Positions 1 through 33,406 of a stretch of DNA of 33,406 bases are shown here, piece by piece; position 1 is the stretch's first letter, and each line of letters opens with the position of its first letter. The stretch is from an uncultured Clostridia bacterium. GTDB lineage: Bacteria > Bacillota > Clostridia > Oscillospirales > Ruminococcaceae. The stretch is from positions 1-33,406 of the forward strand of contig CALXEL010000003.1 in NCBI GenBank assembly GCA_944387315.1. The letters run 5' to 3'. Under the pieces are notes generated by a model. The model was given only the letters and a program-made list of their open reading frames with translations, had not been told where the DNA came from and did no database searches. A program made the translations under genes and the position numbers.

Positions 1-156
1 GAAGTGGTAGATATGATCCTAAATATCCGCATCTATATTCCCCTCATTTTAGCAGCTTTTTGCCTACTTTTCTTGAGATTGTATCCCATTACAGCCAAAT
101 TTGGCCAGGAGATGCGAGCCGAACTCAAAGCACGTCGTGCCGCGGCCAACTCCTAA
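1..156 (+). CDS. C-terminal end of a probable MFS/GPH sugar:cation symporter (partial)
   Basis: The reading frame is open from base 1 to a TAA at 154-156, so this is the last 51 residues of a gene that starts outside the window. The visible part is one hydrophobic helix (about residues 8-27) followed by a short charged cytoplasmic tail rich in Arg, Lys and Glu. A last helix followed by a Tyr-Pro-(Ile/Leu)-Thr motif and a basic/acidic tail is typical of the glycoside-pentoside-hexuronide (melibiose-type) transporters. The family call rests only on this tail and is inference. The fact of a membrane protein C-terminus is well supported. A strong terminator follows 22 bases later. Confidence 0.55.
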   Translation, partial: EVVDMILNIRIYIPLILAAFCLLFLRLYPITAKFGQEMRAELKARRAAANS

Positions 157-177
157 ACCTTTCTTCTCTACCAAACA

Positions 178-207
178 AGGCCTCCTACAAAGGAGGCCTC
201 TTTTTTT
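178..207 (+). terminator. Intrinsic terminator after the transporter
   Basis: A perfect 9-bp stem (178-186 with 191-199) around a 4-base ACAA loop is followed by C and seven T. It ends the upstream transporter transcript. Confidence 0.9.
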
Positions 208-267
208 GTGCTATCAAATCCTTATGCTGCATAAAATAGCACCACAGCTTTTTGAGGAGGGAATAGG

Positions 268-1056
268 ATGTATCGGGTCATTGTGAAACACCAGCTTCTA
301 AAATGGATGGCCTGTCTTTGCTGCCTGGCGGCAATAGGAGGGATATACCTGCATATACAATCCGCCTCAATGGCGGTATCGGCCAGCAAGAAGAAAATTC
401 CCATCTATTCGGTTGAACGTTCAGACAAAGTAGTGGCTCTTGGGATTAACTGTGCCTGGTCTGATGAGGATGTCCCCAAGTTTTTAGAGATTTTAAAGGC
501 AGAAAATGCACCAGCTACCTTCTTTGTAGTGGGGCAATGGGCTGAAAAATATCCAGAATCCACCCGTATGCTTTTTGACGCTGGACACGAAATACAAAGC
601 CATTCCTACTCCCATCCGGATATGGCAACCCTAAGTCGGGAACAAATCATCTCCCAGGTACAGAAGTCGGAACAGGCCATCACCCAGATTACCGGTGTGC
701 GCCCCACTCTTTTTCGCCCCCCATCCGGTTCCTACAATGACACTCTGGTAGAAACATTGGAAGAGTTGGGATATTACTGTATCCAGTGGGATTGCGATAC
801 GATTGACTGGAAAAATCCCACACCAGAAGAAATGATCAACCGGGTTACAAAAAAGGTACAGCCAGGCTCTATTCTGCTGCTGCACCTAGGAGCTCAAAAT
901 ACACCAGCCGCTCTTCCTGGCATTTTACAGGAGCTGAAATTACAGGGATATAAGTTTCTAAAAGTCAGCGAGATGATCTACCCGGACAATTACACCATCA
1001 ACTTTGAAGGCAGACAAATCCCCAATTCTTCCCCGCAAACAGAGATCTCCAACTAA
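268..1056 (+). CDS. Polysaccharide deacetylase family protein (NodB homology, PdaB/YlxY-like)
   Basis: Encodes 262 residues with an N-terminal hydrophobic segment (about 10-30, signal anchor) and one NodB domain (about 54-240). Such enzymes remove N-acetyl groups from cell-wall or spore-cortex glycans outside the membrane. Visible motifs are the metal-ligand motif HSYSH (112-116), RPPSGSYN (150-157), DTIDW (177-181) and LLLHLG (203-208). The first motif, TFDDG in classical members, reads GINCAWSDED here. Asn61 appears to sit where the catalytic-base Asp normally is, so activity is uncertain, as in several sporulation-type paralogs. The start is backed by a GAGGAGG site just upstream. It is a single-gene unit between two terminators. 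Confidence 0.85.
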   Translation: MYRVIVKHQLLKWMACLCCLAAIGGIYLHIQSASMAVSASKKKIPIYSVERSDKVVALGINCAWSDEDVPKFLEILKAENAPATFFVVGQWAEKYPESTRMLFDAGHEIQSHSYSHPDMATLSREQIISQVQKSEQAITQITGVRPTLFRPPSGSYNDTLVETLEELGYYCIQWDCDTIDWKNPTPEEMINRVTKKVQPGSILLLHLGAQNTPAALPGILQELKLQGYKFLKVSEMIYPDNYTINFEGRQIPNSSPQTEISN

Positions 1057-1092
1057 AAAATCCCCAGCTCCTATTTAAAAGAGCTGGGGATT
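1055..1092. terminator. Bidirectional terminator between convergent genes
   Basis: A 12-bp perfect stem (1059-1070 with 1081-1092) lies between the deacetylase (+) and leuD (-). The A run at 1055-1060 gives a T run on the minus strand, so it is best suited to end the leuCD transcript. Confidence 0.85.
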
Positions 1093-1097
1093 CTTAT

Positions 1098-1607
1098 TTA
1101 CTGAGAAGATTGCGACATCCGTTGACGAAACAGCGGTTTAATCCCTCCCGCCTGCAAAATGGTCAAAGCGGGACCCTGAATTTTTTCACAGGTCATAACC
1201 GTTCCAGTAGCTTCCAGCCGAACAGTCCCTTGTTCCAGATCCACTGTGATCCAATCACCGTCTTTCACCTGTTTCCACAGTCCCTTACAAATCACCAAAG
1301 GAAGCCCCAGGTTGATTCCATTCCGGTAAAATATGCGGGCAAAGGAATCTGCCAATACCAGTAAAGCTCCCATATTTAAGATTGCAATAGGAGCGTGTTC
1401 CCGGCTGGAACCACACCCAAAATTACTTCCCGCCACCAAAAAGTCTCCCTGGCGGAAGTTTTTCGCCAAGTCTCCATCCACTCCTTCCAGGCAATGATGT
1501 CCAATCTCAACTGGATCTACTAACTCTAAATATCTGCCTGGATAAATCTGGTCTGTATCAATATTGTTTCCCAACACAGTCACTCTGCCTGTAAATACTG
1601 TTTGCAT
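1098..1607 (-). CDS. leuD: Aconitase-family hydro-lyase small subunit (3-isopropylmalate dehydratase type)
   Basis: 169 residues, the usual size of the short LeuD/HacB/DmdB swivel-domain subunit. It carries the signature GSNFGCGSSREHAP (about 61-74), which shapes the active-site cleft in complex with the large subunit. In leucine synthesis the pair isomerises 2- to 3-isopropylmalate. The substrate loop reads YLEL (26-29). That loop differs among isopropylmalate, homoaconitate and dimethylmalate enzymes, so the substrate is not fixed by sequence alone. It starts 17 bases after the large-subunit stop, with a GAGGAGG site, in a two-gene operon. No leuA or leuB is nearby, so a catabolic 2-hydroxyacid hydro-lyase such as 2,3-dimethylmalate dehydratase is a real alternative. 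Confidence 0.85.
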   Translation of the reverse strand: MQTVFTGRVTVLGNNIDTDQIYPGRYLELVDPVEIGHHCLEGVDGDLAKNFRQGDFLVAGSNFGCGSSREHAPIAILNMGALLVLADSFARIFYRNGINLGLPLVICKGLWKQVKDGDWITVDLEQGTVRLEATGTVMTCEKIQGPALTILQAGGIKPLFRQRMSQSSQ

Positions 1608-1624
1608 AGCAGGTTCCTCCTCTC

Positions 1625-2881
1625 TCAGTCAATAAGCAGTGGCCTGGGATCAGCAAGGTACCCCTTGAGAGCTGAAGCCGCCACTGTAGCGGGTGACGCC
1701 AGATAAATACTGGCTTGGGCACTTCCCATCCGACCTGGGAAATTCCGATTGGAGGAGGAAATACAAACCTCTCCCGGAGCTAAAATACCCTCATGGACTC
1801 CCAAACAAGGTCCGCAACCGGGGGCTGCCATAACCGCGCCAGCATCCATCAGCTCTTGCAGATACCCCCTCTCCAAACACGTCCTCTGTACCTGCTGTGA
1901 TGCCGGAATCACAACCATTCTAACACCGGGAGCAATTTTTTTGCCCCGCAAAATTTGAGCGGCTACAGCGAAGTCCTCCACTCTGCCTCCTGTGCAAGTT
2001 CCAATCAGGCACTGATCCACTTTGACTGGTTCAATCGCACTTAAAGGATGGACATTGTCCACACTGTGGGGGGCGGACACCTGTGGTGTCAGGCTGGTCA
2101 GATCAAAAATATACTGCTCCTGATACACAAAGTCTGGATCAGTATATTCTACGGTAAAAGGCCGTACCGCCCGCTGGGAAACATAGTCCAAAACCGCTTT
2201 ATTTGGTTGCATATAGGCGGTCTTGGCCCCCATCTCCACCGCCATATTACAGATCGTCATACGGCCGGCCACTCCCAACTGGCGGACATAGCTGCCGGTA
2301 AAATCTATGGCTTTGTATACCGCTCCATCCGCCTTTAGCTGGCCCAATACATATAAAATAACATCTTTGGGATAAACCCCAGTTGGAGGCTCCCCTTCCA
2401 AACGAATTTCTATAATCTCAGGCACCCGAAACCACAATTCCCCGGTAATCAGAATAGTAGCCATATCGGTAGCCCCTACCCCTGTGCCAAAAGCACCAAA
2501 AGCTCCATGGGTTGTGGTATGGGAATCGGTTGCCACCAAAATCATACCTGGATAAACCACGCCTCGCTCAGGCATTACCTGATGGCAAACTCCTGACTGT
2601 ACATCAAAATGATAGGTCAACTCATTTTCGCGGGCAAACTGACGCATCTCTTTATGAATAGCGGCAGACTGAATAGTGGGGGCCGGTGCATAGTGGTCAA
2701 ATACAAATGCCGCGCGGCTGGAATCCCAAACTCTCTTTCCTCCCATTTCGTAAAAGGAGTACAGCGTTTGTAAATAGAGGTCATTGATTTCCGCAAAGTC
2801 CACCTTAGCCGTCACAATATCCCCCGCCTGTACCTGGCTTTTTCCACTGGCTTTTGCCAAAATTTTTTCCAAAGCGTGCAC
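1625..2881 (-). CDS. leuC: Aconitase-family hydro-lyase large subunit (3-isopropylmalate dehydratase type)
   Basis: 418 residues, matching the short prokaryotic/methanogen-type LeuC/DmdA family. It binds a [4Fe-4S] cluster through Cys296, Cys356 and Cys359 (the C-x59-C-x2-C pattern, in GTCTGG and GCGPCLG). It also has the conserved ATDSHTTTHG stretch (117-126). The start is taken as GTG at 2881, because AGGGGAGG lies 7 bases before it. The upstream ATG at 2911 would place that site inside the gene and lies in a perfect palindrome. It is transcribed with leuD from a good sigma-A promoter and is divergent from an FCD regulator that is the likely controller. Isopropylmalate is the default substrate; a related 2-hydroxyacid is possible. 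Confidence 0.88.
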   Translation of the reverse strand: MHALEKILAKASGKSQVQAGDIVTAKVDFAEINDLYLQTLYSFYEMGGKRVWDSSRAAFVFDHYAPAPTIQSAAIHKEMRQFARENELTYHFDVQSGVCHQVMPERGVVYPGMILVATDSHTTTHGAFGAFGTGVGATDMATILITGELWFRVPEIIEIRLEGEPPTGVYPKDVILYVLGQLKADGAVYKAIDFTGSYVRQLGVAGRMTICNMAVEMGAKTAYMQPNKAVLDYVSQRAVRPFTVEYTDPDFVYQEQYIFDLTSLTPQVSAPHSVDNVHPLSAIEPVKVDQCLIGTCTGGRVEDFAVAAQILRGKKIAPGVRMVVIPASQQVQRTCLERGYLQELMDAGAVMAAPGCGPCLGVHEGILAPGEVCISSSNRNFPGRMGSAQASIYLASPATVAASALKGYLADPRPLLID

Positions 2882-2900
2882 AGAATCGCCTCCCCTAAAA

Positions 2901-2912
2901 ATTGTATACAAT
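2901..2912. promoter_or_regulatory. Candidate FCD/GntR operator at leuC
   Basis: The 12-bp perfect palindrome ATTGTATACAAT lies just after the predicted leuC transcription start and about 20 bases before the GTG. GntR-family regulators bind short A/T-rich palindromes of this kind, and the FCD regulator gene starts 180 bases away. Binding here would block leuCD transcription. Assignment to this regulator is inference. Confidence 0.6.
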
Positions 2913-2923
2913 CTTCCAAAACA

Positions 2924-2952
2924 ATTTTACCATTTATAAGGTGTAAAAACAA
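2924..2952 (-). promoter_or_regulatory. leuCD promoter
   Basis: On the minus strand: TTGTTT (2952-2947), a 17-base spacer, TAAAAT (2929-2924). The start site would be near 2917, directly before the 2901-2912 palindrome. Confidence 0.6.
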
Positions 2953-3000
2953 TTATTTTCCACAAAAAATAGATAAATTGCCCAAAAATACTCCCATACC

Positions 3001-3008
3001 TATACAAT
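3001..3008. promoter_or_regulatory. Second operator half-site near the regulator promoter
   Basis: TATACAAT is one half of the 2901-2912 palindrome (ATTGTATA on the minus strand). It lies 17 bases before the -35 element of the regulator gene. It may allow weak autoregulation. Only one arm is conserved. Confidence 0.35.
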
Positions 3009-3024
3009 CTGACCTGTTAGTAAA

Positions 3025-3054
3025 TTGACATAGATATCCAGAGAGTGGTATAGT
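3025..3054 (+). promoter_or_regulatory. Promoter of the FCD regulator
   Basis: TTGACA (3025-3030), 18-base spacer, TATAGT (3049-3054). Transcription would begin near 3061, leaving almost no leader before the ATG at 3072. This favours the ATG at 3090 as the translation start. Confidence 0.65.
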
Positions 3055-3089
3055 GTGGGAAAGGAGCAAGTATGCAAGGAGGCGGAAAG

Positions 3090-3731
3090 ATGAAACCTAC
3101 CGAGCCAATGCCAGTCAGAATAAAAATCGCGTCTATCCTTCGCAGAGAAATTTTGGCAGGTGAATTCGCCCCTGGGGAAGAACTTTCGCTGACCGACCTT
3201 GGCGCAAGGTTTGGCGTGTCCCGGACCCCAGTCCGGGAAGCCCTGCAAGCCTTGGCGTCTGAAGGTCTGATTCAACTGCGAATGAACCGGGGCGCCATTG
3301 TACAAAAAATTGACGACAAGTTTATTATGGACCATTTTGAGATACGTGCCCTACTGGAATCAGAAGCAGCCGCCCGGGCTACCAAACACCTGGAACAGCT
3401 TTTGCCAATGGCTCAGCTTCACCGCAGTATGCTGGAACGAATTTCCACTGTGGAGCAGGAGGAATTTGTGGCCTACAATCAAACCTTTCACATGTCCTTG
3501 TGGGAAGCCGCAGACAGCCAGCGCCTTACGCACTTTTTAATGGATCTGTGGAATGGTTCCTCCATTGGCAAAACCACTGATGGAGGGGAACATCGGGTCA
3601 AGGCACTTCGGGAACATGAAGAAATTTTGCAGTGTATCTTTTTAAAAGAACCAGAAAAAGCCCGGGAGGCCATGCGCAAACATCTGCTGCGCAGTATGGA
3701 AAATATACTGGCCAGTTATCATAACCAATAA
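3090..3731 (+). CDS. GntR-family transcriptional regulator, FCD subfamily
   Basis: 213 residues. A winged helix-turn-helix (about 10-72) includes the GntR signature GVSRTPVREALQ. It is followed by an all-helical FCD effector domain with the usual metal-ligand set Asn130, His134, His176 and His198. FCD regulators sense organic acids or related metabolites. The start at 3090 follows AAGGAGG with 7-base spacing. A second ATG at 3072 is possible but sits at the very 5' end of the predicted mRNA. It is divergent from leuCD and next to an SDR and a D-cysteine desulfhydrase-family gene, so control of this metabolic block is likely. Confidence 0.9.
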   Translation: MKPTEPMPVRIKIASILRREILAGEFAPGEELSLTDLGARFGVSRTPVREALQALASEGLIQLRMNRGAIVQKIDDKFIMDHFEIRALLESEAAARATKHLEQLLPMAQLHRSMLERISTVEQEEFVAYNQTFHMSLWEAADSQRLTHFLMDLWNGSSIGKTTDGGEHRVKALREHEEILQCIFLKEPEKAREAMRKHLLRSMENILASYHNQ

Positions 3732-3752
3732 AAGATACTGTTCAAACTATAG

Positions 3753-3792
3753 AAAAGGCCTGCCAACAAAATCCTGTTGGCAGGCCTTTTTA
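3753..3792. terminator. Bidirectional terminator between the regulator and the SDR gene
   Basis: A perfect 16-bp stem (3753-3768 with 3775-3790), loop AAATCC, with A-rich and T-rich flanks. It serves both convergent genes. Confidence 0.9.
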
Positions 3793-3801
3793 TATAGATC
3801 C

Positions 3802-4581
3802 TTAATTTTCGTAATGCTTATAAATGGCATCCGCCTGATGGGTAGGAGTCAGCACAATTTCAGGAATCTGCACATTTTGGGGCATATTACAAATATAAGC
3901 GACTGTATCGGCAATATCGTCCGGGGTAAGAGGATCAATCCCTGTATAAACTTTTTTAGCTTTGTCCTTATCCCCTTTGTACCGGACAATGCTGAATTCT
4001 GTTTCTACCAGTCCGGGTTCAATATTGGTCACCTTAATGGGGGTATCTACCAAATCAATCCGCAAGCCGTCGCTGATATAGCGCACCGCCGCCTTGGAAC
4101 CACAGTAAACCGCGCCACCGGCATAGGCGGTATTACCCGCTACCGATCCCAAATTTACTACAATACCCTGGGCTTTGCGGGCAACCATCTGTGGGACCAC
4201 CGCCTTAATGACATACAGCAGCCCTTTGACATTGGTATCCACCATGGCGTCAATGTCTTCCACCTGATTCTCAAAAACCTTTTCTGTTCCCAAAGCCAAT
4301 CCTGCGTTATTGATGAGGATATCAATATTTTTCCACTCATCGGGCAGGTGGGTCAACTTATCCAACACCTGAAAGGAATCACGCACATCCAACACCAAAG
4401 TTAAAACCCGCACCCCATACGCAGAGCGAATATGGGCAGCCACTTCCTCCAACATAGTCTCCCGTCTTCCTGCCAGCACCAGATCAGCACCCAGGGCCGC
4501 CAATTTGACGGCACAGGAACGCCCAATGCCACTGGTTGCTCCAGTTACCAGTGCAATTCTGCCTTTTACACGATTCTCCAT
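3802..4581 (-). CDS. Short-chain dehydrogenase/reductase, YdfG-like
   Basis: 259 residues with a complete classical SDR set: TGATSGIG for cofactor binding (13-20), NNAG (91-94), and the catalytic Ser146, Tyr159 and Lys163 (YCGSK). Arg39-Arg40 after the second strand suggest NADP(H). Overall it resembles the YdfG group, cytosolic NADP-dependent 3-hydroxy-acid (serine/allo-threonine) dehydrogenases. The ATG at 4581 follows AAGGAG with good spacing. An upstream in-frame ATG at 4644 lacks such a site. It starts 80 bases after the PLP-enzyme gene on the same strand, so co-transcription is likely. A hydroxy-acid substrate would fit the neighbouring hydro-lyase, but that is inference. Confidence 0.85.
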   Translation of the reverse strand: MENRVKGRIALVTGATSGIGRSCAVKLAALGADLVLAGRRETMLEEVAAHIRSAYGVRVLTLVLDVRDSFQVLDKLTHLPDEWKNIDILINNAGLALGTEKVFENQVEDIDAMVDTNVKGLLYVIKAVVPQMVARKAQGIVVNLGSVAGNTAYAGGAVYCGSKAAVRYISDGLRIDLVDTPIKVTNIEPGLVETEFSIVRYKGDKDKAKKVYTGIDPLTPDDIADTVAYICNMPQNVQIPEIVLTPTHQADAIYKHYEN

Positions 4582-4661
4582 TGTGAAGTCTCCTTTATAG
4601 CAATTTATGCCAGCGCCATAAACAGGCGCCATTTTCCCAAACAATTCCTTCTACAGGGCTA

Positions 4662-5750
4662 TTAAGGTTTTAATACTGTGATTTTCCGGTCATCACACCA
4701 GAATTGCTTTTGCATATCATCCAAATGTTCCTTGCTCCACAAAGCAGGCGTGCCACCTGTATGCAGCAGGATCACATTTTCATCCGCTCCAATTACACCC
4801 CGGCGCATCAGATCCACCATTCCATACAACACCTTACCAGTGTAGCAAGGATCGGTAAAAATTCCTTCGGTTCTGGCCAGCAGCGCAATATACTGCTGGG
4901 TAATAGGATCCGGTGTATTATAGGCTACTCCATAATAGGGGGCTTCTGCTGGTCCAGCTTCAATATGAATTTCCTCAGGCTTACAGTGAACACCCAATTC
5001 ATATTCCTGACTAAAAGACTCAATAAATGCAGCCGCTTCTTCCTGGGGATGATAATCAGGGGAAATTGGTATACCAATAACCTCAAAAGGCGCATTATAA
5101 TATTTGGCTCCTGCCACCAGGCCAGAAAAAGTACCTGTCGATCCATAGCCAGCTACCAAGTACCGGGCCTGAATGTTTTGTTCTTTCATCTGGCGAACAA
5201 TTTCACCGGCTGCGTGGACATATCCCATAGCTCCTAAAGAGCTGGAACCGCCCACCGGAATATCCAGCACCTTTTCTCCTTGGGCTGCGTACCGGGCAAA
5301 AATTTTCTCTTTGCTTTTCCGCATAAACTCCTCTGTGGCCTGTTTCTTTTCCGCCTCAGGCAAATTCTCTAGAGAGGAGGTATCCAGGAAGATCAAATCC
5401 GCATCCATCAAACGGTCCAGTAGCAGGTTGCCGGAACAGTAATCTGGCTTAGCTCCAGTGAGTACCAAAATGGGTCTGAGACCGAACTTACGGGCAGCGG
5501 CAACGGTGAGACGGCCATGATTGGTCTGTACACCACCATAGGTCAGAAGCGCTGTATAGCCATTTTTCAGCGCATACTCAACCAAATAGTCCAGCTTTCT
5601 GGTCTTGTTGCCTCCCATCGCCAGGCCTGTCATATCATCACGCTTAATGTAAATGTTCCCCTTGCCAATCTCTTTGGTCAGATTGGGGAGAAATTCCAAA
5701 GGCGTATTGGAATATCCCACATTGACATAGGGCAGCTTTTCATACTCCAT
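4662..5750 (-). CDS. D-cysteine desulfhydrase / ACC deaminase-family PLP enzyme
   Basis: 362 residues of the fold-type II PLP family that includes D-cysteine desulfhydrase, L-cysteate sulfo-lyase and ACC deaminase. These enzymes eliminate or deaminate small amino acids to oxo-acids and ammonia. GGNKTRKL (46-53) carries the PLP-binding Lys49, HTGGTPALW near the C-terminus holds the cofactor phosphate, and DPCYTGK is the conserved tyrosine segment. The usual QSNH motif reads QTNH (Thr76), changing a residue tied to substrate handling. The start at 5750 is supported by AAAGGA upstream. It is the first gene of a likely operon with the SDR. The exact substrate cannot be set from sequence. Confidence 0.82.
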   Translation of the reverse strand: MEYEKLPYVNVGYSNTPLEFLPNLTKEIGKGNIYIKRDDMTGLAMGGNKTRKLDYLVEYALKNGYTALLTYGGVQTNHGRLTVAAARKFGLRPILVLTGAKPDYCSGNLLLDRLMDADLIFLDTSSLENLPEAEKKQATEEFMRKSKEKIFARYAAQGEKVLDIPVGGSSSLGAMGYVHAAGEIVRQMKEQNIQARYLVAGYGSTGTFSGLVAGAKYYNAPFEVIGIPISPDYHPQEEAAAFIESFSQEYELGVHCKPEEIHIEAGPAEAPYYGVAYNTPDPITQQYIALLARTEGIFTDPCYTGKVLYGMVDLMRRGVIGADENVILLHTGGTPALWSKEHLDDMQKQFWCDDRKITVLKP

Positions 5751-5858
5751 AATCTTCAGTCCTTTCATTTTACAATACTTTGCCAATGAGTTCATTGTAC
5801 CACAAACAAATTGTCCCGGATAGAATTTTCTTTTCCTTTTCAAAAGTTATTTTTAAAA

Positions 5859-5875
5859 CAATTGAGATACAATTG
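5859..5875. promoter_or_regulatory. CAATTG inverted repeat upstream of the PLP-enzyme gene
   Basis: CAATTG, five bases, CAATTG lies about 110 bases before the PLP-enzyme start. The minus strand reads ATTGTATC across the second arm, close to the ATTGTATA half-site at leuC. It may be another target of the FCD regulator. This is weak, because such A/T-rich repeats occur by chance. Confidence 0.3.
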
Positions 5876-5904
5876 ATTTCCCATGAGATTCCCTTAGAAA
5901 ATAA

Positions 5905-5932
5905 TTGAATTTTTTTAAAAAAAAGTTATAAT
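5905..5932 (+). promoter_or_regulatory. Promoter of the CDF transporter
   Basis: TTGAAT (5905-5910), 16-base spacer with T and A tracts, TATAAT (5927-5932). Confidence 0.65.
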
Positions 5933-5992
5933 GAGAACAATGCTCTTAAATAGGGTACATCCCCAATAAGGCGTGGCTGGAGGGAAATAATA

Positions 5993-7159
5993 ATGACACA
6001 AAGACTGATTGCCTTATTTGTGAAGGATTATGAAAATATTGCTGATTTAAAAGTACGGGAACGGTATGGTTTTCTAAGTAGTACAGTTGGTGCCACATGT
6101 AACCTGATACTGTTTGGTATAAAATTTATTTTGGGTACCATTTCGGGCAGTATCGCCATCACTGCTGACGCGTTTAATAACCTATCGGATGTGGGATCCT
6201 GTATTGTAACACTGCTTGGATTTAAAATGGCATCCAAACCCGCAGACCGGGACCACCCATTTGGCCATGGCCGGGTGGAATACCTCAGTGGCCTGGTTAT
6301 CGCGCTGTTGATTTTACTGGTAGGAACGGAATTTATCCAGAATTCAGTGGATAAAATACTGCACCCCAGCCCGGTAGAATTCAGCCTGCCGGTTTTAATA
6401 GGCCTGTTGGCCTCCATCCTGGTAAAACTGTGGATGAACCGTTTTAATTTGACATTAAGTAAAAAAATCAACTCCGCCTCCTTGGCTGCAACCGCCGCTG
6501 ATAGCCTATCTGATGTAATGGCTACAACAGTTACATTGATTTCGGTCATTGCCAGCCGGTTTACCACATTGCCAATAGACGGCGTCATGGGTTTGGTTGT
6601 CTCGGTTATGATCTTTAAAGCTGGATATGAAGTGGCCAAAGACACACTCACACCTCTATTGGGAACAAAACCCGATCCCAATCTGGTGGGAGAAATCAAA
6701 CATATGATACTGCAATATGATGGCATTATTGGCGTACATGACCTGATCATCCATGACTATGGTCCTGGCCGGACTTTTGTTACAGCCCATGCGGAAGTGC
6801 CAATGACCAACGATATGATGTATTCTCACGATGTAATTGACAACGCCGAACGGGAGATTGGGAAAGAATTAAATTTAAACATTGTAATTCATATGGATCC
6901 AGTACAAACCAACTGCGCCCAAACCAACCGAGTTCGCATGGCTGTAGTAGAGAAGGTCAAAGAAATTGACCCCAGGTTTTCCATCCATGATTTTCGGATG
7001 GTCAGCGGTATCACCCACAGCAATTTGATTTTTGATGTGGTTGTTCCCATCGAATATGGAAAAGAAGACAGTGAAATTCAAAAAGAAGTAGAAAACAAAC
7101 TGACTGAATTGGATTCTTCTTACCTAGGTGTCATCACCATAGACCGAGATTATACATAA
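5993..7159 (+). CDS. Cation diffusion facilitator metal exporter, Mn-type site A
   Basis: 388 residues: an N-terminal six-helix membrane domain (about 30-225), then a soluble domain. CDF proteins export divalent metals by proton antiport across the cytoplasmic membrane. Transport-site residues are Asn62 and Asp66 in helix 2 (FNNLSD) and Asp170 and Asp174 in helix 5 (DSLSD). That N-D/D-D set is the pattern reported for manganese exporters, rather than the H-D/H-D of zinc types. HPFGHGR follows helix 2, as usual. The C-terminal part is longer than in the basic family and may hold a second regulatory domain. GGAGGG precedes the ATG. It is monocistronic. Confidence 0.88.
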   Translation: MTQRLIALFVKDYENIADLKVRERYGFLSSTVGATCNLILFGIKFILGTISGSIAITADAFNNLSDVGSCIVTLLGFKMASKPADRDHPFGHGRVEYLSGLVIALLILLVGTEFIQNSVDKILHPSPVEFSLPVLIGLLASILVKLWMNRFNLTLSKKINSASLAATAADSLSDVMATTVTLISVIASRFTTLPIDGVMGLVVSVMIFKAGYEVAKDTLTPLLGTKPDPNLVGEIKHMILQYDGIIGVHDLIIHDYGPGRTFVTAHAEVPMTNDMMYSHDVIDNAEREIGKELNLNIVIHMDPVQTNCAQTNRVRMAVVEKVKEIDPRFSIHDFRMVSGITHSNLIFDVVVPIEYGKEDSEIQKEVENKLTELDSSYLGVITIDRDYT

Positions 7160-7219
7160 TTACCCAGGCAATAAGAGATTTGTAATTTATATCTATTTTA
7201 TAAACTTTCTCAGAGGCTG

Positions 7220-7248
7220 TTGTAATATTATACATTCCATGGTATCCT
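7220..7248 (+). promoter_or_regulatory. Promoter of the DegV-family gene
   Basis: TTGTAA (7220-7225), 17-base spacer, TATCCT (7243-7248), 45 bases before the ATG. Confidence 0.45.
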
Positions 7249-7292
7249 GTTAGACGGTATTAAGGATCAATTAACATGGGGAGAGATGGTAC

Positions 7293-8153
7293 ATGGAGCG
7301 CATTAAACTATTTACCGATTCTGGTTCTGACATTTCAAAAGAGGATGCAGAAAAATACAATATTGAGGTAATTCCTCTTTCTTTGATTATGAAGGACCGG
7401 TCTGTCACCGATTACATTGATTTTGATAACGCCAAATATGCAGACTACCTGCGTACTCTGCCTGATATTCCTACTACCTCACAGCCCAGTCCTGAAGCAT
7501 TTTTCTCAAAATACGAACAGTTCGCTCAGGACTATGACCATATTCTTTGTATTACCATGTCGGTGCAGGGATCAGGCACTTTCAACAGTGCGTTGATCGC
7601 CAAAGAAATGTTTGAGGAAAAGCACCAAGGACACCCCTGCAAAATCCATGTGGTGGATTCCTGGAGTTGTTCCCTCAGTGAAGTTATTGAGTTAAAGCAC
7701 GCCTATCATCTCATTGAGCAAAATATTCCTATGGAGGATATCCTGTACGAGCTGGATATTTTACGTCGAAAGGTCTACACCACTTATCTGGTGGACAATA
7801 TTGAGTACCTGATAAAGGGTGGACGAGTTTCGGTACTGAAGGGTTCCATTGCCTCCAAGCTAAAGCTCAAACCAATTGTTGGCATTCGCAATGGTGGTGG
7901 AGTAAATTTGGGCAATGCGTTGGGATATCAAAATGGATTGGCCAAAATGGCTTCCTATTATACCAGTGATGTGGATGAAACTGGGGAGCTGTATGTCAGC
8001 CATGTAGGTTGCCCGGAAAAAGCAATGGCGCTTGTGAAAAAGATCCAGGAAACCTATCCGCAGCTGGTCTATCACATCTACCCCATGCTGGGCACCATGT
8101 CCACACAGGGAGGACCTGATACCATCAGCATGTGCTATATCCGAAATAAGTAA
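7293..8153 (+). CDS. DegV/FakB-family fatty-acid-binding protein
   Basis: 286 residues, the full length of the DegV family. These cytosolic proteins bind a fatty acid and, where FakA is present, present it for phosphorylation. Visible hallmarks are TDSGSD at 8-13, TTSQPSP at 61-67 (ligand headgroup loop), the SGTFNSA stretch near 94-100 and the NIEYLIKGGRVS segment in the C-terminal domain. A GGGGAGAG site precedes the ATG. It has its own promoter and terminator. No fakA is visible, so the link to fatty-acid kinase is family knowledge only. Confidence 0.92.
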   Translation: MERIKLFTDSGSDISKEDAEKYNIEVIPLSLIMKDRSVTDYIDFDNAKYADYLRTLPDIPTTSQPSPEAFFSKYEQFAQDYDHILCITMSVQGSGTFNSALIAKEMFEEKHQGHPCKIHVVDSWSCSLSEVIELKHAYHLIEQNIPMEDILYELDILRRKVYTTYLVDNIEYLIKGGRVSVLKGSIASKLKLKPIVGIRNGGGVNLGNALGYQNGLAKMASYYTSDVDETGELYVSHVGCPEKAMALVKKIQETYPQLVYHIYPMLGTMSTQGGPDTISMCYIRNK

Positions 8154-8188
8154 AATAAAAAGCCGCCTTAAAGGCGGCTTTTTATTTT
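8152..8188 (+). terminator. Terminator after the DegV-family gene
   Basis: An almost uninterrupted 18-bp palindromic stem centred at 8170 (GCCGCCTT/AAGGCGGC core plus A/T flanks), ending in a T-rich run. Confidence 0.92.
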
Positions 8189-8330
8189 ATCTATGTTGGC
8201 ACAGCAATTTTCACTTGGTTTTCCTACATCCTGTGTAGTATTTTAACGGAATTTTCATTTTTTTCTTGCCAAAAGGTGCTATACTGAAATCATTGCTTTT
8301 ACCCTTTACAACCGCAATTTGAGGTGTGCT

Positions 8331-8960
8331 ATGAAAAAGCTCTTCTTAATTTTGCTGTGCCTGCTGCAAATCTGTTCCCTAACTGGATGCATTGCCGAAG
8401 GGGAACCCAATAACTCTTCCAGTGAAACCTCTTCCTCGGCTAAACCTGTTATTCCCTCTGGCGCCCTTCAGGTAGATCTGCTGGGGATTGCTATGGTTCT
8501 CCCCGATTCCATGCGGGAACAAATCGACCAGGTACTTCTTACCTCTGCCGCTGGGGACTGTGTCCGACAGGATGTAGAAATTTATGGCCAGTTGTTTTTA
8601 CTTTACCAAAGCCAGGAAGTATATGATCGGCTCATGGAACTCAGTGAGCGTGGAGAAGAACTGAGCAATGAGGAATATGCTGTCATCTCCAAACAGGTAA
8701 AACGAGTATGTGCGGTTACCAATATGGATCAGAAAACATTGGATGAGTATTTGAAAAGCTCCCAGGATCTACAACCGGTCACCGGATTCCAACATAATGT
8801 GTTGCTCCAAACCATTGACCAATACGCTTTTTATTTTTCCTGGGATGATGGGGACTTTTCAAACCTATCTGAAAGCTCTAAAAAACAGTATGAGGAAATT
8901 CTCTCTCTGCTGCCCCAGGTACAGGAACAGGTAATCTGCTACCAGCCTATTCAGGAATAA
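8331..8960 (+). CDS. Putative lipoprotein of unknown function
   Basis: 209 residues. A classic lipoprotein signal peptide ends in LTGC, with Cys20 as the lipidated residue. A Ser-rich linker (about 28-42) then joins a mostly helical, acidic domain. The protein is expected to be anchored outside the cytoplasmic membrane. I do not recognise the domain. Its length and arrangement resemble foldase-like or sporulation lipoproteins, but no PPIC motif is visible. The ATG at 8331 follows GAGGTG at 8321-8326. No terminator separates it from the damaged small gene downstream, so the two may have been co-transcribed. Confidence 0.75.
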   Translation: MKKLFLILLCLLQICSLTGCIAEGEPNNSSSETSSSAKPVIPSGALQVDLLGIAMVLPDSMREQIDQVLLTSAAGDCVRQDVEIYGQLFLLYQSQEVYDRLMELSERGEELSNEEYAVISKQVKRVCAVTNMDQKTLDEYLKSSQDLQPVTGFQHNVLLQTIDQYAFYFSWDDGDFSNLSESSKKQYEEILSLLPQVQEQVICYQPIQE

Positions 8961-9039
8961 CCCAGATAGGTACCTCTTTCACATATTTTCCGCCTCTCCC
9001 GACTATATTTATACTATGTTGTATCAGAGGGGTGAGGAA

Positions 9040-9325
9040 ATGGAAAACATTTCAGAGAACTCCTCTGTTGGGGAAGAGGAATATGATTTTTCCGAAAATA
9101 CCCAAACATCTTCTTCCACTCCCGGTGCCAAAACCGTTCTTATCCAGAAATGCTTACCACTGCTGCCATTTTATCGGTCAGCCTTACAGACAATCGCTCT
9201 ACCGCCGAGGTAGAAATCCTGATTAACTTTTTGCATCTGTTGGAGCAAAATATCCAGTATATTCTTACCCAACGCCTTATTGACAAAAAAACAGAACATC
9301 CACCGATACCACCGTATCCCTTTAA
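9040..9325 (+). pseudogene. Small DUF6774-like gene with two apparent frameshifts
   Basis: A good site (GGGGTGAGG) precedes ATG 9040. The first frame gives about 37 hydrophilic residues rich in Ser and Glu. Near 9150 the plausible coding frame moves by -1 into a stretch with a regular amphipathic pattern (LTTAAILSVSL, then EVEILINFLHLLEQN). This resembles small clostridial proteins of the DUF6774 type. A second -1 change at the A7 run 9285-9291 would lead to a TAA at 9323-9325, just before the terminator. Without it, translation would run through the terminator into the next gene. A decayed gene, a sequencing error or slippage at A7 could explain this. The family call is tentative. Confidence 0.45.
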
Positions 9326-9343
9326 GGAATTCTCCCTATATCA

Positions 9344-9388
9344 AAATTGCCGCGAAAGCAAACCTGCTTTCGCGGCAATTTGCGTTTT
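9344..9388. terminator. Strong bidirectional terminator
   Basis: A perfect 17-bp stem (9344-9360 with 9365-9381) and AACC loop, with five T at 9385-9389 on the plus strand and a short T-rich run on the other. It ends both the small gene and the oxidoreductase operon. Confidence 0.88.
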
Positions 9389-9396
9389 TGTAAAAA

Positions 9397-9930
9397 TTAC
9401 AGGCTCATTCCCAATTCTACTGCCTGCTTGTTGCTGACAGCCAAATGGGCTTTTTTAGCGGGAACCGATTTATCAATTCCTTTATAAATACCATCCAGCG
9501 AGACAAAACCAGACTCTTTCATCATTTTGCCTACCAAAATAATATTAGCCAAACCTTTCAGGCCCTTTTCGTTGGCCAATTGGGTAGCGGGCACCTGGAA
9601 GAGGTGAATATCAGTTCTGTCAGTTTTGGCATCCACCAGGGAGCTGTCCACAATGGCAATGCCTCCGGGCACCAGAGCGTCGATAAACTTCTCAAAGGAG
9701 GGGGTATTCATGGCGATGAGAATATCCGGGTTGATAACCAGAGGGGAAGCCACCATCTCATCAGAGACACAAACACTACAGTTAGCGGTACCGCCACGCA
9801 TCTCAGGGCCATAGGAGGGCAGCCAGGAAACCTCTTTCCCCTCCATCAAACCAGCGTAAGCAATTACCTTGCCGGCAAACAGAATACCCTGTCCACCAAA
9901 ACCAGCCAGAATAATATTGGTTGTAGCCAT
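9397..9930 (-). CDS. 2-oxoacid:ferredoxin oxidoreductase, gamma subunit
   Basis: 177 residues, the usual size of the separate gamma chain of four-subunit VOR/KOR enzymes. It starts with the family motif GFGGQGILFAGK and contains the conserved SYGPEMRGGTANCSV region. In the complex it contributes to coenzyme A binding during oxidative decarboxylation of 2-oxoacids to acyl-CoA with reduction of ferredoxin. Its ATG overlaps the beta-subunit stop (TAATG at 9932-9928), so translation is coupled. It is the last gene of the operon. Confidence 0.92.
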   Translation of the reverse strand: MATTNIILAGFGGQGILFAGKVIAYAGLMEGKEVSWLPSYGPEMRGGTANCSVCVSDEMVASPLVINPDILIAMNTPSFEKFIDALVPGGIAIVDSSLVDAKTDRTDIHLFQVPATQLANEKGLKGLANIILVGKMMKESGFVSLDGIYKGIDKSVPAKKAHLAVSNKQAVELGMSL

Positions 9931-10682
9931 TATCTTACCCCCTCCTCTGTTTTATCCTTGTATACCCCCAAGGGATAATAGGGCAGCATATTGTCACGCA
10001 GCCACTGGAGCGCCTCGGTAGGAGTAAGACCCCAGTTGGTGGGACAGGAGGATACCACTTCCACAATGGAAAAGCCCTTTTTCTCAATCTGAGCGGTAAA
10101 GGCCTTTTTAATGGCAGCCTTTGCTTTACGAATATTGGGTACACAATCTACCGACACACGTTCCGCGTAGGCTACGCCGTCCAAAGTGGAAAGCATCTCA
10201 CAAACCCGTACTGGGAAACCTGCAGTGTGAATATCCCGGCCATAGGGGGTGGTCTGGGTCACCTGACCAGGCAGGGTAGTGGGAGCCATCTGGCCACCAG
10301 TCATACCATAAATGGCGTTATTGACAAAAATAATGGTGATATTTTCTCCACGAGTAGCGGCATGGACGGTCTCAGCAGTACCGATAGCGGCCAGGTCACC
10401 ATCTCCCTGATAGGTAAAAATCACCTGGTCAGGCAGAGCACGTTTCAGACCGGTAGCTACCGCCGGTGCACGCCCATGGGGGGCCTGAACCATATCACAA
10501 GTAAAGTAGTCGTAGGCCATAACGGCACATCCAACCGGTGCCACACCTACTGTTTTTCCTTCAATTTTCAGCTCATCCAAAACCTCAGCAACCAGCTTGT
10601 GGATAATGCCATGGGTACATCCAGGGCAGTAGTGGAGCGGCGCATCAGAGAGAGATTTTGGTTTCTCGTAAACAACAGCCAT
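9930..10682 (-). CDS. 2-oxoacid:ferredoxin oxidoreductase, beta (TPP-binding) subunit
   Basis: 250 residues. The thiamine diphosphate motif is QGDGDLAAIG followed by FVNNAIYGMTGGQ, and CPGCTHG near the N-terminus is the usual cysteine motif of the beta chain. It holds the TPP where the 2-oxoacid is decarboxylated. The start overlaps the alpha stop as TAATG (10684-10680). Sequence similarity suggests branched-chain 2-oxoacids or 2-oxoglutarate rather than pyruvate, because pyruvate enzymes in Clostridia are usually single fused chains. The exact substrate is uncertain. Confidence 0.92.
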   Translation of the reverse strand: MAVVYEKPKSLSDAPLHYCPGCTHGIIHKLVAEVLDELKIEGKTVGVAPVGCAVMAYDYFTCDMVQAPHGRAPAVATGLKRALPDQVIFTYQGDGDLAAIGTAETVHAATRGENITIIFVNNAIYGMTGGQMAPTTLPGQVTQTTPYGRDIHTAGFPVRVCEMLSTLDGVAYAERVSVDCVPNIRKAKAAIKKAFTAQIEKKGFSIVEVVSSCPTNWGLTPTEALQWLRDNMLPYYPLGVYKDKTEEGVR

Positions 10683-11746
10683 TACTTGGCACCTCCCGCA
10701 AGTTTTTTGATCTCGCCCAGAACCTCACCGGGTGTGGGAATAATACCGCCGGTTCTGCCAAAGAAAGCAACCGGCCGGCTGCAGGAAATCGCCAGTTTGA
10801 CGTCATCGATCATCTGGCCCATACTCATCTCCACACACAAAAAGCCTTTTACCTGAGCGGCTGCCTTCTGCAGGGCATCGGTGGGGAAAGGCCACAGGGT
10901 GATGGGCCGTACCAAACCAACTTTGATTCCCTCAGCCCGGGCAGCGACGACAGCAGATTTGGCGATACGGGCAGAAGCACCGTAGGCTACTACAGCGAAG
11001 TCGGCATCCTCCATCATAAACTCCTCAGCCATCTGCTCAGTTTTCTGAATCTGGGCATACCGCTCAAAGCGCTCTCTCACTTTCTGCTCCAAAACAGCGG
11101 GATTTAAATAGAGAGAGTTGATCACGTTCTGTTTCCGCTTAAAGCCATGTCCATTGGCGGCCCAGGGCTTTTCCTTCTGGGTATCAGCTTTTCCCTCTGG
11201 GAAAGAAACCGGCTCCATCATCTGACCCAGCATACCGTCCGCCAAAATCATAGCGGGCATACGGTACTCATCCGCCTTATCAAAGGCTCTGAAAATGGTA
11301 TCTACCATCTCCTGTACAGTGGAAGGAGCGAAAACCAAAACCTGAAAATCACCATGTCCTGGCGCTCTGGTAGCCTGCCAATAGTCCGCCTGGGAGGGCT
11401 GAATACCACCCAAACCAGGGCCGCCGCGCATTACATTGAGAATCACGCAGGGCAGGTCGGAACCAGCCAGATAGGAAATTCCCTCTGATTTCAGGGAAAT
11501 ACCTGGAGAAGAGGAAGAGGTCATAGCCCGCACACCAGCCGAAGCGGCGCCCAATACCATGTTGATGGCCGCTACCTCAGATTCTGCCTGGAGATATGTA
11601 CCGCCGATTTTTGGAAACCGTTTGGACAAATAGGCTGAAACCTCAGTCTGGGGAGTAATAGGATATCCAAAGAAATGACGACATCCCGCCTGAATAGCGG
11701 CTTCCGCCATGGCTTCGTTGCCTTTCATTAAAACACGTTCTGCCAT
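10682..11746 (-). CDS. vorB: 2-oxoacid:ferredoxin oxidoreductase, alpha subunit (VorB/KorA-like)
   Basis: 354 residues, the typical length for the VorB-type alpha chain. The N-terminus has GNEAMAEAAIQAGCRHFFGYPITPQTEV, split here as GNEAMAEAA plus GYPITPQTEV (about 8-36), the TPP-activating domain. The ATG at 11746 is chosen because it aligns with the family start and lies 7 bases after the ferredoxin stop. An ATG at 11812 would overlap the ferredoxin gene. Clostridial members are usually annotated as 3-methyl-2-oxobutanoate:ferredoxin oxidoreductase. A 2-oxoglutarate enzyme (korA) cannot be excluded. Confidence 0.9.
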   Translation of the reverse strand: MAERVLMKGNEAMAEAAIQAGCRHFFGYPITPQTEVSAYLSKRFPKIGGTYLQAESEVAAINMVLGAASAGVRAMTSSSSPGISLKSEGISYLAGSDLPCVILNVMRGGPGLGGIQPSQADYWQATRAPGHGDFQVLVFAPSTVQEMVDTIFRAFDKADEYRMPAMILADGMLGQMMEPVSFPEGKADTQKEKPWAANGHGFKRKQNVINSLYLNPAVLEQKVRERFERYAQIQKTEQMAEEFMMEDADFAVVAYGASARIAKSAVVAARAEGIKVGLVRPITLWPFPTDALQKAAAQVKGFLCVEMSMGQMIDDVKLAISCSRPVAFFGRTGGIIPTPGEVLGEIKKLAGGAK

Positions 11747-11753
11747 TTTTTCA

Positions 11754-11960
11754 CTACCTTTCCACTGTAATTGCGCTGTCAGGACACATAATCGCGCACA
11801 TAGCGCAGCCAATACACTGTTCCGGGCTCACAACATGAGCGGGATTGTACCCTTTGGCATTGAGTTTACCCAGATCCAGCTGAATAATTTTCTTGGGACA
11901 TGCGTCCACACACAGGCCGCAGCCTTTGCAAACATTTTCAGCAATGATTGTTTTTGCCAT
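11754..11960 (-). CDS. 2x[4Fe-4S] ferredoxin-type delta subunit
   Basis: 68 residues with two complete cluster motifs, CKGCGLCVDACP and CIGCAMCAIMCP. It transfers electrons from the TPP site to external ferredoxin. The ATG at 11960 follows GGAGGG. The in-frame ATG five codons earlier would put that site inside the gene. It sits directly before the alpha gene, the normal delta-alpha-beta-gamma order. Confidence 0.95.
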   Translation of the reverse strand: MAKTIIAENVCKGCGLCVDACPKKIIQLDLGKLNAKGYNPAHVVSPEQCIGCAMCAIMCPDSAITVER

Positions 11961-11977
11961 CTTCATTCCCTCCATCT

Positions 11978-12649
11978 TTATTCTTCATTCCAAGGCGCTT
12001 TTACATAAACGTCTATGGGATAAATTTTTTCCAAGCCTTCTGGAACTTTACCGGCCAAATCCCGCTTAACTGCGGTAAAGGCAATGGGCAGCCCTGTCAA
12101 AGAACGCAGTTCCTCCATTTGAGGCTGTATGTCCTCCAAATGCTTCCAGGTGGTCTCGGTAGAAAGATTACTGTTGTTGACAAGTCCTGTAGGAGCCAAT
12201 CTCCCTGCCCCTTGGATCTCACCGAGGATTTCGGCCGCTTCTTTGGGTGAACGGGTCAAATACCGGTAAAAATTTACCACATACAATAAATCATATCCCT
12301 GGTCTTTGATCACCTGAGCATACTGACCCAAAGCCGCGGCTCCGGCGCTGTCTCCTCCCACATCCAATATGACTGTGGTATTCTCAGATCGCAGCTTTCC
12401 AATCACTGGGGTGCTGAGGGCGGGAATATCCAAATTGGAATTGGCAAACATCGGCGCCAGCAGTTCGATGCCCTGCTCCTGGCAAAAGTCCCGGAAGTCG
12501 GCGGACCTAAAATAGGGATTGACAATATCCAAATCCACCAAAGTAACTTCTTTGCCTTGCTTTTTCAGGTCTACCGCCAGATTCACCGACAGATTGGTCT
12601 TTCCACTGCCATAGTGACCGGTGATCACAATAATGCGATTTTGTAACAT
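11978..12649 (-). CDS. MinD/ParA-like P-loop ATPase
   Basis: 223 residues. Walker A is GHYGSGKT (11-18), followed by VDLDIVNPYFRS (a switch-like Asp segment) and VILDVGGD (Walker B-like). This places it in the SIMIBI class near MinD/CobQ-type ATPases. The Walker A lacks the signature Lys of true MinD, so a partition role is unlikely. It is the first gene of the operon, 17 bases before the ferredoxin gene, so it may help assemble or maintain the iron-sulfur oxidoreductase; that is inference. The start at 12649 lies after the predicted promoter. Upstream ATGs would lie in or before the promoter. Confidence 0.8.
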   Translation of the reverse strand: MLQNRIIVITGHYGSGKTNLSVNLAVDLKKQGKEVTLVDLDIVNPYFRSADFRDFCQEQGIELLAPMFANSNLDIPALSTPVIGKLRSENTTVILDVGGDSAGAAALGQYAQVIKDQGYDLLYVVNFYRYLTRSPKEAAEILGEIQGAGRLAPTGLVNNSNLSTETTWKHLEDIQPQMEELRSLTGLPIAFTAVKRDLAGKVPEGLEKIYPIDVYVKAPWNEE

Positions 12650-12692
12650 AGTATTTTGGAACTCCTCCCCTCTTTCCGGGTGTATTTTTCCT

Positions 12693-12721
12693 ATTATAGC
12701 ACTCTCCCATCGTGGAAACAA
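12693..12721 (-). promoter_or_regulatory. Promoter of the ATPase-oxidoreductase operon
   Basis: Minus strand: TTGTTT (12721-12716), 17-base spacer, TATAAT (12698-12693). It leaves a leader of about 35 bases and fixes the ATPase start at 12649. Confidence 0.7.
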
Positions 12722-12818
12722 CCAAAGACTGCTTGTCATTTTTCATCATCTTTTAAAATAGAGCTTTCATTTTTTCGTAAAAACAGCTCAATTTCTATAC
12801 AAAACTCTACATTGACCC

Positions 12819-12866
12819 AATCATTCATTAATTTTTTCTGTCAAAATATACTGAATGATTAGTCAG
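12819..12866. promoter_or_regulatory. Inverted repeat in the spo0A-ATPase intergenic region
   Basis: AATCATTCA (12819-12827) and TGAATGATT (12852-12860) form 9-base arms around 24 bases. The right arm extends to a 16-base imperfect palindrome (12851-12866, 12 of 16 symmetrical). It lies about 100 bases before the ATPase promoter and could bind a dimeric repressor or activator. The rest of the 12650-12943 gap holds only the promoter and the spo0A terminator. Confidence 0.3.
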
Positions 12867-12896
12867 TTTTTATGGAGTTGCCCTGTTCTGCTTCAA

Positions 12897-12926
12897 TGAA
12901 AAAGCGCCGGTAAACACCAGCGCTTT
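12897..12926 (-). terminator. Terminator after spo0A
   Basis: A stem of AAAGCGC, one C-A mismatch, GGT, loop AAAC (12901-12926), with a T run on the minus strand from 12903 to 12899. Confidence 0.75.
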
Positions 12927-12943
12927 CTGCAAAAAAAACGATC

Positions 12944-13723
12944 TTATTGATTGGCCGCCTTCAGCCGCAGCCGCAGCTTATCGGAAATCATCGCGATAAA
13001 CTCGCTGTTGGTGGGCTTGCCTCTCTGATTGTGAATGGTATACCCAAAGTAAGAATTGAGAATATCTACATCGCCCCGATCCCAGGCAACCTCAATAGCA
13101 TGACGGATCGCACGCTCCACCCGAGAAGAGGTGGTACTGAATTTTTTAGCCACAGTGGGATACAGCTGTTTGGTCACCGAATTGATAATATCCGGGTTCT
13201 GTACCGCCAACAAAATGGATTCCCGCAGATAATGATATCCTTTAATATGGGCTGGAACACCAATCTGATGTATGATTTCGGTTACCATCATCTCCAAATC
13301 CGGCTGCAATTTACCGTTGCCATTGGAGGTGGGCGCTTCGTTTTTCTTAAATCCGGAAATCTGTACAATCCGCTCTACCAACACCTCGGTATCGAAAGGC
13401 TTGAGAAAATAATAGGAGGCTCCGCAGGACAACAGCTCCCGCTCCAACATGGAGTTGTCAAAGGTAGACATCATCATAAAGAGAGGTTGAACGCTTAGAT
13501 TGGCACTGCGCACACTCTTCATCACCCCAATGGCATCCAACTTGGGCATAAACACATCTGCCAGAACAATGTTGGGCTGATATTCCAAAATCATTTCTAC
13601 CAGTTTTACCCCATCCTTGGGAGCAACCATGGTTTCATATCCATAAGTGCGGAACAGCGCGCTGCACTGTGCGCAAAATTCCCGATTATCATCTGCAATC
13701 AATACCTTTACCCGAGATGTCAT
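12944..13723 (-). CDS. spo0A: Sporulation master regulator Spo0A
   Basis: 259 residues. An N-terminal receiver domain has the acidic pocket Asp11/Asp12, phospho-acceptor Asp56 ([10 protein letters not shown]) and Lys108 (LKPFD). A linker leads to the Spo0A-specific DNA-binding domain with the recognition region [16 protein letters not shown] and the conserved FGYTI. When phosphorylated it commits the cell to sporulation by binding TGTCGAA-type boxes. The ATG at 13723 follows GGAGGT. It lies downstream of spoIVB as in most Clostridia, with its own promoter and nearby Spo0A boxes that point to autoregulation. Confidence 0.98.
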
Positions 13724-13761
13724 GTGGCTACCTCCAAATTGTAAAAATTTTCCATGTCCAA

Positions 13762-13790
13762 AGAATACCATATTTTTCCAATTAATGCAA
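13762..13790 (-). promoter_or_regulatory. spo0A promoter
   Basis: Minus strand: TTGCAT (13790-13785), 17-base spacer, TATTCT (13767-13762). A Spo0A box lies immediately upstream. Confidence 0.5.
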
Positions 13791-13793
13791 CAG

Positions 13794-13800
13794 TTTGACA
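13794..13800 (-). promoter_or_regulatory. Spo0A box upstream of spo0A
   Basis: TGTCAAA on the minus strand matches the TGTCRAA core. It sits 3 bases upstream of the -35 element, a position used for activation. Confidence 0.5.
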
Positions 13801-13841
13801 ACGGGAACTGATATGAATTTATTATAAAATTTTAGAGGATA

Positions 13842-13850
13842 TTTGTCAAA
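13842..13850 (+). promoter_or_regulatory. Second Spo0A box between spoIVB and spo0A
   Basis: TTTGTCAAA is a full match to the TTTGTCRAA consensus. A degenerate copy, CTTTGTCAG, lies next to it on the minus strand (13860-13852), making a small cluster. Confidence 0.5.
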
Positions 13851-13866
13851 CCTGACAAAGGATTTT

Positions 13867-15084
13867 CTAACTGATTGCAACACTTTTTGCGGTTTTTTGC
13901 ATATTTTCAGCAAAAATACCGTATCCTCGACACAAATCATTGACAAATACATGGGTGACCGCGCCTACAAGTTTACCATCCTGAATGATAGGGCTGCCAC
14001 TCATTCCCTGTAAAATACCTCCTGTTTTTTCCAATAATTCGGGGTCTGTAATCTGAATTATCATGTTTTTGGTAGGACTCTGGTCGTTGATATTGACCTT
14101 TTCAATCACAATATCATATTTTTGCGGTTTATTGCCCGAAATGGTGGTATAAATCTGGGCAGGGCCTGTTTTTACCTCCTGGCGCAGAGCCATGGGAATG
14201 GCAAATCCAGTGAGGTTATTTTGGGTTAAACGGCCAAAAACACCGGTCTCATTGTTCACCAGCAAATAGCCCAACTGTTGATCGTTTTGGAAGGTGCCCT
14301 TGATTTCTCCAGGGGAACCACTGTAACCTTTGCCTACCCCAGTCACACACACATCCACAATTTCTCCCCGGGAGAGAGGCATAATATCCCCCGTATCAAT
14401 ATCACAAATGGCGTGGCCCAATCCCGCAAACACCATGGTCTGGGGGTCGTAATAGGTCATAGTACCAATACCAGCAGAGCTGTCACGAACCCAGATGCCA
14501 GCTTTATAGCCATCATCTGTGGCGGATTTTACTGGATGTACCGTCACTGTAAAAGTTTCATCATCCCGCTTGGCAGTTACTTGGGCTGCTTCCCCATTTC
14601 CCTGGGAAATAATCCGGGATATGTCCTCATTAAACTGGACTTCCTGGCCATCTACCTCCAAAATAATATCCCCCACTTTGAGGCCGGCCTCTTTTGCGGG
14701 ATTGATCAGGCCATTGCCGGTATCCACATCGCTCAGTCCAACTACAACTACCCCTTCGGTAAACATTTTAATCCCAAAAGGCGCGCCACTGGGAACCACC
14801 AGTTCCCGTTCCACAACCTGGACATCCACTTCTTTGATTTCTACAGCACCAAAGAGTTTGAGATTTGTGGTATACCCTGTGCCAGCCCGGGCATAGACCT
14901 GGGTTGTACCCTCCAATTGAGACGGTGACTCCTCAATAGGTAAAGGAGTGGAAAGAGCCAGCGACTCACCTTGCGCTACATAAAAATGATCTGGCAGGGT
15001 TTGAGCGAAATAAAACGCGGTAGTTAAAACGCACAGAATTCCGCAGCTGAGCCCTGCCGCAAATATTCTATAAATTTTTTTCAT
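13867..15084 (-). CDS. spoIVB: SpoIVB peptidase (family S55)
   Basis: 405 residues. A membrane-anchor helix (about 8-28) leads to a PDZ domain (about 105-185, with GLKVGDIILEVDG) and then the S55 peptidase domain. The likely catalytic set is His224 (GLGHAI), Asp347 and Ser362 in GMSGSP. It is made in the forespore, secreted into the space between the two membranes, and cleaves SpoIVFA to release sigma-K processing in the mother cell. No terminator is seen before spo0A, so some read-through is possible. Confidence 0.96.
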   Translation of the reverse strand: MKKIYRIFAAGLSCGILCVLTTAFYFAQTLPDHFYVAQGESLALSTPLPIEESPSQLEGTTQVYARAGTGYTTNLKLFGAVEIKEVDVQVVERELVVPSGAPFGIKMFTEGVVVVGLSDVDTGNGLINPAKEAGLKVGDIILEVDGQEVQFNEDISRIISQGNGEAAQVTAKRDDETFTVTVHPVKSATDDGYKAGIWVRDSSAGIGTMTYYDPQTMVFAGLGHAICDIDTGDIMPLSRGEIVDVCVTGVGKGYSGSPGEIKGTFQNDQQLGYLLVNNETGVFGRLTQNNLTGFAIPMALRQEVKTGPAQIYTTISGNKPQKYDIVIEKVNINDQSPTKNMIIQITDPELLEKTGGILQGMSGSPIIQDGKLVGAVTHVFVNDLCRGYGIFAENMQKTAKSVAIS

Positions 15085-15213
15085 TTCTCTGTGTATCCTT
15101 CCCTTTTTGATTTCAAATTTAATGTTCCACTCTGTATGTTAAATATGAAATCCAATATTGCCGCATTGGAGGAGAAAAGTAGTAGGCAAAACAAATTTGG
15201 GTAAGCAATGCTA

Positions 15214-15241
15214 TTTACAGCATATAAAACTGTGATAAAAT
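15214..15241 (+). promoter_or_regulatory. Promoter of the SLOG-like gene
   Basis: TTTACA (15214-15219), 16-base spacer, TAAAAT (15236-15241). Confidence 0.5.
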
Positions 15242-15274
15242 AGCAGTAGAAACTGCGAAAAAAGGGTGTTGTCT

Positions 15275-15643
15275 GTGAAAGTGGCAATTGTTGGAAGTCG
15301 TAACTGTCAAAATTTAACTGTGGAAGATATGATTCCCCATCTTCCCCTCAACTGCACCCAAATTATCACAGGAGGTGCAAAGGGCATAGACAGTCTGGCT
15401 CAATCACTGGCTGAACAAATGGAAATTCCAGTGACCATAATCAAGCCAGATTACCAAGCTTATGGAAAATCGGCGCCCTATAAGCGCAACACCCTAATTG
15501 TGTCTCAGGCCGACCTGGTTTTGGCCTTCTGGGACATGTATTCCCCTGGAACAGCCAATACCATCAGTGAATGTATTCGGCTGCGGGTACCGATCCAAAT
15601 TATCCCCCTTTCAAAAGTGGAAAACAAAACTGCAATCGATTAG
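15275..15643 (+). CDS. Small SLOG/DUF2493-like nucleotide-binding protein
   Basis: 122 residues forming a single Rossmann-like fold. IVGSRN opens the first strand, and TGGAKGIDSLAQ is the glycine-rich loop typical of SLOG proteins (DUF2493, DprA, LOG), which bind nucleotides or nucleotide-derived ligands. YKRNTLIVSQADLVLAFWD supplies the second conserved half. The GTG at 15275 follows AAGGGTG. It is a single gene between spoIVB and the gerC terminator. The cellular role is unknown. Confidence 0.75.
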   Translation: MKVAIVGSRNCQNLTVEDMIPHLPLNCTQIITGGAKGIDSLAQSLAEQMEIPVTIIKPDYQAYGKSAPYKRNTLIVSQADLVLAFWDMYSPGTANTISECIRLRVPIQIIPLSKVENKTAID

Positions 15644-15656
15644 CCACATTAAAAGC

Positions 15657-15686
15657 AACCAGCGTTTTTACAAACGCTGGTTTTTT
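15657..15686. terminator. Terminator between the SLOG-like gene and gerC
   Basis: An 11-bp stem (15657-15667 with 15672-15682) followed by T6. The A-rich left flank lets it serve gerC on the other strand. Confidence 0.88.
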
Positions 15687-15703
15687 CTATGTCATGCTCT
15701 TAA

Positions 15704-16861
15704 CTATTTGCTCTCAATACGATTCTTGGCAGTTAACCCCAAACTTTTTATATCTACCCGAATATCCCACTCCATCTGAAGATTTGACATCTCTTGGGGC
15801 CAGCTGTCCTGTTGGCTCTTCCAATATTCAGGCAGATACCGATCCAGATATTTACTAAAACGAAATACATCGGTGGGACCATCCTGCTGGGCATGGCGAA
15901 AAGCCATATCCGCTTCTTGCTCTATTTCTTTCTCTATCAATTGGGTCAACAAAGGAATATGGGAAAATTCCATCTCGGTTTGCTGAGTATAAATGGCTTC
16001 CGGAATGGAACACACCACATCCAGACGCAAAGTAAAAATCAACTGGCCTCCTTCCAATTTAGGACGCAGCTGATGATATACTGGCTGCACTACAGCAGTA
16101 TAGCGGTTGTCACCCTCTTCCAGAACCATGGTGGTCTGTTCCACCTCTCCTAAAATCCATTCCGCTCCTCGGATTTCCAGCTGAGAAAAATAGAGGGTAT
16201 CCCCATCTTTAATGGGAGCCGCGCCTCCAAGAATTTGCAGCTGTCCCTCCCCATTCTCCTTTTCCTCGCTGCCCACATAGGCCAGCAATGGAGTCTCTCC
16301 GAGGCTGTTGGCGGCTCTCGCCACCTCCATCAAGGTGCTGTAAGGGGTCAATCCCGCCTCTTGGGCCAGTCCCACCATCCGCTCCATAGCGTCCGATGGC
16401 ACAATGCCCTGTTCCAACTGTAAGCCCACAATGTCCTTAGCTTTGCCATCACAGGCTAAAATTATGGTTTTAGGACGGGTTTCATGGCTGCCTGAAAAAA
16501 AGCTGATAACTCCATTGAGCTCCTTTTGTACCGCGTCCTCACCTAAAACAATCAACTGGTTGTTTCCTAAAAACACAGTTTTGCCTGTCTGTAAACTGAT
16601 TTGGCGAAAGGTATCTGCCATGGTTTTTCCTGTGGCTTCATAAACCTGGTTATTGGGTTTGCTGGCGTCAAATGCCCCTTGGGCACCTCCTCCTCCATCA
16701 TCCGGATCAAACACCTGTAGGGAAACATGGTAATTTCCGTCCTGATAATCCACACCAATGGCCTGTACAATGAGCCTATCTTTCAGCTCTATACCCGAAA
16801 ACCCGCACCCACTCAGAGGTAAAACCAAAGCCAACAGTAAAAGTATTATCCACCGTCTCAT
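15704..16861 (-). CDS. gerC: Ger(x)C-family germinant receptor lipoprotein
   Basis: 385 residues. The signal peptide ends in LSGC (Cys19 lipidated), followed by the family's LKDRLIVQAIGVDY opening and the C-terminal domain that closes Ger(x)C proteins. It is the outer-leaflet C subunit of a GerA-type germinant receptor in the spore inner membrane. The start overlaps the gerB stop by 4 bases (ATGA). The C subunit is needed for receptor function in model species. Confidence 0.93.
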   Translation of the reverse strand: MRRWIILLLLALVLPLSGCGFSGIELKDRLIVQAIGVDYQDGNYHVSLQVFDPDDGGGGAQGAFDASKPNNQVYEATGKTMADTFRQISLQTGKTVFLGNNQLIVLGEDAVQKELNGVISFFSGSHETRPKTIILACDGKAKDIVGLQLEQGIVPSDAMERMVGLAQEAGLTPYSTLMEVARAANSLGETPLLAYVGSEEKENGEGQLQILGGAAPIKDGDTLYFSQLEIRGAEWILGEVEQTTMVLEEGDNRYTAVVQPVYHQLRPKLEGGQLIFTLRLDVVCSIPEAIYTQQTEMEFSHIPLLTQLIEKEIEQEADMAFRHAQQDGPTDVFRFSKYLDRYLPEYWKSQQDSWPQEMSNLQMEWDIRVDIKSLGLTAKNRIESK

Positions 16862-17943
16862 AAACCTGGAGCCTCCTTCTTTTTTTTATGAGACAGAAAT
16901 AATAGCAATACCACCGGTATTCCCACTCCTGCCAATAAAAAAGGAATGCCATCCACAAAGGCTTCATGCAGCCACATAAGGGCAGCCAGGTCTCCAGAAA
17001 CCCACAAGGAACCAGCCAGTACAGCCACCACACTGGCTCCCAATAGCTTTCCCCGGTGTTTTCCCTGAAACAGGCGAGAAGCGCAATATGCAGACAAATA
17101 TAAATACAAGGAACATTTGATAAAAGCTATAAACACCCAGAGAGCCATATGCAGGGAATCCAGTCGCTGAATCAGAACCACCTGCGCGGAAGCCATCATG
17201 GTATAGATGGGGAAAACCTGACTTAAAGCATAGTCCCCCATAGTGAGGGAGGAATAGAAAATCATAATCAGATAATATCCCACACTGAGCGCAACAAACC
17301 ATATGCCGCCTCTGTACACTTTTCCACGCACCATAGGCACCAGCAACAGAAAGGGCACCAGCTCCAAATTTAAAGACACTCCCTGAAAAGCCACCTGCAA
17401 CACAGGTTTCCAGCCATGGCGCAAAGGAGGTAAAAGAAAAACAAAGGACAGATCTTTGGATAAACTGACAATCACCAAAAGGGTGCTCAACAGCACCACT
17501 ACCCCAAGTGCCAGAGAAAGTCTGGAAAAGGCTTCCAGGCCCATATATGCGCTATACAAAACAGCCAGTAAAAACAGTGGGATCAGCAGCAACCGACTGA
17601 CATAGGGGTAGATAGCACTGGAAAGAAAATATTGAAACTCCCCCACTGTGGAAATTGTAATAGACACACATAGAAGATAAAAACCCAAAGCGCAAAATTT
17701 TCCAAACAGGGGATGCATCCGATAACAGCAATCCAAAATATTATCCCCGGGATATAAGGATAACAGTTTTTGATAGAGCAAAACCAAAATCAGACAAACA
17801 ATACCTGAGAGAGCAATTCCCAACAGAGCGGCGCCGTTTTCCACAGTGTTCTCCTGTTTTGGGCTGAGAGTCAGCACAGAAAAGACTCTGCTTAAAAAGA
17901 GCAAAGCCACCAGCTGTCGCATATCAATTCGTGGTTGAACCAT
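16858..17943 (-). CDS. gerB: GerB-family spore germination permease
   Basis: 361 residues with about ten hydrophobic segments, an APC-superfamily-like transporter fold. This B subunit recognises the germinant in GerA-type receptors. The ATG at 17943 is preceded by GAGGAGG and overlaps the end of gerA by 20 bases. A longer frame starting at 18111 would run deep into gerA and lacks a site. The germinant cannot be inferred. Confidence 0.92.
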   Translation of the reverse strand: MVQPRIDMRQLVALLFLSRVFSVLTLSPKQENTVENGAALLGIALSGIVCLILVLLYQKLLSLYPGDNILDCCYRMHPLFGKFCALGFYLLCVSITISTVGEFQYFLSSAIYPYVSRLLLIPLFLLAVLYSAYMGLEAFSRLSLALGVVVLLSTLLVIVSLSKDLSFVFLLPPLRHGWKPVLQVAFQGVSLNLELVPFLLLVPMVRGKVYRGGIWFVALSVGYYLIMIFYSSLTMGDYALSQVFPIYTMMASAQVVLIQRLDSLHMALWVFIAFIKCSLYLYLSAYCASRLFQGKHRGKLLGASVVAVLAGSLWVSGDLAALMWLHEAFVDGIPFLLAGVGIPVVLLLFLSHKKKKEAPGL

Positions 17944-19489
17944 GGTTATCCTCCTCTCTTGGGTCGATTTCGGAGCCGGGCAAATCGGTGACAACCAAAT
18001 TCTCCTCTCCCAGCTGGCGCCAACTCCAACGGAACAAAGTATCTCGCATACTGTATAAAGACAAAGGACTGGCTGGTGTAGTTGCGGGGATTCCCATTGG
18101 ATTAATGGCACAGAGATTGACCCCGGCTATAGCCAACCCTAAGGTCAGACCAAACAATCCAAACCAGCCTCCCAACAAAATGAACACAAAACGCAAAACA
18201 GTAACTGGCTCATAGAGAGAAGGTACTACAAAGGAGCTAATGGCTGTAAGAGCCACTACCATAACCATAGGGGTACCAATTAAGCCGGCGGTCACCGCAG
18301 CGTCTCCAATGACCAACGCTCCTACAATACTGACAGCGTGCCCCACTGGGCGGGGCAGACGCAAGCCTGCCTCCCGCATGATCTCATAGATTAAATGGAT
18401 TAACAGCGCCTCAAAAACCAGTGGAAAAGGCGTTCCTTCCTCACTGGTAGCTACGTTGAATAGCAAAGCATCGGGGAACAACTCGGGATGAAAGGTGGCG
18501 ATAGCCACATAGAGTCCTGGGAGTAAAATCGTCATAAAAAAAGAAAAATATTTTAACCAGCGGATAAAAGTCGCATAGTAAGGACGATTGGCGTAATCAT
18601 CCATACTCTGGAAATTTTCATGGAACAGAAAAGGTAAAATCAAAGCGAACGGAGTACCATCTACCAGAATACCGATCCGTCCCTCGGAAACCTTGGCGCA
18701 CATGGTATCCGGACGTTCTGTGGTACCTACCCCTGTAAAGATAGAAAAAGGACGACTGTCAAAGAAAGGCTGCAAATAGCCGGATTCCATCACATTGTCC
18801 AGAGGAATTTGGGAAATCCGGTAACGCACCTGTTCCAGAAGCTGATCAGATACCAGGTCGGTCCGATAGACCAGACAGAGATCGGTACGGCTTTTTACCC
18901 CAACCTGTAACAGCTCCAACTTGAGATGAGGCGTTTTTAACCTGCGGCGTATCATAGTCATATTGATACGCAGTGCCTCCACAAATCCCTCCCGGGAACC
19001 CCGGACATTGGTTTCCGAAGAGGGTTCCGAAATGGAGCGGAAAGAAAATCCCTGTATGCCCAGAGCCGTTCCCTTGGACATGCCATCTACCAGCAGCACG
19101 ACAAATCCAGACATAATAAAGGCGAACAATTCCCCAAAGGTTAAAAACTCTTTTTGGTCACCAGCCAAAAGGGTTTTTTGATCCATCCATTCCATCAGCT
19201 TTTGGGGAGTGGGTTCTTTGAGCTGCAAAGCGGTCAAAGGCTCTATAACAATTTCTGTCAGGGTTTGTAAATTAAACATTCCCTCACACATAACAAAAGC
19301 AACTGGAATACCGCTGATTGTTATCTGCCGGACCAATAGATCGCTGGTATTGCTGCACAGTTCACGCAATCGCACCAGATCATCCAGCAGAACTCCTGAT
19401 AATCGTTCCGAAAGTCTGGGGTCAGCTGCGGGAGCCTGATATGAGCTACGAATATCCCGCCGTAAAACATTTTTAAGCCAGCGAAACAT
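17924..19489 (-). CDS. gerA: GerA-family spore germination protein
   Basis: 521 residues. A soluble N-terminal domain (about 1-300) leads to four or five membrane helices, with the family motif PFALILPFLFHENFQSMDDY before them. The A subunit forms an oligomeric ion channel that opens when the receptor binds its germinant. The ATG at 19489 follows GGGAGG. It is the first gene of a gerA-gerB-gerC operon with overlapping genes. A sigma-G-like promoter lies 50 bases upstream. Confidence 0.95.
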   Translation of the reverse strand: MFRWLKNVLRRDIRSSYQAPAADPRLSERLSGVLLDDLVRLRELCSNTSDLLVRQITISGIPVAFVMCEGMFNLQTLTEIVIEPLTALQLKEPTPQKLMEWMDQKTLLAGDQKEFLTFGELFAFIMSGFVVLLVDGMSKGTALGIQGFSFRSISEPSSETNVRGSREGFVEALRINMTMIRRRLKTPHLKLELLQVGVKSRTDLCLVYRTDLVSDQLLEQVRYRISQIPLDNVMESGYLQPFFDSRPFSIFTGVGTTERPDTMCAKVSEGRIGILVDGTPFALILPFLFHENFQSMDDYANRPYYATFIRWLKYFSFFMTILLPGLYVAIATFHPELFPDALLFNVATSEEGTPFPLVFEALLIHLIYEIMREAGLRLPRPVGHAVSIVGALVIGDAAVTAGLIGTPMVMVVALTAISSFVVPSLYEPVTVLRFVFILLGGWFGLFGLTLGLAIAGVNLCAINPMGIPATTPASPLSLYSMRDTLFRWSWRQLGEENLVVTDLPGSEIDPREEDNHGSTTN

Positions 19490-19538
19490 AAAATTCCTCC
19501 CATTTATCCAATAAAAGCCTCTTTTACTTTTCTCTTTT

Positions 19539-19567
19539 CAGTATTGCCACCCTTTTGCGGAATATGC
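19539..19567 (-). promoter_or_regulatory. Candidate sigma-G promoter for gerA
   Basis: Minus strand: GCATA (19567-19563), 17-base spacer, AATACTG (19545-19539). The -10 matches 5 of 7 of the CATHHTA consensus. It is weak alone, but the position and gene are right. Confidence 0.35.
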
Positions 19568-19600
19568 CCGTAAGCGTACCTGTTTCACCTATGTCAACAG

Positions 19601-19630
19601 GCATAAACAATGCTTTACTGGTCCATACTA
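19601..19630 (+). promoter_or_regulatory. Sigma-G promoter for DUF421-DUF4363
   Basis: GCATA (19601-19605), 18-base spacer, CATACTA (19624-19630). Both elements match the GHATR and CATHHTA forespore sigma-G consensus. The ATG lies 36 bases further on. Confidence 0.6.
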
Positions 19631-19665
19631 GAAACCATGAAATTTGGAAAAAGGGGGAAAAGAAA

Positions 19666-20349
19666 ATGTATGTCTCTCTCTTTCGCACTATATTGCTCTA
19701 TTTGCTCATTGTAGTGGGGCTGCGAATTATGGGAAAACGGCAATTGGGGGAGATGCAACCATCTGAGCTGGTGGTAACTATCCTGATTTCCAACATTGCC
19801 ACCTTACCCATAGAGGATTCCAATGTCCCCTTTTTAGGTGGAGCCATTCCCATACTCACCATCGTTTGTTTTGAGGTTTTTGCCTCTACATGCGCTTTAA
19901 AAAGCCAAAGGATTCGCAAAATTATTTCTGGAAATCCCCGTATTATTATCCGAGATGGCGTTATCGACCAAAAGGAGCTGCGGGAGTTGCGTCTCTCTAT
20001 TGATGATTTGATGGAACAGCTCCGTTCCAGCAGCATTTTTGACCCGAAAGAGGTTTTGTTTGCCATTCTGGAAACCACAGGGAAACTTTCAATATATCCT
20101 AAATTTTCCGCCCGTCCTGTCACGCCTCAGGTACTGCAAATTTCTCCTCCTGCAACATCTGACGCACCTCCTATGGTGCTAATCAGTGATGGGAAAGTTG
20201 TTCCAGATAGTTTGCACTACTGCAATTTAGATGAAAAATGGCTTGCAAAAACCATAAAAGAAAACGGTTACAAGCCAGAGGATATTTTCCTCATGACCTG
20301 TAACCGTAACGCGGACTACTATATTGTACCCAAGGAGACCAAACAATGA
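19666..20349 (+). CDS. DUF421 (YetF-type) membrane protein
   Basis: 227 residues. Two or three N-terminal helices (about 3-75, with the family GLRIMGKRQLGEMQPSEL) lead to the cytoplasmic DUF421 domain. Bacillus relatives (YetF, YrbG, YdfS and others) are mostly expressed in the forespore and some are linked to spore resistance or germination. The molecular role is unknown. The ATG at 19666 follows GGGGGAAAAG. The stop overlaps the next start by 4 bases. The sigma-G-like promoter and the divergent germination operon support a spore role. Confidence 0.88.
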   Translation: MYVSLFRTILLYLLIVVGLRIMGKRQLGEMQPSELVVTILISNIATLPIEDSNVPFLGGAIPILTIVCFEVFASTCALKSQRIRKIISGNPRIIIRDGVIDQKELRELRLSIDDLMEQLRSSSIFDPKEVLFAILETTGKLSIYPKFSARPVTPQVLQISPPATSDAPPMVLISDGKVVPDSLHYCNLDEKWLAKTIKENGYKPEDIFLMTCNRNADYYIVPKETKQ

Positions 20350-20726
20350 AACGGTTTTATCTCTCATTGGCTGTCTTTATCGGCCTGCTAGCCATTTGTG
20401 GATTTGCGTTACTGAAAATTGCCCAAACAAAGGAAGAAGTAGAAACCATGCTGGAAAGGATTACTTCTTCCGTCGAATCAGGAGATCTGCAATCCGCCCA
20501 AAGGCTATCAGATGAACTGATTACCTATTGGATTCCCCAGGAACATAAATTGATTCGCTATATCCGCCATGGGGAATTGGATACAATTACTCTATCCCTA
20601 TCCCGTCTGCCCTCCTTGATTCGCTATGAAAATCTTTCAGAATTTTTAGCAGAAATCAATCAGGTACAAACTGTACTCAACCATATTTGGGACTCAGAAA
20701 TTCCAGTATTGCGCAATATTCTTTGA
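20346..20726 (+). CDS. DUF4363 protein, partner of DUF421
   Basis: 126 residues: one N-terminal membrane helix (about 5-25) and a helical extracytoplasmic domain. It is often found directly after a DUF421 gene in spore formers. Here the coupling is by ATGA overlap, suggesting the two proteins act together in the forespore membrane. Function is not known. Its stop lies only two bases from the nrdR stop on the other strand. Confidence 0.85.
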   Translation: MKRFYLSLAVFIGLLAICGFALLKIAQTKEEVETMLERITSSVESGDLQSAQRLSDELITYWIPQEHKLIRYIRHGELDTITLSLSRLPSLIRYENLSEFLAEINQVQTVLNHIWDSEIPVLRNIL

Positions 20727-20728
20727 AA

Positions 20729-21190
20729 TCAGCGCTCTTTGGATTCCAAAATTTTTTTCAGTTCTGCCATAAAAGAATTAATGTCCTTAAACTGCCGGTA
20801 CACTGAGGCAAAGCGCACATATGCTACCTCATCAATATCTTTTAGCTTATCCATAGCCAACTCACCAATTTGCAGCGATGTAATCTCCCGATCCAGGGTA
20901 TTGCGCAAACTGTTTTCAATCTCATCTACTGCCTCTTCCAGCTGACTCATAGAGACCGGACGTTTTTCACAGGCACGCATCATGCCAGTCAGCAATTTAT
21001 CCCGGTCAAAAACCTCCCTGGATTTATCCTTTTTGATAATCATCAGGGGGGTTGTTTCAATTACCTCATATGTTGTGAATCGCTTAAGACATTTTAAACA
21101 TTCCCGCCGTCTGCGAATACGTTCTCCCTCGTCCGTAGGGCGGGAATCTACCACTTTGCTTTCGTCATAACCACAGTAAGGACATTTCAA
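20729..21190 (-). CDS. nrdR: Transcriptional repressor NrdR
   Basis: 153 residues, the standard length. A zinc ribbon (Cys3, Cys6, Cys31, Cys34) with the basic RIRRRREC segment binds NrdR boxes. An ATP-cone (about 46-140) senses ATP/dATP to repress ribonucleotide reductase genes. The start is TTG at 21190 with GAGGG upstream, fitting the family's conserved MKCPYCG opening. No nrd genes are in the window. Confidence 0.97.
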
Positions 21191-21268
21191 ATCTTTTCCC
21201 TCACTTCTTTGTCATATGGGCTAATCATACCATTTAAAACCATACAAAGCAAGTGCTTTCAGCTGGTC

Positions 21269-21532
21269 TTAAAGATAGAGGCTCTCAACAAAGTCCGCAA
21301 GCACATCCTCTACATGAATCCTGTGAAGTTGGCCGCTGTTACAACGGGCAACAAATTCTTCTATCACCTCTCTTTCTGTTGACAGATCATTGACCTGCCG
21401 AATCAACTTACCTTGGAAATCGTACACCGTTACACCATACACAATTTTAGGCAAAGGTTCGTCATCTGCTCCTCCTGTTTGACAGCTGCAAACCTGTAAC
21501 GTAACAATTTCTTTTTCCACTCCCCTTATCAT
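21269..21532 (-). CDS. Small DUF6514-like protein under likely Spo0A control
   Basis: 87 residues, acidic, soluble and mostly beta then alpha (about 28-50, then helices). The VYGVTVYDFQGKLIR and RIHVEDVLADF segments resemble the DUF6514 family, which is common in Clostridia and has no known function. AGGGAGG precedes the ATG. The promoter is overlapped by two exact Spo0A boxes (21600-21616), so a role early in sporulation is likely. The family call is from memory of the pattern. Confidence 0.7.
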   Translation of the reverse strand: MIRGVEKEIVTLQVCSCQTGGADDEPLPKIVYGVTVYDFQGKLIRQVNDLSTEREVIEEFVARCNSGQLHRIHVEDVLADFVESLYL

Positions 21533-21566
21533 ATTCCATAACCTCCCTGGTTGGTGTTTTTATTAT

Positions 21567-21595
21567 ACTATAGACAAAGGGATTGGACTAGTAAA
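21567..21595 (-). promoter_or_regulatory. Promoter of the DUF6514-like gene
   Basis: Minus strand: TTTACT (21595-21590), 17-base spacer, TATAGT (21572-21567). A second -10, TATAAT, overlaps at 21567-21562. The weak -35 fits an activator-dependent promoter. Confidence 0.45.
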
Positions 21596-21599
21596 ATAC

Positions 21600-21616
21600 T
21601 TCGACAAAATTCGACA
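21600..21616 (-). promoter_or_regulatory. Two tandem Spo0A boxes
   Basis: Minus strand: TGTCGAA (21616-21610) and TTTGTCGAA (21608-21600). Both carry the exact TGTCGAA core, in the same direction and 10 bases apart. They end 5 bases before the -35 of the DUF6514-like gene. Confidence 0.75.
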
Positions 21617-21721
21617 GTTTTCACGGCATATCCGTTCAACCCGTACAGAGCCATACAAATTCAGAAACACTTTTTCGCCCAAATTAATAAAATTTTTCTA
21701 AATTTGTAATATTTAACCATT

Positions 21722-22507
21722 TTAAAAATTTTCAATATCCTTCTGAAGTTTTTTGTAAGAAATATCCAAATCTGTTATCAAATGAAAGTTGGAACGGTAC
21801 AATTCCAAAACCACACTAGGTTTTTCAGACAAGGGCAAAACTACATTTAGCAGATCCGCAACCCTGAAAATCCCCTGGCCATAAGGAACACAGTCCTCCT
21901 GTAAAGTGTGATCGCTAATATGAATATGGCGAATCCGTCCCCTCATAGCCCGAGCCATATCTAGGGGATCAACGCCTGCTCGCAGCGCTTGTTTGACATC
22001 CAAAACCGTACCACACTGAGGAAGCTTATGCCCCATTTCCTCAAAAAAATCCGGAACCGCCCCTACGCAGCGTTCTACATTTTCATGCACCAACTCTACG
22101 CCAAAAGATCTTGCGTCCTGACAAAGCTGTGAGTACCGGTTAAAATATTCTTCCCGGCTTAGATCACAGTGTTTGAATGCCCCATGAAATATTACATAAT
22201 CCGCTCCCAAAATTTTTGCGGCCCGGTAATAGTTTCGGTAATATTCCATGCCGTCCTCAAACCTTCTGGGATAGTTGGAAAAAAACAAAAATGGTTCGAA
22301 TCCAGAAGTATAGGGATGAATCGCCAAAATTCTCATTCCCGCCCCATCAGCCACATGGCGCAGTCTCTGGCAAAAGTCGGGCTGCAACTCCTGATGGCTG
22401 TTGATAAAAACTTCGGTAAAGGTAACCGATAGATTGGCCAATTGTTCTAGTGCCTCTTCTGTTGGCATAGGATACAGACAGGCAGTGGAAACCCCCACAT
22501 TTAGCAT
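21722..22507 (-). CDS. TIM-barrel sugar isomerase/epimerase-like protein
   Basis: 261 residues of the AP-endonuclease-2/xylose isomerase-like barrel. Conserved polar segments expected of the metal site are visible: AIHPYTSG (about 62-69), VIFHGAF, LVHENVE, VLDVKQA, HIHISDH and VLELYR. Such proteins isomerise or epimerise sugars or cyclitols, or act as endonuclease IV-like enzymes. The substrate is not evident. The start at 22507 follows GAAGGTG. It is a single gene divergent from a small membrane protein. Confidence 0.82.
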   Translation of the reverse strand: MLNVGVSTACLYPMPTEEALEQLANLSVTFTEVFINSHQELQPDFCQRLRHVADGAGMRILAIHPYTSGFEPFLFFSNYPRRFEDGMEYYRNYYRAAKILGADYVIFHGAFKHCDLSREEYFNRYSQLCQDARSFGVELVHENVERCVGAVPDFFEEMGHKLPQCGTVLDVKQALRAGVDPLDMARAMRGRIRHIHISDHTLQEDCVPYGQGIFRVADLLNVVLPLSEKPSVVLELYRSNFHLITDLDISYKKLQKDIENF

Positions 22508-22540
22508 GAAATAATCACCTTCTCTGGAAGATATTATACA

Positions 22541-22569
22541 TTGTTCTGCTGTCTATTGTATGGTATTCT
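22541..22569 (+). promoter_or_regulatory. Promoter of the small membrane protein
   Basis: TTGTTC (22541-22546), 17-base spacer, TATTCT (22564-22569), 41 bases before the ATG. Confidence 0.5.
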
Positions 22570-22609
22570 GAAACAAAGCGCAAATCAAAAGGAAAGGAAA
22601 AGTTATAAC

Positions 22610-22873
22610 ATGAAGCTGCTGCAAGATATCTACCAGCATATGAAAAAACTTTCCCCTTTTTCCAAAGGGACGCTTTTAATAGGCCTGTATTTAATGACCT
22701 TGTGCTCTATGCTTGGTACATACACCCAATATACCGCTTATCACTCAGGAAACTACATTCAAAAAATGGCACTCAGTCGTCTGTTTTTTGAAGCCGCTCC
22801 TGCCTGTCTGGCAGCAGCGGCATGTGCAGCATTTTTGTGTGACTGTATTGAAAAACAGTACCTGCGCCGCTGA
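22610..22873 (+). CDS. Small two-helix membrane protein, unknown function
   Basis: 87 residues with two predicted membrane helices (about 20-37 and 60-77) and short charged ends. I do not recognise a family. AAAGGAAAAG precedes the ATG at 22610. A promoter and a strong terminator frame it as a real single gene. It may be clostridial or lineage-specific. Confidence 0.65.
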   Translation: MKLLQDIYQHMKKLSPFSKGTLLIGLYLMTLCSMLGTYTQYTAYHSGNYIQKMALSRLFFEAAPACLAAAACAAFLCDCIEKQYLRR

Positions 22874-22898
22874 TGAAAGCACCTTAGCTGGGAAAGAA

Positions 22899-22938
22899 AA
22901 AAGCGCCACAAAGGCTTCGCTCTTTGTGGCGCTTTTGT
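22899..22938. terminator. Bidirectional terminator
   Basis: A perfect 15-bp stem (22899-22913 with 22922-22936) between the small membrane protein (+) and secF (-). Confidence 0.9.
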
Positions 22939-22947
22939 AAATAGAAA

Positions 22948-23868
22948 TCAAGCCGCTTTCTTTTGAGTTTTGTAATTCTGCCACATAACCCAGAGACAGC
23001 TGGAAATACACAAAGAAGAATAAACACCGGAGATCATACCGATAATCAGCGGGAAAGAGAAAGACAAAATGGAATCCACATGATATACCAGCGCAACCAC
23101 AGAAACTACAACCATTGCGGTAACGGTAGTAACTGTAGTGGCCAAGGAACGGGTGAGAGACTGATTGAGGCTTTTATTCACCAATTCCGCTGTTGTCAGC
23201 TTGTTGCCATACAATCTCTTATTTTCCCGAATCCGGTCGTAAATAACAATAGTATCATTGAGAGAATATCCCAGAATGGTCAACAATACAGCAATAAAGT
23301 TGTCATCGATGGAAATTTTAAAGATGATAAAGGTAGCGAATACCGCCAACAGGTCATGGAACAACGCGATTACCGCGCAAACACCAGCGGACCAACCGCC
23401 GATCTTTTTAAACCGGAAAGCAATATAACAGATCATCAAAACAGAGGCAAATGCCACTGACACCAAACATTTGGCCAAAAACTCTTTACCGATCACTGGA
23501 TCTACCACATTGATAGAAACTGACTCCACATTGTTTTCAGGAAAAGCCTTTTGCAGGGCGTCAATGAGCTCCAACTGCTTGTCAGAGTTGATGCCGCTTA
23601 CATCAGGTGTAGAAACTACATAGCTGGTTTTTTGACTTACAGTATCGGTTTGGGTTTGCAAATTCACCTGCTGACCCAAAGTATCCTCCACAATTTTCTC
23701 AAAATCGGCCTTGGCGATCTCACCATCATAGGAATAGGTCATGATGGCACCGCCTTTAAACTGGATGTCCAAATTTACGCCAAATACAAAGGAACAAACC
23801 AAAGCCACTGCCAGGAAGCCCAGCGAAATAGTAAAAAAGATTTTTTTCTTTCCAATAAAGTCAAACAT
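22948..23868 (-). CDS. secF: Protein translocase subunit SecF
   Basis: 306 residues, six membrane helices with a periplasm-side domain after the first. The FKGGAIMTYSY opening and the YSLNDTIVIYDRIREN motif in helix 4-5 are diagnostic. With SecD it uses the proton gradient to help pull proteins out of SecYEG. Its start overlaps the secD stop (TAATG). Confidence 0.97.
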   Translation of the reverse strand: MFDFIGKKKIFFTISLGFLAVALVCSFVFGVNLDIQFKGGAIMTYSYDGEIAKADFEKIVEDTLGQQVNLQTQTDTVSQKTSYVVSTPDVSGINSDKQLELIDALQKAFPENNVESVSINVVDPVIGKEFLAKCLVSVAFASVLMICYIAFRFKKIGGWSAGVCAVIALFHDLLAVFATFIIFKISIDDNFIAVLLTILGYSLNDTIVIYDRIRENKRLYGNKLTTAELVNKSLNQSLTRSLATTVTTVTAMVVVSVVALVYHVDSILSFSFPLIIGMISGVYSSLCISSCLWVMWQNYKTQKKAA

Positions 23869-25262
23869 TACTTGGCACCTCCGTACAAAGCGGGATTACG
23901 CAGTGCTTTCATCTGAGAAAGGGACTTGAGCATCACACGGGAGGCAAACACACCCATCACCATATTCAGCAGTACACCTACCATCAAAGTAAAGCCAAAG
24001 GAGTAGATGGAACCAGCTGTAGAAGGCCCAAACCAGGTATACAGAGGACTGAGCAGCTTAGCAAACAAACTGGAGGGTGGTCCAAAGGAACCCATCAGGA
24101 TAATAGCTACAATAATAATGGTTACGTTGCCGTCAAAAATAGCGGTAAAGGCGCGCTTAAAGCCAGATTCGATGGCACCATCCACCGTCTTGCCGTTTCT
24201 CAGTTCTTCCCGAATGCGCTCAGCGGTAATAATATTGGCATCCACGCCAAAGCCGATGGCCAAAATAACACCAGCAATACCGGGGAGGGTCAAGGTGAAG
24301 GAATCAAAAATCGGGAAATAGCCAGTGGTAGCAGCTACTGTCAAAGCTACCTGACCCAACAGAGCAATAACAGCTACAAAACCTGGCAGACGATAGCGGC
24401 CAATCATAATCAAAGCCACTAAAGCAAAAGCAATTACACCAGCCATCAGCATGGCATCTCTGGCCCCCAGACCCAGGGTGGGCGAAATGGTGCTGAAGTT
24501 CTCTGTCTCCAATTTAAAGGGCAGCGCACCAGCATTGATTTTATTGGCCAGGTCATTGGCCTCTTCCACTGTAAACTGGCTGCTGGAAATAACCGCCTTA
24601 CCATCGGTAATAACAGCCTCAACAGTGGGCGCCGACAACAGGGTGTTGTCCATCCAAATCGAGATACTGTCGCCGTACAGACGCTCGGTAGCCTCAGCAA
24701 ACTTCTGGGTACCCTCTTCATTGAGCTCTAGCGCTACTACATACTGATTGGTCTCACTGTCCACCAAAGCTTCTGCCGACAACACATCTTTGCCTTCCAA
24801 AATCACATTGGAAGCGGTAACCCCGGTAGGTTCCCCAGTGGTGGGATCCATTTCCCTGCCCTCCCGGAAGGTGAGCAGAGCAGTCTCACCCAGCTCGGCG
24901 ATAGCCTGCTCCGGGTTAAACTCAGTCTCATCGGATTTCCAGGGAAAACGTACAATAATACGATCCTTGGCATAATCCACATAAACTTCACTGTCAGTGA
25001 TATTCTGACCCATCAAACGCAGGCGAATAACCGATTCCGCTGCCCGCATCTCATCATCGGTGGCATCTACACCCTCAGGTGGGCTGAATGTGACATCTAC
25101 ACCACCCCGGATATCAATACCCCAGCGGATGTCATTGCCCCCTTTAATATAGGTGGTAGTCAAATCACCGTACTGAGTCTTAACGCCAAAAAACGCGGTG
25201 TACGCGATTAATGCAATCAGACCGGCTACGATGAAAAACTTGGCTTTTTCAAACCTTCTCAT
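23868..25262 (-). CDS. secD: Protein translocase subunit SecD
   Basis: 464 residues. A first helix, then the large P1 domain (about 40-270, opening with WGIDIRGGVDVTF), then five helices with the conserved FGVDANIITAERIREELR. It is shorter than the Proteobacterial form, as in other Firmicutes with separate secD and secF. GGAGG precedes the ATG at 25262. Confidence 0.97.
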   Translation of the reverse strand: MRRFEKAKFFIVAGLIALIAYTAFFGVKTQYGDLTTTYIKGGNDIRWGIDIRGGVDVTFSPPEGVDATDDEMRAAESVIRLRLMGQNITDSEVYVDYAKDRIIVRFPWKSDETEFNPEQAIAELGETALLTFREGREMDPTTGEPTGVTASNVILEGKDVLSAEALVDSETNQYVVALELNEEGTQKFAEATERLYGDSISIWMDNTLLSAPTVEAVITDGKAVISSSQFTVEEANDLANKINAGALPFKLETENFSTISPTLGLGARDAMLMAGVIAFALVALIMIGRYRLPGFVAVIALLGQVALTVAATTGYFPIFDSFTLTLPGIAGVILAIGFGVDANIITAERIREELRNGKTVDGAIESGFKRAFTAIFDGNVTIIIVAIILMGSFGPPSSLFAKLLSPLYTWFGPSTAGSIYSFGFTLMVGVLLNMVMGVFASRVMLKSLSQMKALRNPALYGGAK

Positions 25263-25299
25263 CTGTAATCCTCCAAGCTTAACTATACTCAGTCACCCC

Positions 25300-25340
25300 A
25301 AAAAACAACACAAAAGCCACCGATATTCCAGCGGCTTTTG
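25300..25340 (-). terminator. Terminator after purB
   Basis: On the minus strand, AAAAGCC pairs with GGCTTTT around a partly paired loop, followed by a TTTTTT run (25305-25300). It lies only 38 bases before secD, so the secD promoter must overlap or follow it. A weak TATAGT is seen at 25287-25282. Confidence 0.65.
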
Positions 25341-25425
25341 CGGGGTTGTCCTGCGACATTACGGGTCTAATTATAGGAGATTCGCCAGCAAAAGTCAATT
25401 GCATTATTGGCGGAATCTTCCACAC

Positions 25426-26856
25426 TTAAACCTTTAAAACAGCTTTTTCACCTAAGAGTGTCTTGTTTTTCGCCAACAGAGGCTTGACACACTGTTCCAA
25501 AAACTCCTCTACCTGCTCCTGGCTTCTGCCAATAAAATGTTCCGGCCGCAGCACTGCTTGTACTTCCTCCAGAGTCAGGCCAAAATCAGGGTCCGCACAC
25601 ACTCTTTGGATCAAATCATTTTCTCCGCCCTCTTCTTTGACCACACGAGCGGCCGCCAACGAGTGCTGCCGCAGTTTCTCATGGAGCTGCTGCCGATCCC
25701 CACCCTTTTTGACCGCGCTCATCATAATATTTTCGGTGGCCATAAAAGGCAACTCTTTCATCACACGCTGGTGGATCACCTTGGGATATACTACCAGTCC
25801 ATCGCAGACATTCATCATAATATTAAGGATCGAATCCACCGCTAAAAACGCCTCGCTGACCGCGATTCTCTTATTGGCGGAATCGTCCAGTGTCCGCTCA
25901 AACCACTGGGTAGCCGCTGTAAAAGCAGGATTAATGGTATCTGCCATCACATACCGGGCCAGAGCGCAAATACGCTCACAGCGCATGGGATTGCGTTTGT
26001 AGGGCATTGCCGACGAACCGATCTGATTTTTCTCAAAAGGTTCTTCCATCTCTTTAAAGTTTTGCAGAATCCGCAGGTCATTGGCAAATTTACTGGCCGA
26101 TTGAGCTACCCCAGAAAGAGCCGACAAAACCTGGAAATCCACCTTACGGGAGTAGGTTTGTCCCGAAACCGGTACACAACTGGCAAAGCCCATTTCATGG
26201 GCTATAAAATTTTCCACCCCTTTGATTTTGTCAGAATCTCCCTCAAAGAGCTCCACAAAACTTGCCTGTGTGCCAGTGGTACCTTTGGAACCCAAAAGCT
26301 GTAAAGAACCAATTCGATGGTCTATTTCCTCCAAATCCATCAGCAATTCATTGATCCAGAGGGTGGCCCGTTTGCCGACAGTGGTCAGCTGGGCAGGCTG
26401 GAGATGGGTGTAGGCCAGGGCGGGCATTCCCTTGTACCGAACGGCAAAATCCCCCAGAAGCCCAATGGTATTGATGAGTTTGCGCCGAACCAGTTCCAAG
26501 GCATCCCGCATAACGATAATGTCTGTATTATCTCCCACATAACAGCTGGTTGCTCCCAGATGGATAATACCCTTGGCCTTGGGACACTGCTGGCCATAGG
26601 CATAAACATGGCTCATCACATCATGGCGCACCTCTTTTTCCCGCTGTTCCGCCACCGCAAAATTGATGTCATCCTTGTGAGCTTCCAGTTCTGCTATCTG
26701 CTCCTCAGTGATAGGAATTCCCGCCTGCCGCTCAGCTTTCGCCAAAGCAATCCAAAGCCGGCGCCAGGTGCGGAATTTGTGCTCCGCTGAAAAAAGATAT
26801 TGCATTTCCTCACTGGCATATCGGGTCGAAAAAGGACTTTCATAGCTAGTATACAA
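25426..26856 (-). CDS. purB: Adenylosuccinate lyase
   Basis: 476 residues, the long PurB form found in Clostridia. It converts SAICAR to AICAR and adenylosuccinate to AMP. The signature GSSAMPYKRNP is intact. LGATSCYVGDNTD and the THLQPAQLTTVGKR region carry the other active-site residues. The start is read as TTG at 26856, because AGGAGG lies 8 bases upstream and the protein then opens with YTSYESPFSTRYAS, as in the family. The ATG at 26904 would precede that site. It stands alone, outside a pur operon. Confidence 0.95.
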   Translation of the reverse strand: MYTSYESPFSTRYASEEMQYLFSAEHKFRTWRRLWIALAKAERQAGIPITEEQIAELEAHKDDINFAVAEQREKEVRHDVMSHVYAYGQQCPKAKGIIHLGATSCYVGDNTDIIVMRDALELVRRKLINTIGLLGDFAVRYKGMPALAYTHLQPAQLTTVGKRATLWINELLMDLEEIDHRIGSLQLLGSKGTTGTQASFVELFEGDSDKIKGVENFIAHEMGFASCVPVSGQTYSRKVDFQVLSALSGVAQSASKFANDLRILQNFKEMEEPFEKNQIGSSAMPYKRNPMRCERICALARYVMADTINPAFTAATQWFERTLDDSANKRIAVSEAFLAVDSILNIMMNVCDGLVVYPKVIHQRVMKELPFMATENIMMSAVKKGGDRQQLHEKLRQHSLAAARVVKEEGGENDLIQRVCADPDFGLTLEEVQAVLRPEHFIGRSQEQVEEFLEQCVKPLLAKNKTLLGEKAVLKV

Positions 26857-26955
26857 TGGGACAACCTCCTGTCTACATAGTGGGATATATACACAAAACA
26901 ACATTTTGACTGTACCAGTTTACTATACCATTGCCATATTTTCAAGAAAAACAAC

Positions 26956-26993
26956 AAAAGTTGCCCTTTTCCTTTGGAAAAAGGGCAACTTTT
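26956..26993 (-). terminator. Terminator after the aspartate aminotransferase gene
   Basis: A 17-bp stem with one bulged A (26956-26972 with 26976-26993), followed on the minus strand by a T-rich stretch. Confidence 0.8.
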
Positions 26994-27001
26994 CACACGA
27001 T

Positions 27002-28279
27002 TTATCCCAAAAGCTGCTCCACAGCTGCCAGCCGTACACAGATACAAAAAACTTCCATTGCCTGTGCCAGTTCCTGAAGTGAGGGATAGGACGGGGCCAA
27101 ACGAATGGTATTATCCTTGGGGTCATGGTGCAAGGGGTGGGTGGCCCCTGCTTCTGTCAAAACCACCCCAGCCTGCTTACAGAGATCTACAGTGCGGGCA
27201 GCACATCCCTCTGGAGTGGTGAAGGTAATAAAATATCCACCCTTGGGCTCAGTCCAGCTGCCGATTCCTACACCATCCAGATTCTGATGCAGGGTATTGA
27301 CAACCAGATCAAATTTGGGTTTTAACAGAGCCGCGTGCCGCTTCATATGGGCTCGTACCCCATCCAGGTCCTGGAAAAAACGCAGATGCCGCAGCATATT
27401 GAGCTTATCACAGCCAATAGTCTGGAAGGAGAGCTGTTTTTTAATCCAGGAGACATTCTCTTTGGAGGCGGCCAATATAGCCACACCTGCGCCGGGGAAA
27501 GTCAATTTGGAAGTGGAGGCAAACTCCAATACCAGATTGGGATTTCCCGCCTTCTCACACTCCTCCAAAATATTGAGAATAGGAGTTTCTTCCTCAGTCA
27601 GATGGTGAACACAATAGGCGTTGTCCCAAAAAATACGGAAATCCCCGGCCGCCGGTTTTAATCTGGCCATCCGGCGAACTGTATCATCTGAGTAGCAATA
27701 TCCCTGAGGGTTGGAATATTTGGGAACACACCAGATACCTTTAATGGCCGGATCTGAAGACACCAACTTTTCCACCTGGTCCATATCCGGTCCCTGAGGA
27801 GTCATATCTACTTGGATCATCTCAAAACCGAAAAACTCAGTGATGGCAAAATGACGATCATATCCTGGTACAGGGCACAAGAACTTCAGATTTTTTTCTT
27901 TGCACCATGGGCCATTTCCACCCAGCATACCATGGGTAAATCCCCGGCAAATGGCGTCATACATCATATTGAGGCTGGAACTTCCTCCTACAATTACCTG
28001 CTCTGGCGCAGCACCAATCAAACTGCCCATTAGTTCCCTGATTTCAGCGAAGCCATCCAGAATGCCATAGTTGCGCAGATCGAAGCCAGACTTATCCCGA
28101 AAATCCGACTTACTATCAATGCAGTCCAGCATGGGGTTGGACAAATCCAGCTGTTGGGGGCTTGGTTTGCCTCGGGACATATCCAGCCGCAAATGTTTTT
28201 GCTCAATACGGGAGTACTCTTTTTCCAGTTTCTCCCGTTCCTTCTCCAATTCTTGTCGGTTCATCTGTAAATAAGTCAT
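27002..28279 (-). CDS. Aminotransferase class Ig (aspartate aminotransferase type)
   Basis: 425 residues, matching the Ig subgroup first described as AspT in actinobacteria. PLP is bound by Lys258 (STSKLTFPG). Asn190 in PKYSNPQG and Asp219 in WDNAY are the other cofactor residues. It should transfer the amino group between aspartate and 2-oxoglutarate. The ATG at 28279 follows GAGGAG. The in-frame ATG at 28351 lies upstream of the predicted promoter. It is a single gene. Confidence 0.9.
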   Translation of the reverse strand: MTYLQMNRQELEKEREKLEKEYSRIEQKHLRLDMSRGKPSPQQLDLSNPMLDCIDSKSDFRDKSGFDLRNYGILDGFAEIRELMGSLIGAAPEQVIVGGSSSLNMMYDAICRGFTHGMLGGNGPWCKEKNLKFLCPVPGYDRHFAITEFFGFEMIQVDMTPQGPDMDQVEKLVSSDPAIKGIWCVPKYSNPQGYCYSDDTVRRMARLKPAAGDFRIFWDNAYCVHHLTEEETPILNILEECEKAGNPNLVLEFASTSKLTFPGAGVAILAASKENVSWIKKQLSFQTIGCDKLNMLRHLRFFQDLDGVRAHMKRHAALLKPKFDLVVNTLHQNLDGVGIGSWTEPKGGYFITFTTPEGCAARTVDLCKQAGVVLTEAGATHPLHHDPKDNTIRLAPSYPSLQELAQAMEVFCICVRLAAVEQLLG

Positions 28280-28322
28280 ATTTTTTTGCTCCTCTTTCAT
28301 CTTCCTGGGCCAATATGGGTTT

Positions 28323-28351
28323 ATCATACCTTTTTTTGCAAAAAAATGCAA
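28323..28351 (-). promoter_or_regulatory. Promoter of the aspartate aminotransferase, with inverted repeat
   Basis: Minus strand: TTGCAT (28351-28346), 17-base spacer, TATGAT (28328-28323). TTGCA and TGCAA (28336-28340, 28347-28351) form an inverted repeat over the -35 and spacer, a possible operator. Confidence 0.5.
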
Positions 28352-28440
28352 CTTATTTTTTATCTTCTTGCATAATACTGAGAAAAATTTACTTTGTCAG
28401 ATCTCCAGAGATAAAAATAAAAAATAAACCAAAATGTATA

Positions 28441-28469
28441 TTGACATATCTCTCAAGATAAGCTATAAT
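28441..28469 (+). promoter_or_regulatory. tRNA-Ser promoter
   Basis: TTGACA (28441-28446), exactly 17 bases, TATAAT (28464-28469). It is a perfect sigma-A consensus promoter, 32 bases before the tRNA. Confidence 0.9.
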
Positions 28470-28501
28470 ATAAACCTGTCGGGCAGACTGAGATCTTTCA
28501 T

Positions 28502-28593
28502 GGAAAGATGGCTGAGCTGGTCTAAGGCGCACGACTGGAAATCGTGTGTGGGCTTAAACCCCACCGAGGGTTCGAATCCCTCTCTTTCCGCCA
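28502..28593 (+). tRNA. tRNA-Ser (anticodon GGA)
   Basis: The acceptor stem pairs 28502-28508 with 28583-28589. The anticodon stem CACGA/TCGTG carries the loop CTGGAAA with GGA at 28537-28539. A long class II variable arm and the T arm GAGGGTTCGAATCCCTC follow. G28590 is the discriminator, and CCA (28591-28593) is encoded. It decodes UCC/UCU serine codons. Confidence 0.97.
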
Positions 28594-28594
28594 G

Positions 28595-28627
28595 AACAGA
28601 GCAAGGAAATTCCTTGCTCTGTTTTTT
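28595..28627 (+). terminator. Terminator after tRNA-Ser
   Basis: A perfect 13-bp stem (28595-28607 with 28611-28623) followed by T-rich sequence, directly after the tRNA CCA. Confidence 0.9.
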
Positions 28628-28637
28628 ATTTTCATAC

Positions 28638-28676
28638 AAAAAAGCGCTGGGCCTTATAAAGGCTCAGCGTTTTTTG
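28638..28676 (-). terminator. Terminator after the amidase gene
   Basis: An 11-bp stem with one G-T pair (28645-28655 with 28659-28669), flanked by A6 and T6. It can work on both strands. Confidence 0.85.
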
Positions 28677-28682
28677 CATCAT

Positions 28683-29378
28683 TTAGAGGGTAATGGCAGT
28701 AATTCCATACTTGGTTCGCAGTAAAGAGGCAAAACTTTCTAAATCATATGGGATATTGTCCCGCTGCAATAAAGCAACCAACTGTTCAATGGTCACCGTT
28801 TTCTCTGGAGGGGTAACCGGAGAATCCAAAGGAATCCCCAAATAATTTAAAACCCCTTTAGCATATGCCACACCAAAAGCCCTCTGTTTTTCTACTGTAT
28901 TAATGAGCTGCACATCCTGGGTATTATCCAAAAACGCGCCTTCGCACAAGACCGCTGGGCAATTAACCTGACGCAGCCAACCAAACCAATCGGCGCCTGT
29001 GCTGTTTAACTTGGTTTTAACCCCTCTGCTGCTTTGTCCCATCTCTTTTACCGCCCGCTCAATCTCCTGGGCCAAATGGGTGGATGCCTGGGCAAATTTG
29101 CCTGTTTGCCGATAGACCTCAAATCCTTTGCCCCCACCAGCATTGTTGTGAACCTCTACTGCCAAATCAGCTTGAAAAGTATTGGCTTCTACAATCTCCT
29201 GTATGAGGGGGTCATCCTCCTCTACTGTTCGGCTGATTCCTACAGATACGCCATATTCCTCCAGTTTTTCCTTCATGGCCAACGCCATCACAAGGTTTAC
29301 ATTGGATTCTTTCAGCCCGTTGGCCACTGCTCCAGGGTCTTTTCCCCCATGTCCTACACCAATAAATACCCTTGCCAT
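28683..29378 (-). CDS. N-acetylmuramoyl-L-alanine amidase (Amidase_3) without signal peptide
   Basis: 231 residues. The Amidase_3 zinc site is complete: His10 (GVGHGG), Glu24 (LKESNVN), His77 (EVHNNAGG) and catalytic Glu146 (CEGAFLDN). It cleaves the bond between MurNAc and the stem peptide. There is no export signal, so it would act only if released by lysis or another route, as phage endolysins and some mother-cell autolysins do. A 45-residue tail (about 187-231) may be a small binding domain. The ATG at 29378 follows AAGGAGAG. A mother-cell lysis role or a domesticated endolysin are the main options. Confidence 0.88.
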   Translation of the reverse strand: MARVFIGVGHGGKDPGAVANGLKESNVNLVMALAMKEKLEEYGVSVGISRTVEEDDPLIQEIVEANTFQADLAVEVHNNAGGGKGFEVYRQTGKFAQASTHLAQEIERAVKEMGQSSRGVKTKLNSTGADWFGWLRQVNCPAVLCEGAFLDNTQDVQLINTVEKQRAFGVAYAKGVLNYLGIPLDSPVTPPEKTVTIEQLVALLQRDNIPYDLESFASLLRTKYGITAITL

Positions 29379-29515
29379 GTGATTCTCTCCTTTTTGATTG
29401 TACGAGTCATTTTTCCTCACCATCAGTATAAGCGGATTCCTTTTGTGTGGTTCCAACTGATACATTTTCGGGAGACTTTTCACTTGGGGCCCTATAATAA
29501 AAATGTTGCAGAAGA

Positions 29516-29550
29516 TAAAACAACAGGTCAAGCAATTTGCTCGACCTGTT
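29516..29550 (-). terminator. Terminator after mntP
   Basis: AACAGGTC and GACCTGTT (29522-29529 with 29543-29550) plus an inner AGCA/TGCT stem after an A-C mismatch, then a T-rich run on the minus strand. Confidence 0.75.
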
Positions 29551-29582
29551 ATAAAATACATTTTTAAATTTTAATTTTACTG

Positions 29583-30146
29583 TTAGCTCATATGCTCAAT
29601 AAAAATCTTGAGCCCAATTCCCACCAGAATAACTCCGCCAAAAATAGTTGCTTTCTGCTGCAGCATGCCACCAAAACGCTGGCCGATTTTATAGCCTATC
29701 AAACAGCAAATGAAGGTGGTAACGGCAATAAAAGAGGCAGCCAGCACAATACTTACCTTCATAACCGCAAAACTGATTCCCAGTGCCAGAGCATCGATAC
29801 TAGTTGCGATAGCCTGAACACCTAGCATTTTAAAACTAAACGCCTGGGTGGGACATTCTTCGGTTTGGTTTCCTTCCCGAATAGCTTCCACAATCATTTT
29901 AAGTCCAATAAACAACAGAAGGATCAACGCAATCCAGTGGTCAAATTGCTCAATGGCTTTGGAAAATGTTTGCCCAGCAATATAGCCAGCGATTGGCATA
30001 GCTCCCTGCGCAAAGCCAAAGGCCAACGCACCATACAAACCTGCTTTAGGTTCCCGTTCTCCATAACAGAGACCGTTGGAAACAGATACTGCGAAAGCAT
30101 CCATGGATAGTCCAAGAGCTATGAGGAATAATGTTATTAAATCCAC
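29583..30146 (-). CDS. mntP: Manganese efflux pump MntP
   Basis: 187 residues, almost the same as the E. coli protein, with six helices. The essential acidic residues Asp16 (GLSMDAFAVS) and Asp118 (TSIDALALG) are conserved. It exports excess Mn(II). The start is GTG at 30146 with AGGTGAG upstream. Unlike many mntP genes, it has no yybP-ykoY riboswitch: the leader is only about 35 bases. A 13-bp palindrome sits at the start site instead, pointing to repressor control. Confidence 0.95.
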   Translation of the reverse strand: MDLITLFLIALGLSMDAFAVSVSNGLCYGEREPKAGLYGALAFGFAQGAMPIAGYIAGQTFSKAIEQFDHWIALILLLFIGLKMIVEAIREGNQTEECPTQAFSFKMLGVQAIATSIDALALGISFAVMKVSIVLAASFIAVTTFICCLIGYKIGQRFGGMLQQKATIFGGVILVGIGLKIFIEHMS

Positions 30147-30168
30147 TTTTTCTCACCTGCTTTTTCAG

Positions 30169-30181
30169 TTTACACAGTAAA
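30169..30181. promoter_or_regulatory. Operator candidate at the mntP start site
   Basis: TTTACACAGTAAA is a 5-3-5 inverted repeat covering the predicted transcription start. A repressor bound here would block the very strong promoter. The regulator is not identified. Confidence 0.5.
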
Positions 30182-30185
30182 TTTT

Positions 30186-30214
30186 ATTATAATTTTTTTA
30201 TAAACAGATGTCAA
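30186..30214 (-). promoter_or_regulatory. mntP promoter
   Basis: Minus strand: TTGACA (30214-30209), 17 bases, TATAAT (30191-30186). It is a perfect consensus. Confidence 0.85.
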
Positions 30215-30256
30215 TAAAATTTCCGGTTTGCCAATTTATATTATGACACACCAATA

Positions 30257-30272
30257 TAGATAACTGTATCTA
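30257..30272. repeat. Inverted repeat upstream of the DUF5685 gene
   Basis: TAGATA, ACTG, TATCTA: 6-base arms with a 4-base spacer, about 115 bases before the DUF5685 start. It may be an operator. No clear sigma-A promoter is seen between it and the gene. Confidence 0.3.
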
Positions 30273-30386
30273 TTTGCTTTTATCAGACAGGCTGTTCACA
30301 ATTTTTTCATCACTTAATCTGTATTTTATTGTAGAATTAAGTAACGATTTATCCTGATTATTTTTTCGCCGGATGGTGTTTTGACA

Positions 30387-31256
30387 TTGTTTGGATATGT
30401 AAAACCCTTTTCTCCAGAGTTGAAAATGCGGGAGTATGACACCTACAAAGCAGTTTACTGTGGGCTTTGTCACCAATTGGGGCACACTTTTGGTCCATTG
30501 GCACGATTTACACTGAGCTATGATTTTACCTTTCTGGCCATGTTGGCCATGGCTGTTACAGAAGAAAAACCGGCTTTTGACAAATGTGCATGCTTTATCA
30601 ATCCCCTCAAAAAATCCATGACTTTATGTGACTGCCCCTCTTTGCTTTATTCCGCCGACGCAGCTATTATTATGTTTTATTATAAAATGCTGGACAATCA
30701 GGCTGATCAGCGCGGACTAAAAAAATGGGGGGCTCGTCTTGCCCTGATTTTTCTTTCCAAGCCCCACCAACAAGCAGCCAAAAGGTTTCCCCATTTGGAA
30801 GAGGCTCTTGCCACTGCTTCCAGTGCGCAAACCCAGTTGGAACAGGAGCACTGTAACCAAATTGACCGGGCTTGTGAGCCCACTGCCCAAGCTCTTTCCA
30901 AAATTTGTGAACAGCTCACCCAGGATACCAATAACCGCCGGGTTTTAAATCGCTTTGGCTATCTGCTGGGCCGCTATATTTATTTATGTGATGCGTTGGA
31001 TGATCTGGAAGAAGATCAAAAAAGCGGGAATTACAACCCCTTTTTACAAGCCGCTGAAATGGCAGGTGAACCAAATCTGCAACAGTGCCGGCAACAAGCG
31101 ATGGATACACTGTACATGACAATTGGAGAAATCGGTAAGACCTATTCCCTGCTTGCCTTGACAAATTTTGAGCCAATTCTTTCCAATGTGGTATATTTGG
31201 GGCTCAAGCATACAGTTTCCCTGATCATCAACAAGAGGAGTGACCAAAATGACTGA
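30387..31256 (+). CDS. DUF5685 protein with isoprenoid-synthase-like motifs
   Basis: 289 residues, mostly helical, starting with the family opening MFGYVKP. The start is therefore read as TTG at 30387, with GGTG 8 bases upstream. The N-terminal part is Cys-rich (CGLC at 25-28, CAC at 67-69, CDC at 81-83). Two acidic motifs stand out: DNQAD (103-107) inside [11 protein letters not shown], and DALDDLEED (202-210) inside [21 protein letters not shown]. They mirror the DxxxD and DxxED diphosphate-Mg sites of squalene/phytoene synthases in order, context and spacing. Function is unknown; the fold comparison is inference. It overlaps the J-protein start by 8 bases. Confidence 0.8.
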
Positions 31257-31878
31257 TCCTTATAAAGTGCTTGGTGTTTCCCCCAATGCCACCGATGAAG
31301 AAATTAAAAGCGCCTATCGGGATCTGGCACGAAAGTACCATCCAGACCGCTATATAGACAATCCCCTGGCTGATTTAGCCAGTGAGAAAATGAAAGAAAT
31401 CAATGAAGCCTATGATCAAATACAACGGCTGCGGCGCGCCACAGGGTCTACAGGGCAGTCCACCCAATACAGACAGTACCAGCAACAGCCGGGAAACAGC
31501 CAATTTGCCGATATCCGCAGACTAATCTACAGCAACCGGATTACCGAAGCTGAGGAACTTTTGGATGGGGTTCCCACCTCCCGCCGGGATGGGGAATGGT
31601 ATTTCCTTAAAGGGAGTATTTTTTATTCCCGAGGGTGGCTGGAAGAAGCGTATAAATATTTTATGCAAGCCAACACCATGGACCCCACCAACGCAGAATA
31701 TCAAGCAGCTCTCAACCAAATGGCCTGGCAAAGACGTACAGGAAACCCAGGCAGCCCCTATGGTTCCGGTCCGGTTATCGCCACCTATGACTGTTGTGAT
31801 CCCTGTAATCTCTGCGCCGGGGTTATGTGCGCCAACTGCTGCTGCGATTGTACAGGCAGTCTCTGTCGCTGTCTGTAG
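31249..31878 (+). CDS. J-domain (DnaJ-like) protein with Cys-rich tail
   Basis: 209 residues. A full J-domain (about 2-65, HPD at 31-33) should stimulate an Hsp70 ATPase. A linker rich in Gln, Ser and Thr follows, then a region with TPR-like helices (about 85-160). The last 28 residues hold 11 cysteines in CC, CxxC and CCC patterns and end in CRCL. This tail may bind metal or an iron-sulfur cluster, or be a site of lipid or membrane attachment. The ATG at 31249 follows GAGGAG. It is coupled to the DUF5685 gene. Confidence 0.85.
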
Positions 31879-31948
31879 GCCATCTGCTGGCCAGTAAAAT
31901 TAGTTTTGAGGCTATTTTGCTTCAAAACGCAAAAGTGAGGCAGTCTAA

Positions 31949-32485
31949 ATGAAAAAAAGCACCCAGGTCGCTACGGGTGGCCTTTGTTCCGCGCTATGCC
32001 TTTTATTTATGTTTCTCACTGGGATCATTCCTTTCGCCACCTATGCTCTGCCCGCTATGGCAGGTATTGTACTGATTGCGGTTGCTACAGAAAACGGAAT
32101 CAAAACCGCATGGGTCGTCTATGGAGCAGTGGCCATTCTTTCTATTTTTATTGTTCCTGATCGGGAAGCTTCTCTAACCTTTATTGTGTTTTTCGGTTAC
32201 TACCCTATTTTAAAACCTTATTTAGATCGAATTGTCCCAGCTATTCTCCGGGTGATTATCAAATTTTTGTTGTTCAACACAGCCATTATAGGAGGATATG
32301 CCTTTACCATTTATGTGCTGGGTCTAACCGAGCTGATGGAAGGCATGGGAGATATGGGGCAGTTTTCCCTGTTGATTCTTTTGGTTATGGCAAATATCAT
32401 GTTGATTCTCTACGACTTTGCCTTAAAGCATCTGTCCATTCTTTATACCAAATGGTTTCGAGTCAAATACCTGCGTAAATTTTAA
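31949..32485 (+). CDS. Multi-pass membrane protein of unknown function
   Basis: 178 residues with five or six helices and short loops. The N-terminal TQVATGGLCSAL segment recalls ECF-transporter S components, but no specific ligand motif is seen. It follows the J-protein by 70 bases with no terminator between them, so the three genes are probably one unit. GTGAGG precedes the ATG. Confidence 0.75.
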   Translation: MKKSTQVATGGLCSALCLLFMFLTGIIPFATYALPAMAGIVLIAVATENGIKTAWVVYGAVAILSIFIVPDREASLTFIVFFGYYPILKPYLDRIVPAILRVIIKFLLFNTAIIGGYAFTIYVLGLTELMEGMGDMGQFSLLILLVMANIMLILYDFALKHLSILYTKWFRVKYLRKF

Positions 32486-32500
32486 ACGCTGAAAACAGAT

Positions 32501-32538
32501 AAAGGGCAGGGCTGCTACAAAGCAGCCCTGCCCTTTTT
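32501..32538. terminator. Bidirectional terminator
   Basis: A perfect 16-bp stem (32501-32516 with 32521-32536) with loop ACAA and a T run, between the membrane protein and the DHHW gene. Confidence 0.92.
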
Positions 32539-32565
32539 GTTTTAGATCTTACAACAATTGCAACC

Positions 32566-33406
32566 TTAATACCGCAGTTTAAAGATATTGGTATCACTGG
32601 CAAAGTTCATAAAGTTATAGAGCACCAAAATCTCATCATAGTCATGTTCAGCCAGCAGCTGGCTCATATTGGTTTGAATGGCCCGCAAATCCACAATGTG
32701 CACCTCATCAAAATGATAAAGCAGGAATGGAGCCAACGAATTGCCATAGGAATCCTTTACCAGCAACACCTTTGTGGTTTTCCCTTCCTCATGCTGGCGG
32801 TTCACCTGGCTGACAAGAACTGTATGGCCGTTGTTTCCCCGCAGGAACGCGGCATACTTGTCCCGCTCTTCCCATTTGGCTGAATCGTAATAACTCTCAT
32901 ACTCCTTGCCGTCAATGGTAACCGAGCTGACAGGAATATTGTAATAGGTGATGGTATCAGCTACCGCGTCAATCTTTTTGCTCTTGTTAAAATAGGTGCC
33001 GTAAAAGCCTTCCACAACCTGGCCATCCATTTCCTCTAGAGGGACCGGCGTCATGCCCAGGGAGGAAATATAAGCCGCGTAGCTATAATAAGCCCCCAAG
33101 GTGGTCCAGTGATGGTCGGTACGGTAATAGATATACTCCTGGCTGTGTTCCTCCAGAGTGGGGTACAAATCCAACACCTGGGTACCCTGTGGCAGCTGAT
33201 TGATGATTTCCTGGGTTCTGGCATACTGATCGATATTTCCCAGGCCTGCTGGAACTTTATCAGTGAGGATCATATAAGAATTGGGTACAACACCAAGGGT
33301 GACAGGCAGCTGCGGGTACATCTCTAAAAATTCCCGGGTAAACTGGATATTCTTTTCCAGCTGGTCCTCCGGCAAGACTTTATATTTTTCAAACATATAG
33401 TCATCT
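32566..33406 (-). CDS. DHHW-family protein (partial, N-terminus outside the window)
   Basis: The frame stays open to the window end, so at least 280 residues of the C-terminal part are present. The hallmark YRTDHHWTTLGA (around residue 92-103 of the visible ATG frame) and LLVKDSYGNSLAPFL resemble the catalytic blocks of the SGNH/AlgJ-like DHHW family. These proteins often accompany MBOAT acyltransferases and take part in O-acetylation of surface polymers outside the membrane. The N-terminal membrane anchor and any MBOAT neighbour would lie beyond 33406. Confidence 0.85.
   Translation of the reverse strand, partial: DDYMFEKYKVLPEDQLEKNIQFTREFLEMYPQLPVTLGVVPNSYMILTDKVPAGLGNIDQYARTQEIINQLPQGTQVLDLYPTLEEHSQEYIYYRTDHHWTTLGAYYSYAAYISSLGMTPVPLEEMDGQVVEGFYGTYFNKSKKIDAVADTITYYNIPVSSVTIDGKEYESYYDSAKWEERDKYAAFLRGNNGHTVLVSQVNRQHEEGKTTKVLLVKDSYGNSLAPFLLYHFDEVHIVDLRAIQTNMSQLLAEHDYDEILVLYNFMNFASDTNIFKLRY

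Follow-up and report, generated by a model that had tools for sequence, protein, structure and literature searches.

Tandem 0A boxes upstream of DUF6514 genes suggest a conserved Spo0A target in clostridia-type bacteria

The window analyzed here, a stretch of 33,406 nucleotides of clostridial DNA, contains two closely spaced copies of the heptamer TGTCGAA, the core of the 0A box, upstream of a small gene of the uncharacterized DUF6514 family. This raises the question of whether the gene is under the control of the sporulation regulator Spo0A and, if so, whether such control is peculiar to this locus or a general feature of the family.

The tandem boxes and the predicted promoter

The site lies on the minus strand and reads, from 21616 to 21562, TGTCGAA TTT TGTCGAA GTAT TTTACT AGTCCAATCCCTTTGTC TATAGTATAAT. 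A motif scan recovered both exact cores on this strand, the distal one at 21610..21616 and the proximal one at 21600..21606, in the same orientation and 10 bp apart from start to start, as described in the first-pass annotation; the gap between the cores is 3 bp. The same annotation had placed the boxes 5 bases before a weak -35 element; such an element is indeed recognizable by consensus match as TTTACT (21590..21595, minus strand), and the distance separating it from the proximal box is 4 bases rather than 5. The -10 candidate TATAGT (21567..21572, minus strand) follows at a distance of 17 nt, and the combination TTTACT-17-TATAGT agrees with the consensus at 9 of 12 bases, this being a match to the sigma-70-type consensus only. 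An exact TATAAT (21562..21567, minus strand), which overlaps TATAGT and lies 32 nt from the proximal box, provides an alternative -10 that would imply a 22-nt spacer from TTTACT. The position of the boxes upstream of TTTACT-17-TATAGT is consistent with the originally proposed geometry of a Spo0A-activated sigma-A promoter, and the conservation among homologs described below lends further support to this reading.

No exact TGTCGAA other than these two was found in the 33.4 kb window, for which the chance expectation of a single core is approximately 2. The tandem form TGTCGAAN3TGTCGAA occurs only once in the entire 1.98 Mb genome, as against an expectation of about 0.004 per genome estimated from the single-core rate, and a search for tandem pairs with up to 3 mismatches recovered no second site within the window. 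Given that single cores are common by chance, the argument depends on the pair, its position and its conservation. The TGTCGAA core is bound specifically by the Spo0A protein of C. difficile (PMC3485338).

The gene downstream of the boxes (21269..21532, minus strand) encodes a protein of 87 aa that matches the Pfam profile PF20124 with 28.2 bits (cut-off 23.9) over profile positions 34-93 of 94, thereby bearing out its earlier designation as DUF6514-like. It is followed in the same direction, after a gap of 78 bp, by nrdR (20729..21190, minus strand). No terminator-like site was found in this gap, and nrdR is possibly co-transcribed with the DUF6514 gene. Upstream, and likewise in the same direction, lies a gene of the AP_endonuc_2 family (21722..22507, minus strand), which is not part of the switch. 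The order of these three unidirectional genes is conserved. Across the collected loci the DUF6514 gene is accompanied by nrdR in 31 instances, by the AP_endonuc_2 gene in 16 and by acpS in 15. Convergent to the nrdR-DUF6514 pair are DUF421/YetF-like and DUF4363 genes (19660-20726, plus strand), an arrangement that recurs in about 13-14 loci.

The presumed regulator is encoded in the same window, about 8 kb from the boxes, by a full-length spo0A ORF (12944..13801, minus strand) with a Spo0A_C domain match at 12974-13285 scoring 158 bits. Between spo0A/spoIVB and the DUF6514 region lies a spore germination cluster (15704-19489, minus strand) comprising a GerA-type spore-germination protein (17924-19489, minus strand), a spore permease (16858-18111, minus strand) and, downstream, an ORF resembling GerC by visual inspection (15704-16861, minus strand). 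The presence of spo0A, the GerA protein and the spore permease indicates that the host possesses the sporulation regulator along with sporulation-related genes.

Conservation of the boxes upstream of DUF6514 genes

The conservation of the boxes upstream of homologs, which had been put forward as a check on the proposed regulation, proved to be strongly positive. In a sample of the order comprising 144 DUF6514 genes for which 200 bp or more of upstream sequence was available, an exact box on either strand was present within 200 bp upstream of 52 genes, as against 4 of the 221 other ORFs from the same loci that served as controls (Fisher p 1e-19, ignoring shared ancestry). An unbiased count of all 7-mers upstream of DUF6514 genes ranked TGTCGAA first by enrichment, and the box-positive genes span about ten families of the order. 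Outside the order, exact boxes were found at 29 of 69 further DUF6514 genes, where about 2 are expected. Among 78 Clostridiaceae loci from Clostridium genomes, collected with a profile derived from a Clostridiaceae alignment, 51 have an exact box within 350 bp upstream, while the background elsewhere in the same loci is about 0.006 per 350 bp. The boxes of Clostridium are nearly all reversed and situated near -193 bp, a layout unlike that of the window. Five DUF6514 genes found in a phylum-level search all have an exact box within 300 bp, four of these at about -241 to -249. The Clostridium promoters (loci L296-L375) have a further conserved block in common, ATGTCATATAAAAGAGATAA...CTTATCATGAAATGACA, located some 20-110 bp ahead of the DUF6514 gene; it forms an inverted repeat overlapping the likely -35 element immediately before TGNTAATAT.

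Within 200 bp upstream, neither an exact nor a tandem box is seen at about half of the family's genes, and short copies (<80 aa) are poorer in boxes (27% vs 52%). For calibration, exact or tandem boxes were counted in the same order upstream of two textbook targets: they are present at 65 of 144 DUF6514 genes, at 8 of 29 spo0A genes (250 bp) and at 2 of 30 spoIIGA genes. DUF6514 thus bears boxes more often in the order than either of these. The low recovery for spo0A and spoIIGA implies that scanning for exact cores overlooks many accepted or expected targets, and that the DUF6514 counts are conservative.

Box spacing and mode of regulation

The tandem arrangement is itself a recurrent feature of these promoters. 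Direct repeats of the box at a spacing of exactly 10 bp, allowing up to 3 mismatches over both copies, occur upstream of 66 of 213 genes, where 3.5 would be expected (p 6e-46); other spacings between 7 and 25 bp are far rarer, with a lesser rise at 18-20 bp. The tandem sites yield the consensus TGTCGAAattTGTCGAA, and the corresponding sequence in the window is TGTCGAATTTTGTCGAA. Distances from the box to the -10-like hexamer cluster at 32-33, 40-42, 51 and 62, that is, about one helical turn apart, with a Rayleigh p of about 0.0015 at period 10 that is uncorrected for the several periods tried. In structures of Spo0A-DNA complexes two Spo0A molecules follow each other head to tail along the same face of the helix, and the geometry of the DUF6514 boxes is as expected from this arrangement.

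Taken together, the sequence features make it very likely that the DUF6514 gene is transcribed at this site from a sigma-A promoter activated by Spo0A. As the cell enters stationary phase or begins to sporulate, Spo0A in its phosphorylated form would bind the two perfect boxes head to tail and, from this position just upstream of the -35 element, would aid RNA polymerase carrying sigma-A at TTTACT-17-TATAGT, or with TATAAT as the -10, thereby turning on the 87-aa protein and perhaps also nrdR behind it. As two perfect boxes predict high affinity, the promoter might be expected to respond at a low level of Spo0A~P. What the sequences show is the boxes, the promoter-like elements, the presence of Spo0A, the conservation of boxes and spacing across the family, and the co-occurrence with Spo0A described below; the binding of Spo0A, activation rather than repression, and the timing are inferred, and it is through Spo0A that DUF6514 would be tied to the start of sporulation.

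A different mode of action would be that Spo0A binds the boxes yet represses DUF6514, or sets its window of expression, instead of activating it. The reversed and distant boxes of Clostridium would be compatible with such a role, and perfect high-affinity boxes are also encountered at genes that Spo0A represses, abrB of B. subtilis being an example. The perfect box of the abrB promoter was used in PMC3485338. Nevertheless, repression is an unlikely explanation in view of the position of the boxes, which in the window, as in the majority of promoters from the order, precede the -35 element in helical phase with the -10 and neither cover the core promoter nor sit downstream of it.

Phyletic distribution of DUF6514 and Spo0A

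The phyletic patterns of DUF6514 point in the same direction as the boxes. Among genomes at least 90% complete, DUF6514 is present in 125 of 215 Spo0A-positive genomes of the order (Fisher p 1e-4 vs Spo0A-negative genomes, ignoring shared ancestry), and none of the 11 Spo0A-negative genomes of the order, nine of them identifiable by name, has DUF6514 among the matches listed. At the level of the class, where the overlap was taken from the matches listed, it is found in 3 of 50 Spo0A-negative versus 107 of 228 Spo0A-positive genomes (Fisher p 7e-9, again ignoring shared ancestry). In a phylum-wide sample DUF6514 was present in just 10 of 299 genomes, and control searches yielded no match in B. 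subtilis at the profile cut-off. In the present sample the family is restricted to clostridia-type lineages.

The main point in tension with control by Spo0A is posed by a single family, here denoted f64. The Spo0A DNA-binding domain was not detected in any of its nine genomes, all of which encode DUF6514, nor was SpoIVA detected in the eight of these that were tested. Within 300 bp upstream of DUF6514 (loci L376-L382, L247 and L255), TTCGACA is present in 4 of the 9 genomes and TTCGACG in four more, and in one genus of the family the block ATTATTCGAC is among the best-conserved parts of the intergenic region. Either the loss is fairly recent and these boxes are its relics, or something else uses them. 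Being retained in genomes without detectable Spo0A, DUF6514 cannot be a sporulation protein alone.

The f64 genomes, several of which keep the box along with the gene, could be taken to indicate that another regulator uses the TGTCGAA sites, alongside or in place of Spo0A. The TGTCGAA core and its tandem 10-bp arrangement agree, however, with the known target of Spo0A, DUF6514 co-occurs with Spo0A elsewhere, and about half of the f64 genomes carry the box in the decayed form TTCGACG, which is how a relic would be expected to look. We consequently regard the involvement of another regulator as improbable. The frequent adjacency of DUF6514 to nrdR or acpS suggests yet another scenario, in which the boxes act on a neighboring gene, be it nrdR, dnaG, acpS or one transcribed divergently, and precede DUF6514 only incidentally. 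This was rejected as highly improbable: the downstream neighbors vary by lineage (nrdR, acpS, dnaG, topA) while the boxes remain with DUF6514, and the other ORFs of the same loci are poor in boxes, as the control counts above indicate. Finally, a coincidental origin of the two heptamers, for which the frequency of the single core might speak, is effectively ruled out by the uniqueness of the pair in the genome and by its family-wide conservation.

The DUF6514 protein

Structure prediction with AlphaFold2 yielded, for the member from C. liquoris (pLDDT 90.7), four long antiparallel strands followed by two helices (beta-beta-beta-beta-alpha-alpha) and, for the window protein (pLDDT 72.4), three strands and two helices (beta-beta-beta-alpha-alpha). 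The expected beta-meander with two C-terminal helices is thus seen in both predicted models. A search of the two models against the PDB gave no significant match, the best Z of 5.8 being under the guide value of the tool; a resemblance to Borrelia Pur-alpha (3nm7; Z 4.5 over 52 residues, rmsd 2.2) is a weak lead only. PDB sequence matches from a profile search, with E-values of 0.012 and above, were judged to be due to chance, and matches of the window protein to viral contigs (L263-L265) were discarded on account of being replicative-helicase-like and not DUF6514. Our search of the open-access literature found no function, name or paper for DUF6514/PF20124.

Short paralogs of DUF6514 are found beside or fused to Xre-type HTH_3 domains in 14 loci, for example directly behind HTH genes in L056 and L191, and the fusion in L127 was confirmed (HTH_3 at 14-63 and DUF6514 at 70-148). 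The HTH-linked copies that were inspected are mostly short ones, which seldom possess 0A boxes, and they are not typical of the box-bearing forms. Given this association of a paralogous branch with Xre-type HTH_3 proteins, our best guess is that DUF6514 is a small partner protein tuning a DNA-binding regulator.

Implications for sporulation entry in clostridia

The link to Spo0A boxes, beyond the window in which it was noticed, is a family-wide trait of DUF6514. We conclude that DUF6514 is very probably a conserved Spo0A target of clostridia-type bacteria, one that has apparently gone undescribed, and that the family has probably been overlooked as a component of the programme that starts sporulation. 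Entry into sporulation in clostridia differs from that in Bacillus and is incompletely mapped. DUF6514 is a tangible candidate for one of the components still missing from this map, given that perfect, correctly spaced boxes are commoner at it than at spo0A and spoIIGA in the same order, that it is confined in the present sample to clostridia-type lineages and that it co-occurs with Spo0A. An uncharacterized Pfam family thereby gains a testable regulatory context. More speculatively, and with considerable doubt, DUF6514 might be a core, early (low-threshold) clostridial effector of Spo0A that, as a small partner, modulates a DNA-binding regulator when the cell decides whether to sporulate, and whose role is kept under a different input where sporulation has been lost.

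Comparison with known systems

The window protein and all of the proteins compared with it match the PF20124 profile. The SinI-type antagonists offer a functional parallel, inasmuch as DUF6514 is likewise predicted to be a small Spo0A-controlled protein and some of its relatives are fused to or located beside Xre-type HTH_3 proteins. Membership of DUF6514 in that group is disfavored by the beta-meander fold predicted for it, and the likeness is one of analogy only.

A second parallel is provided by the autoregulation of spo0A in Clostridia. Exact tandem boxes are also present upstream of spo0A in two relatives (L036 and L044), fitting autoregulation, while no box was found within 250 bp upstream of the spo0A gene in the window itself; in the order as a whole, exact or tandem boxes are less frequent at spo0A than at DUF6514.

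With spoIIG (spoIIGA-sigE), a representative of the Spo0A-activated sigma-A promoters of Bacillus, the window shares the placement of its 0A boxes ahead of a sigma-A promoter, and the likeness would extend to a 22-nt spacer if TATAAT is the -10. The boxes of spoIIG overlap the -35 element, whereas those of the window lie just upstream of it. The gene controlled also differs, DUF6514 having no match in B. subtilis. Lastly, spoIIG is known for its weak boxes (Baldus 1994, as cited in PMC3485338 and PMC12090719), in contrast to the window, in which both boxes are perfect.
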